A DNA stretch of 41,686 nt from positions 1-41,686 of the forward strand of contig CACZAY010000001.1 of assembly GCA_902779265.1 (NCBI GenBank), written 5' to 3'. Origin of the DNA: an uncultured Bacteroidales bacterium. Its GTDB lineage: Bacteria > Bacteroidota > Bacteroidia > Bacteroidales > UBA3663. The notes under the pieces are model-generated. The model did no database searches. It was not told the origin of the DNA and was given only the letters and a program-made list of their open reading frames with translations. Every line of letters begins with the position of its first letter. Positions within the stretch are counted from its first letter, which is position 1. Below, in pieces: positions 1 through 41,686 of the stretch. The position numbers were made by a program, and so were the translations under genes.

Positions 1-68
1 ATTCCAAACAGCAACGCCGTTACAAATGCAAATGTCAAAATCCAGTTGAATACGTTTTCATGTTTCAT
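1..68 (-). CDS. N-terminus of a small membrane or secreted protein (partial)
   Basis: Reading leftwards from an ATG at 68, an open frame runs off the window edge and gives 22 complete residues beginning MKHENVFNW, followed by a hydrophobic run (ILTFAFVTALLFG). A purine-rich AGGGAGAG lies about 5 bases upstream, a classical Shine-Dalgarno. This looks like an uncleaved membrane anchor or a signal peptide. It follows the Ig-like gene with a 21-base gap, so the two are probably one operon. Strong Shine-Dalgarno use is more typical of Firmicutes than of the Bacteroidota genes in the rest of the window. No function can be assigned. Confidence 0.45.
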   Translation of the reverse strand, partial: MKHENVFNWILTFAFVTALLFG

Positions 69-89
69 GGTATCTCTCCCTAGATCCTA

Positions 90-374
90 TCAGGCAACTT
101 TTACGGTTATCTTTTTCTTTACGCCGTTGGTTGCGTAGGTGTAAATCTTGCAGGTGCCGGCGGCCTTTGCTGTGATCTTGCCGGCCTTGGATACTGTAGC
201 AACGGTGGTATCGCTCGACAGGTAGCGTGGGTTCTTCGCGAATGCCTTAAGCTTCTTGGACTTGTCGAGCTTGGTCACTGTTGCCTTGATCTTTGCAGTC
301 TTGCCGGCTGCAAGTGTGTACTTGGATTTCTTTACTGTAACTGACTTCGGGTTGGTATATTTCTTGGTGCCATT
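90..374 (-). CDS. C-terminal end of a surface protein with bacterial Ig-like (BIG2) domain, truncated
   Basis: The frame is open from about 377 down to a TGA at 90-92 and encodes about 94 residues with no natural start. The visible part is one Ig-like group 2 domain: KKSKYTLAAGKTAKIKATV, then the hallmark SSDTTVATVSKAGKITAKAAGTCKI, ending in a beta strand KKKITVKVA. Such Lys/Thr-rich BIG2 repeats are common in cell-surface proteins of Clostridia (Lachnospiraceae). The upstream part is missing: a stop codon interrupts the frame at 384-386, just where the plus-strand acyltransferase becomes readable. The gene is therefore cut at about 370-380 by a junction, real or from assembly. An internal ATG-like start is not needed; this is a 3-prime fragment. 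Confidence 0.6.
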   Translation of the reverse strand, partial: NGTKKYTNPKSVTVKKSKYTLAAGKTAKIKATVTKLDKSKKLKAFAKNPRYLSSDTTVATVSKAGKITAKAAGTCKIYTYATNGVKKKITVKVA

Positions 375-863
375 CTTCCTTTACATAGGAACACTATTGC
401 GCCGTTTTAATGTTGTTGATCATCTAAATAAGGCATGGTTTCTTGCGATTTCTGTGCCGATTGGTTTCTTGCGATTTCTGTGCCGATTCTGTGCTTTGCG
501 TGGATGTTTAAGGTCGATTTGGTCGAGATGAGTTTGCCACTCGGTTTTTTGTCGGTCATAACGATGATCTTAATTTCAGTTACTATGCTTGTAGATCTTA
601 AGTGGTTTTCAGAAAGATCGAGTGTTCCACATCGTTTGTTCTTGTATGCAGGTCAGAACAGCTTGATAATCTTGTGTGTGCATAGTCTGATTCACACATG
701 GCAATTGGATGTGCTGTTTTGGCGCTCTTTGCCACCCATCGGAAATGTGCATTTCGTGTTGGGTTGGGGCTTCGTGGCATTGGCCGAGTGTGTCATACTG
801 GTTGTGGCGGTTTACTTCCTGCAAAAGATTCCCGCTGTACATAATATTTTTCATGGCAAGTGA
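375..863 (+). pseudogene. Acyltransferase-3 (OafA-like) membrane protein fragment, 5-prime truncated and frameshifted
   Basis: Two overlapping frames join into one protein end: first PFFLYIGTLLRRF...KAWFLAISVP, then from about 450 ILCFAWMFKV... to NIFHGK at 863. It has about five hydrophobic segments and the family-like motif LFLYAGQNSLIILCVHSLIH, with the Asn-Ser and His typical of the C-terminal region of acyltransferase family 3 (O-acetylation of surface polysaccharides or peptidoglycan). The frame is broken by a perfect 26-base tandem duplication at 436-487; removing one copy restores a single frame. The N-terminal two thirds, including the catalytic His expected near the start of the family, is missing because of the junction at about 375. 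Its stop (861-863) sits just before the next gene's ATG at 866, so it belongs to the polysaccharide operon. Confidence 0.6.
436..487. repeat. 26-base perfect tandem duplication causing a frameshift
   Basis: The unit starting TGGTTTCTTGCGATTTCTGT and ending GCCGAT occurs at 436-461 and again at 462-487 with no mismatch. Twenty-six is not a multiple of three, so the duplication shifts the acyltransferase frame. Because it lies only about 60 bases from the suspected junction, it could be an assembly artefact as well as a true slippage event. Confidence 0.9.
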
Positions 864-865
864 AG

Positions 866-1822
866 ATGAAAACGAAGATTGTATATGTTTTGGTAAGTGA
901 TAGTTCCGATTATTACTACGAGCAGGCATTGATAAGTGTGACATCGGCACGGATGTGGAATTCGGATGCTGAAATTGTTGTAGTGGTAGATGATAGGACT
1001 AACGTGACGTTGACGGATGGACGTGAGGCATTGGGTAATGTCGTCCAACAGAAAATCGTGGTCAATTTACCGCCAGAAATGAATAAGAAGCGTCGCTCCC
1101 GCATCTTGAAGACTTCCCTTCGAGAATTGGTTGTGGGCGATTTCCTGTATATTGATACTGATACAGTGGTTTGTGATTCATTGGCTGAAATCGATAATTT
1201 CTGCTGTGAGATTGGAGCTGTGCTAGATCAACATACTACGTTACAGCGGATGCGTGATTATCAGGTTTTAGAACGTGTGCAACTTTTGGGCGGTACGATT
1301 GAAGATGGTGATACCTACTATAATGGTGGCGTTTTTTACGTGAAAGATACGTCGCGTACTCATATTTTTTTCCGTGATTGGCGCATGTTGTATGAGCAAG
1401 GATTGGACAAGGGAATGGATCGAGATCAACCAGCCTTATTCTTGTGTAATAAAAAGCATCAATTGATAGAGTCTTTGAATGGTGTTTATAATTGTCTGAT
1501 TTTTTCGGGCGGATTGCCATTTTTGGCCGATGCCAAGATACTCCATGCCTTTAATGGTTTTGGATTCAGTGATTTCTTTTTGTTTAATGATGTGTCATAC
1601 TATAAAAAAATTAGGGAGCAAGAGAGCTTGACCGAAGAAGATTTGCAGTTGATAAAATCTTGTAGAAAGCAATTTGTAGGTGAGTATTCTTTGTTGTATG
1701 GTAAGCAGCTGGGATATGCAAAGTCAGTCCTCTTTCATTTGTACAATGAAAATCGTAGCTTTTTCCAATTCGTTGAGAGTATTGGTAAGGTATTGCTGCG
1801 GTTACAGCGCCATTTTAAATAA
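866..1822 (+). CDS. GT8-like glycosyltransferase
   Basis: The protein has 318 residues and a probable GT-A fold. The N-terminal strand KIVYVLVSD and the repeated strand EIVVVVDD fit a nucleotide-sugar binding core. The motif GDFLYIDTDTVVCDSL carries the DxD (Asp-Thr-Asp) that binds the metal and sugar nucleotide, and YYNGGVFYVKD matches the NaGv segment of the GT8/galactosyltransferase group. It likely adds a sugar to a capsule or O-antigen repeat on the cytoplasmic face. The start at ATG 866 is preferred over an in-frame GTG at 860 because GTG overlaps the upstream stop. It follows the acyltransferase remnant by 2 bases. AT-rich relative to the genes after 7.4 kb, with only one GGCCRATG motif. 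Donor and acceptor cannot be read from the sequence. Confidence 0.75.
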   Translation: MKTKIVYVLVSDSSDYYYEQALISVTSARMWNSDAEIVVVVDDRTNVTLTDGREALGNVVQQKIVVNLPPEMNKKRRSRILKTSLRELVVGDFLYIDTDTVVCDSLAEIDNFCCEIGAVLDQHTTLQRMRDYQVLERVQLLGGTIEDGDTYYNGGVFYVKDTSRTHIFFRDWRMLYEQGLDKGMDRDQPALFLCNKKHQLIESLNGVYNCLIFSGGLPFLADAKILHAFNGFGFSDFFLFNDVSYYKKIREQESLTEEDLQLIKSCRKQFVGEYSLLYGKQLGYAKSVLFHLYNENRSFFQFVESIGKVLLRLQRHFK

Positions 1823-1902
1823 AAATTCCATAGATTGATGTTCTTACATCGTTGTGATTCTACCGTTCGCGCGGATGCCAAAATAATTAATTGATTGAAA
1901 AT

Positions 1903-3204
1903 ATGAGTAATACAGCAATATCTTTTGAACACGTGGGTAAGATGTACCAGCTCGGCACGGTCGGCACGGGGACGTTGAGCAACGACATCAAGCGGTGGTG
2001 GTACACATCAGTCCTGAACCGCGAAGACCCGTTCCTGAAAGTCGGCCAGACCAATGACCGCGCCTCGAAGTCAAAAAGCGATTTCGTCTATGCGCTGCGT
2101 GACATCACATTTGATATCGAGCAGGGCGACGTTATTGGAATCATTGGAAAAAATGGAGCTGGAAAATCGACACTGTTGAAGCTGTTGAGCCGCATCACGG
2201 CACCTACGACGGGCATTATCAAGGCCAAGGGGCGCATTGCTTCGCTGTTGGAGGTCGGCACGGGGTTTGTGGCCGATTTGACAGGTCGTGAGAACATCTA
2301 TATGAACGGCTCAATCATGGGAATGACGAAGGATGAAATCGACCGCAAATTGGACGAAATCATCGACTTCTCGGGTTGCGAAATGTATATTGACACGCCG
2401 GTGAAGCGCTATAGCAGCGGTATGCAGGTGCGTCTGGGTTTTGCCGTGGCCGCCTTCCTCGAACCGGAAATCCTGGTGGTCGATGAGGTGTTGGCCGTGG
2501 GCGATGCCGAGTTCCAGAGGAAGGCCATCGGCAAGATGCAGGATGTGGCCAATAACAGCGGACGCACCGTCCTGTTTGTAAGCCATAACATGGAAAGCGT
2601 GCGTCGTCTGTGCAAGCATGGTGTCGTGCTGAAGAATGGTATGGTCGAGAAAATAGGCACGGCCGATGAATGTGTCGATTTCTATATGGACACGAGCATC
2701 GAGAAGTTCGAACGGCATGTGGTTTTGACGGAGAAGCATCGGACGGATGTTCTGATGAAAGAATTGGAAATCGTTGAGGCTACATTGTTGAACGAAGATA
2801 TTGAGAATATGGCGACCGATGAGCCCGTTGAAGTTCAATTAAAAATCAGGATTAACAATTCGAAAGTCAATAAATTCACATTGGGCGCCCATATTCTAAG
2901 CAGTGCGGATGTCGCAGTGGCGACGACGATTTCTCCTGTGTTGGATTGTAGCTCTTGCCATGGGTCGTTTGATATAAAGATGACATTGGCCAATCATAAT
3001 CTCGTAGCTGGCAATTACAAATTGTATTTCAATGTGGGCATCAAGGATGTGACGTTGGGTGTACGTGATTTTGATGTCGTTAAAAATGTGTTGTCATTCC
3101 ATATCAGTTACAAAGATTCAACAACCCGCACTCCATACGTCACGTGGCAGAGGGGCTGGGGCAGTCACTGCGTGGATTCTGTTGATTATCAGGTTTTAAA
3201 TTGA
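1903..3204 (+). CDS. wzt: Polysaccharide ABC exporter ATP-binding subunit with C-terminal sugar-binding domain (Wzt-like)
   Basis: This 433-residue protein is the ATPase half of an ABC exporter that moves undecaprenyl-linked polysaccharide (O-antigen, capsule or teichoic-type) across the inner membrane. Walker A GKNGAGKST is at about residues 82-90, the ABC signature YSSGMQ at 170-175, Walker B ILVVDE at 190-195, and the switch His in VSHNM follows. Residues about 270-433 form an extra beta-rich domain like the Wzt C-terminal carbohydrate-binding module that recognises the chain end before export. The ATG at 1903 is chosen; a TTG 12 bases earlier is the only alternative. The permease partner (Wzm) is not in the window, probably lost to the left of the junction. 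The next gene starts 6 bases after the stop. Confidence 0.88.
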   Translation: MSNTAISFEHVGKMYQLGTVGTGTLSNDIKRWWYTSVLNREDPFLKVGQTNDRASKSKSDFVYALRDITFDIEQGDVIGIIGKNGAGKSTLLKLLSRITAPTTGIIKAKGRIASLLEVGTGFVADLTGRENIYMNGSIMGMTKDEIDRKLDEIIDFSGCEMYIDTPVKRYSSGMQVRLGFAVAAFLEPEILVVDEVLAVGDAEFQRKAIGKMQDVANNSGRTVLFVSHNMESVRRLCKHGVVLKNGMVEKIGTADECVDFYMDTSIEKFERHVVLTEKHRTDVLMKELEIVEATLLNEDIENMATDEPVEVQLKIRINNSKVNKFTLGAHILSSADVAVATTISPVLDCSSCHGSFDIKMTLANHNLVAGNYKLYFNVGIKDVTLGVRDFDVVKNVLSFHISYKDSTTRTPYVTWQRGWGSHCVDSVDYQVLN

Positions 3205-3209
3205 TTATT

Positions 3210-4109
3210 ATGTCTTTTATCAATGCACTGAGGCAATTGAAGCAACGTTGCGTACATCTTATGTATGTGCATTGCCCCAAACTCCTTCCAGACAAGATGT
3301 ATTTGTCTGTGATGTATCTATATACGATGGGGAAGGAAATGCATTGGGATAATCCTCGCACGTTTAATGAAAAGTTGCAATGGCTGAAGGTTTATGACCG
3401 CAAGTCTGTCTATACGATTATGGTCGATAAATATGCGGTGAAGCAATATGTCGCGAATATCATTGGCCAAGAATATATCATCCCGACACTCGGAGTGTGG
3501 AACAAATTTGACGAAATAGATTTTGAAAATTTGCCTAATCAATTTGTCCTAAAGTGTACGCATGATTCTGGCGGTTTGATTGTTTGTAAGGATAAGTCTA
3601 AGTTGGATATTGCAGCGGCGCGCAAAAAGATTGAACGCTGTCTGAATCGCAATTTCTATTATCAAAGCAGGGAATGGCCTTATAAGAATGTGCCTCCTAG
3701 AATTATTGCCGAACAGTATATGGAGGATTCCGGAAGTATTGATCTGAAAGATTATAAGCTGATGTGCTTCCATGGAAAGGTTAAATGCTGTTTTGTCTGT
3801 TCAGAACGTTCGGAGAGACTGAAGGTAACATTCTTTGATAACGTCTGGAAAAAAATGCCATTTGAAAGACATTATCCAGCAAGTGAAACTCTAATAGTTA
3901 AACCACGGAATTATGAAGTAATGATTCGTTTGGCAGAAATTTTATCTGATGGAATTCCATTTGTGCGTGTAGATTTCTATGAAATAAATGGTAAGGTGTA
4001 TTTTGGGGAACTAACTTTTTATCCAGGAGGTGGTTTTGAAGAGTTTAAGCCTGAAGAGTGGGACTATACATTGGGAAGTTGGATTCATTTGCCAAACAAA
4101 CTGAATTGA
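3210..4109 (+). CDS. TupA-like ATP-grasp family protein
   Basis: The protein has 299 residues. The segment NPRTFNEKLQWLKVYDR followed by DKYAVKQYV is the signature of the TupA-like ATP-grasp family, found in capsule, O-antigen and teichuronopeptide clusters. FVLKCTHDSGG and the C-terminal FVRVDFYEINGKVYFGELTF supply the expected ATP-grasp lysine and acidic metal ligands. Family members are thought to ligate an amino acid or similar group to a sugar acid with ATP, although they are often labelled glycosyltransferase. ATG 3210 is taken as start; the upstream TTG overlaps the wzt stop. The stop at 4107-4109 overlaps the next ATG by one base, so the genes are translationally coupled. AT-rich composition. 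Confidence 0.8.
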   Translation: MSFINALRQLKQRCVHLMYVHCPKLLPDKMYLSVMYLYTMGKEMHWDNPRTFNEKLQWLKVYDRKSVYTIMVDKYAVKQYVANIIGQEYIIPTLGVWNKFDEIDFENLPNQFVLKCTHDSGGLIVCKDKSKLDIAAARKKIERCLNRNFYYQSREWPYKNVPPRIIAEQYMEDSGSIDLKDYKLMCFHGKVKCCFVCSERSERLKVTFFDNVWKKMPFERHYPASETLIVKPRNYEVMIRLAEILSDGIPFVRVDFYEINGKVYFGELTFYPGGGFEEFKPEEWDYTLGSWIHLPNKLN

Positions 4110-4867
4110 TGAACACCAAAGTCATCTACACCTGTCTTGTGGGCGGCTACGACGAGTTGCGGCAGCCATTGGCCATCGATGAAAGTTTCGACTATGTCTG
4201 TTTTACGGACCATGTGACAGCTGAACGCATCGGGGTATGGCAGTTGCGGCCGATACCGTTCAAGACGCGTGACAAAGTCCTGCTTTCGCGTTATCCGAAA
4301 ATCCTGCCGCACAAGGTGTTGGCTGACTATGAATATTCGGTCTATATGGATGCGAACGTGCAGATTCTTACGAGGGATTTTTACGATTATGTGAATCGAG
4401 AGATAGAAAGAGGAGAGACGATGGCACAAGTTCCGCATCTTGAACGGAATTGCGTGTATCAAGAGTTGTATGAGTGTTGGCATAAAGGAATGATTTCGCT
4501 TTTGGCCGATGTCTATCTCCGCTACAAGCTGCATCGTATGGGGATGCCCGAGGATTATGGGTTGATGGAGAACAATCTTATTTGTAGAAGACACGGCAAT
4601 CCATTGGTTAAAAAAATCTCTGAAGAGTGGTGGGCTGATTTTCGACGTGGAATCGTTCGGCGGGATCAACTCCTGTTGATGCCTGTTTTATGGAAAAACA
4701 AGTTCAAGCCAGATTTGTTGTTTGGAGAAAATCGTAATGTTAGAAATGTATCCTTCTTGGAGTATTGGATGCATACTGTCAAGCGGAAGCATCCATCAGG
4801 TAAAAGTCGTTTGGAATTGTATCTTATGCAGATTTCTAATGGCGCTGAACGTCGTGGATGGATATAA
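4109..4867 (+). CDS. DUF616 / TOD1-MUCI70-like glycosyltransferase
   Basis: The protein has 252 residues. The N-terminus KVIYTCLVGGYDELRQP, the FDYVCFTD segment and KVLLSRYPKILPH with YSVYMDANVQI are characteristic of the DUF616 (TOD1/MUCI70) domain, whose plant relatives are Golgi glycosyltransferases and whose bacterial members lie in polysaccharide clusters. The YMDAN motif is the likely equivalent of DxD, with Asp contacting the metal or donor. The ATG at 4109 overlaps the previous stop (TGATG), which fixes the start better than the longer in-frame extension to 4058 inside the preceding gene. It is a cytoplasmic enzyme adding a sugar of unknown identity. Confidence 0.72.
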   Translation: MNTKVIYTCLVGGYDELRQPLAIDESFDYVCFTDHVTAERIGVWQLRPIPFKTRDKVLLSRYPKILPHKVLADYEYSVYMDANVQILTRDFYDYVNREIERGETMAQVPHLERNCVYQELYECWHKGMISLLADVYLRYKLHRMGMPEDYGLMENNLICRRHGNPLVKKISEEWWADFRRGIVRRDQLLLMPVLWKNKFKPDLLFGENRNVRNVSFLEYWMHTVKRKHPSGKSRLELYLMQISNGAERRGWI

Positions 4868-4882
4868 TTGGAGTTTTTGTTT

Positions 4883-6046
4883 ATGAATTATAACTTAGAT
4901 TTTGTGCGTCCATCGCAGCGGGATTTGTTGAAGAAAGAGTTCGAAAGAGACTGTTTTTCAGATCAACTTTTGGCATGTCGGTGTTATGAAAATGCCTACA
5001 TCGTTTTTGATCCGTTGTATTATAAGTACGCAATCTTCACAGAAGAGGGGAAAAAAATAGAAGGCAATGATGCGGAATTGGACAAAAGCAATGTAGTGAA
5101 TTGCGAAGAAACCGCAATTTGTATGGGTTTTTTCCATTCTGTTTGGGGACACAATTTTACCGACAATATCAAACGTTTTTGGTTTCTATATACAGACGAA
5201 GGGAAACAACTTGTTGCCGATGGCGCGCGCATCGTCTATGTCTGTGAAGCAAATCGCAGTATATCGGACAACGGGAAACGATTGTTTGCGATGGCCGATG
5301 TGGATTTCTCGATGTTTGAAATGGTAAAACAATCGACTCGGTTTAAGAAACTTTATGTACCTGACCCCTCTTTAATACATGCTACAATCACTCATGAACC
5401 GATAGGCGAGAGGTCGTACACAAAAGAGTTTCTGCAAACAATTCAAAGAATTAAAGATAAAATAGAACCACTACGTCTAGGTTTAGAAAAAGTTTATTTT
5501 TCAAGGGTAGGTCTTCCAAGTACATTTTACCGTGAGGTGGGTGAATGGGAGATTGAGAGCGTTTTCCGCCAAAAGGGATACAAAATAGTGCATCCAGAAA
5601 AACTATCATTGGATGAACAGCTATCCATATTGGCTTCATGCAAGGAATTTGCATCCACAGAGGGTTCAATCGCCCATAATGTTATTTTTTGTCAACCGGG
5701 CACGCAAGTGGTCATTGTGCGGAAGGCGGATTATATCAATACATATCAAATGGTAATCAATGCTATAGCCAATCTGAATGTCACGTTTGTTGATGCGCAT
5801 CGGACAAAACCGCCCTATTTTATTGACAATAAGATTTGGTCAGGGCCATTTTACATGTACCAAAGCAAATATTTATACCAGTGGGCGCAATTACACCGAT
5901 TTGCTAGACCATATTGGTTAAGGTTTTCTTACTGGTGGTATATTTTACGAAGGATTCGCGTAGTATTACGCATTGTGGCCAATAGAAAGTCCGTTCATAG
6001 ATTTGAAGTGAACTATTGGACAAAGAAAATAAACGAGTGCAAATAA
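4883..6046 (+). CDS. GT61-family (DUF563) glycosyltransferase
   Basis: The protein has 387 residues. It carries VWGHNFTDNIKRFWFL, VYFSRVGLPST and the GT61 hallmark near the C-terminus, ASTEGSIAHNVIFCQPGTQV, where the Glu-Gly-Ser-x-x-His-Asn stretch is expected to hold the nucleotide-sugar. The C-terminus is aromatic and basic (PYWLRFSYWWYILRRIR), possibly a membrane-interface helix. The start at ATG 4883 follows a GGAG eight bases upstream. The next gene begins 9 bases after the stop and its first half is a clear paralogue with the same motifs, so a tandem duplication is likely. Strongly AT-rich, with a single GGCCRATG motif, unlike the genes after 7.5 kb, which suggests cassette exchange. 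Confidence 0.78.
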   Translation: MNYNLDFVRPSQRDLLKKEFERDCFSDQLLACRCYENAYIVFDPLYYKYAIFTEEGKKIEGNDAELDKSNVVNCEETAICMGFFHSVWGHNFTDNIKRFWFLYTDEGKQLVADGARIVYVCEANRSISDNGKRLFAMADVDFSMFEMVKQSTRFKKLYVPDPSLIHATITHEPIGERSYTKEFLQTIQRIKDKIEPLRLGLEKVYFSRVGLPSTFYREVGEWEIESVFRQKGYKIVHPEKLSLDEQLSILASCKEFASTEGSIAHNVIFCQPGTQVVIVRKADYINTYQMVINAIANLNVTFVDAHRTKPPYFIDNKIWSGPFYMYQSKYLYQWAQLHRFARPYWLRFSYWWYILRRIRVVLRIVANRKSVHRFEVNYWTKKINECK

Positions 6047-6055
6047 AAGATCTTG

Positions 6056-8323
6056 ATGTATAGCGAAAGTTTTGCTTTTACGAAAGCGCGTGTTCAAGAC
6101 GAGTTTTCTAAAATACGCAACCTTTCTCGCGTAAAGAAAACTCGTTTGTCCTTTCACGTTTTTGAGAATGGAATCGTTCTTCCAGAGTGTGCAGAAGGAC
6201 AAGCTGGTGGTGTCGCTACGCAGACGGGAGTTTTTATTCCTGCATCCTCCTTTTCGACTCAGAGTGAAATGCCGCAATCGAAAGTAAATGCACTAAACGT
6301 CAAATATTGTTCAGGTATTGCTATTTTCATAGGTTGCATTTATTCCGTTTGGGGACATAATTTTATCGAAAATATCAGCAGGTTATGGTTCTTGAATACT
6401 GAGGATGGGAAGCGGCTTGTCCAAGAGGGAGCCAAAATTGTATATATAAATCATCTGAATGCTTCGATGTCTGATTCATTTAGGCATATACTGCAAATGT
6501 TGGACATCAGCGCAGATGTTTGGAGTGAAGTAAAGGAGGCAACTCGTTACAGAAAGGTAATTCTGCCGGATCCGACATTCGACCGCACGCTCTTTTCTGT
6601 ATTCAATAACCGGCATTTGGATTTGATTGATAGAATTAAGGCTCATGCCAATGAAGGTGTAAAAGTTGAAAAGCTGTATTTTACAAGGACATCCATTGCA
6701 ACGAATTATTTAAGAGAGTTCGGTGAGTATCTGTTAGAAGATATTTTCCGACGTATGGGGTATTTGATTGTTTCTCCAGAGCATCTGCCATTTGAAGAAC
6801 AGCTTGCTTTGTTGCAAAGTTGCAAATATTTTGCTGCGACTGAAGGTTCAATTGCACACAATGCCGTATTTTGCAAGCCGGGTACTCATGTGACAGTTTT
6901 GCGTAAGGCAGATTACTTTAATACTTACCAATTGGCTCTCAATCAGCTGCGTGGCTTGGATGTCACCAATGTAGATGCACATCACAGCGTTCCACCTTAT
7001 AGTGGAGCGATATGGACAGGCCCATTTTATATGTGCGTTACGCGTGAATTGCTGCAATATGTCGGTTTTAATCAGTTATATCTTCCGTATTGGTTAAGGC
7101 TCAGTTATTGGTGGTATGTAACGCGTCGTAAGCTTTTTGTCAAAAAAAATCTCGCAAGCCGAAGATTTGTACATATCATTGAACAGTCTTTGTATGTGCG
7201 AAGGTTTGGATATGTGCCGGATAGAATTTTTCGACATCTTTCTCAAAGGTTGCGTATTGCTCTCATTGAACGAGGCCGTTATCTCATAAGTTTTCAAAAC
7301 AAACGGTATTCTGCAGATGTCCTTTCGTTACACTCTGATTTCCCAATCTTAGATTGCAGGGCTTGGAGCGAAAGACTTTCTAGGTTAATTGTTTTTGAAC
7401 CGAAGTTGGAAACTATGGCATTGGCGTTCTGTACGCATAAAATCGAGGTAATCAAGCCGGTCAGTTTTGTGGACGATGCCCCGATTCTCATCTGCTTGCA
7501 GAAGAACGACCTGGTGCGTATCAAGGCTTTTGTCGAGCACCATCGCAGCATCGGTATCGGCCAATTCGTTATCATTGACAACGGTTCGACAGATGGTAGC
7601 CTTGAGTGGCTTATCGGACAACAGGATGTGTTTGTGTTGCAAGTGATGCATCCCTATTCTTCGGCCAACCGCGACGCGTGGATCAACCGCGTGATGGCCT
7701 ATTTCGGCGACAATCGGTGGTATCTCGTGCTCGACTCGGACGAGTTGCTGGCCTACGATGACATGGAGCACCATGACATCGGCCAATTGATTGCCCGTAT
7801 GGAGCGCAAAGGCATCACGCGCTGCCGTGCCATGATGCTCGACATGTATGCGGCCGATGGCTATTTCGAGACGGGCGATAAGTCTGAATTTTTGCAGCAA
7901 TGCGTTTATTTTGATACGGATACGTACACCACTGGTGCGTGGGACTATCATGTGGCTCTGAGCGGTGGCCCGCGACGGCGTCTGTTCGGCACCGAGGCTA
8001 CGCTCACGAAATATCCACTTTTCCGTCTGTCCGACGGCGAACTTCTTTACCAGGCGCACGCGATGTTCCCATTGGCCAAAAACCTGAACACGCCCTGTCA
8101 TCTTGTCATCCGGCACTATAAGTTCCTGCCCGGCGACCGCGTGAAGTTCGAAAGGATTGCGCGTGAGGGCCGATACTACGGCGGCAGCGTCGAATACAAG
8201 AACTATGTCAAGGCAATGGCCGATGGTGATGTCCTGCACTTTGTCGATGCGGCCTCGGCCAAGTACGAGAACTCGACTTCGCTGCGTTGCATATCGTGCT
8301 ATCAGCCAATTGATTGGAAATAA
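6056..8323 (+). CDS. Bifunctional glycosyltransferase: GT61 domain fused to a GT2-like domain
   Basis: The protein has 755 residues and two parts. Residues about 1-375 repeat the preceding GT61 enzyme (VWGHNFIENISRLWFLNT, ATEGSIAHNAVFCKPGTHV, LPYWLRLSYWWYVTRR). After a basic linker, residues about 475-755 form a GT2-type domain: ICLQKNDLVRIKAFVEHH, FVIIDNGSTDGSLEW and WYLVLDSDELL, where Asp-Ser-Asp is the metal-binding DxD. It probably adds two successive sugars. Base composition changes inside the gene: AT-rich with no GGCCRATG motif up to about 7.4 kb, then GC-rich and full of the motif. This suggests the exchanged cassette recombined with resident DNA within this frame. ATG 6056 is used; TTG 6053 is the alternative. 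Confidence 0.78.
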   Translation: MYSESFAFTKARVQDEFSKIRNLSRVKKTRLSFHVFENGIVLPECAEGQAGGVATQTGVFIPASSFSTQSEMPQSKVNALNVKYCSGIAIFIGCIYSVWGHNFIENISRLWFLNTEDGKRLVQEGAKIVYINHLNASMSDSFRHILQMLDISADVWSEVKEATRYRKVILPDPTFDRTLFSVFNNRHLDLIDRIKAHANEGVKVEKLYFTRTSIATNYLREFGEYLLEDIFRRMGYLIVSPEHLPFEEQLALLQSCKYFAATEGSIAHNAVFCKPGTHVTVLRKADYFNTYQLALNQLRGLDVTNVDAHHSVPPYSGAIWTGPFYMCVTRELLQYVGFNQLYLPYWLRLSYWWYVTRRKLFVKKNLASRRFVHIIEQSLYVRRFGYVPDRIFRHLSQRLRIALIERGRYLISFQNKRYSADVLSLHSDFPILDCRAWSERLSRLIVFEPKLETMALAFCTHKIEVIKPVSFVDDAPILICLQKNDLVRIKAFVEHHRSIGIGQFVIIDNGSTDGSLEWLIGQQDVFVLQVMHPYSSANRDAWINRVMAYFGDNRWYLVLDSDELLAYDDMEHHDIGQLIARMERKGITRCRAMMLDMYAADGYFETGDKSEFLQQCVYFDTDTYTTGAWDYHVALSGGPRRRLFGTEATLTKYPLFRLSDGELLYQAHAMFPLAKNLNTPCHLVIRHYKFLPGDRVKFERIAREGRYYGGSVEYKNYVKAMADGDVLHFVDAASAKYENSTSLRCISCYQPIDWK

Positions 8324-8326
8324 ATT

Positions 8327-9298
8327 ATGACCCTATCCATCATCCTCCCCGTCTATAACGTCGCGCCCTATATTGGCCGATGTCTCACGTCCATTTTGGG
8401 GCAGTTGGCCGATGTCAATGCCGAGGTCATTCTGGTCGATGACTGCTGCACGGACGACAGCATCGCGCTGGCAACGAAGGTCATCGGCCAAGACCCGCAC
8501 TTCCGCATCGTCAGGCACGGGCAGAACCGCGGACTGAGTGCGGCGCGGAACACGGGAATGGCCTCGGCCACAGGTGATTACGTGCTTTTTGTCGATTCGG
8601 ACGACGTGTTGGCCGACGGTTGCCTCGCTACGTTGGTTTCGTTGGCCGATGCCCATCCCGACGCCGATGTCGTGGTCGGCCGGTTCGATGAATTTGAGGC
8701 CGATGGCGAATTCCGTCCGGCCAAGTGGCGGCAGCATGGCGGCGTGTACGATGGCGACGTCATTGCGCCGTATCTGAACAGCGACATTCCCGTGACGGCG
8801 TGGAACAAGTTGTGCCGCACTAAGTTCTTGTCGGCCAATGCGTTGATGTTTGAAGAAGGGCTCGTTCACGAAGATGCTTTGTGGAGTTTTCAGGTCGCCT
8901 GCTGTGCGCGCAAGGTCGTTGTGGCCGATGCCGTGACCTACCACTACAGACAGCGCGGCGGCTCGCTCGACAGGCAGGACAACCGGCCGTTGCATTGGCA
9001 GCATTATGGCCGCGTCTATGCCCTTCAGACCGACTTCGTCTTCGCGCACGGACTGCAACGGAACAGGTTGATATTCAAGACGGTCGAGAAAAATCGTTTC
9101 CAGCTTTTGGCCGATGCCTGCTGTGGCGACCGCGCGACGTTCGACGCCTTGTACGCCCTGCTACGCGACCACGTCGGCTGGAACCTTTGGCAACGGACGG
9201 CGGTCGTTTTTCCGGGCTTGAAGCCGTGGCTGCGCAACTTGCATTGGTCGTTGCCAGGAAGCATCGGCCGATGGATATTCGCAAAAATTTATGGATAA
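8327..9298 (+). CDS. GT2-family glycosyltransferase
   Basis: The protein has 323 residues. A standard GT2 (GT-A) N-terminal domain is plain: LSIILPVYNVAPYIGRCLTS, VILVDDCCTDDS, RGLSAARNTGMASATGDYVLFVDSDD, where the final Asp-Ser-Asp is the donor/metal site. The catalytic-base region is likely near FEEGLVHEDALW. It adds a single sugar to a lipid-linked saccharide in the cytoplasm. It starts 3 bases after the previous stop and its own end overlaps the next gene by 8 bases, so it is inside the operon. GC-rich and dense in the GGCCRATG motif (9 sites), like the resident chromosome. Donor and linkage unknown. Confidence 0.88.
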   Translation: MTLSIILPVYNVAPYIGRCLTSILGQLADVNAEVILVDDCCTDDSIALATKVIGQDPHFRIVRHGQNRGLSAARNTGMASATGDYVLFVDSDDVLADGCLATLVSLADAHPDADVVVGRFDEFEADGEFRPAKWRQHGGVYDGDVIAPYLNSDIPVTAWNKLCRTKFLSANALMFEEGLVHEDALWSFQVACCARKVVVADAVTYHYRQRGGSLDRQDNRPLHWQHYGRVYALQTDFVFAHGLQRNRLIFKTVEKNRFQLLADACCGDRATFDALYALLRDHVGWNLWQRTAVVFPGLKPWLRNLHWSLPGSIGRWIFAKIYG

Positions 9299-10226
9299 AC
9301 CGATGGAAAACAATCGTATAGCTGCAATCATATTGACCAAGGACGAGGCGCGCCACATCGAGCGTTGCATCCGTTCGATCAAGGGCATCTGCGACGAAAT
9401 CTTCGTTATCGACTCGCTGAGCACTGACGACACTGAGGCATTGGCCATGAAAGCCGGTGCATCGGCCGTGCTGAAAAATCCGTGGAAGAACTACGCGACT
9501 CAGTTCAACTGGGGCTTGGCCAATGCTCCGATCACGGCCGACTGGGTGTGGCGCATCGATGCCGACGAATACATCACGCCGCTTTTGGCCGATGAGGTTG
9601 CTGCGACGTTACGGCGGATTGGGTCATCGGCCAACGACATCAACGGAATCTACGTGCGCAAACGGATTGATTTCCTTGGCCGACCGCTGTTGCATGGCGG
9701 CTGGTATCCGCAATACCACCTCAAGATCTGGCGGCGCGGACATGGCACGTGCGAGAACCGTTGGATGGACGAGCATATCCGCCTGACCGACGGTTCGACC
9801 GTCACCATCGACCGCCGCGGTGCCGACCAGGTGGATGCTAACTTGAACGACCTGACGTGGTGGACGCAGAAACACAACGGCTACGCGACCCGCGAAATGG
9901 TTGATATGCTGATGATTGAATACGGCCTTGACGACAGTGCAAAGGAGATTCGGCCGCGTCTGCTGGGCACTGCGCCCGAGCGGAAACGTTGGCTGAAAAT
10001 CAAGTACGTACGTTGTCCGCTGTTCGTGCGGCCGCTGCTGAATTTCCTGTACCGCTACATCATCCTCGGCGGATTTCTGGACGGGAAGGAGGGTCTCCAA
10101 TGGCATTTCCTGCAAGGCTGTTGGTACCGCTTCCTCGTCGATGCGAAGATCTGGGAGGTCCGACATCGTTTCCATAACGACCGCAGTGCGATTGAACGCT
10201 GGCTGAGGGAAGAATATGGAGTGTGA
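9291..10226 (+). CDS. GT2-family glycosyltransferase, WaaE/KdtX (LPS core)-like
   Basis: The protein has 311 residues. The N-terminus IAAIILTKDEARHIERCIRSIKGICDEIFVIDSLSTDDT and WVWRIDADEYI (Asp-Ala-Asp as DxD) match the GT2 subgroup that includes WaaE/LgtF, which add glucose to the lipopolysaccharide inner core. FLGRPLLHGGWYPQYHLKIWRRG and the C-terminal YRYIILGGFLDGKEG are also typical of the group, and the C-terminus has an amphipathic segment suggesting membrane association. ATG 9291 overlaps the upstream gene by 8 bases; a second ATG lies at 9303. It is the last gene of the polysaccharide run; an 81-base gap separates it from sod. Confidence 0.8.
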   Translation: MDKPMENNRIAAIILTKDEARHIERCIRSIKGICDEIFVIDSLSTDDTEALAMKAGASAVLKNPWKNYATQFNWGLANAPITADWVWRIDADEYITPLLADEVAATLRRIGSSANDINGIYVRKRIDFLGRPLLHGGWYPQYHLKIWRRGHGTCENRWMDEHIRLTDGSTVTIDRRGADQVDANLNDLTWWTQKHNGYATREMVDMLMIEYGLDDSAKEIRPRLLGTAPERKRWLKIKYVRCPLFVRPLLNFLYRYIILGGFLDGKEGLQWHFLQGCWYRFLVDAKIWEVRHRFHNDRSAIERWLREEYGV

Positions 10227-10307
10227 AAAACTCCATTAGTCAAATCGAATTATGCAAAATGAATAATCTTAATCATAATCTATAAACCCATTAACATTCA
10301 AACAACT

Positions 10308-10919
10308 ATGAAAAAGACAATGCCAAACAACGGACAATTTGAGTTGATCACCCTGCCGTATGCGCCCGACGCATTGGAACCCGTCATTTCGGCGCAGACC
10401 ATTGGCTTTCATCACGGAAAACATTTGCAGACCTACGTCACGAACCTGAACGCGATTCTGGCCGATGGCAAGTTCGCCGGCAAGTCGCTCGAAGAGATTG
10501 TCTCTGTGGCCGATGGCGCAGCCTTCAACAACGCCGGCCAGATACTGAACCACAACCTCTATTTCACGCAGTTTGCCGCGCCGAAGCAGGGTAATGCGCC
10601 GATTGGGACATTGGCCGCAGCCATCGAAAAGCAGTTCGGCTCGTTCGATGCCTTCCGCGAGGAGTTCGAGAAGAAGGGCGCGGGCCTTTTCGGTTCGGGT
10701 TGGGTGTGGCTTTCGGCCGATGCAGATGGCGCGCTCCACATCACGCAGGAGGGCAACGCCGGCAATCCGTTGACCAAAGGGTTGACCCCGCTCTTGACCT
10801 TCGACGTGTGGGAACATGCCTACTATCTCGACTTCCAGAACCGCCGCGCGGCCTATCTGTCGGCACTTTGGCAGATTGTGAACTGGCAGGAGGTCGAGCA
10901 ACGATACATCGGCCGATAA
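10308..10919 (+). CDS. sodB: Superoxide dismutase, Fe/Mn type
   Basis: The protein has 203 residues and converts superoxide to oxygen and hydrogen peroxide. Metal ligands by alignment to the family are His35 (FHHGKH), His82 (NHNLYF), Asp166 and His170 (TFDVWEHAYY). The segment FNNAGQILNHNLYFTQF, with Gln78 in the N-terminal half, is like the iron-type and cambialistic enzymes of Bacteroidota such as that of Porphyromonas gingivalis, so iron or either metal is likely. There is no signal peptide, so it is cytoplasmic. ATG 10308 is used. It is preceded by an AT-rich 81-base gap that could hold a promoter, though I see no clear TAnnTTTG there. A GH30 gene follows after 22 bases and may share the transcript. 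Confidence 0.95.
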   Translation: MKKTMPNNGQFELITLPYAPDALEPVISAQTIGFHHGKHLQTYVTNLNAILADGKFAGKSLEEIVSVADGAAFNNAGQILNHNLYFTQFAAPKQGNAPIGTLAAAIEKQFGSFDAFREEFEKKGAGLFGSGWVWLSADADGALHITQEGNAGNPLTKGLTPLLTFDVWEHAYYLDFQNRRAAYLSALWQIVNWQEVEQRYIGR

Positions 10920-10941
10920 CCCGATAATCCTCCCCAAAAAT

Positions 10942-12405
10942 ATGAAACGAATCACCTTCATTGGCCTCTGCATCCTCAGTTTTATGGCCAATGTCCATGC
11001 GGCGGAACCCGATGCCACGACTGGCGCGTCGGCCACCGCATCGAACGCAAAAATTATCGAACAGCCGATAGTCATCGACGCCGAAAAACGTGCCCAGACC
11101 CTCGAAGGATGGGGCGTGAGCCTCTGCTGGTGGGCCAACATGACTGGCCGTTGGACGGACGACCGCATTGACACGCTGGTTCATTGGCTGACGTCGCCCA
11201 ATGGGTTGAACTACAACATTTTCCGCTACAACATCCCGGGCGGAGATGACCCGAACTGGGCGCATTGCGAGCCGCATCACATGGGCAAAGGCAAGGGGCT
11301 GAGGGCCGAGATGCCTGGCTTCAAGGTGCATCCCGATTCGGCCTACGACTGGGCGGCCGACAGCGCACAGATCAAGGTGCTGCGAAGGATATGTGAGGTA
11401 CGGCCGGATGCCATCTTCGAAGCGTTCAGCAACAGCGCGCCGTGGTGGATGACGGTGAGCGGTTGTGTGGGCGGACACGACGACCCGAACAAGGACAATC
11501 TTGCGCCCGAACGCTACGCGGATTTTGCACAATATCTGCTCGACGTGTGCCGCTATTTCCGCGATTCATTGGCCATCGAGTTCCGCACTTTGGAGCCGTT
11601 CAACGAGCCATACACGAACTATTGGAACCGCAGCGGCAGTCAGGAGGGCTGCCATTTCGAGGCCGAGTCGCAGGTCGAGATGCTCAAGGTGCTGCATCCG
11701 ATGTTGCAGGCTTCGGGACTGAAGACGGTCATTTCGGCATCGGACGAGACATCGACCAAGGCTTCACTGCGCGACCTGAAGATTTACGGCGATGCTACGC
11801 GGTTTTTGGGCCAATGGAACGTGCACACCTATCATGCGAAGAATGACGAACGCGCTGAGATTCATCGCATTGCGCAGGAAAAAGGTCTGCGCCTTTGGAT
11901 GAGCGAGAGCGGCGACGGCGGACGTGGCATCGGCGGAAATATCCGTATGTTGCAGCGGCTTTTCGACGATATGCGCTACCTGCAACCCGTGGCGTGGGTC
12001 GACTGGCAGTACGTCGAGGAGTTCACCGACCAATGGAATCTGGTGCGCGGCCGATGGAGCGAACAGTCGTTCGAAAAAGTGCCGAATTTCTTTGTGCGCC
12101 AACAGGTTACACGGTTCATCCGTCAGGGCTACACGTTCCTGCAGGTGGCCGATGAGCAGACATTGGCCGCAATCTCGCCCGACGGCACGGAGATTGTCAT
12201 CGTTCGGCTGAACAACGAGCGTAACGACGTTGCCGCAACCTACGACCTCGGCGCATTGGCCGACCGATTGCCCGATTCCGTTGCGACCTACACGACATCG
12301 GCCACACAACAACTTGAGCCGGGTTCGATTCCGGTTTTGGCCAATGCCTTGCGGCTCAATCTCAAGCCGCGCAGTGTGGTGACGTGCGTCGTGAAGTTGA
12401 AATGA
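10942..12405 (+). CDS. Secreted GH30-family glycoside hydrolase
   Basis: The protein has 487 residues. A signal peptide of about 20 residues ends VHA-AEPD. The beta strand QTLEGWGVSLCWWANMTG is the GH30 opening. The acid/base is probably Glu222 in RTLEPFNEPY and the nucleophile Glu322 in LWMSESGDGG; the C-terminal 90 residues (about 400-487) form the beta-sandwich that accompanies the barrel in this family. The WWANMTG form resembles endo-beta-1,6-galactanase-type GH30 enzymes, but xylan or other glycans remain possible. The gene lies 22 bases after sod with no clear promoter of its own and ends just before a two-way terminator. Motif-dense, GC-rich DNA. Confidence 0.8.
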   Translation: MKRITFIGLCILSFMANVHAAEPDATTGASATASNAKIIEQPIVIDAEKRAQTLEGWGVSLCWWANMTGRWTDDRIDTLVHWLTSPNGLNYNIFRYNIPGGDDPNWAHCEPHHMGKGKGLRAEMPGFKVHPDSAYDWAADSAQIKVLRRICEVRPDAIFEAFSNSAPWWMTVSGCVGGHDDPNKDNLAPERYADFAQYLLDVCRYFRDSLAIEFRTLEPFNEPYTNYWNRSGSQEGCHFEAESQVEMLKVLHPMLQASGLKTVISASDETSTKASLRDLKIYGDATRFLGQWNVHTYHAKNDERAEIHRIAQEKGLRLWMSESGDGGRGIGGNIRMLQRLFDDMRYLQPVAWVDWQYVEEFTDQWNLVRGRWSEQSFEKVPNFFVRQQVTRFIRQGYTFLQVADEQTLAAISPDGTEIVIVRLNNERNDVAATYDLGALADRLPDSVATYTTSATQQLEPGSIPVLANALRLNLKPRSVVTCVVKLK

Positions 12406-12424
12406 CCCGTCCGTCAACAAGATG

Positions 12425-12460
12425 AAAACGGCTCAGATTCGCAAGGATCTGAGCCGTTTT
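12425..12460. terminator. Bidirectional intrinsic terminator
   Basis: A perfect inverted repeat, AAAACGGCTCAGAT at 12425-12438 and its complement at 12447-12460, closes an 8-base loop and has a T run on either side. It sits between two convergent genes (GH30 and the NAD(P)HX dehydratase), so it can serve both strands. Confidence 0.9.
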
Positions 12461-12464
12461 TGTT

Positions 12465-13280
12465 TTACCTCTCGACGCTCCGGAACGCGCTTCCGATGTG
12501 TGCGATTATGTCCGATGGCAGCAGCGACTCCATGCTTTGGTTGTCGGCCAATGCCATATCGCCCGCCGATGCGTGTAGCCAGACGCCGAGCGCAGCCGCC
12601 TCCTCTGGGGCGTAGTGTTGAGCCCGGAGTGCCGTGATGATGCCCGTCAGCACATCGCCGCTGCCGCCCACGGCCATTCCCGCATTGCCACGTTCGGTGT
12701 TGATGAGGCATCGGCCATCGGGACAGAAAACCCTCGTCTGGTGGCTCTTCACGACGACCACTACGCGATTTTTTTCGGCCAATGCCTGCGGTTCATCGCC
12801 CAGCCGCTTCATTTCGCCGACGTGGGGCGTGAGGATTGCCCCCTCGGGCACGAGGTCGATCCATTCGCGGTGTTGGGCCAGGATGTTGAGCGCATCGGCG
12901 TCGAGCACCATCGGGCCGTGCCATTGGCCAAGCAGGTCGCGTAGTGCCTCGTGTGTGTCGGGGTGTTGGCCAAGTCCGGGGCCGATGCCGATGACCTCCG
13001 TGTCGCGCGGTACCTCGATCCGGGAGTGGTGGCCGTCGTCCGCGTCGCAGTCGCATTTCGCCTCGGGGATGCCCAGCTGCATGATTTCGTAGCCGCAACG
13101 GGGCACGCGCACCGTCAGTAGACCCACGCCGCCACGCATACAGGCACGCGCCGAGAGCAGCGCTGCGCCCATCATGCCACGGCTTCCGGCCACGAGCAGG
13201 GCACGTCCGTAGTCGCCCTTGTGCGTGTCGGGTCGGCGCGGGCGGTAGATTTGTCGGATGAGTTCGGGTGTGATGGTCAT
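12465..13280 (-). CDS. nnrD: ADP-dependent NAD(P)H-hydrate dehydratase
   Basis: The protein has 271 residues and a ribokinase-like fold. It repairs hydrated NADH/NADPH using ADP. Recognised motifs are HKGDYGRALLVAGSRGMMGAA near the N-terminus, IGPGLG, VLDADALN, ILTPHVGEMKRL and the nucleotide-binding NAGMAVGGSGDVLTGII near the C-terminus. The N-terminal epimerase domain (NnrE) that is fused to it in many bacteria is absent. Its ATG (13280) overlaps the stop of the TonB-like gene by 4 bases (ATGA), making it the last gene of a four-gene coupled operon. A housekeeping repair enzyme placed behind TonB-like genes is unexpected; the link may be only positional. Confidence 0.92.
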   Translation of the reverse strand: MTITPELIRQIYRPRRPDTHKGDYGRALLVAGSRGMMGAALLSARACMRGGVGLLTVRVPRCGYEIMQLGIPEAKCDCDADDGHHSRIEVPRDTEVIGIGPGLGQHPDTHEALRDLLGQWHGPMVLDADALNILAQHREWIDLVPEGAILTPHVGEMKRLGDEPQALAEKNRVVVVVKSHQTRVFCPDGRCLINTERGNAGMAVGGSGDVLTGIITALRAQHYAPEEAAALGVWLHASAGDMALADNQSMESLLPSDIIAHIGSAFRSVER

Positions 13281-14020
13281 TTTTTCGACTTTGATTTATT
13301 TTGAGGGTACATGTATTTCATAAGATCAAGTTTCATTTCCGTTTTTTTCATTAGCTGTTCTTTCATTAGCTGTGTCCGACATTGTGTAGAGTTCCACCGG
13401 AACGTGATGGGCAGGACATATTTGACACGGACAGGCTTGCCTTGCCACTCGGGGTTCCATTTCGGCATCATCTTGACGATGCGGACAGCCTCTTCCGACA
13501 GACGTTCATCGGGTGAATTCACCACTTCGATGTCCGTAATCGCCCCGTCTTTTTCTATGTTGAAACTCAGCGTGACACGCCCCTCGATACTGTCGCGCGC
13601 GGCACTGATTGGATATTTCATATTTTTCCATATGAATTTCATCAACGCAGCCTCGCCACCTGGAAAATTGGCTCGCCGTTCAACGATCGAACCCATAAGA
13701 GGAGTACCTTCTTCGATTTCTTGGGAAGATACCACTGTATCGCATTGCGTAGTTGGGACTTGTGGCGCATTGGCCGCAAACGCCGCCGAAATGCCCAGCG
13801 ACAATCCGACGAGCGACACTGCCTTTCCGGCCGCGCGGCGCAGTGAGAGCTGGTTTTCGATGTATCGCACCTCAGCCTCGCACTTCGGACACGTACCTTG
13901 ACATTCGCCCTCGTGGTGGCAGTCTGTGGTCTCGTAAGGAATGTCATTGGCCAATGCGATTTGTCGTCGCACGTCGCGCAAGGCGTTGCAGATTTTCTTT
14001 CCTCGTTTCATGGTGGTCAT
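13277..14020 (-). CDS. TonB C-terminal domain protein with N-terminal Cys cluster (single CTD)
   Basis: The protein has 247 residues. The N-terminal soluble part MKRGKKICNALRDVRRQIA... is followed by CHHEGECQGTCPKC (Cys-x5-Cys-x3-Cys-x2-Cys), which looks metal-binding, then one transmembrane segment (KAVSLVGLSLGISAAFA). Residues about 115-210 are a TonB-type C-terminal domain: FPGGEAALMKFIWKNMKYP, GRVTLSFNIEKDGAITDIEVV, MPKWNPEWQGKPVRVKYVLPITF. There is no long Pro-rich spacer. The last 35 residues (LMKEQLMKKTEMKLDLMKY...) are a Lys/Met-rich extension absent from the paralogue. Start 14020 overlaps the radical SAM stop by ATGA; MKRG at 14011 is possible. Role: envelope energy transduction or cell-envelope sensing, not proven. 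Confidence 0.8.
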   Translation of the reverse strand: MTTMKRGKKICNALRDVRRQIALANDIPYETTDCHHEGECQGTCPKCEAEVRYIENQLSLRRAAGKAVSLVGLSLGISAAFAANAPQVPTTQCDTVVSSQEIEEGTPLMGSIVERRANFPGGEAALMKFIWKNMKYPISAARDSIEGRVTLSFNIEKDGAITDIEVVNSPDERLSEEAVRIVKMMPKWNPEWQGKPVRVKYVLPITFRWNSTQCRTQLMKEQLMKKTEMKLDLMKYMYPQNKSKSKK

Positions 14021-14625
14021 TTGATTTTATAGTTGAACAGGTCAAAGTCGTTGAATCCCATCTTGGCCAATGCCTCACGGCTCTCCAGCTGCATCTGCGG
14101 CGAGTTGAAGTCGGGGATGAGCGGGATGCGCAACGTGCAGCGATCCTGCAAGCCGGCATCGGCCAGAATATTCAGGTTGGCCAACAGTGCGTCGATGGGG
14201 CGATTGGTGTAGCCGAGGTAGGTCGCGGGGTGCATGTCCTTCACGTCGATGATCCAATGGTCGATGACGGGCAGCAGTTCGCGCATGTGGCTCGTGGCGA
14301 CGGCGAGGCTCGTCTCGATGTAGATGTGCCACGGTTGCGGGGCGATTTTGCGGAATCGGGCGATGAAACGGCTGCGCAGGGCAGGTTCGCCGCCGCCGAA
14401 GCAGATGCCGCCGCCCGTGGCCTGGAAATAGATGTCATCGACCGCCACGATGTCGAGCAGTTCCTCGGGCGTGACGCTGCGGCTCGGTTTCCGATGGCAC
14501 TGCGGGTTGAGACACCATTTGCAATGCAGTGGGCATCGGCCGAAAGCGACCAAGGTGGTCACGCCGTCGCCGTCGGTCGGGATGCGGTGGCGCGAGATGC
14601 CGATGATGGGAGCGGGCGGGATCAT
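14017..14625 (-). CDS. Radical SAM protein of the activating-enzyme type
   Basis: The protein has 202 residues. The cluster motif is CPLHCKWC (Cys-x3-Cys-x2-Cys) in VAFGRCPLHCKWCLNPQCH, followed by the SAM-binding GGGICFGGGEP. The size and the sequences YIETSLAVATSH, IIDVKDMHPATYLGYT and RIPLIPDFN resemble glycyl-radical-enzyme activases (PflA type), though the extra ferredoxin-like cluster insert is missing. No glycyl radical enzyme is nearby, so the substrate is unknown. The ATG at 14625 lies in an ATGA overlap with the stop of the upstream TonB-like gene, which fixes the start over the longer frame to 14694. It is flanked on both sides by Cys-cluster TonB-like genes. Confidence 0.85.
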   Translation of the reverse strand: MIPPAPIIGISRHRIPTDGDGVTTLVAFGRCPLHCKWCLNPQCHRKPSRSVTPEELLDIVAVDDIYFQATGGGICFGGGEPALRSRFIARFRKIAPQPWHIYIETSLAVATSHMRELLPVIDHWIIDVKDMHPATYLGYTNRPIDALLANLNILADAGLQDRCTLRIPLIPDFNSPQMQLESREALAKMGFNDFDLFNYKIK

Positions 14626-15665
14626 AGTCTGAACGTGACGGGCATGGCGAACTTCACACGGACAGGCTTGCCTTCGTGTATTGCAGGTTTCCATTTGGGC
14701 ATTTTCTTGATGACGCGGATGGCCTCCCTCGAAAGTGCATCGTCTGGTGAACGTAGGACCTTGATTGTGGAGAACTTACCGTCTTTTTCAAGAATGAAAG
14801 TCAGTATTACGCGGCCCTGGATGCCTTTTCGTGCGGCCGATGGTGGATAGTCCAGATTTTCCTTGATGAATTTCATCATCGCATAATCACCGCCCGGATA
14901 TTCGGGCTGCTGGTCTGGTGTTCCTTCGAAAACCGCATCCTCTTCGGTCGCTGCGGTGTCCGCTTTTTCCGTTTTTATGGCCGATGGATTTATTTTTTTC
15001 GACTTTTGTTGTGCCGCGTTCAGGCGGAAGGTGATGGGCAGGACATACTTGGTGCGGACAGGCTTGCCTAATCGTCTTTCGGGCTTCCATTTGGGCATCA
15101 TCTTGACGACGCGGATAGCTTCCTGCGACAGTTGTTCATCGGGTGAACGCATTACTTCGACATTGGTGATTGAGCCGTCCTCTTCAACGTCGAAACTCAG
15201 CGTTACGCGACCCTGGATGCTGTCTCGTGCGGCATCGGCGGGATAGCGCAGGTTATCCTCGATGAATTTCATCAGTGCGGCCTCCCCGCCCGGAAATTCG
15301 GGCTGTTGTTCTATTAAGCCGAAAATCATGTTCTCTTCGGTCGCTGTGGTGTCGTTCTGGCCAATTGTTTCGACGGCGGTGGAATCTTTTATATCATTTT
15401 TGGCCGATGCCTGTGGTGCATTGGCCGCAAAAGCCGCCGAAATGCCCAACGACAGGCCGACGAGCGACACCGCCTTGCCGGCCGCGCGGCGCAGGGTGAG
15501 TTCGCGTTCGATGTAGCGCACCTCCGATTCGCACTTGGGGCAGGTGCCGGGGCATTGGCTGCCGTCGTGCGGACACGGCGTGATTTCGTAGGGGATGCCG
15601 TTGGCGTCTGCAATCTGCTTGCGCACCTGCTTGAGGGAGGTGCAGACCTTTTTCCCGTATTTCAT
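14622..15665 (-). CDS. TonB-like protein with N-terminal Cys cluster and two tandem TonB C-terminal domains
   Basis: The protein has 347 residues and the same plan as its paralogue at 13277: MKYGKKVCTSLKQVRKQIA, the Cys cluster CPHDGSQCPGTCPKC (Cys-x6-Cys-x3-Cys-x2-Cys), a single membrane segment KAVSLVGLSLGISAAFA, then two TonB-type domains. The first has FPGGEAALMKFIEDNLRYP and VLPITFRL, the second YPGGDYAMMKFIKENLDYP and AMPVTFRL, joined by a short Lys/Ala/Thr linker. The start at 15665 is preferred to the longer frame (15737) because the family N-terminus begins MKxGKKxC and a promoter lies at 15747-15754. First gene of the operon. Confidence 0.82.
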   Translation of the reverse strand: MKYGKKVCTSLKQVRKQIADANGIPYEITPCPHDGSQCPGTCPKCESEVRYIERELTLRRAAGKAVSLVGLSLGISAAFAANAPQASAKNDIKDSTAVETIGQNDTTATEENMIFGLIEQQPEFPGGEAALMKFIEDNLRYPADAARDSIQGRVTLSFDVEEDGSITNVEVMRSPDEQLSQEAIRVVKMMPKWKPERRLGKPVRTKYVLPITFRLNAAQQKSKKINPSAIKTEKADTAATEEDAVFEGTPDQQPEYPGGDYAMMKFIKENLDYPPSAARKGIQGRVILTFILEKDGKFSTIKVLRSPDDALSREAIRVIKKMPKWKPAIHEGKPVRVKFAMPVTFRL

Positions 15666-15746
15666 AGCGTTAGTTTGGTTTATGAGAAGTCGGGTTGGAC
15701 GGCGACATTGGCCAAAAGCCAAATCTTGTCGGTTCAATCACGGCCG

Positions 15747-15778
15747 CAAAGATAGTGATTCTTGCGCCATCGGCCAAA
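15747..15778 (-). promoter_or_regulatory. Bacteroidota-type promoter for the TonB/radical SAM operon
   Basis: On the minus strand TATCTTTG (15754 to 15747) matches the -7 consensus TAnnTTTG of the primary sigma factor of Bacteroidota, and TTTG at 15778-15775 lies 20 bases upstream, as expected for the -33 element. The start codon at 15665 is about 80 bases downstream. Confidence 0.75.
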
Positions 15779-15818
15779 AATAATCGACGAACGACACAAA
15801 ATAATCGACGAACGACAC
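15777..15818. repeat. Two 21-base direct repeats just upstream of the -33 element
   Basis: The 21-base unit AAAATAATCGACGAACGACAC occurs at 15777-15797 and 15798-15818 with no mismatch. Twenty-one bases are two helical turns, and the pair abuts the -33 element of the operon promoter, so an activator or repressor binding pair is possible; a chance duplication is also possible. The next bases (CGTACG) extend a short palindrome. Confidence 0.7.
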
Positions 15819-15873
15819 GGCGTACGTCGATTGGAGGGGGAAAAGGTGTGTTTTATGGCCAATGCCGCGCGGC

Positions 15874-16686
15874 TCAATAGCCATAGACCAGGCCGTAGCG
15901 CTCGTGGAGCTGACGCAGGGTGCCATCGGCCTTCATCCGCGCAATGACGGCATTCGTGAGGGCGAGCAGGTCATCCTCTCCTTTGCGCATCAGGACTCCG
16001 ATCTCGCCGTGGGTGAAGGGTGTGAGGAGGAGCGGGGCGGCGAGGCGCGGGTCGTTCCGGACGTACCAGGGGGCTTCGGTGATTTCGGTAATCATGATGT
16101 CGGCTGCACCATCGGCCACAAGCTGTGGAATCTCTTCGTTCCTCGGGTGGACGATGAGGGTGGCGTGGGTGAGGTGCTTGATGGCAAATGCCTCGTTCAG
16201 ACCGCCCGGATTGACCATCACGCGTACGTCGGGGCGGTCCATGTCGGCCAATGTCGTGTATCGGTCGGCCTCGGCCGCGCGGCAGAGGATGGTCTTCCCA
16301 TTGGCCAGATACCCATCGCTCATCAGCATCGACGAACGTCTGGTTTCGGTGATCGTGATGCCGCCTATGGCGAGGTCGAACGTCGGCGGGTCGGCCATGA
16401 CATCGGCCGTCAACGTGGGCCATGAGGTCGGGACAAATTCGATGCCGACGCCGATGCTGTCCGCAATCCTTGTGGCCATCTCGATACCGAAGCCCCAGTA
16501 TTCGCCCGAGGGTTCGCGGTAGGAGAGCGGCCGGTAGTCGCCCGTCGTGCCCACGAGCAGCCGTCCGCGCTGGGTGATACGTTGGATTGTGGCCGATGCC
16601 TCCGTTGCGTGTTCATCGGCCGTCGAGCAAGAAAAGCTCACGATGCCCGCCACAATCAGACTGAGCAGAAAGGTGATTTTCTTCAT
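15874..16686 (-). CDS. Periplasmic solute-binding lipoprotein of family 3, cyclohexadienyl dehydratase (PheC)-like
   Basis: The protein has 270 residues. The signal ends VSFSC, a lipobox, so the mature protein is probably lipid-anchored. The fold is the family-3 solute-binding type (RGRLLVGTTGDYRPLSYREPSGEYWGFGIEMATRIAD). Several stretches resemble periplasmic PheC (cyclohexadienyl dehydratase) of Pseudomonas as I recall it: TTGDYxPxSY, VPTSWPxL, ILVHP, VNPGGxNExFA and DIMITEITEA. It may therefore dehydrate prephenate/arogenate or simply bind an amino acid. No ABC permease is nearby. The start at ATG 16686 (MKKITF) is chosen over a 67-residue longer frame without signal character. A promoter is at 16780-16787; transcribed divergently from the GH98 gene. 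Confidence 0.78.
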   Translation of the reverse strand: MKKITFLLSLIVAGIVSFSCSTADEHATEASATIQRITQRGRLLVGTTGDYRPLSYREPSGEYWGFGIEMATRIADSIGVGIEFVPTSWPTLTADVMADPPTFDLAIGGITITETRRSSMLMSDGYLANGKTILCRAAEADRYTTLADMDRPDVRVMVNPGGLNEAFAIKHLTHATLIVHPRNEEIPQLVADGAADIMITEITEAPWYVRNDPRLAAPLLLTPFTHGEIGVLMRKGEDDLLALTNAVIARMKADGTLRQLHERYGLVYGY

Positions 16687-16779
16687 TTCTTTTTTAGCAG
16701 TTTCTAAAAATGTCATGTTGAGCGAATCGAAACATCTCTGTAATGCTCTCAAATGCGAATTGGGATTCGAATGATGTCG

Positions 16780-16787
16780 CAAAGTTA
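16780..16787 (-). promoter_or_regulatory. Putative -7 element for the solute-binding lipoprotein
   Basis: TAACTTTG on the minus strand fits TAnnTTTG and lies about 94 bases before the ATG at 16686. I do not see a good -33 TTTG at the right spacing, so this is weaker than the other promoters in the window. Confidence 0.5.
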
Positions 16788-16926
16788 AGGATATTCCTTG
16801 AATTGTGGCCAATGCCGCGGCTTCAAAATCCCGTTTTTGGCGGTTATGGCATGGGGCCGATGCCTTTTTGTTACAATTTTGAAACAATCTGCATCATTCC
16901 TGAAAGTTGGTCTTGGAAAAATGCCG

Positions 16927-16934
16927 TACCTTTG
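16927..16934 (+). promoter_or_regulatory. Putative -7 element for the GH98 gene
   Basis: TACCTTTG fits TAnnTTTG, 40 bases before the ATG at 16974. TTGG at 16907-16910 could be the -33 element, with a slightly short 16-base gap. The 287-base divergent spacer (16687-16973) holds this and the opposite promoter. Confidence 0.65.
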
Positions 16935-16973
16935 CGGCACGAAAACAAACTACACAGGAAAAACTTAAACAAC

Positions 16974-19900
16974 ATGAAAAAGCTGATTGTTTTGATGTGG
17001 GCCATCATCGGCCTCGTAACCATCTCTAATGCACAGGAGCGTCGTCCGATTGACTCCCAACACCCGCTGTGGATGATCCACGTGGATGTATGGAACTCGG
17101 CCGACCCGCAGAAGATCATCGACCTGATTCCCGAGTCAATCAAGCCGTATGTCTGCATGAACCTGAGTCTCTCATGCCAGTATGACAAGGATCTGAATAT
17201 GTACAGGATGCCGCGCTGCGCCGTGCGTACCTACAAATCGTGGGCCTCGGTCTGCCAGCACAACGGCATGTGGTTCACCTGCCAACCGGCTTCGGGCGGC
17301 CACACGCACATCCAGGACGATGACCTGGAGACGTTCGAATACTTCTTCAAGGCCTATCCGAACTTCCTGGGCTGGAACTACGCCGAGCAGTTCTGGGGCT
17401 TCGACGAGTCGGGCGACAAGAGCAGCAGCACGCAGGCCTCGCGCATTGCGCTGTTTGCCAAGCTCGTCCCCATGCACCACAAGTATGGCGGCGTGCTGAC
17501 CATCTCCTTCTGCGGCAACATCTGGAGCCACGCGCTCAACCCGATAGGCATGATGAAGCGCAACAGCGCGCTCATGCAGGCCTGCAAGGATTATCCCGAG
17601 GCAGTCCTCTGGCTGTATAAGTACACGACATCGTCATGCTTCTACAACAACGAGAGTGTCACCTACGGCCCCTTCATTGCGGGCTTGGCCAAGAACTATG
17701 GCGTGCGCTACGACAACTGCGGCTGGAACGGCGCCATCGATGCGCTCTTTGGCGAGAACAGCGGCAAGAAGTATCCGGGCGCTGCCGGTATCGGCACCGT
17801 GATGGAGCAGACCTGTATGAACGGCGGCGCCGTGTGGGACGGTCCGGAACTTATCTGGACTGAGGATTTCCAGAACCTGAGCAACTCGACCGTCGATGGC
17901 TATACGCGCCGCAATTGGGGCACATTCAAGAACTTCCAGGGCATCTGGCTTGACATGTTCCAGAAGATTATCGACGGCACCATGTATATCCCTACGCGCG
18001 AGGAAATCATCGGCAAGACCAAGATTGTGGTGGTCAACGATGTGGCCAGTGGCAATGACGAACAGCGATTCGCCGCGTGGGGCGACCTCTACGACGGCCT
18101 CTACAAGCAGACCGACCCGTTCAACCGCGGCAACGGCCAGTGGATGGACAACTTCTGCTATTTCAAGTCAACGGGCCGCTACGGCGCCATCCCGATTGTG
18201 CCGACGCTGTATGATGACTTGGCCAAGAGCATTCCTGTCCAGGTCCGCAAGTCTTCGTACACGACGCGCTGGGGTTCATTGGCCAAAAAGACGGCCGAAT
18301 TCAACACCAAGTATCCCGCAGTTTCGACGGGCGACCTCTTCGTCGAGCGGTTCCAGAACCAGCTGTGCACCTACATGCCCTACACCTATCTGAACAAGAA
18401 GACGACGGCCAAGGCCAGCATCCCGCTGCAATACAACACGTGCGACTCGCTGCTGCTGGAATACTACCGCCTGTCGAGCGGTCTGGTGCGCGAATTCGGC
18501 GACCACATCAACATCTATCTGAACAACTACCGCAGCGACACGACCACCCTGCGTACCGACGTGATTACCATCAAGGGTGCCAAGGCCGAGCCGACCTACA
18601 CGCTGACGCGCCGTTCGATTGCCAGCGCCACGGCATCGGCCGCCTACGAGGATGGCAACTTCACGCTGACGGTCAGACACATCGGCCCTGTAGATATTGT
18701 CATCAACTGCGAGGGCAACAACGTGCGTGAGGCATTGGCCAATGAAATCCAGCCGCTCCCCCTGCCGAAGCAGCCCGAAGAGTTCAACGGCAAGATCATC
18801 ATCGAGGCCGAGAACATGGACTACAAGAGCATCTCGAGCGTAGCGCTGACCCACTCGGGCTGGTGCGCTCCGGAGATGGAGGAATTTGCCGGTATGGGCT
18901 ACGTCCAGATGGGCTCCAACCAGCTGGGCTCACTGCGCCACCAGCTCAAGGCACACAAGGCCGGCCAGTACAAGCTGACGCTGCGCTATCTCTCTCCGAC
19001 CAAAGCCGGTGACGTTGTCGTCCGCATGAACAACGTGTCGCAGACGGTCCGCTTGGGCCGCACCACCGCCAAGGGCTGGCTCAAGAAGACGTGCGACATC
19101 ACCGTCAAGGAGGGCACGAACGACCTGCGCATCAACAACACGGCCGGCATCCCGTTCATCCTTGACCAGATTATCTACACGCCGGCCGACAGCGAGGCCG
19201 AGAAGTATAAGGTCACCGTGCGCAACGCCTCACACGGCAGCGTTGTGGCCAATGTCGATGAGGCCGCCGAGGGTGACAGCGTGCGCCTTGCCGTCACGGC
19301 CGATGAGGGCTACCAGCTCACCGAGCTGCGCCTGGTCAATTCGGTCTATTTCACGATGGCCAAGAGTATTACCGTCACCCCAGGCAGCGACGAGATTGCT
19401 TTCGTCATGCCCGACGACAACGTCACCATCCAGCCGGTCTTCACCGACATGACATCGGTCTATAAGCTCGACCTTTCGACCACGTCAAGCAGCATGCCCG
19501 TCGGCTGGCAGTGCGAACAGGAGAACGGCGAGGTTCACCAGTATCCGAACAGCTACTCGGCCGGCGCACGTATCTTCGGTACGTTCACGGGCTATCAGGG
19601 CAAGGGTCTCTACTGGCGCAAGGTGCGTGCTGAATATGGTCGTCAGGCCGCCTATCCACTTACGCTCACCTACGGCAGCTACAAGCTGAGCTACACGATG
19701 GCCGCGTGGAAGGAGTCGCCGAAGTTCAAGGCCAGCATCATCAACGCCTCGACGGGCGAGGTGGTAGCCTCGACAACGAGCGCCTACACCGCCACACCGA
19801 ACGCCAACGGCAACCTCTCGGCCAACCTCTCATCGGCCGTGACCCGCTCGCTGAAGTTCGATATCTTGGCCGATGGCAACTACGTCATCAGCTTCACCAA

Positions 19901-20117
19901 CGCTACGGGCGGTTCGGCTCTGGACGAGTTCCTGCTGCTGGAGTGCCAGGTGAACACGACCGCTCCATCGACCGACATCGAGAGCCTCGCCGCAACGCCA
20001 TCGGCCACACCGACGGGCATCTACGACCTGGGCGGACGTCGCCGCAGCGCCATTGGCCATGGTCTCAACATCGTCGTGAGCGAAGATGGCAAGGTGCGCA
20101 AGGTGATGACCAAGTAA
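16974..20117 (+). CDS. Secreted multidomain GH98-family endo-glycosidase
   Basis: The protein has 1047 residues. A signal peptide ends ISNA-QE. The GH98 catalytic domain (about 25-350) opens with PLWMIHVDVWNSADPQKIIDLIP and SIKPYVCMNLSLS; Glu138 in NYAEQFWGF is the likely general acid. A GH98 C-terminal beta domain follows to about 590. Then come a CBM35/CBM6-like module (IIIEAENMDYKS..., about 605-740), a divergent InlB-type repeat (YKVTVRNASHGSVVANVDE..., about 743-820), a further beta-sandwich (about 825-990) and a tail with GIYDLGGRRR at about 1014. GH98 covers blood-group-cleaving endo-galactosidases and xylanases acting on decorated xylan; the neighbours favour the latter. It is the first gene of the degradation locus, with its own promoter and a terminator after it. 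Confidence 0.85.
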   Translation: MKKLIVLMWAIIGLVTISNAQERRPIDSQHPLWMIHVDVWNSADPQKIIDLIPESIKPYVCMNLSLSCQYDKDLNMYRMPRCAVRTYKSWASVCQHNGMWFTCQPASGGHTHIQDDDLETFEYFFKAYPNFLGWNYAEQFWGFDESGDKSSSTQASRIALFAKLVPMHHKYGGVLTISFCGNIWSHALNPIGMMKRNSALMQACKDYPEAVLWLYKYTTSSCFYNNESVTYGPFIAGLAKNYGVRYDNCGWNGAIDALFGENSGKKYPGAAGIGTVMEQTCMNGGAVWDGPELIWTEDFQNLSNSTVDGYTRRNWGTFKNFQGIWLDMFQKIIDGTMYIPTREEIIGKTKIVVVNDVASGNDEQRFAAWGDLYDGLYKQTDPFNRGNGQWMDNFCYFKSTGRYGAIPIVPTLYDDLAKSIPVQVRKSSYTTRWGSLAKKTAEFNTKYPAVSTGDLFVERFQNQLCTYMPYTYLNKKTTAKASIPLQYNTCDSLLLEYYRLSSGLVREFGDHINIYLNNYRSDTTTLRTDVITIKGAKAEPTYTLTRRSIASATASAAYEDGNFTLTVRHIGPVDIVINCEGNNVREALANEIQPLPLPKQPEEFNGKIIIEAENMDYKSISSVALTHSGWCAPEMEEFAGMGYVQMGSNQLGSLRHQLKAHKAGQYKLTLRYLSPTKAGDVVVRMNNVSQTVRLGRTTAKGWLKKTCDITVKEGTNDLRINNTAGIPFILDQIIYTPADSEAEKYKVTVRNASHGSVVANVDEAAEGDSVRLAVTADEGYQLTELRLVNSVYFTMAKSITVTPGSDEIAFVMPDDNVTIQPVFTDMTSVYKLDLSTTSSSMPVGWQCEQENGEVHQYPNSYSAGARIFGTFTGYQGKGLYWRKVRAEYGRQAAYPLTLTYGSYKLSYTMAAWKESPKFKASIINASTGEVVASTTSAYTATPNANGNLSANLSSAVTRSLKFDILADGNYVISFTNATGGSALDEFLLLECQVNTTAPSTDIESLAATPSATPTGIYDLGGRRRSAIGHGLNIVVSEDGKVRKVMTK

Positions 20118-20129
20118 AACCGAAACCGA

Positions 20130-20171
20130 CCCTTCCCCGCAAAAAGGGGAAGGGCGTGTTTTGTCTTTTTT
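20130..20171 (+). terminator. Intrinsic terminator after GH98
   Basis: CCCTTCCCC (20130-20138) pairs with GGGGAAGGG (20146-20154) around a GCAAAAA loop and is followed by a T-rich tract ending in six Ts. It separates the GH98 transcript from the GH97 promoter downstream. Confidence 0.85.
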
Positions 20172-20240
20172 AGGGACAACCTTGTCGATATTGTCCAATG
20201 AAAAACAGATTTTTTCGACCGATGTTGTTGATTCCGTCCG

Positions 20241-20248
20241 TATCTTTG
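20241..20248 (+). promoter_or_regulatory. Putative -7 element for the GH97-GH31 genes
   Basis: TATCTTTG is a perfect TAnnTTTG, 28 bases before the ATG at 20277. A T-rich tract at 20210-20216 lies where the -33 element should be but has no clean TTTG. Confidence 0.65.
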
Positions 20249-20276
20249 CACGCGTAAAACAACAGGATTCTACACT

Positions 20277-21995
20277 ATGAAAAAACTCCTTTCCCTGATT
20301 ATTGTAGCGGTGTGCGTCGCCGGCGCATCGGCCGCAATCAAGTCTCCCAATGGAAAAATCACCGTGACCGAACGTGGCCACGGTCTTGTCGTGAGTTACG
20401 GGCAGCAGGTTGTGCTCGACATCGCCGAGGTCGCCAGTAGCGACATCCGCCTGAGCTATTCGGGCCGCGTCAAGGACGACTACATGATGCTCGCAGGCAA
20501 GCGGTCGCATTGTCAGAATGTGGCCAATGAATATCGCAGCGGCGGCCTTACCCTGCGCCTCTACAACGACGGCATCGCCTTCCGCCTGGAGGCCGATGGG
20601 CCGGAACAGACCGCCTACCGCATCGCCGACGGTACGCGACGCTGGATGCAGCGCTGGACCGATTCGTACGAGGGATTCTTCCCGCTCACAACGACCAGCC
20701 GCGACGGCCGCTGGGGCTATCCAGCCCTGCTCGAACCGCAGGAGGGAACCTTCGTTCTGCTGACCGAGGCGAATATTGAGCGCGGACAATCGGCAAGCAG
20801 CCTTCGTAATGAGGGTGACCTGTTTCGGGTTGTGGCCGATGACCCATCGGTCCCGACACCATGGCGCGTGGCCATCATCGGAACATTGGCCGACGTCGTA
20901 CAATCGACCCTCGTGACCGACGTGAGCGCACCATGCGCATTGGCCGACACCTCATGGATCCGCCCCGGCACCGTCTCGTGGATCTACTGGGCCTACAACC
21001 ACGGCTCGAACGACATCAACATCATCCGGAAATATGTGGACATGGCCCATGACCTGCGGCTCCCCTATGTGCTCATCGATGCCGAGTGGGACCAGATGAA
21101 GGAGGGCCACACCATCGAAGAGGCCATTGCCTATGCCAAGGAGCGCGGCGTGCGGCCCATGATCTGGTACAACTCGTCGGTCGGATGGGTCAACGGCGCG
21201 CCCACGCCCAAGTTCCGCCTCAACAAGCCCGAAGACCGCGAGCGCGAGTTCGCCTGGTGCGAGCAGTTGGGCGTGGCTGGCGTCAAGGTCGATTTCTTCA
21301 GCGGCGACAACCGCATGAACATGGAATACTGCATCGAGCTGATGGAGTGCGCCGCGCGTCATCACCTGCTCATCAACTTCCACGGTGCGACCGTCCCGCG
21401 CGGCTGGCAGCGCACCTATCCGAACCTCATGACGACCGAGGGTGTCTATGGCGCCGAGTGGTACAACAACGTGCCGACCTTCACCCGTGCCGCAGCGGCC
21501 CACAATGCCACGCTGCCCTTCACGCGCAACGTCATCGGCCCCATGGACTACACGCCCTGTACGTTCAGCGACTCGCAGCATCCGCACATCACGACCCACG
21601 CGCATGAGCTGGCGCTGACCGTCCTGTTCGAGAGCGGCCTGCAACATCTGGCCGACCGTCCTGAGAGCTACATGGCCCAGCCCGAGGCCGTGCGCCGCTT
21701 CTTGTCGGATCTGCCCACGGCGTGGGACGAGACGCGGCTCGTGGGTGGTTATCCTGGCCAATGTGCCGTCATCGCGCGCCGTCACGGGCGGACGTGGTAT
21801 GTGGCCGGCATCAACGGTACGGACGAGCCGATGACCCTGCCCCTGCAGCTGGGGTTCATTGGCCGAAAAAAGAAGAATATCACGCTTTTTGCCGATGGCG
21901 CAGAGCCCGCGACGTGGTCAATCAGTAATGTCGGCCAATGTCCCAAGTCGCTCGAATGTAAGGCGCGGGGCGGATTCGTGATGGTCGTGGAGTGA
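20277..21995 (+). CDS. Secreted GH97-family glycosidase, retaining alpha-galactosidase type
   Basis: The protein has 572 residues. A signal peptide ends about ASA-AIKSP. An N-terminal beta-sandwich (about 20-230) carries SPNGKITV and LRLYNDGIAFRL. The barrel has SWIYWAYNHGSND, PYVLIDAEWD and GVAGVKVDFFSGD, where Asp339 sits in the place of the nucleophile of retaining GH97 enzymes such as the Bacteroides alpha-galactosidase BT1871; inverting alpha-glucosidases of the SusB type lack it. The glutamates in MTTEGVYGAEW are likely the acid/base region. Predicted role: removing terminal alpha-galactose from a branched glycan. GH31 follows 54 bases after the stop and probably shares the transcript. 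Confidence 0.9.
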   Translation: MKKLLSLIIVAVCVAGASAAIKSPNGKITVTERGHGLVVSYGQQVVLDIAEVASSDIRLSYSGRVKDDYMMLAGKRSHCQNVANEYRSGGLTLRLYNDGIAFRLEADGPEQTAYRIADGTRRWMQRWTDSYEGFFPLTTTSRDGRWGYPALLEPQEGTFVLLTEANIERGQSASSLRNEGDLFRVVADDPSVPTPWRVAIIGTLADVVQSTLVTDVSAPCALADTSWIRPGTVSWIYWAYNHGSNDINIIRKYVDMAHDLRLPYVLIDAEWDQMKEGHTIEEAIAYAKERGVRPMIWYNSSVGWVNGAPTPKFRLNKPEDREREFAWCEQLGVAGVKVDFFSGDNRMNMEYCIELMECAARHHLLINFHGATVPRGWQRTYPNLMTTEGVYGAEWYNNVPTFTRAAAAHNATLPFTRNVIGPMDYTPCTFSDSQHPHITTHAHELALTVLFESGLQHLADRPESYMAQPEAVRRFLSDLPTAWDETRLVGGYPGQCAVIARRHGRTWYVAGINGTDEPMTLPLQLGFIGRKKKNITLFADGAEPATWSISNVGQCPKSLECKARGGFVMVVE

Positions 21996-22049
21996 AGACC
22001 TCCCCCTTCAAAACAGAAAATTATCAATTGTCAAATATCAATTTAGCAA

Positions 22050-24260
22050 ATGCGACGACTTTTAACCTTCCTTTCTGCCTGCGCCGTGATGTGCGCGCAG
22101 GGCATCGGCCAAAATCAGAACGCCGATGGACATTTCGTGATTACACCATTGGCCAAGAACGCCGTACGCGTGCAGTTTATGGCCGATGCTCCGTCTGCCA
22201 CCGACACGCTGCCCGACTGGATCTACGTCAAGCACGAATCAGTCAAGGCGACCGACGTGCGCGTCGATGTCGATGACCAGAAGCGCGCCGTCACCATCCG
22301 TGACAAGCGCGGGCGCACCGTCTTCCACGCCACGCAGCATGACCTGCGCCCGAACACCATCGGCCAGACTCCCACCCACGAGGCCACACTCGCCTTCGAC
22401 TCTCCGGCCGACGAGTTCCTCTTCGGTCTCGGCCAGTTCCAGGACGGCTACAGCAACGTGCGCGGCCTCTCGCGCCGGCTCACGCAGGTCAACACGCAGA
22501 TTTCCATCCCGATGCTCCTGTCGAGCAAGGGCTACGGCATCCTGTGGAACAACTACGGCCTGACCGACTTTAATCCTTGTGGCCAATGCGTCAGCCTCGA
22601 AAAGAGTGCGGGCGAGGGCTCGGCCGAGGTCGTCAACGTCACCACGACCGAAGGCGGACGACGCGAAGTGCGTCGGCGCAACATCTTCGAGGCCACCATC
22701 GACATTGCCGAGGCCGGCGAGTACGCCCTCCTGCTTGACGTGGGCCAGAAGATGGCCCGCCGCCACAACCTCACCATCGACGGCCAGACCGTCATCGAGA
22801 TGCAGAACATGTGGCTTCCTCCTACAGCATCGGCCATCGTCACCCTCACCGCAGGCCAGCACAAGCTCGCAGCCGAGCTTACCGGCGGCGACCGACCCAA
22901 GCTCTACTACGGCCGCGTCCAAGACCAGACCGTCTTCCGTTCGCCTGTGGCCGATGCCGTTGACTACACCGTCTTTGTCGGTTCGGCCGATGAAGTCATC
23001 GCCACCTACCGCGACCTGACCGGCCGCTCGCCGCTCATGCCGTCGTGGGCCCTGGGCTACATCCACTGCCGCGAGCGCTTCCACTCGTCCCAGGAGATTC
23101 TGGAGACGGCCAACCGCTTCCGCCGCGAGGGCCTGCCCATCAGCGTCATCGTCCAGGACTGGCAGTACTGGGGCAAGTACGGCTGGAACTCGATGCGCTT
23201 CGACGAGGCGCACTATCCCGACCCGAAGGCCTTGACCGACAGCCTGCACCGCATGGACATCCGTCTCATGCTCTCCGTCTGGTCGAAGATTGACAAGGGC
23301 AGCGAGGTGGGCCGCGAGATGAACGCCGCCGGCCATTATATCGCCGGCACGGACTGGATCGACTTCTTCAGCCCCGAGGCCGCCGGAGCCTATTGGCGCA
23401 ACTTCCGCGAGCGGCTCGTCCCGCTGGGCATCGACGCCTGGTGGCAGGATGCGACCGAGCCGGAAAACGATGATCTTGTGGGCCGATGGGTCAATCACGG
23501 CAAGTGGCAGGGCGAACGCGTGCGCAACGTCTATCCCCTGCTCGTCAACCGCACGGTTTACGATGGTCTGCGCGAGGCCGGCATTGGCCAACCTATGATT
23601 CTCACCCGATGCGGCTTCCCGGGCATCCAGCGTTACGGCTCGGCCCTGTGGAGCGGCGACGTGGGCAATGACTGGGAGACCTTCCGCCGTCAGATTACTG
23701 CCGGACTGGGCGTCCAGGCTGCTGGCATCCCGTGGTGGACCTACGACGCAGGCGGCTTCTTCCGTCCCGGCAACCAATATACCGACCAGGCCTACATCGA
23801 GCGGATGCTGCGTTGGATCGAGACGAGCGTCTATCTGCCGCTGATGCGCGTCCACGGCTACATGAGCAACACCGAACCATGGAACTACGGCCCCGAGGCG
23901 CAGCGTATCATCGGCCAATGTCTTGCCGAGCGTTACCGCCTCATGCCCTATATCGAGAAGTGTGCCGAGCGTGTGGCCAATGAGGGTTACACCCTGATGC
24001 GTCCCCTCGTGTTCGACTTTGCAGCCGATGCCGAGGCCCTGCGCCAGAAGCACGAATACATGTTCGGCCCTTCGATGCTCATCAGCCCCGTGACCGAGCC
24101 CGGCGTCACCGAGTGGCGCACCTACCTTCCGCAGCAGAAGGGTGGCTGGTACGACTACCACACCGGCCAGCATTATGACGGCGGCCAATACGTCACCACG
24201 CCCGTCACGCTGGAACGGATTCCGGTCTTCGTGCGCGACAAGAAGATGCTGAAAAAATGA
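22050..24260 (+). CDS. Secreted GH31-family alpha-xylosidase-type enzyme
   Basis: The protein has 736 residues with a signal peptide ending near CAQG. The N-terminal sandwich includes EFLFGLGQFQDGY and YGILWNNYGLTDF; a reduced PA14-like insert (about 195-290) carries AGEYALLLDVGQ and a sugar-contact-like LTIDGQ. The catalytic domain shows WQYWGKYGWNSMRFDEAHYPDP, the nucleophile Asp467 in WWQDATEPE and acid/base Asp537 in WSGDVGNDW. The DATEPE form and the PA14 insert are typical of alpha-xylosidases of the GH31 family from saprophytic and gut bacteria. Shorter than most PA14-bearing members (about 900 residues). Codons for Ile-Gly-Gln are unusually frequent, reflecting the GGCC motif. Confidence 0.88.
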   Translation: MRRLLTFLSACAVMCAQGIGQNQNADGHFVITPLAKNAVRVQFMADAPSATDTLPDWIYVKHESVKATDVRVDVDDQKRAVTIRDKRGRTVFHATQHDLRPNTIGQTPTHEATLAFDSPADEFLFGLGQFQDGYSNVRGLSRRLTQVNTQISIPMLLSSKGYGILWNNYGLTDFNPCGQCVSLEKSAGEGSAEVVNVTTTEGGRREVRRRNIFEATIDIAEAGEYALLLDVGQKMARRHNLTIDGQTVIEMQNMWLPPTASAIVTLTAGQHKLAAELTGGDRPKLYYGRVQDQTVFRSPVADAVDYTVFVGSADEVIATYRDLTGRSPLMPSWALGYIHCRERFHSSQEILETANRFRREGLPISVIVQDWQYWGKYGWNSMRFDEAHYPDPKALTDSLHRMDIRLMLSVWSKIDKGSEVGREMNAAGHYIAGTDWIDFFSPEAAGAYWRNFRERLVPLGIDAWWQDATEPENDDLVGRWVNHGKWQGERVRNVYPLLVNRTVYDGLREAGIGQPMILTRCGFPGIQRYGSALWSGDVGNDWETFRRQITAGLGVQAAGIPWWTYDAGGFFRPGNQYTDQAYIERMLRWIETSVYLPLMRVHGYMSNTEPWNYGPEAQRIIGQCLAERYRLMPYIEKCAERVANEGYTLMRPLVFDFAADAEALRQKHEYMFGPSMLISPVTEPGVTEWRTYLPQQKGGWYDYHTGQHYDGGQYVTTPVTLERIPVFVRDKKMLKK

Positions 24261-24328
24261 GGTGAACTCTTAAAACCCAAGAATTTGGGAATTTGGGAAT
24301 CCCCGATTGAAACCATATCCCAGCATTG

Positions 24329-24412
24329 AAAGGGGAGTAAAAGAGACATTGGCTTCGGCTGTCAACTCTTGCTCCTTTACGCAAAAAGGTATCGTCCCTT
24401 TTACTCCCCTTT
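24329..24412. repeat. Intergenic inverted repeat with GGGGAGTAAAAG arms
   Basis: AAAGGGGAGTAAAAGAGAC (24329-24347) and GTCCCTTTTACTCCCCTTT (24394-24412) are complementary at 18 of 19 positions with a 46-base loop. The right arm begins in the 14-mer GTATCGTCCCTTTT (24389-24402), which recurs inverted at 32171-32184 and directly at 34876-34889. The 200-base spacer 24261-24460 holds nothing else recognisable. Terminator, attenuator or dispersed repeat are all possible. Confidence 0.75.
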
Positions 24413-24460
24413 TACTCCTTTTTTGAACATTTCCCAACCTTTCAAAAAATACTTCTAATT

Positions 24461-26215
24461 ATGAAAAACAGATTTTTTCTCGCCTTGGCCACGATGGTCG
24501 GATTCATGACATTGGCCAATGCACAGCCACAGGGCGGCTTCAAGATGCCCCAGAACACGGCAACCTACAAGGACGTGAACTACGCCGGCGACAACCTGGA
24601 GGCCCACCGCATGGACATCTACCTGCCCGATACGCTCACGTCCCACAAGGTCGTCGTCATCATCTACGGTTCGGCCTGGTTTGCCAACAATGCCAAACAG
24701 ATGGCCTACCTCTCCATCGGCAAGCCGCTCGTCGATGCCGGATTTGCCGTCGTGAGCATCAACCACCGTTCGAGTGCCGATGCCAAGTTCCCCGCCCAGA
24801 TCCACGACGTGAAGGCCGCCGTGCGCTTCATCCGCGCCAATGCCTCGCGCTATAAGCTCGACACCTCGTTCATCGGCATCACGGGCTTTTCGAGCGGCGG
24901 ACATCTGTCGTCGCTCGCGGGCGTGACCAACGGTGTGGGACGCTACACCATCGGCCAAAAAACTGTCGATATTGAGGGTTGTGTCGGCCAATGCCTCGAC
25001 TTCTCCAGCCGTGTGGATGCCGTGGTAGACTGGTTCGGTCCGGTTGATATGGCCCACATGGAGAATTGTGAGACGGTCAAGGACGAGAAGTCGCCCGAGG
25101 CGGCCCTGATGGGTTGCGCACCGGCATCGGCCCCCGACCTCGTGTCACTTATCAGCCCCATCTCGTACGTCCACGCCGGCTGTCCGCGCTTCATGGTCAT
25201 CCACGGTACGGCCGATGACGTCGTGCCCTCGTGCCAGAGCGAGCGTTTTGCCGGGGTTTTGGCCAATGTCGGTCGTCTCGACACCCTCATCATGGTGAAC
25301 GGCGGCAAGCATGGCCCCGTGACCTTCAACGCCGAGACCTTCCGCGCCATGACGCGCTTCTTCACCCGCGAGGCAACCCGCAGCATCGTGGTCGAGGAGG
25401 GCGGCCTTGGCCAATATCCAGCCGTGATGCGCGACGAGGTCACACTGCCGGCCCACACCGTCTTCGTGCCGCAGGACCTGACACCGTTCAATGCGCAGAA
25501 TCCGCTGCCCGTCCTCGTGTGGGGCAACGGCGCCTGCACCAATTCGCCGTGGGAGCACTTCAAGTTCCTGAACGAAATCGCATCGCACGGCTATCTGGTC
25601 CTAGCCACGGGCTACATCCCGATGGAGGAGGTGCCCTACCGCGGCCCAATGTCCACCACCGGCCAGCAGATTGAGAGCATCGACTGGGCCATTGGCCAAA
25701 ACCGCAATCCCGAAAGCCCGCTCTACGGACGGATTGACACGGCCCACATCTGCGTGGCCGGTATGTCGTGCGGCGGTCTCCAGACGCTCTACAACTGCGC
25801 CGACCCGCGCATCTCGGCTTTGATGGTGTGCAACAGCGGCCTGTTCAAGATGGAGAATGCTGTGCGCGCCATGCCCGGAATGCCGATGCCGCAGAAATCG
25901 AAATTGGCCGAAATCCACACGCCGGTGCTCTACATCCTGGGTGGCGAGTCGGACATCGCCTATGAGAACGGTATGGACGACTTCAGCAAGATCACGCTGG
26001 TTCCGGCGGCTGTGGCCAATTTCCCTGTGGGTCATGGCGGCACCTACCGTCAGCCTCACGGCGGCGAGTTCAGCGTCGTGGCCACCGCCTGGCTCGACTG
26101 GCAGCTGAAGGGCAGCAAGGAGGGCGCCAAGATGTTCCAGGGCCGGAAGTGCCTGCTCCCGCAGCGCGAGGGCTGGACGTTGGAGAAGAACCGCCTGTTC
26201 GACAAGTTGAAGTAA
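24461..26215 (+). CDS. Secreted double alpha/beta-hydrolase (two esterase domains)
   Basis: The protein has 584 residues and a signal peptide ending TLANA-QPQ. The first half is a BD-FAE/acetylesterase-like hydrolase: HRMDIYLPD, VVVIIYGSAWFANN, nucleophile Ser145 in GFSSGGH, acid Asp252/253 in HGTADDVVP and His284 in GGKHG. The second half (about 345-560) is another alpha/beta hydrolase: LPVLVWGNGACTNSPWEHF, nucleophile Ser436 in GMSCGG, acid in LGGESDIAYENG and His in FPVGHGGTY. Both triads look complete. Such enzymes remove feruloyl or acetyl groups from arabinoxylan; the second domain's substrate is open. The 245-base gap to GH31 holds an inverted repeat but no clear promoter. Confidence 0.8.
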   Translation: MKNRFFLALATMVGFMTLANAQPQGGFKMPQNTATYKDVNYAGDNLEAHRMDIYLPDTLTSHKVVVIIYGSAWFANNAKQMAYLSIGKPLVDAGFAVVSINHRSSADAKFPAQIHDVKAAVRFIRANASRYKLDTSFIGITGFSSGGHLSSLAGVTNGVGRYTIGQKTVDIEGCVGQCLDFSSRVDAVVDWFGPVDMAHMENCETVKDEKSPEAALMGCAPASAPDLVSLISPISYVHAGCPRFMVIHGTADDVVPSCQSERFAGVLANVGRLDTLIMVNGGKHGPVTFNAETFRAMTRFFTREATRSIVVEEGGLGQYPAVMRDEVTLPAHTVFVPQDLTPFNAQNPLPVLVWGNGACTNSPWEHFKFLNEIASHGYLVLATGYIPMEEVPYRGPMSTTGQQIESIDWAIGQNRNPESPLYGRIDTAHICVAGMSCGGLQTLYNCADPRISALMVCNSGLFKMENAVRAMPGMPMPQKSKLAEIHTPVLYILGGESDIAYENGMDDFSKITLVPAAVANFPVGHGGTYRQPHGGEFSVVATAWLDWQLKGSKEGAKMFQGRKCLLPQREGWTLEKNRLFDKLK

Positions 26216-26245
26216 AGACCCCCTCCCATTAAAACACACAAAGGT

Positions 26246-26785
26246 ATGAAACACATTTTTCTAGCTTTGGTGCTTTGTCTTTTTTGCCAATGTTCATTTG
26301 CGCAAAAAATTACGGGGAAATGGCATTGCCCCAAAGAGGTTACAAAGCAGGTCGAAATGGGATATGAAGAATTGTCGTGTGTGTATAAGTTCAAGAAGAG
26401 CGGCAGACTGATTATCAAGATTGAAGGAGTGACAGCCGTTAGACATGGTTTATACTCATCCCATTTCAATCATCAACGGCGTGGTTATATCTGCATTAAA
26501 GGAAAGTACACCATTAGTGATGGGAAAATTTCTTCGATAGTGGAAAATGAAGGAGTAGAAACTTATGCCGTGGAATCCCAGAATTATGATTGGAAGGCTG
26601 AAACACCCGCATCAGAATCTGCATCAGAAATCAGTCGCGAAGATTCTTATGGCAATGCGAGGTCAAGAATACTTCGCAAGAGGCTATTGGTCTATCGCTT
26701 CCTTTGGGACTGGGATGAGGAACCATATTCCGTAACTGACAAGGAACTGAAAATCGGAGAGCAACTTGTCTGTAACCGTCCGTAA
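26246..26785 (+). CDS. Small secreted protein, lipocalin-like, paralogue 1
   Basis: The protein has 179 residues. A signal peptide (HIFLALVLCLFCQCSFA-QK) is followed directly by KITGKWHC. The body VYKFKKSGRLIIKIEG and YICIKGKYTISDGKISSI has the alternating beta pattern of lipocalin-like domains, where GxW opens the barrel; this fold assignment is inference. A C-terminal FLWDWDEEPYSVTDKELKIGEQLV is shared with the next gene. Two cysteines (in KWHC and LSC) are conserved in the pair and could form a disulfide. AT-rich and free of the GGCCRATG motif, unlike the flanking enzymes, so it looks acquired. Function unknown. Confidence 0.7.
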   Translation: MKHIFLALVLCLFCQCSFAQKITGKWHCPKEVTKQVEMGYEELSCVYKFKKSGRLIIKIEGVTAVRHGLYSSHFNHQRRGYICIKGKYTISDGKISSIVENEGVETYAVESQNYDWKAETPASESASEISREDSYGNARSRILRKRLLVYRFLWDWDEEPYSVTDKELKIGEQLVCNRP

Positions 26786-26840
26786 GGAAGACATCGATAT
26801 ACAGGTCGTTTCAGCGATAAGTATATAAGTTCCTCTACTT

Positions 26841-27377
26841 ATGAAAAAATACATTCTTTTATCATTGTTTTGTATGTTACCATTCTCCGTTTTTTCACAG
26901 AAAATTACGGGGAAATGGCACTGCACGGCCGAGACCCTTTCGCAGTGTCGTTTGGGCTTTCAGGTGGCCAGTTGTACCTATAAGTTCAAGAAGAATGGCA
27001 CCATGATCATTAAAATCAAGGGCGATTCTTATGTTGGACAGCAACTCTATTCCGGTGACTACGAACACCATTATACTGGCGGTATGACAATCAAGGGAAA
27101 GTATTCCGTCCAGGATGGGAAAATTACGTCTCATGTCACCAAGGAAGACATAGAGACCTACGCTTCCGATATCCCGAATACCACAACAGAAGGTGGCTAC
27201 ACGCCGGCCTATGCCGCTCATGTTGAATACCAAGGTGAGAATACCTATCGGAGCGTCAAGGAAATGGAGTTGCGCCGACGGGCTATGGATTATCCGTTCC
27301 TTTGGGACTGGAAGGATGTCCCGATCAGTTATTCCGGGAAAAGACTGAAAATCGGCGACAAGCTGATAATGCGATAA
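26841..27377 (+). CDS. Small secreted protein, lipocalin-like, paralogue 2
   Basis: The protein has 178 residues and is a tandem paralogue of the preceding gene: signal peptide, QKITGKWHC, YKFKKNGTMIIKIKG, MTIKGKYSVQDGKITS and FLWDWKDVPISYSGKRLKIGDKL. The two differ mainly in the loop around residues 115-145. The spacer is only 55 bases and a strong hairpin terminator follows the stop, so the pair is a closed two-gene unit. AT-rich, motif-free DNA. No function assigned; a binding or inhibitor role would suit the fold, but there is no direct evidence. Confidence 0.7.
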   Translation: MKKYILLSLFCMLPFSVFSQKITGKWHCTAETLSQCRLGFQVASCTYKFKKNGTMIIKIKGDSYVGQQLYSGDYEHHYTGGMTIKGKYSVQDGKITSHVTKEDIETYASDIPNTTTEGGYTPAYAAHVEYQGENTYRSVKEMELRRRAMDYPFLWDWKDVPISYSGKRLKIGDKLIMR

Positions 27378-27385
27378 ACAGAGGG

Positions 27386-27415
27386 GAGACGTCACTTCGC
27401 GGTGGCGTCTCTTTT
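27386..27415 (+). terminator. Intrinsic terminator after the lipocalin-like pair
   Basis: GAGACGTCAC (27386-27395) pairs with GTGGCGTCTC (27402-27411), with one T-G wobble, and TTTT follows. Confidence 0.85.
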
Positions 27416-27533
27416 CGTGTGTTGTGCGGCCTCGATGGGCGAGAAAAGCGCCATTGGCCAATAAAGAAAGGGGAAAGTTTCAAAATTGAAAGATTTTGGC
27501 ACAAATCATTAAGTCCGATTGGCCATAAAACGA

Positions 27534-27541
27534 TATCTTTG
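27534..27541 (+). promoter_or_regulatory. Putative -7 element for the GH43 gene
   Basis: TATCTTTG, a perfect TAnnTTTG, lies 40 bases before the ATG at 27581. It supports this start against the much longer open frame that begins at 27302 inside the upstream gene. Confidence 0.7.
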
Positions 27542-27580
27542 CGCTCGAAAAACTTTATCCGTAACCAAATCTTTACTTAT

Positions 27581-29632
27581 ATGAACATGAAACGCAGTTT
27601 CCTTATTTCTCTTGCGGCCGTCGGAATGTTGTCGGCCAATGCGCAGAATCCGTACCTGCCGCTCTGGGAGCACCTGCCCGACGGCGAACCCCGTGTGTTT
27701 GATGACCCCGACAATCCGGGCCACCAGCGCGCCTACATCATCGGCTCGCACGACGTGACCTACACCGCCTATTGCGGCCCCGACATCCGTATGTGGTCCG
27801 CTCCCGTCGAAGACCTCAGCCAGTGGCGCGACGAGGGACCCATCTTCACATGGTTCGTCAATGGCCAATGGGACACCATGTTCGCCCCCGACCTCGTCGA
27901 GACCGTTGACCGTACCACCGGCAAGAAGACCTATTGGCTCTATCCGCACTCACGCGGCTGGCGTCGCGTCCCGATGGTCTGCAAGGGTGACCGTCCGAAC
28001 GGCCCATTCACGCCGGTCAACCTCACGGCCGACGGTACGCAGTGCCTCCCCGGCTCGCTCATCGACTTCGACCCGTCGGTCTTCATCGAGAACATCACCG
28101 ACAAGAAGGACCCCGACTTCGACAAGGGCTACCGCGCCTACGTCTTCTACGGCTTCCAGCACTCGACCGCCGTCGAACTTGACCAGCAGACGATGTACTC
28201 CCAGCGTGAAGGCACCGAGCGCATCGACCCGTTCATCCCGGCCAGCAGCCGCGACGGCAAGCTGCTCGATAAGGAGGGCAGCGAATACAAGGCTCTCTAC
28301 AGCGGCCAGAACCCGTTGGACTTCAACTTCTTCGAGGCAAGCTCCATCCGCAAGGTGGGCAACAAATACGTCATGGTCTTCTCCGGTTACTCGGGTAAGG
28401 AGTACGGCCTCGGCAACACCAATTCTGCCTTGCGCTATGCCTACGGCGACAGTCCGCTGGGTCCGTGGCGCTCTGGCGGCGTGCTTGTCGATTCGCGTGG
28501 CGTCGTGCTGAATGAAGACGGTTCGAAGCTCATCACGACCAATGCTGCCCACAACACGCACGGCTCTCTTCAGGAGATTAACGGCCAATGGTACGTCTTC
28601 TATCACCGTCCGCCACGCGGTTTCGGCAATGCCCGTCAGCCGATGGTCGCTCCGGTGAAGATTACGTGGGACAAGAAGCCCGTCGCCAAGGGCGGCCAGG
28701 TGCACATCACCGGCTACGACCCATCGGCCAAGAACAACGAATGGACGGCCAAGGCCACTGACGGCAACGAATACACTGGCGCCGAGGTGACCAGCGAGGG
28801 CTTCCAGATCTTCGGTCTGCCCCCCTACGCCTACTATTCGGCCGGCATAGCCTGCTTCATGTATGGCCCGAACAGCAACAACTGGATGCAGGACAACCAC
28901 GATGTATGGAACAACTCTATGGACCTCGCCGGCATCCAGAACGGCGGCATCGTCGGCTTCAAGTATTTCGGCTTCGGCGGATTGGCCAACGACACGAAGG
29001 GCGTCAAGGCATTCGATGGCACGAAGTCGGGCGACGGCACAACACTCAGCCTCAACCTCTCGTCGCAGGGCAAGGGCGCGTTCAAAATCCGCGTAGTGCT
29101 CGACGACCCGTGGAAGGGCCAGGAAATCGCCGTGGTCAATGTTGCGGCCGATGCTCCGAAGTCGGCCAAAATCTATACGGCCAACGTACCGGCCGTTGAG
29201 GGTCTGACCGGCAAGCACGCCATCTACCTCGTCGTCGAGGGTCCCGAAGTCAAGGAGCCCGAGCAGCCTCAGCGTGGCCAATGGGGTGGCCGACAGCAGC
29301 AGCCGCAGCGTCCGCAGGGCCTGTTCGACCTGCACGGCATCGGCTTCTCGAAGGCTGGCGCATCGGCCGAAGCTCCAATCGTCCCCGAGGTGCGCATCAT
29401 GGTCGACGGCAAGCGTCTGAACATTCCGGCCCGTCCGCTCATGTCCACCAACCAGAACGGCTACACCGAGTGCAACCGCTACCAGCTCTATGCGCCATTG
29501 GCCAAGAACTCGAACATCGTGGCCGACAGCAATTCCGGCGACGTGAAGATTGAGGTCGGCTCTGTTGCCGACGGCCGCGCCACCGTCCGGGCCACCTACA
29601 AGGGCGTAACGAAGATCTTCCTCATCAACTGA
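27581..29632 (+). CDS. Secreted GH43-family glycosidase with C-terminal carbohydrate-binding region
   Basis: The protein has 683 residues; the signal ends LSANA-QNP. The five-bladed propeller begins NPYLPLWEHLPDGEPRVFDDPD, with YIIGSHD, FAPDLVE, GSLIDFDPSVFIE and FNFFEASSIRKVGNKYVMVFSG, where the Glu of FFEASS is the likely acid. NTHGSLQEINGQWYVFYHR supplies the conserved His of GH43. Residues about 385-683 form CBM6/CBM-like beta-sandwich modules; one contains a low-complexity Gln/Arg/Pro insert (PEQPQRGQWGGRQQQPQRPQ, about 550-570). GH43 members are mostly alpha-L-arabinofuranosidases and beta-xylosidases, which suits a xylan-type substrate. The subfamily cannot be set by eye. Confidence 0.8.
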   Translation: MNMKRSFLISLAAVGMLSANAQNPYLPLWEHLPDGEPRVFDDPDNPGHQRAYIIGSHDVTYTAYCGPDIRMWSAPVEDLSQWRDEGPIFTWFVNGQWDTMFAPDLVETVDRTTGKKTYWLYPHSRGWRRVPMVCKGDRPNGPFTPVNLTADGTQCLPGSLIDFDPSVFIENITDKKDPDFDKGYRAYVFYGFQHSTAVELDQQTMYSQREGTERIDPFIPASSRDGKLLDKEGSEYKALYSGQNPLDFNFFEASSIRKVGNKYVMVFSGYSGKEYGLGNTNSALRYAYGDSPLGPWRSGGVLVDSRGVVLNEDGSKLITTNAAHNTHGSLQEINGQWYVFYHRPPRGFGNARQPMVAPVKITWDKKPVAKGGQVHITGYDPSAKNNEWTAKATDGNEYTGAEVTSEGFQIFGLPPYAYYSAGIACFMYGPNSNNWMQDNHDVWNNSMDLAGIQNGGIVGFKYFGFGGLANDTKGVKAFDGTKSGDGTTLSLNLSSQGKGAFKIRVVLDDPWKGQEIAVVNVAADAPKSAKIYTANVPAVEGLTGKHAIYLVVEGPEVKEPEQPQRGQWGGRQQQPQRPQGLFDLHGIGFSKAGASAEAPIVPEVRIMVDGKRLNIPARPLMSTNQNGYTECNRYQLYAPLAKNSNIVADSNSGDVKIEVGSVADGRATVRATYKGVTKIFLIN

Positions 29633-29663
29633 TATCGTATAATTGACAGTTGAAAGTTAAGAA

Positions 29664-29713
29664 TTGAAAATTGAAAGTTTTTCCATCGTTATGGCGAGAC
29701 TTTCAATTTTCAA
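29664..29713. repeat. AT-rich perfect inverted repeat between GH43 and the CotH-like gene
   Basis: TTGAAAATTGAAAGT (29664-29678) and its exact complement (29699-29713) flank a 20-base loop. It lies 30 bases before the next start and could be a weak terminator, an RNA-stabilising hairpin or a dispersed intergenic repeat. Confidence 0.8.
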
Positions 29714-29742
29714 CTTTCCGTTTTCAATCTGATTTTTTCACC

Positions 29743-32124
29743 ATGAAACGACTTATTTTTTCCCTTACCATTTCGGCCAATGTCCTGATTACCGCCATTG
29801 GCCAGACCATCACCTTCAGCCAGAAGCACGGATTCTATGACGCGCCGTTCAGCCTCGAAATCAAGGCATCAGGCCCATCGGCCGATGCGACGGCACAATT
29901 GCGCTACACGCTGGACGGCAGCGAGCCATCGTCCACAAGCCCGATTTACACATCGGCCATTGAGGTCAAGGGCAATGCCATCGTGCGTGCGGCTATGGTG
30001 GCCGATACGGGGCGCGTCTCGGCCATCGGAACCTCAACCTATCTCTTTGTGGCCGATGTCCTGGCCCAGTCGAACACGCCCGAGGGCTACCCGACGACGT
30101 GGGGCAAGTATTCGCAGATGAGCGGTACTGCCACGGCCGACTACGAGATGGACCCCGAGATGACGGGCAATCCCACCCTGCGCCAGAAGATTGCCGACGG
30201 ACTGAAGACCCTGCCCGTCTTGAGCATCGTGACCGACAAGGACAACCTCTTCAGCCATGAGAACGATTCGGTGCGCGGTGGCATCTACATCTTCACCGGC
30301 CCTCCGGTCGCGGACAACACCGGCCACGGTTGGACCCGTCCGGCCAACGTCGAGCTCTTCGGCGGTCCGCAGCAGCACGACATGAGCGCGACCTGCGGCC
30401 TGCGTCTGCATGGCGGTCATGGCCGATTGGCCGAAAAGAACCCGAAACACTCGTTCCGCATCGTCTTCAAGGAGAAATATGGAGAGAAGTCGCTGAAATA
30501 TCCGCTCTTCGGCGAGGATGAACCGAAGAAGTTCGACCAGCTCGTTCTGCGCTGCCACTTCGGCAACTCATGGCAGCATTGGGACAATTACAACCGCCAG
30601 AAGGCGCAGTACACGCGCGACGTGTGGGCCCGCCGGATGCAGCGCAAGATTGGCCGCACGAGTGTCAATGCGCTCTACGTCCATGTCTTCCTGAATGGCA
30701 TGTACTGGGGCCTCTACAACCTGGCCGAGCGTGTCGATGACCAATATGGCAAGGACCACCTGGGCGGCGACAAGGAGGACATCGACGTCATCAAGATCGA
30801 GGAGGACGGTGGCAACCACATCGAGGCCAGCGAGGGCGACCTGGAGGCGTGGAACCTGCTGGTCGAGACTGCGCGCGAAGTGGCCCGTTCGGGCAGCGAC
30901 AACACGGCCTACTACCGCTTGCAGGGCCTCAACGCCGACGGCGAACGTGACCCCGAGCTGGAGCCTCTGCTCGACATCGACGGCTTCATCGACTATATGA
31001 TCATCAACCAGTACGGCGGCAACAACGACTGGGACCACCACAACTGGTACGCCCTGCGCCGCGTGGGCAGTGAGAGCCAGGGTTTCCGCTTCCTCTGCTG
31101 GGACTCGGAGCTCATCATCGAAGACCCGAACATCAACGTCGTGAGCAAGAACAACGGCAGTTCGTTCCCGACGGGCATCTTCAACAATTTGTTGGCCAAT
31201 GCCCAGTTCACGAAACGCTATGTGGCCCGTGCGCGTGAGCTGTTGGCCGATGACGGTCTGCTGGGCGAGGAGAGCGCCGTGCAGGTGTGGGACAGCCTCT
31301 ACAACGTCATCCACGAGGCACTCTATTGCGAGGCCGCCCGCTGGGGTGACTATCGCCGTGACGTGCATCCGTGGCAGTCGCGCGGCTCGCTCTATACGGT
31401 CGATGAGACCTACCAGGCCGAGCGCAACCGCCTCTTGACGCAGTTCTTCCCGACGCGCGCGGCAAGGACATTGGCCGACATCATCGCCTATACGGGCTAC
31501 GATGACTTTGAGGCGCCGGAAAACTGGGTGAAGATGACCGCCTCGATGTTCCAGGAATGGAATGGGACGGGGGCCAATGCGCAGCCTGTGGGTGCCTATA
31601 ACGTCGATTGGAACTTCGGTTCGTCGCGTGACGGCGGCAGCGTCATCGCCGGTTCGGTGGGCGTGGAGTACAACCGCTTTGCCGACCTGACGGACTACGA
31701 CTATATCGTCTTCCGCGGACGTGGCAACGGCGTGCGCCTCATCGCCAACCGTCTGGTGCCGAGCGGCCCGTACAAGCAGATTGTGGCTTCGTTCAACGCG
31801 AGCGACCCGTATTGGAACAACGACTGGCAGTGTGTCGTCATCCCATTGGCCGAAATCGCTGAAAAACAGACCAATGAGGGTCGTACGCGCGTCGATGACT
31901 TTGTCCACCTGAACACCATCAAGGTCGATTGGAACAGTTCGCTGACCGTCACCTCGGCCTACCTCATTCCGGCCGACGGCGCACAGAGCATCCGCACGAT
32001 GGCCGACAGCGAAAGTCGCGTAGCGCGCCCTGTTTACGACCTGCTTGGTCGTGAGGTTCCTGCCAATGGCTCCCTGCGCAGCGGTATCTATGTCGCCGGT
32101 GGCCGCAAGGTGCTGGTGAAGTGA
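29743..32124 (+). CDS. Secreted CotH-kinase-domain protein with chitobiase C-terminal-like and carbohydrate-binding modules
   Basis: The protein has 793 residues. After a signal peptide comes a CHB_HEX_C-like domain (LRYTLDGSEPSSTSPIYT). Residues about 160-560 are a CotH domain: LPVLSIVTDKDNLFS, CGLRLHGGHGR, HSFRIVFKEKYGEKSLKYPLF, LYVHVFLNGMYWGLYNLAERVDDQY, IDGFIDYMIINQYGGNNDWDHHNWY and FRFLCWDSELIIE. In CotH kinases the acidic residues of DWDHHNW and WDSE are in place to bind metal/ATP. Residues about 610-755 are a beta-sandwich, and the tail VYDLLGREV...GIYVAGGRKVLVK is the lineage-typical C-terminal motif. CotH domains recur in Bacteroidota polysaccharide loci, role unproven. Confidence 0.82.
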   Translation: MKRLIFSLTISANVLITAIGQTITFSQKHGFYDAPFSLEIKASGPSADATAQLRYTLDGSEPSSTSPIYTSAIEVKGNAIVRAAMVADTGRVSAIGTSTYLFVADVLAQSNTPEGYPTTWGKYSQMSGTATADYEMDPEMTGNPTLRQKIADGLKTLPVLSIVTDKDNLFSHENDSVRGGIYIFTGPPVADNTGHGWTRPANVELFGGPQQHDMSATCGLRLHGGHGRLAEKNPKHSFRIVFKEKYGEKSLKYPLFGEDEPKKFDQLVLRCHFGNSWQHWDNYNRQKAQYTRDVWARRMQRKIGRTSVNALYVHVFLNGMYWGLYNLAERVDDQYGKDHLGGDKEDIDVIKIEEDGGNHIEASEGDLEAWNLLVETAREVARSGSDNTAYYRLQGLNADGERDPELEPLLDIDGFIDYMIINQYGGNNDWDHHNWYALRRVGSESQGFRFLCWDSELIIEDPNINVVSKNNGSSFPTGIFNNLLANAQFTKRYVARARELLADDGLLGEESAVQVWDSLYNVIHEALYCEAARWGDYRRDVHPWQSRGSLYTVDETYQAERNRLLTQFFPTRAARTLADIIAYTGYDDFEAPENWVKMTASMFQEWNGTGANAQPVGAYNVDWNFGSSRDGGSVIAGSVGVEYNRFADLTDYDYIVFRGRGNGVRLIANRLVPSGPYKQIVASFNASDPYWNNDWQCVVIPLAEIAEKQTNEGRTRVDDFVHLNTIKVDWNSSLTVTSAYLIPADGAQSIRTMADSESRVARPVYDLLGREVPANGSLRSGIYVAGGRKVLVK

Positions 32125-32148
32125 TAATTTAAGGGTAGGAAAAGGCTT

Positions 32149-32270
32149 AAAAAAGGAGTAAAAGTGGAGTAAAAGGGACGATACGAACAGTCCCGAAATA
32201 CTTCCGTCAAATACAGCAAACGTCTTTTTTACTCCTTTTTTACTACCCTTTTACTCCCTTTTTACTCCCT
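32149..32270. repeat. Imperfect palindromic intergenic element with GGAGTAAAA arms
   Basis: AAAAAAGGAGTAAAAGTGGAG... (32149-32179) is followed after about 45 bases by TTTTTTACTCC and further TTTTACTCC copies to 32269. It contains the inverted copy (32171-32184) of the 14-mer found at 24389 and 34876. It fills most of the 173-base spacer before GH95 and can fold into a long hairpin. Confidence 0.7.
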
Positions 32271-32297
32271 ATAAAATCTTGAATAAAATCCATTGAC

Positions 32298-34814
32298 ATG
32301 AAAAAGAATCTACTGACGACAGCTGTGGCATTGGCCTCAATCGTCATCACCGCCACGGCCCAGCAGCATCATCGGCTGTGGTACGCCCATCCCGCATCGC
32401 ACTGGCTGGAGGCGCTTCCCGTGGGCAACTCGACACTCGGAGCCATGGTCTATGGCGGCACCGACACGGAGGAAATCCAGCTCAACGAAGAGACCTTCTG
32501 GAGCGGACAGCCGCACGACAACAACAGCCACGAGTCGCTCGACGTGTTGCCCGAAGTGCGCCGCCTCATCTTCGCCGGCAAGGAATATGAGGCATCGAAG
32601 CTCATCGACAAGCACTTCGTCAAGGGCCCGCACGGAATGCGTTTCCTGCCCCTCGGTAGCCTGAAACTGCATTTCGGCCACACCGACGTGACTGGCTACG
32701 AGCGTGCTTTGAACTTGGCCGATGCCACATCGACCACAACCTATACCTGCAATGGCGTGAAGTACGAGCGGACCGTCTTTGCCTCGCAGGCCGACAGCGT
32801 AATTGTGTTGCACCTGAGAGCCAACAAGAAGGGGGCGCTCAGCTTCAACCTGTCCTACCAGAGCCAGTTGCCCCTCAACGTCGATGCAAAGCATACGTGC
32901 CAGTGTCCGTTAGTGGCTGGAACAGGCAATGAGGGTGGCCGCCTGACGGCTACCGTTCAAGGCGTCGAGCAGGAAGGCATCAAAGCCGGCCTGGCCGCCG
33001 AGTGTCAGGTTAGCGTGCGTGTAGAGGGGAAGAATGCCAGCGTCAGCTTCCCGGAGTCTGCCATTGCCGTGGAAAATGCTACCGAGGCTACTATATACAT
33101 CACGGCAGCCACCAACTATGTGAACTACCACGACGTGAGTGGCGATGCTACCAAGAAGAACAAACAGCGCCTGTTAGCAGCCGAAAGCATCCGGTTCCCG
33201 GAGCTGCTGAAGCGCCATGTACAGAAATATCAGGAGCAGTACAACCGCGTGACGCTCTCATTGGCCAAGAACGCCAACAGCTCGCTCGAGACCGACAAGC
33301 GTGTGGCCGCCTTCGAGAAGGATGCGACCGACCTCGACCTCGTGTCGCTCATGATGCAGTACGGCCGCTACCTGCTGATCTCCTCGTCGCAGCCCGGTGG
33401 TCAGCCGGCCAACCTGCAGGGCGTGTGGAACGACAAGATGAACGCGCCGTGGGACTCGAAATACACCATCAACATCAACGCCGAGATGAACTATTGGCCG
33501 TCGCTCATCGGCAATCTGGCCGAGACGCAGCAGCCGCTCTTCTCGATGATCCGCGACCTGAGTCAGACGGGTGCCAAGACCGCCCGCGAGATGTACGGCT
33601 GCCAAGGCTGGGTCGCCCATCACAACACCGACCTGTGGCGCATCGCCGGCCCCGTTGACGGCACTCCGTGGGGCATGTTCCCGACCGGCGGCGCATGGCT
33701 CACAACCCACCTCTGGCAGCACTTCCTCTACACGGGCGACCGTCAGTTCCTGGTCGATTACTACCCCGTGATGAAGGGTGCGGCCGATTTCCTGCTCGAC
33801 TTCATGCAGACCTATCCCGACACGGGCGACGTGAAGACCGCTGCCGGATGGCTCATGACCGTTCCGACCGTCTCGCCCGAACATGGGCCGCAGGGCAAGG
33901 GCACGAACGTCTGTGCCGGTTCGACGATGGACAACCAGATCTGCTTCGACGTGCTGTCACAAGCATCCAAGGCCGCCCGCGTGTTGGGCAACAACGACGA
34001 TTCGCGCCGGTACGATGCGGCATTGGCCAAGTTGCCGCCGATGCAGATTGGCCGTCATGGTCAGCTCCAGGAGTGGCTCATCGACGCCGACGACCCGAAG
34101 GACGAACACCGCCACATCTCGCACCTCTACGGCCTCTATCCCTCCAACCAGATTTCGCCCTACACGCATCCCGAACTCTTTGCGGCTGCGGCCAATACCC
34201 TTCGGCAGCGCGGCGATATGGCGACGGGCTGGAGCCTCGGCTGGAAGATCAATTTCTGGGCGCGTATGCTCGACGGCGACCATGCCTTCCTGATTATCAA
34301 GAACATGCTGCACCTCCTGCCCGACGACCGTCAGATGCGCCAGTTCCCTCTGGGCCGCACCTATCCGAACCTGTTCGACGCCCATCCGCCGTTCCAGATT
34401 GACGGCAATTTCGGCTGCTCGGCCGGCGTGTGCGAGATGCTCATCCAGAGCCACGACGGCGCCGTCCACATCCTGCCTGCCCTGCCCGAATCGTGGCGCG
34501 ACGGCGAGGTCAAGGGCTTGCGTGCGCGTGGCGGTTTTGTGGCCGATGTGAAGTGGCGCGATGGCCGTCCGCTGTCGGTCAAGATCAAGTCCACCATCGG
34601 AGGTACATTGCGCGTGCGCAGCTATTGGCCGTTGAAGGGCAAGGGCTTACGTCCGGCGTCGGGCGCATGTCCGAATCAGCTCTACGCTCCGGCCAATGTC
34701 AAGTCGCCGCTCGTCTCGCCCGAACTGAAGGAAACGCCATCGGCCACGCTCCGTCCCGTCTATGAATACGACGTCGAGACATCGGCCAACGAGAGCGTAG
34801 TGCTGAGTTATTAG
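32298..34814 (+). CDS. Secreted GH95-family alpha-L-fucosidase / alpha-L-galactosidase
   Basis: The protein has 838 residues, the usual GH95 length, with a signal peptide ending TATA-QQH. The N-terminal sandwich has [19 protein letters not shown] and [17 protein letters not shown]. The helical barrel has the catalytic Asn392 and Asn394 ([13 protein letters not shown]), Glu528 (TVSPEHGP) and Asp702 (QIDGNFG), matching Asn421, Asn423, Glu566 and Asp766 of the Bifidobacterium enzyme AfcA, which works by inversion. [12 protein letters not shown] is also family-typical. It removes alpha-1,2-L-fucose or, in some members on complex corn-type xylan, L-galactose; which of the two cannot be decided here. 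No TAnnTTTG promoter is visible upstream. Confidence 0.92.
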
Positions 34815-34848
34815 TTAATAGTTATTAGTTATTAGTTATTAGTTATTA
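34806..34848. repeat. Tandem TTATTAG-type microsatellite
   Basis: About five units of the 7-base AGTTATT (one interrupted by AATAG) start at the end of the GH95 gene, overlapping its last codons and stop. Such runs are prone to slippage; here only the last two or three residues of the protein would change. Confidence 0.8.
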
Positions 34849-34895
34849 CCCTCTAATCGTTATTAGCAACTGGTCGTATCGTCCCTTTTCAATCC

Positions 34896-34925
34896 AGAGA
34901 CGTGCCAATGGCGCGTCTCTACACT
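34896..34925 (+). terminator. Hairpin between GH95 and the triplicated gene cassette
   Basis: AGAGACGTGCC (34896-34906) pairs with GGCGCGTCTCT (34910-34920), with one wobble and a 3-base loop, followed by a T-rich leader. It resembles the terminator at 27386 (GAGACG arms) and would stop GH95 transcription; it could also be a leader hairpin of the next gene, whose ATG lies 35 bases on. Confidence 0.6.
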
Positions 34926-34954
34926 CTTTTTCACTCCCTTAAAAACTCTTTTAA

Positions 34955-35677
34955 ATGAAAAAAATCATTACTTCACTTTTGGCCGCTTCGACCTTCTTTT
35001 TGGCCGATGCCCAGCAGGTCATCAACCTCCTTACCGGAGAGGTGAGGGAGGGAAGTGATGCGGCAGGACCTGTTAAAACCGTTGAAACACTTGATGATGG
35101 GTATTTGGTGACGTATGAGTTTACGGAAGCAGTTCTGGAAAAAGACCCATATTTATCAGATTGTATTTTGTGGAAATATCCTAATTTTATGGTGTCTGAT
35201 ATAAATGGGTCTCCTGCGTTTCCATATCAAAATGGTTGGGTGGATATAGATGATTATACACCAACAATAATGGTGGAAGATAGTAGTTATATGGATTATT
35301 CTTATCAATTGGCTCCAGCATATCCACCTCAACCAATTTCAAATCCTTATTCAGAAATAGAGAGATTACCGATTTCTCCTTATTCTGGCTTTTCCCATAT
35401 TTCTCTTGTGGAGACAATAGGCTTTCGACGATTCTCAGGAAGAAGGCAGGTGCTGTTTACCGTCTATCCCATACAATATAGTTACGAACAGCAGATTATT
35501 CGTGCCTATACGAAAATTTCAGTCAAAATTACCCTTTCGGACAACACGACGGGCATTGAGGAGTTGAAATCCAAGTGCGATGCTTCAAAGTGTAGTTTCA
35601 CCTTGGATGGGCGTCCAGTTAAGGGCAATGTCAAAGGTGTAACTGTCAGAAATGGCCAGAAGATAATTGTCAAGTAG
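34955..35677 (+). CDS. Secreted protein of a tandem triplicated family, copy A
   Basis: The protein has 240 residues. A signal peptide ends FFLADA-QQ, then VINLLTGEVREGSDAA shared by all three copies. The middle (about 45-165) is rich in Tyr, Pro and Asp (SYQLAPAYPPQP, RLPISPYSGF). The last 70 residues (VYPIQYSYEQQIIRAYTKISVKITLS... LDGRPVKGNVKGVTVRNGQKIIVK) are nearly identical in copy B. The segment PIQYSYEQQIIRAYTKISVKI recalls the end of propeptides of C25 (gingipain-type) cysteine proteases, and the tail follows the DGRxx...KGVxxxNGKKIIVK plan of Bacteroidota secreted proteins. Function unknown; a stand-alone protease-propeptide-like binder or inhibitor is a guess. AT-rich with only one GGCCRATG motif, at the signal peptide. 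Confidence 0.7.
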   Translation: MKKIITSLLAASTFFLADAQQVINLLTGEVREGSDAAGPVKTVETLDDGYLVTYEFTEAVLEKDPYLSDCILWKYPNFMVSDINGSPAFPYQNGWVDIDDYTPTIMVEDSSYMDYSYQLAPAYPPQPISNPYSEIERLPISPYSGFSHISLVETIGFRRFSGRRQVLFTVYPIQYSYEQQIIRAYTKISVKITLSDNTTGIEELKSKCDASKCSFTLDGRPVKGNVKGVTVRNGQKIIVK

Positions 35678-35812
35678 CCGGAACAAGCCTTTTTTCAAGC
35701 TCAATATGAAAAGATTATTTTTATTTATTGGAACCATTTTGTTGTTTGCATCCGTCGATGCCCAGCAGGTCATCAACCTCCTTACCGGAGAGGTGAGGGA
35801 GGGAAGTGATGC
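35462..35812 (+). repeat. About 350-base direct repeat, first copy (second at 36210-36560)
   Basis: The 3-prime end of copy A, the 28-base spacer and the 5-prime end of copy B are repeated 748 bases further on as the 3-prime end of B, spacer and 5-prime end of C, with only a handful of mismatches (for example GACAAC to GGCGGC, and GGAACC to GGAAAC). Recombination between the two would delete or add exactly one gene. Confidence 0.9.
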
Positions 35813-36425
35813 GGCAGACCCTGTTGTAAAAGTGGATACAATTGAAAATGGTTACTTGGTAAACTGCGCTTATTCGGAAGCTATTCTAAAACAAGATTAC
35901 GAATTGCCGGACTGTATAATGTGGAGTTATCCTGGTTATATGATTTCTTATCTTGATGAATGTCCTGCATTTCCTTATCGAAACTATAGGCAGTTCATAG
36001 CCGACTTCGCATATACTATAGAAGTAATTGATAGTAGTTATGTCGATTTTTCTTATCAACTCGCACCAGCAGTACCTGTACAACCAAGTTCGCATCCTGA
36101 TGAAGTTGAGAGATTGCCGATATCCCCATATCAAGGATTCCAACCTGTGTCACTTGTCAGTCCATGGGGAATAAGAAAAGATTCCGGGAAACGATATGTG
36201 ATGTATACGGTCTACCCAATACAATATAGTTACGAACAACAGATTATTCGTGCCTATACGAAAATTTCAGTCAAAATAACCCTTTCTGGCGGCACGACGG
36301 GCATTGAGGAGTTGAAATCCAAGTGCGATGCTTCAAAGTGTAGTTTCACCTTGGATGGATGTCCAGTTAAGGGCAATGTCAAAGGTGTAACTGTCAGAAA
36401 TGGCAAGAAGATAATTGTCAAGTAG
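35706..36425 (+). CDS. Secreted protein of the triplicated family, copy B
   Basis: The protein has 239 residues. The signal peptide (MKRLFLFIGTILLFASVDA-QQ) is the same as in copy C but not A. The C-terminal 70 residues are the same as in copy A but not C. Between them, the segment DPVVKVDTIENGYLV differs from the PVKTVETLDDGYLV of both A and C, while SYQLAPAVPVQP and ERLPISPYQGF are like A. This patchwork points to recombination among the copies. The start is ATG 35706; the frame is open further upstream only because the repeat continues from copy A. The 28-base spacer before it is the same as that before copy C. Confidence 0.7.
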   Translation: MKRLFLFIGTILLFASVDAQQVINLLTGEVREGSDAADPVVKVDTIENGYLVNCAYSEAILKQDYELPDCIMWSYPGYMISYLDECPAFPYRNYRQFIADFAYTIEVIDSSYVDFSYQLAPAVPVQPSSHPDEVERLPISPYQGFQPVSLVSPWGIRKDSGKRYVMYTVYPIQYSYEQQIIRAYTKISVKITLSGGTTGIEELKSKCDASKCSFTLDGCPVKGNVKGVTVRNGKKIIVK

Positions 36426-36453
36426 CCGGAACAAGCCTTTTTTCAAGCTCAAT

Positions 36454-37179
36454 ATGAAAAGATTATTTTTATTTATTGGAAACATTTTGTTGTTTGCATC
36501 CGTCGATGCCCAGCAGGTCATCAACCTCCTTACCGGAGAGGTGAGGGAGGGAAGTGATGCCGCAAAACCAGTTAAAACCGTTGAAACACTTGATGATGGG
36601 TATCTGGTGACTTGGGAGTTCTCTGAAGCTGTTGTTAAAAAAGATTATTCATTTTCAAATTGTGTGTTATGGTGTGTCCCTGGGTTTATGGACATGATGG
36701 AAGCCGGTGTGCCAGCCCTTCAGTACAAACTTAATTGGTTGAAAGTCGGTGATTTGATTCCTTCTCCAGTGAAGATTGTAGAAAGCAATTACGTTGATTA
36801 TAATTATCAACTCGCACCAACAATTCCAGCACAGCCTATTGGACAACACCCTTATGACGAAGTGCAACGAATCCCAATCGTTCCGTATGACGGCTTTATG
36901 CCTGATTCAGTTGTAAAAGAATTGGGTTATGACAATACTGATTCTTATACAGGTTATTATGTGTCTCCTTTTCAATATAATTATGAACAACAAACTGTAA
37001 GAGCGTACACTAAAATCGTTTACAAAGTGACGCTTTCTGGCGGCACGACGGGCGTGAAAATGCCATTGGCCAACACCCCGACTATCGAGCCGTTCACCCT
37101 CGACGGACGTGTTGCGACCGATGGCGCACGCGGAATTGTCGTGCGTGGAGGTAAGAAAATCATTTCAAATCACAAATAA
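36454..37179 (+). CDS. Secreted protein of the triplicated family, copy C
   Basis: The protein has 241 residues. Its 5-prime end (signal peptide to GEVREGSDAA) is almost base-identical to copy B; PVKTVETLDDGYLVT matches copy A; the rest is the most diverged, with PFQYNYEQQTVRAYTKIVYKVTLSGG and a different tail (PTIEPFTLDGRVATDGARGIVVRGGKKIISNHK). The last 120 bases regain GC-richness and a GGCC motif (37064), so the AT-rich islet ends inside this gene. The GH43 gene starts 15 bases after the stop with no visible promoter, so it may be read through from this cassette. Confidence 0.7.
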   Translation: MKRLFLFIGNILLFASVDAQQVINLLTGEVREGSDAAKPVKTVETLDDGYLVTWEFSEAVVKKDYSFSNCVLWCVPGFMDMMEAGVPALQYKLNWLKVGDLIPSPVKIVESNYVDYNYQLAPTIPAQPIGQHPYDEVQRIPIVPYDGFMPDSVVKELGYDNTDSYTGYYVSPFQYNYEQQTVRAYTKIVYKVTLSGGTTGVKMPLANTPTIEPFTLDGRVATDGARGIVVRGGKKIISNHK

Positions 37180-37194
37180 TAAAATCTTTACGTT

Positions 37195-38820
37195 ATGAAA
37201 ACCAGACTTTTCCGAACCCTATTGGCCGCCGCGATGCTCGTTCCCGCAGCTGGGGCATTGGCCGATGACTACCAAGTGCTCCACACCGAGCCGATTCAGA
37301 ACCCGATGCTCTGGGCCGACTGTCCCGACCCCGACGTCATCCGCGTGGGCGACACCTTCTATATGGTCTCGACCACGATGCACCTCATGCCAGGCGCGCC
37401 CATCATGGCCTCGCGCGACCTGAAGAACTGGGAGACCGTCAGCTACCTCTTTGACCGGCTGACCGATTCGCCCAAATACGACCTCACGGACGGCACCGTC
37501 TATGGTCGTGGCCAATGGGCAACGTCGCTCAAATGGCACAAAGGCAAGTTCTACGCCCTGCTTGCGCCCAACGAGGGCGGCCCGATGGGGCAGACCTACA
37601 TCTTCACGGCCGACAAGGCTGAAGGCCCCTGGACCATCCACTCGCGAATGCGCCATTTCCACGACTGTTCACTCTTCTTCGACGACGACGACCGCGTCTA
37701 TGTCATCTACGGCACGGGCGAGATGATGGAGCTGAAGGCCGACCTGAGCGACGTCATCGAGGGTACGCACCGCAAGATCTTCGAACGTGAGGCCGACGAG
37801 CGCGGTCTGCTTGAAGGAAGTCGCGTAGTGAAGCACAACGGCATGTACTATCTGCTCATGATATCCCACACCTACGCCCCCGGCCGCCATCGCCGCGAGG
37901 TCTGCTATCGCACCGACGACATCAACAGCGGCAAGTGGGAGAAGCAGGTCATACTCGAAAGCGACTTCGGCGGCTTCGGCTACGAGGCGCAGGGCACCAT
38001 CGTCGATTCGGAGGACGGCGACTGGTACGGCATCATCTTCCAGGACCGTGGCGGCGTCGGCCGTGTGCTCACCGTGATGCCCTGCCGCTGGATTGACGGT
38101 TGGCCGATGTTGGGCGACGAGAACGGCAAGGTACCCGCCACCGTGCGTCCCCTGCGCAGCGGCGAGCCTGTCAAGTCGATTGTCATGGCCGATGATTTTT
38201 CCGCGCCGACCCTCGGCCTGCATTGGCAGTGGAACCACAACCCGGTTGACAACGCATGGAGCCTCGCCGAGCGTCCGGGCTACCTGCGTCTGAAGACCAA
38301 CCGCGTTGTGCCCAACCTCTACCTCGCACCCAACACCATCACGCAGCGCATGACGGGTCCGACGTGCAGCGGAACGGTCTCAATCGACTTCTCGCACATG
38401 AAGGACGGCGACCGTGCGGGCTTCTGCGCCTTCAACGGCAACAGCGGCGTGCTCACGCTGAAGTGCACCGGCAAGACCGTCACCCTCGAAATGAGCGAAC
38501 AGGTCGTCGCCCTGACCGACCGCGAGAAGGCCGTCAAGGAGGTCACGGAGCAGGTCATCGAGTCGGTCGCATTGGACAAGAAGACGCGCCAGATCTGGCT
38601 GCGCATCGACGGCGACTTCCAGCCCGGCCACAACGATGCTGCCAACTTCTTCTACAGCCTCGATGGTGAAACCTGGACGCAGATCGGCACCAAGAACTAC
38701 CGGATGCAGTTCGACTACCGCCGCTTCTTCATGGGCACGAAGTTCGCCATCTTCAACTACGCGACCCGCAAGGCCGGCGGATATGTCGATGTGGACAAAT
38801 TCGATTGCGTGAGCCACTGA
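37195..38820 (+). CDS. Secreted GH43-family beta-xylosidase / alpha-L-arabinofuranosidase with C-terminal GH43_C2 sandwich
   Basis: The protein has 541 residues; the signal ends ALA-DDY. The propeller begins NPMLWADCPDPDVIRVGDTFYMVST, with catalytic base Asp45, and carries YGRGQWATSLKWHKGKFYALLAP, FHDCSLFFDDDDRVYVIYG and the likely acid Glu207 in LLEGSRVVKHNGMYYLL. Residues about 330-540 (DDFSAPTLGLHWQWNHNPVDNAWSLAERPGYLRL...) are the C-terminal sandwich typical of the GH43 subgroup with beta-xylosidase and arabinofuranosidase activity. The ATG is 15 bases after the triplicated cassette. Strong GC-rich codon use contrasts with the cassette and matches the other enzymes of the locus. Confidence 0.88.
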   Translation: MKTRLFRTLLAAAMLVPAAGALADDYQVLHTEPIQNPMLWADCPDPDVIRVGDTFYMVSTTMHLMPGAPIMASRDLKNWETVSYLFDRLTDSPKYDLTDGTVYGRGQWATSLKWHKGKFYALLAPNEGGPMGQTYIFTADKAEGPWTIHSRMRHFHDCSLFFDDDDRVYVIYGTGEMMELKADLSDVIEGTHRKIFEREADERGLLEGSRVVKHNGMYYLLMISHTYAPGRHRREVCYRTDDINSGKWEKQVILESDFGGFGYEAQGTIVDSEDGDWYGIIFQDRGGVGRVLTVMPCRWIDGWPMLGDENGKVPATVRPLRSGEPVKSIVMADDFSAPTLGLHWQWNHNPVDNAWSLAERPGYLRLKTNRVVPNLYLAPNTITQRMTGPTCSGTVSIDFSHMKDGDRAGFCAFNGNSGVLTLKCTGKTVTLEMSEQVVALTDREKAVKEVTEQVIESVALDKKTRQIWLRIDGDFQPGHNDAANFFYSLDGETWTQIGTKNYRMQFDYRRFFMGTKFAIFNYATRKAGGYVDVDKFDCVSH

Positions 38821-38835
38821 CCAACAGACCCACCG

Positions 38836-38903
38836 ACCCCCTCCCGACCTCCCCGAGGGGAGGGGAAGGCCCCACCCCCAGCCCCTCCGCAAGGGAGGGG
38901 AGT
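38836..38903. repeat. C-rich hairpin pair after GH43
   Basis: CCTCCCC/GGGGAGG (38848-38854 and 38857-38863) and CCCCTCC/GGAGGGG (38882-38888 and 38894-38900) lie close together with CCCCACCCCCAG between. Hairpins of this composition recur between genes in Bacteroidota; they may act as a terminator or be a dispersed repeat. Confidence 0.6.
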
Positions 38904-38941
38904 GTATGCCAAAATAGGGTAGGGTGATAGCTGAGAAAATC

Positions 38942-39119
38942 TTTCGTGTTTTTCGTGCCTTTCGTGGTTAAAAAAACTTCATCGCACGCAATTATCTTCA
39001 TGTGAGACAACGATTTTCGTGTTTTTCGTGAATTTCGTGGTTAAAAAAACTTCATTGCACGCAATTATCTTCATGAGAGACAACGATTTTCGTGACTTTT
39101 CGTGAATTTCGTGGTTATT
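38942..39119. repeat. 73-base tandem repeat, about 2.5 copies, rich in TTTCGTG
   Basis: The unit begins TTTCGTGTTTTTCGTG and continues through GGTTAAAAAAACTTCATYGC and GCAATTATCTTCATG. Copies start near 38942, 39015 and 39088; the third is cut after GTGGTTATTA. Each holds three TTTCGTG submotifs. Copies differ at a few positions. It occupies most of the 430-base spacer 38821-39250, which otherwise holds the C-rich hairpins, a terminator and nothing coding. Confidence 0.85.
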
Positions 39120-39169
39120 AAATTAAAGGCATGATTTTAGTGGTTAATTCCATTGGCCACAAACATAAT

Positions 39170-39213
39170 AATCCCCGTTGCCCTGGAAAAAATGGGACAA
39201 CGGGGATTTTTCG
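39170..39213. terminator. Bidirectional terminator between GH43 and the M16 protease
   Basis: AATCCCCGTTG (39170-39180) pairs perfectly with CAACGGGGATT (39198-39208) across a 17-base loop, with T-rich flanks. The adjacent genes converge. Confidence 0.88.
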
Positions 39214-39250
39214 TTTTCTCCTCCCCGGAGGGAAGGTTGGGTGGGGGTCT

Positions 39251-40612
39251 TTAATATCCGAAAATCTCTTCGGTTGAGACTCGCTTCACGGGGCCATACT
39301 TCTGCAGGGCCTTCATGTCGAGCTCCTTCTCGTCGCCCAGGATGATGTAGCGGTAGGGCTTGTGGGCCATCTGCTGCTGCTCGAAGGTGACGATGTCCTG
39401 GAGGGTGACATTGGCCAATGCCTTGTAGATGCGCTCGTTCAGGTCGTAGTCAATGCCGCGCTGCTGGGCGCTCAGCCATGCGTTGATGAGGCCGAACTTG
39501 GTGGTGCGCTGGCTGGCCAGACGCTTGGTAAGGGCATCCTTGGCGATCTGGAACGAGGCCTCGCTCTGTGGAATCGTGTCGAGGATGACGTGGAACTGGC
39601 GCACGCAGTCGAGCATCTTGTCATTCTGCGTGATGATGTGCGTGAAGAAGTATTCCGGCCGGTCGGTGTAGCTCGGCTCGACGTACGAGGCGAAGGCGTT
39701 GTAGGCCAATCCGCGTGCCTCGCGCAGCTCCTGGAAGACCACGGTGTTCATGCCGCCGCCGTAATATTCGTTGAAGAGCGCCTTGACCGCAGCCTCGTCG
39801 GGATTCCACGCGCGGCCCTCGTTGTGGAACATGCGCATGTAGATGTTCTTCGCGTCGTAGGGGGCGATGAGGATTTCGTTCTGTGGCGTTGGCTGGAGCG
39901 TCTCGTGCTTGCCTTCGGGGGCGGGCAGGAGCGTGGCGGTGGGCTGGTGGACGGTCGTAATGACATTGGCCAATGCCGTTTCGCTCATCGGGCCGTAGTA
40001 GAGGACGGTGTGCGCATACTGCTTGAGGTTCTTCAGCAGGTCGAGCAGTTCCTGCGGGTCGGTCTGCATCAGTTCGCTGGCGGTCATCGTGTTGCGCAGG
40101 TGGTTCTCCGGGCCATACAGGCCATATTGCACGAGATACTGGAAGTTGGTGCGCTGGTCGTTCTTGGCGTCCATACGGGCCTTCTCGCGGATGGCGACGG
40201 CCTGCTGATAGAGTTCGGGGTCACTCTTCGCATTGGCCAGGAAATGTTCGAGCAGGGCCAATGCATCGGCCATATTCTCGCTCAGGCCGCTCAGCGTGAC
40301 GTCGATGTGGCGCGTGCCCACGCTGATGTTGTAGCTGCATGCCAGCTTGTAGAACTGCTGCTGGAGCTGCTCGGCCGTGAGGGAGTCGGTGCCCAGAAAT
40401 TCGAGATAGTCGGCGGCGTCGCTGTAGCGGCGGTCCACGTCGGTGCCGAATTCATAGTGGAAGGCGAGCGTGAAGCGGCCGTTCAGCGTGTTCTGCACGT
40501 AGATGTAGGGCAGGGGCTGCTGGCCGAAAGTGAGGTCGCGCTTGAAATCGACGAAGCGTGGCTCGATGGGCTTCACCTCGCTGGCCTGAACCTCCTTGAC
40601 GAAGTCGCTCAT
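39251..40612 (-). CDS. M16-family metalloprotease, C-terminal half as a separate cistron
   Basis: The protein has 453 residues and corresponds to the second half of the ~950-residue periplasmic M16 (pitrilysin-type) protease of Bacteroidota. It opens SDFVKEVQASEVKPIEPRFVDFKRDL, normally internal, and carries the Arg/Tyr substrate-binding motif of the non-zinc half: YYGGGMNTVVFQELREARGLAY. There is no signal peptide of its own. The ATG (40612) overlaps the stop of the upstream half by 4 bases (ATGA), so the two could be coupled cistrons. About 20-25 residues of the usual linker are missing at the junction. Alternatively this is a disrupted single gene; without a signal peptide the product could not reach the periplasm alone. 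Confidence 0.78.
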   Translation of the reverse strand: MSDFVKEVQASEVKPIEPRFVDFKRDLTFGQQPLPYIYVQNTLNGRFTLAFHYEFGTDVDRRYSDAADYLEFLGTDSLTAEQLQQQFYKLACSYNISVGTRHIDVTLSGLSENMADALALLEHFLANAKSDPELYQQAVAIREKARMDAKNDQRTNFQYLVQYGLYGPENHLRNTMTASELMQTDPQELLDLLKNLKQYAHTVLYYGPMSETALANVITTVHQPTATLLPAPEGKHETLQPTPQNEILIAPYDAKNIYMRMFHNEGRAWNPDEAAVKALFNEYYGGGMNTVVFQELREARGLAYNAFASYVEPSYTDRPEYFFTHIITQNDKMLDCVRQFHVILDTIPQSEASFQIAKDALTKRLASQRTTKFGLINAWLSAQQRGIDYDLNERIYKALANVTLQDIVTFEQQQMAHKPYRYIILGDEKELDMKALQKYGPVKRVSTEEIFGY

Positions 40613-41686
40613 GACTTGAAGATGGTCACGTAGTTGTTGCCGAAATGGGCATTGGCAAAGGCCATAATCTCCTCTTTCGAGATGCCTTCGATGCGTTCCA
40701 GGGTCTTGACCTGCTGCTCCCACGGCTTCTCCTGGATGAAGGCATCGACGTACATGTCGGCGCGTGCCCGGTTGCTCTCCAGGGCGTTGTAGTAGTGCAG
40801 TTTCATGTTGTTCTTGACCGATGGCAGCAAGTCGTCGCTGAACTCGCCGCTCTTGAGCTTTTCGATTTCGGCCAATAGGATTTCGCGGGCCTCCTCGAGC
40901 GACTGTCCCTCACGCGGATAGCCGGCCAGGATGAAGGCCGAGTGGTCGCGCATCTTGAGGGAGCCGCCCCATGAGCCCAGCATCTTCATCTGCTGGTTGA
41001 TGTCGAGGTCCAAGAGACCGGCTGTGCCATTGGACAACATCTGCTCGATGACGTCCAGCGTGTCGCTCTGGAGCGACGATGCCTTGTCGAAGCGGTAGCC
41101 CAGCCAGAGGTGTTCGGCTTCGAGGCCGATGACCGAGGTGTCGCTGGGTGCCGTCAGTGCGGGCAGTGCGTCGAATGTGGGCTGCTCCACGTCGTCGCCC
41201 GGTTGCCATTGGCCGAAATATTTCTCAATCGTCGCGATGGTCTCGTCGGGGTTGAGGTCGCCGGCCATACAGATGGCCACGTTGTTCGGGCGGTACCACT
41301 TGTTGAAATAGGCTTTGATGTTGGAGATTGAGGGGTTCTTCAGGTGCTCCTGCGTGCCGATGGTGGTCTGCGTGCCGTAGGGGTGATTCGGGAAGAGCTT
41401 GGCCAATAGCGCCGTGTAGGTCTTGTTGCCGTCTCTGGCCAATCCGATGTTGTACTCCTCATAGACGGCCTCCAGCTCGGTGTGGAAACCGCGGATGGTC
41501 ATGTTCTGGAAGCGGTCGGCCTGGATCTTGGCCCAGTTTTCGACCTCGTTGGCGGGGATATCCTCGACGTAGCAGGTCACATCGTTCGACGTGTAGGCGT
41601 TGGTGCCCTCGGCGCCGATGGCGGCCATCAGCTTGTCATATTCGTTCGGGATGAAATACTGTGCGGCCACCTGGCTCACGCTGTCA
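40609..41686 (-). CDS. M16-family metalloprotease, N-terminal half (partial, runs off the window)
   Basis: About 358 residues are visible, opening DSVSQVAAQYFIPNEYDKLMAAIGAEGTNAYTSNDVTCYVEDIP. RGFHTELEAVYEEYNIG supplies the distal glutamate of the HxxEH...E zinc site; the HxxEH itself must lie just outside the window. YGTQTTIGTQEHLKNPSI, NKWYRPNNVAICMAGDLNPDETI and LEAEHLWLGYRF are typical of M16 first and second domains. The frame ends FGNNYVTIFKS, where intact family members continue as FKRxG and a linker. It is probably a secreted or periplasmic peptidase degrading peptides. The apparent start at 41679 is only an internal GTG; the frame is open to the edge. Confidence 0.85.
   Translation of the reverse strand, partial: DSVSQVAAQYFIPNEYDKLMAAIGAEGTNAYTSNDVTCYVEDIPANEVENWAKIQADRFQNMTIRGFHTELEAVYEEYNIGLARDGNKTYTALLAKLFPNHPYGTQTTIGTQEHLKNPSISNIKAYFNKWYRPNNVAICMAGDLNPDETIATIEKYFGQWQPGDDVEQPTFDALPALTAPSDTSVIGLEAEHLWLGYRFDKASSLQSDTLDVIEQMLSNGTAGLLDLDINQQMKMLGSWGGSLKMRDHSAFILAGYPREGQSLEEAREILLAEIEKLKSGEFSDDLLPSVKNNMKLHYYNALESNRARADMYVDAFIQEKPWEQQVKTLERIEGISKEEIMAFANAHFGNNYVTIFKS

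Follow-up and report, generated by a model that had tools for sequence, protein, structure and literature searches.

Three consecutive genes of an uncultured Bacteroidales bacterium (lineage UBA3663; assembly GCA_902779265.1, contig CACZAY010000001.1) encode small proteins, probably displayed at the cell surface, whose ends are shared among the copies in changing combinations while their middles differ strongly. What are these proteins, how did such a mosaic arise, and what could several differing copies be for? The window considered here is the whole stretch of 41,686 nucleotides (positions 1 to 41,686 of the contig, forward strand), and all coordinates refer to it.

The tandem locus

The three ORFs (A, B and C) are all intact and lie in tandem, with spacers of 28 bases each, between a GH95 gene and a GH43 gene. 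Their features are as follows:

34955..35677, plus strand: gene A, 240 aa; signal peptide, C25-type prodomain, C-terminal sorting-type tail
35706..36425, plus strand: gene B, 239 aa, same architecture as A; 5' end C-like, 3' end A-like
36454..37179, plus strand: gene C, 241 aa, same architecture as A; 3' end as in the single gene of the sister species
35012..35542, plus strand: prodomain core of A (AF2 model m9e264845f340)
35763..36290, plus strand: prodomain core of B
36511..37038, plus strand: prodomain core of C
35005..35061, plus strand: constant block in A, 57 bases, identical in A, B and C
35756..35812, plus strand: constant block in B
36504..36560, plus strand: constant block in C
35147..35455, plus strand: middle of A, diverged and AT-rich, about codons 65-167
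35898..36203, plus strand: middle of B, diverged
36646..36954, plus strand: middle of C, diverged
35462..35815, plus strand: inner-junction repeat 1 (3' end of A, spacer, 5' end of B)
36210..36563, plus strand: inner-junction repeat 2 (3' end of B, spacer, 5' end of C), 748 bases downstream of repeat 1
35543..35674, plus strand: C-terminal tail of A, putative type IX-type sorting signal
36291..36422, plus strand: C-terminal tail of B
37039..37176, plus strand: C-terminal tail of C

The genes sit within a run of carbohydrate-active genes (16743-38820) comprising GH98, GH97, GH31, a feruloyl-esterase-like hydrolase, a CotH-type gene, GH95 and GH43. Upstream of the same glycoside hydrolase region there is a second tandem pair of small secreted paralogs (26246-26785 and 26841-27377; 179 and 178 aa, 'KITGKWHC...'), for which no Pfam match was obtained. 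A 25-base near-palindrome (AGAGACGTGCCAATGGCGCGTCTCT) lies upstream of gene A (34896-34920); it is also present at the sister locus described below and at no fewer than two further sites in the genome (G000:C54 and C27), and represents a dispersed intergenic repeat.

Gingipain-type prodomains without a protease

For each of the three proteins the best Pfam family is Propeptide_C25 (PF08126), matched over the same profile region at scores below the curated gathering cut-off (at best 15 bits vs 22; 11.8 bits for S, the related gene of a sister species). A profile built from A, B and C alone ranked the RgpB pro-domain (4ief) first in the PDB (E 0.32), and an eight-sequence profile, extended by the sister gene and by four relatives at greater distance, matched 4ief at E 4.8e-9 and the Kgp prodomain (5mun) at E 6.4e-4. 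Since the distant members of this profile are themselves C25 prodomains, part of the gain in score is due to them; the evidence independent of them consists of the PDB ranking obtained with A, B and C only and of the predicted folds. In Foldseek searches with two AF2 models, the sole matches at E<1e-3 were the chains of 5mun and 4ief, six in all (9e-8 to 2e-5, probability 1.00), the next-best match having an E value of 0.08 or worse. Both models have low confidence (pLDDT 52 and 59) and are based on a four-sequence alignment, so that loop details cannot be read from them. At the position of the RgpB inhibitory loop the alignment is gapped, and no basic residue can be placed there with certainty in A, B or C.

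When the stand-alone core was searched against the order, the N-termini of complete C25 proteases were retrieved (best E 1e-31 to 7e-26). The three best matching proteases have 750-780 aa, and in them Peptidase_C25 follows directly after the prodomain (E 1e-54 to 1e-61). Among 40 prodomains placed in a tree, A, B, C and S group as one clade (100/99) beside the prodomains of these three proteases. All copies have kept the prodomain signature, which includes the strand region YPIQYxxEQQxxRAYTKIxxKITLS and is common to protease prodomains. No match to Peptidase_C25 (PF01364) was found in A, B, C or S, whose ORFs stop after the prodomain and tail. It is therefore near certain that the three proteins share ancestry with the prodomain found at the N-terminus of family C25 proteases (gingipains). 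The identification of a stand-alone C25-prodomain family is solid, and it is from this identity that we infer the function proposed below.

The prodomains of RgpB and Kgp resemble A, B and C in fold, in length (~180 residues) and in their position right after the signal peptide; there, however, the protease follows, whereas here the prodomain runs straight into a C-terminal tail. The closest prodomains (26-31% identical over the length of the domain) belong to small C25 proteases (~750-780 aa) of other Bacteroidales families (L032/L103, L033/L105 and L034/L104), which, in contrast to A, B and C, carry a full Peptidase_C25 domain. The streptopain (SpeB, family C10) inhibitor Spi is likewise a prodomain-like protein encoded by a gene of its own that inhibits a secreted cysteine protease, but both protease family and fold are different, and spi adjoins speB, whereas for A, B and C no partner gene lies close by, nor has one been found in the genome so far. 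The Bfi proteins (staphostatin-like inhibitors of the C10 proteases of Bacteroides fragilis) are also small proteins secreted by Bacteroidales, with a presumed role in protecting the cell from proteases; unlike A, B and C, they are lipocalin-like rather than propeptides and are encoded beside their proteases.

Mosaic structure of the copies

The sequence-only reading of this DNA had described a tandem triplet with a common block of about 60 bases, and the block identical in all three copies indeed measures 57 bases. The direct repeats of ~350 bases with a period of 748 bases were recovered as well: positions 35460-35819 are identical to those 748 bases downstream at 344 of 360 sites (~96%), and the period corresponds to one 720-base gene plus its 28-base spacer. 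The spacer and signal peptide held to be common to B and C show 97-100% DNA identity, the 3' end held to be common to A and B shows 89-98% over roughly the last 70 codons, and the stretch in which A was said to equal C where B differs could be located at codons 39-53. When compared in 15-codon windows, B and C are 97-100% identical over codons 1-30 and A and B 91-100% identical from about codon 181 to the end, while all pairs drop to 33-75% in the middle, where the overall DNA identity of the three genes is only 51-61%.

The longest matching runs of polymorphic sites comprise 37 sites for AB, 16 for AC, 14 for BC, 15 for AS and 17 for CS. Each of these five runs exceeds the maximum reached in 5000 permutations of site order, which shows that the mosaic is not due to chance. 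The earlier proposal of recombination that left constant ends and differing middles is thus well supported by the three copies, and it is strengthened by the sister locus.

The sister locus and probable unequal exchange

A relative of A, B and C was detected in one of the 14 congeners searched, Bacteroidales bacterium UBA3663 (G002; contig DFJU01000025.1). It is a single gene (S, 242 aa) placed between the same GH95 and GH43 genes. Its 5' side, i.e. the upstream spacer and the signal peptide, is A-like (95-100% over codons 1-30), and its 3' end is C-like (91-100% at the last codons). S thus combines an A-type 5' end with a C-type 3' end, and B a C-type 5' end with an A-type 3' end, so that their make-ups are reciprocal. 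As judged from these sequences, it is well supported that the ends of B and S correspond to the two reciprocal products expected when an A-like gene at the start of the array and a C-like gene at its end undergo unequal exchange. In their middles, B and S are close to neither parent, and hence the ends must have been exchanged or re-homogenised after the middles had diverged.

The two species differ to varying extents along the locus: GH43 is 96.6% identical (dS 0.11), GH95 89.8% (dS 0.23) and the CotH-type gene 80.7% (dS 0.60). The dS of the shared cassette ends (~0 to 0.17 on the 5' side) makes them as young as the GH43 flank. In the middle (codons 65-170), dS is at least 1.16 in every pair, i.e. 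near saturation, and dN is 0.42-0.69. Set against values of ~0.1 for the ends and the GH43 flank, this points to old diversity held between recently shared ends: with synonymous sites near saturation, the middles are old rather than freshly mutated. Pairwise Nei-Gojobori counts place the dN/dS ratio of the middle below 1 in every pair (~0.17-0.59), which indicates purifying constraint and gives no support to positive selection; the ratio above 1 looked for in an antigenic-variation family was not observed. A variable middle between constant ends, which in such a family would distinguish strains, was seen between the paralogs and between the two species. The view that the ends are kept constant while the middle diversifies stands as far as the sharing of ends is concerned, but active diversification of the middle is not supported, with a dN/dS below 1 in every pair.

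The middles are AT-rich (G+C content of 37-40%, and 25-33% at third positions), while the GH95 and GH43 genes have a G+C content of 61%; the nearest full-length proteases have 33-34%. An AT-rich origin of the middles is plausible on these compositional grounds. The possibility that the three middles were each acquired separately, from different proteases, was considered and ruled out, since the four stand-alone middles belong to one clade, also in a tree built on the middle alone (99/96).

The GH95 gene is a second mosaic gene at this locus. A central block of ~370 bases (32834-33201) gives no nucleotide alignment to the sister-species ortholog, while the parts on either side are ~94% identical to it. 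The replaced block suggests that importing short central blocks is nothing unusual at this locus, and a dedicated cassette-swapping mechanism need not be invoked.

Export and distribution

The tail formed by the last ~45 residues ('FTLDGR...GV.VR.GKKII.K') has ~40 matches in the genome and, in the ORFs inspected, is C-terminal in unrelated proteins of the genus; no NCBIfam model matched it at E<=1. The genome encodes the type IX sortase PorU, directly followed by a gene that reads as PorV-like, and PorU-type genes are present in 14 of the 15 genomes of the genus (stand-alone prodomain genes in two). The recurrent C-terminal tail, together with the PorU and PorV-like genes, makes export of A, B and C by the type IX system likely, and the proteins are probably anchored at the surface.

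Searches of the genus, the order (393 genomes), the class (395 genomes), viral contigs and plasmids revealed no further intact stand-alone members, and the family is thus known from two genomes, both incomplete metagenome bins (83% and 69%). The short prodomain ORFs inspected in other families were rejected as members: two are at contig edges (L097 and L098), one adjoins a transposase (L073), and in three others the catalytic part follows at once in another frame, apparently as a result of frameshifts (L035, L061 and L096). The open-access literature yielded no stand-alone C25 propeptide (most subscription papers lay outside this search).

No C25 catalytic domain other than that of PorU was detected in the draft genomes of either species carrying the family (G000, 83% complete; G002, 69%), an absence that is provisional given the incompleteness of both bins. 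No protease partner adjoins A, B and C, whose neighbours are the GH95 and GH43 genes. C25 proteases other than PorU are present in two congeners (G005 and G013), but their prodomains are only distantly related to A, B and C. In several Bacteroidales, C25 proteases (L032, L034, L035, L100 and L101) come after a gene for a secreted phage-tail-like or S74-chaperone-like protein, with either nothing or one small secreted gene in between, as judged by eye.

Proposed function and alternatives

Gingipain prodomains hold their protease latent by means of a loop placed in the active site (PMC13366090). Isolated recombinant gingipain propeptides inhibit the mature cognate protease in trans and do so selectively, with a Ki of 12 nM for RgpB and 2 uM for Kgp (PMC3677877). 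In Streptococcus pyogenes the propeptide analogue Spi, encoded beside speB, is a separate inhibitor of SpeB (PMC2873492). Against this background, a prodomain-only protein that is exported and has been kept in two species is most simply explained as an inhibitor acting in trans. Its targets are probably foreign, since the draft genomes of the two species with the family show no C25 protease except PorU while the congeners G005 and G013 have such enzymes; the enzymes of these congeners also mean that potential targets exist in close relatives. We therefore favour the reading that A, B and C are surface-displayed, trans-acting inhibitors of foreign C25 proteases, and that copies with different middles cover several targets (probability of roughly 0.55). 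Of the earlier guess of 'antigenic or inhibitor families', the inhibitor half gained from the finding that the domain is a prodomain of gingipain type, since such prodomains are known to inhibit the protease they belong to, and the antigenic half lost ground with the dN/dS ratios.

According to this inhibitor model, the proteins would leave the cell by means of a Sec signal peptide and then the type IX secretion system, and would probably become anchored at the surface. When a foreign C25 protease arrives from neighbouring Bacteroidota, the beta-barrel prodomain would dock on the protease's catalytic domain and obstruct the active site, much like the covalently linked prodomain of pro-gingipain. 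A set of copies with unlike middles would serve against several target proteases, while unequal homologous recombination through the shared ends would change copy number and the ends of the copies, leaving the old middles apart. Inhibition in trans, foreign targets and target breadth as the reason for several copies are all steps that we infer.

Other explanations have to be weighed against this one. The prodomain fold might have been re-used as a scaffold for surface antigens or binding proteins, with immunity, phages or the choice of ligand keeping the middle diverse. Constant ends, old and strongly different middles and predicted surface display do give the locus the look of an antigen family, and the genome has no cognate protease; nevertheless, all copies retain the signature common to protease prodomains, and dN/dS is below 1 in the middle, which leaves this as a possible but unlikely alternative. 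It is less probable still that the genes are remnants of a C25 protease that lost its catalytic domain, i.e. a drifting prodomain-tail leftover amplified by chance. The order does contain broken C25 genes of which a prodomain ORF is left (the transposase-associated L073 and the apparently frameshifted L035, L061 and L096), but here two species have four intact ORFs between them, each with a signal peptide and with tail and stop codon in frame, they have been duplicated, and dN is lower than dS across an old divergence.

Prodomains act as folding helpers too, and A, B and C could therefore be trans-acting helpers or regulators of an endogenous C25 protease, either one missed by the assembly (the genome is 83% complete) or PorU, itself a C25 peptidase. 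We rate this slightly lower than the remnant explanation, as neither genome has a C25 catalytic domain besides PorU, and PorU-type genes occur in 14 of 15 genus genomes, as against only two for the stand-alone genes. An artefactual triplication of one or two genes during assembly is very improbable: the inner-junction repeats (~350 bases) are longer than common short reads, but the middles differ in 39-49% of their DNA and the two repeats at ~4% of bases, and the copies are thus distinct sequences. The order of the three copies could nonetheless be wrong.

Taken further, the inhibitor reading leads to a more tentative proposal, which we regard as somewhat less likely than not to hold in full: that A, B, C and S represent a new family of free gingipain-prodomain inhibitors, secreted and displayed by a commensal that itself lacks such a protease, maintained as a recombining tandem array and shielding the cell from a spectrum of C25 proteases that other bacteria secrete by the type IX route, in effect a prodomain-based immunity repertoire.

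Proteases of the gingipain type serve the Bacteroidota as major secreted weapons and as nutrient enzymes, and their prodomains are under study as selective inhibitors. With both reciprocal hybrids preserved in two species, the locus provides a clean natural example of how unequal exchange acts on a short array of genes. If the proposed function is correct, this natural set of free prodomains would offer naturally diversified inhibitor sequences for studying the determinants of specificity, and bacteria would be using the prodomain cap as a shield against the proteases of others.
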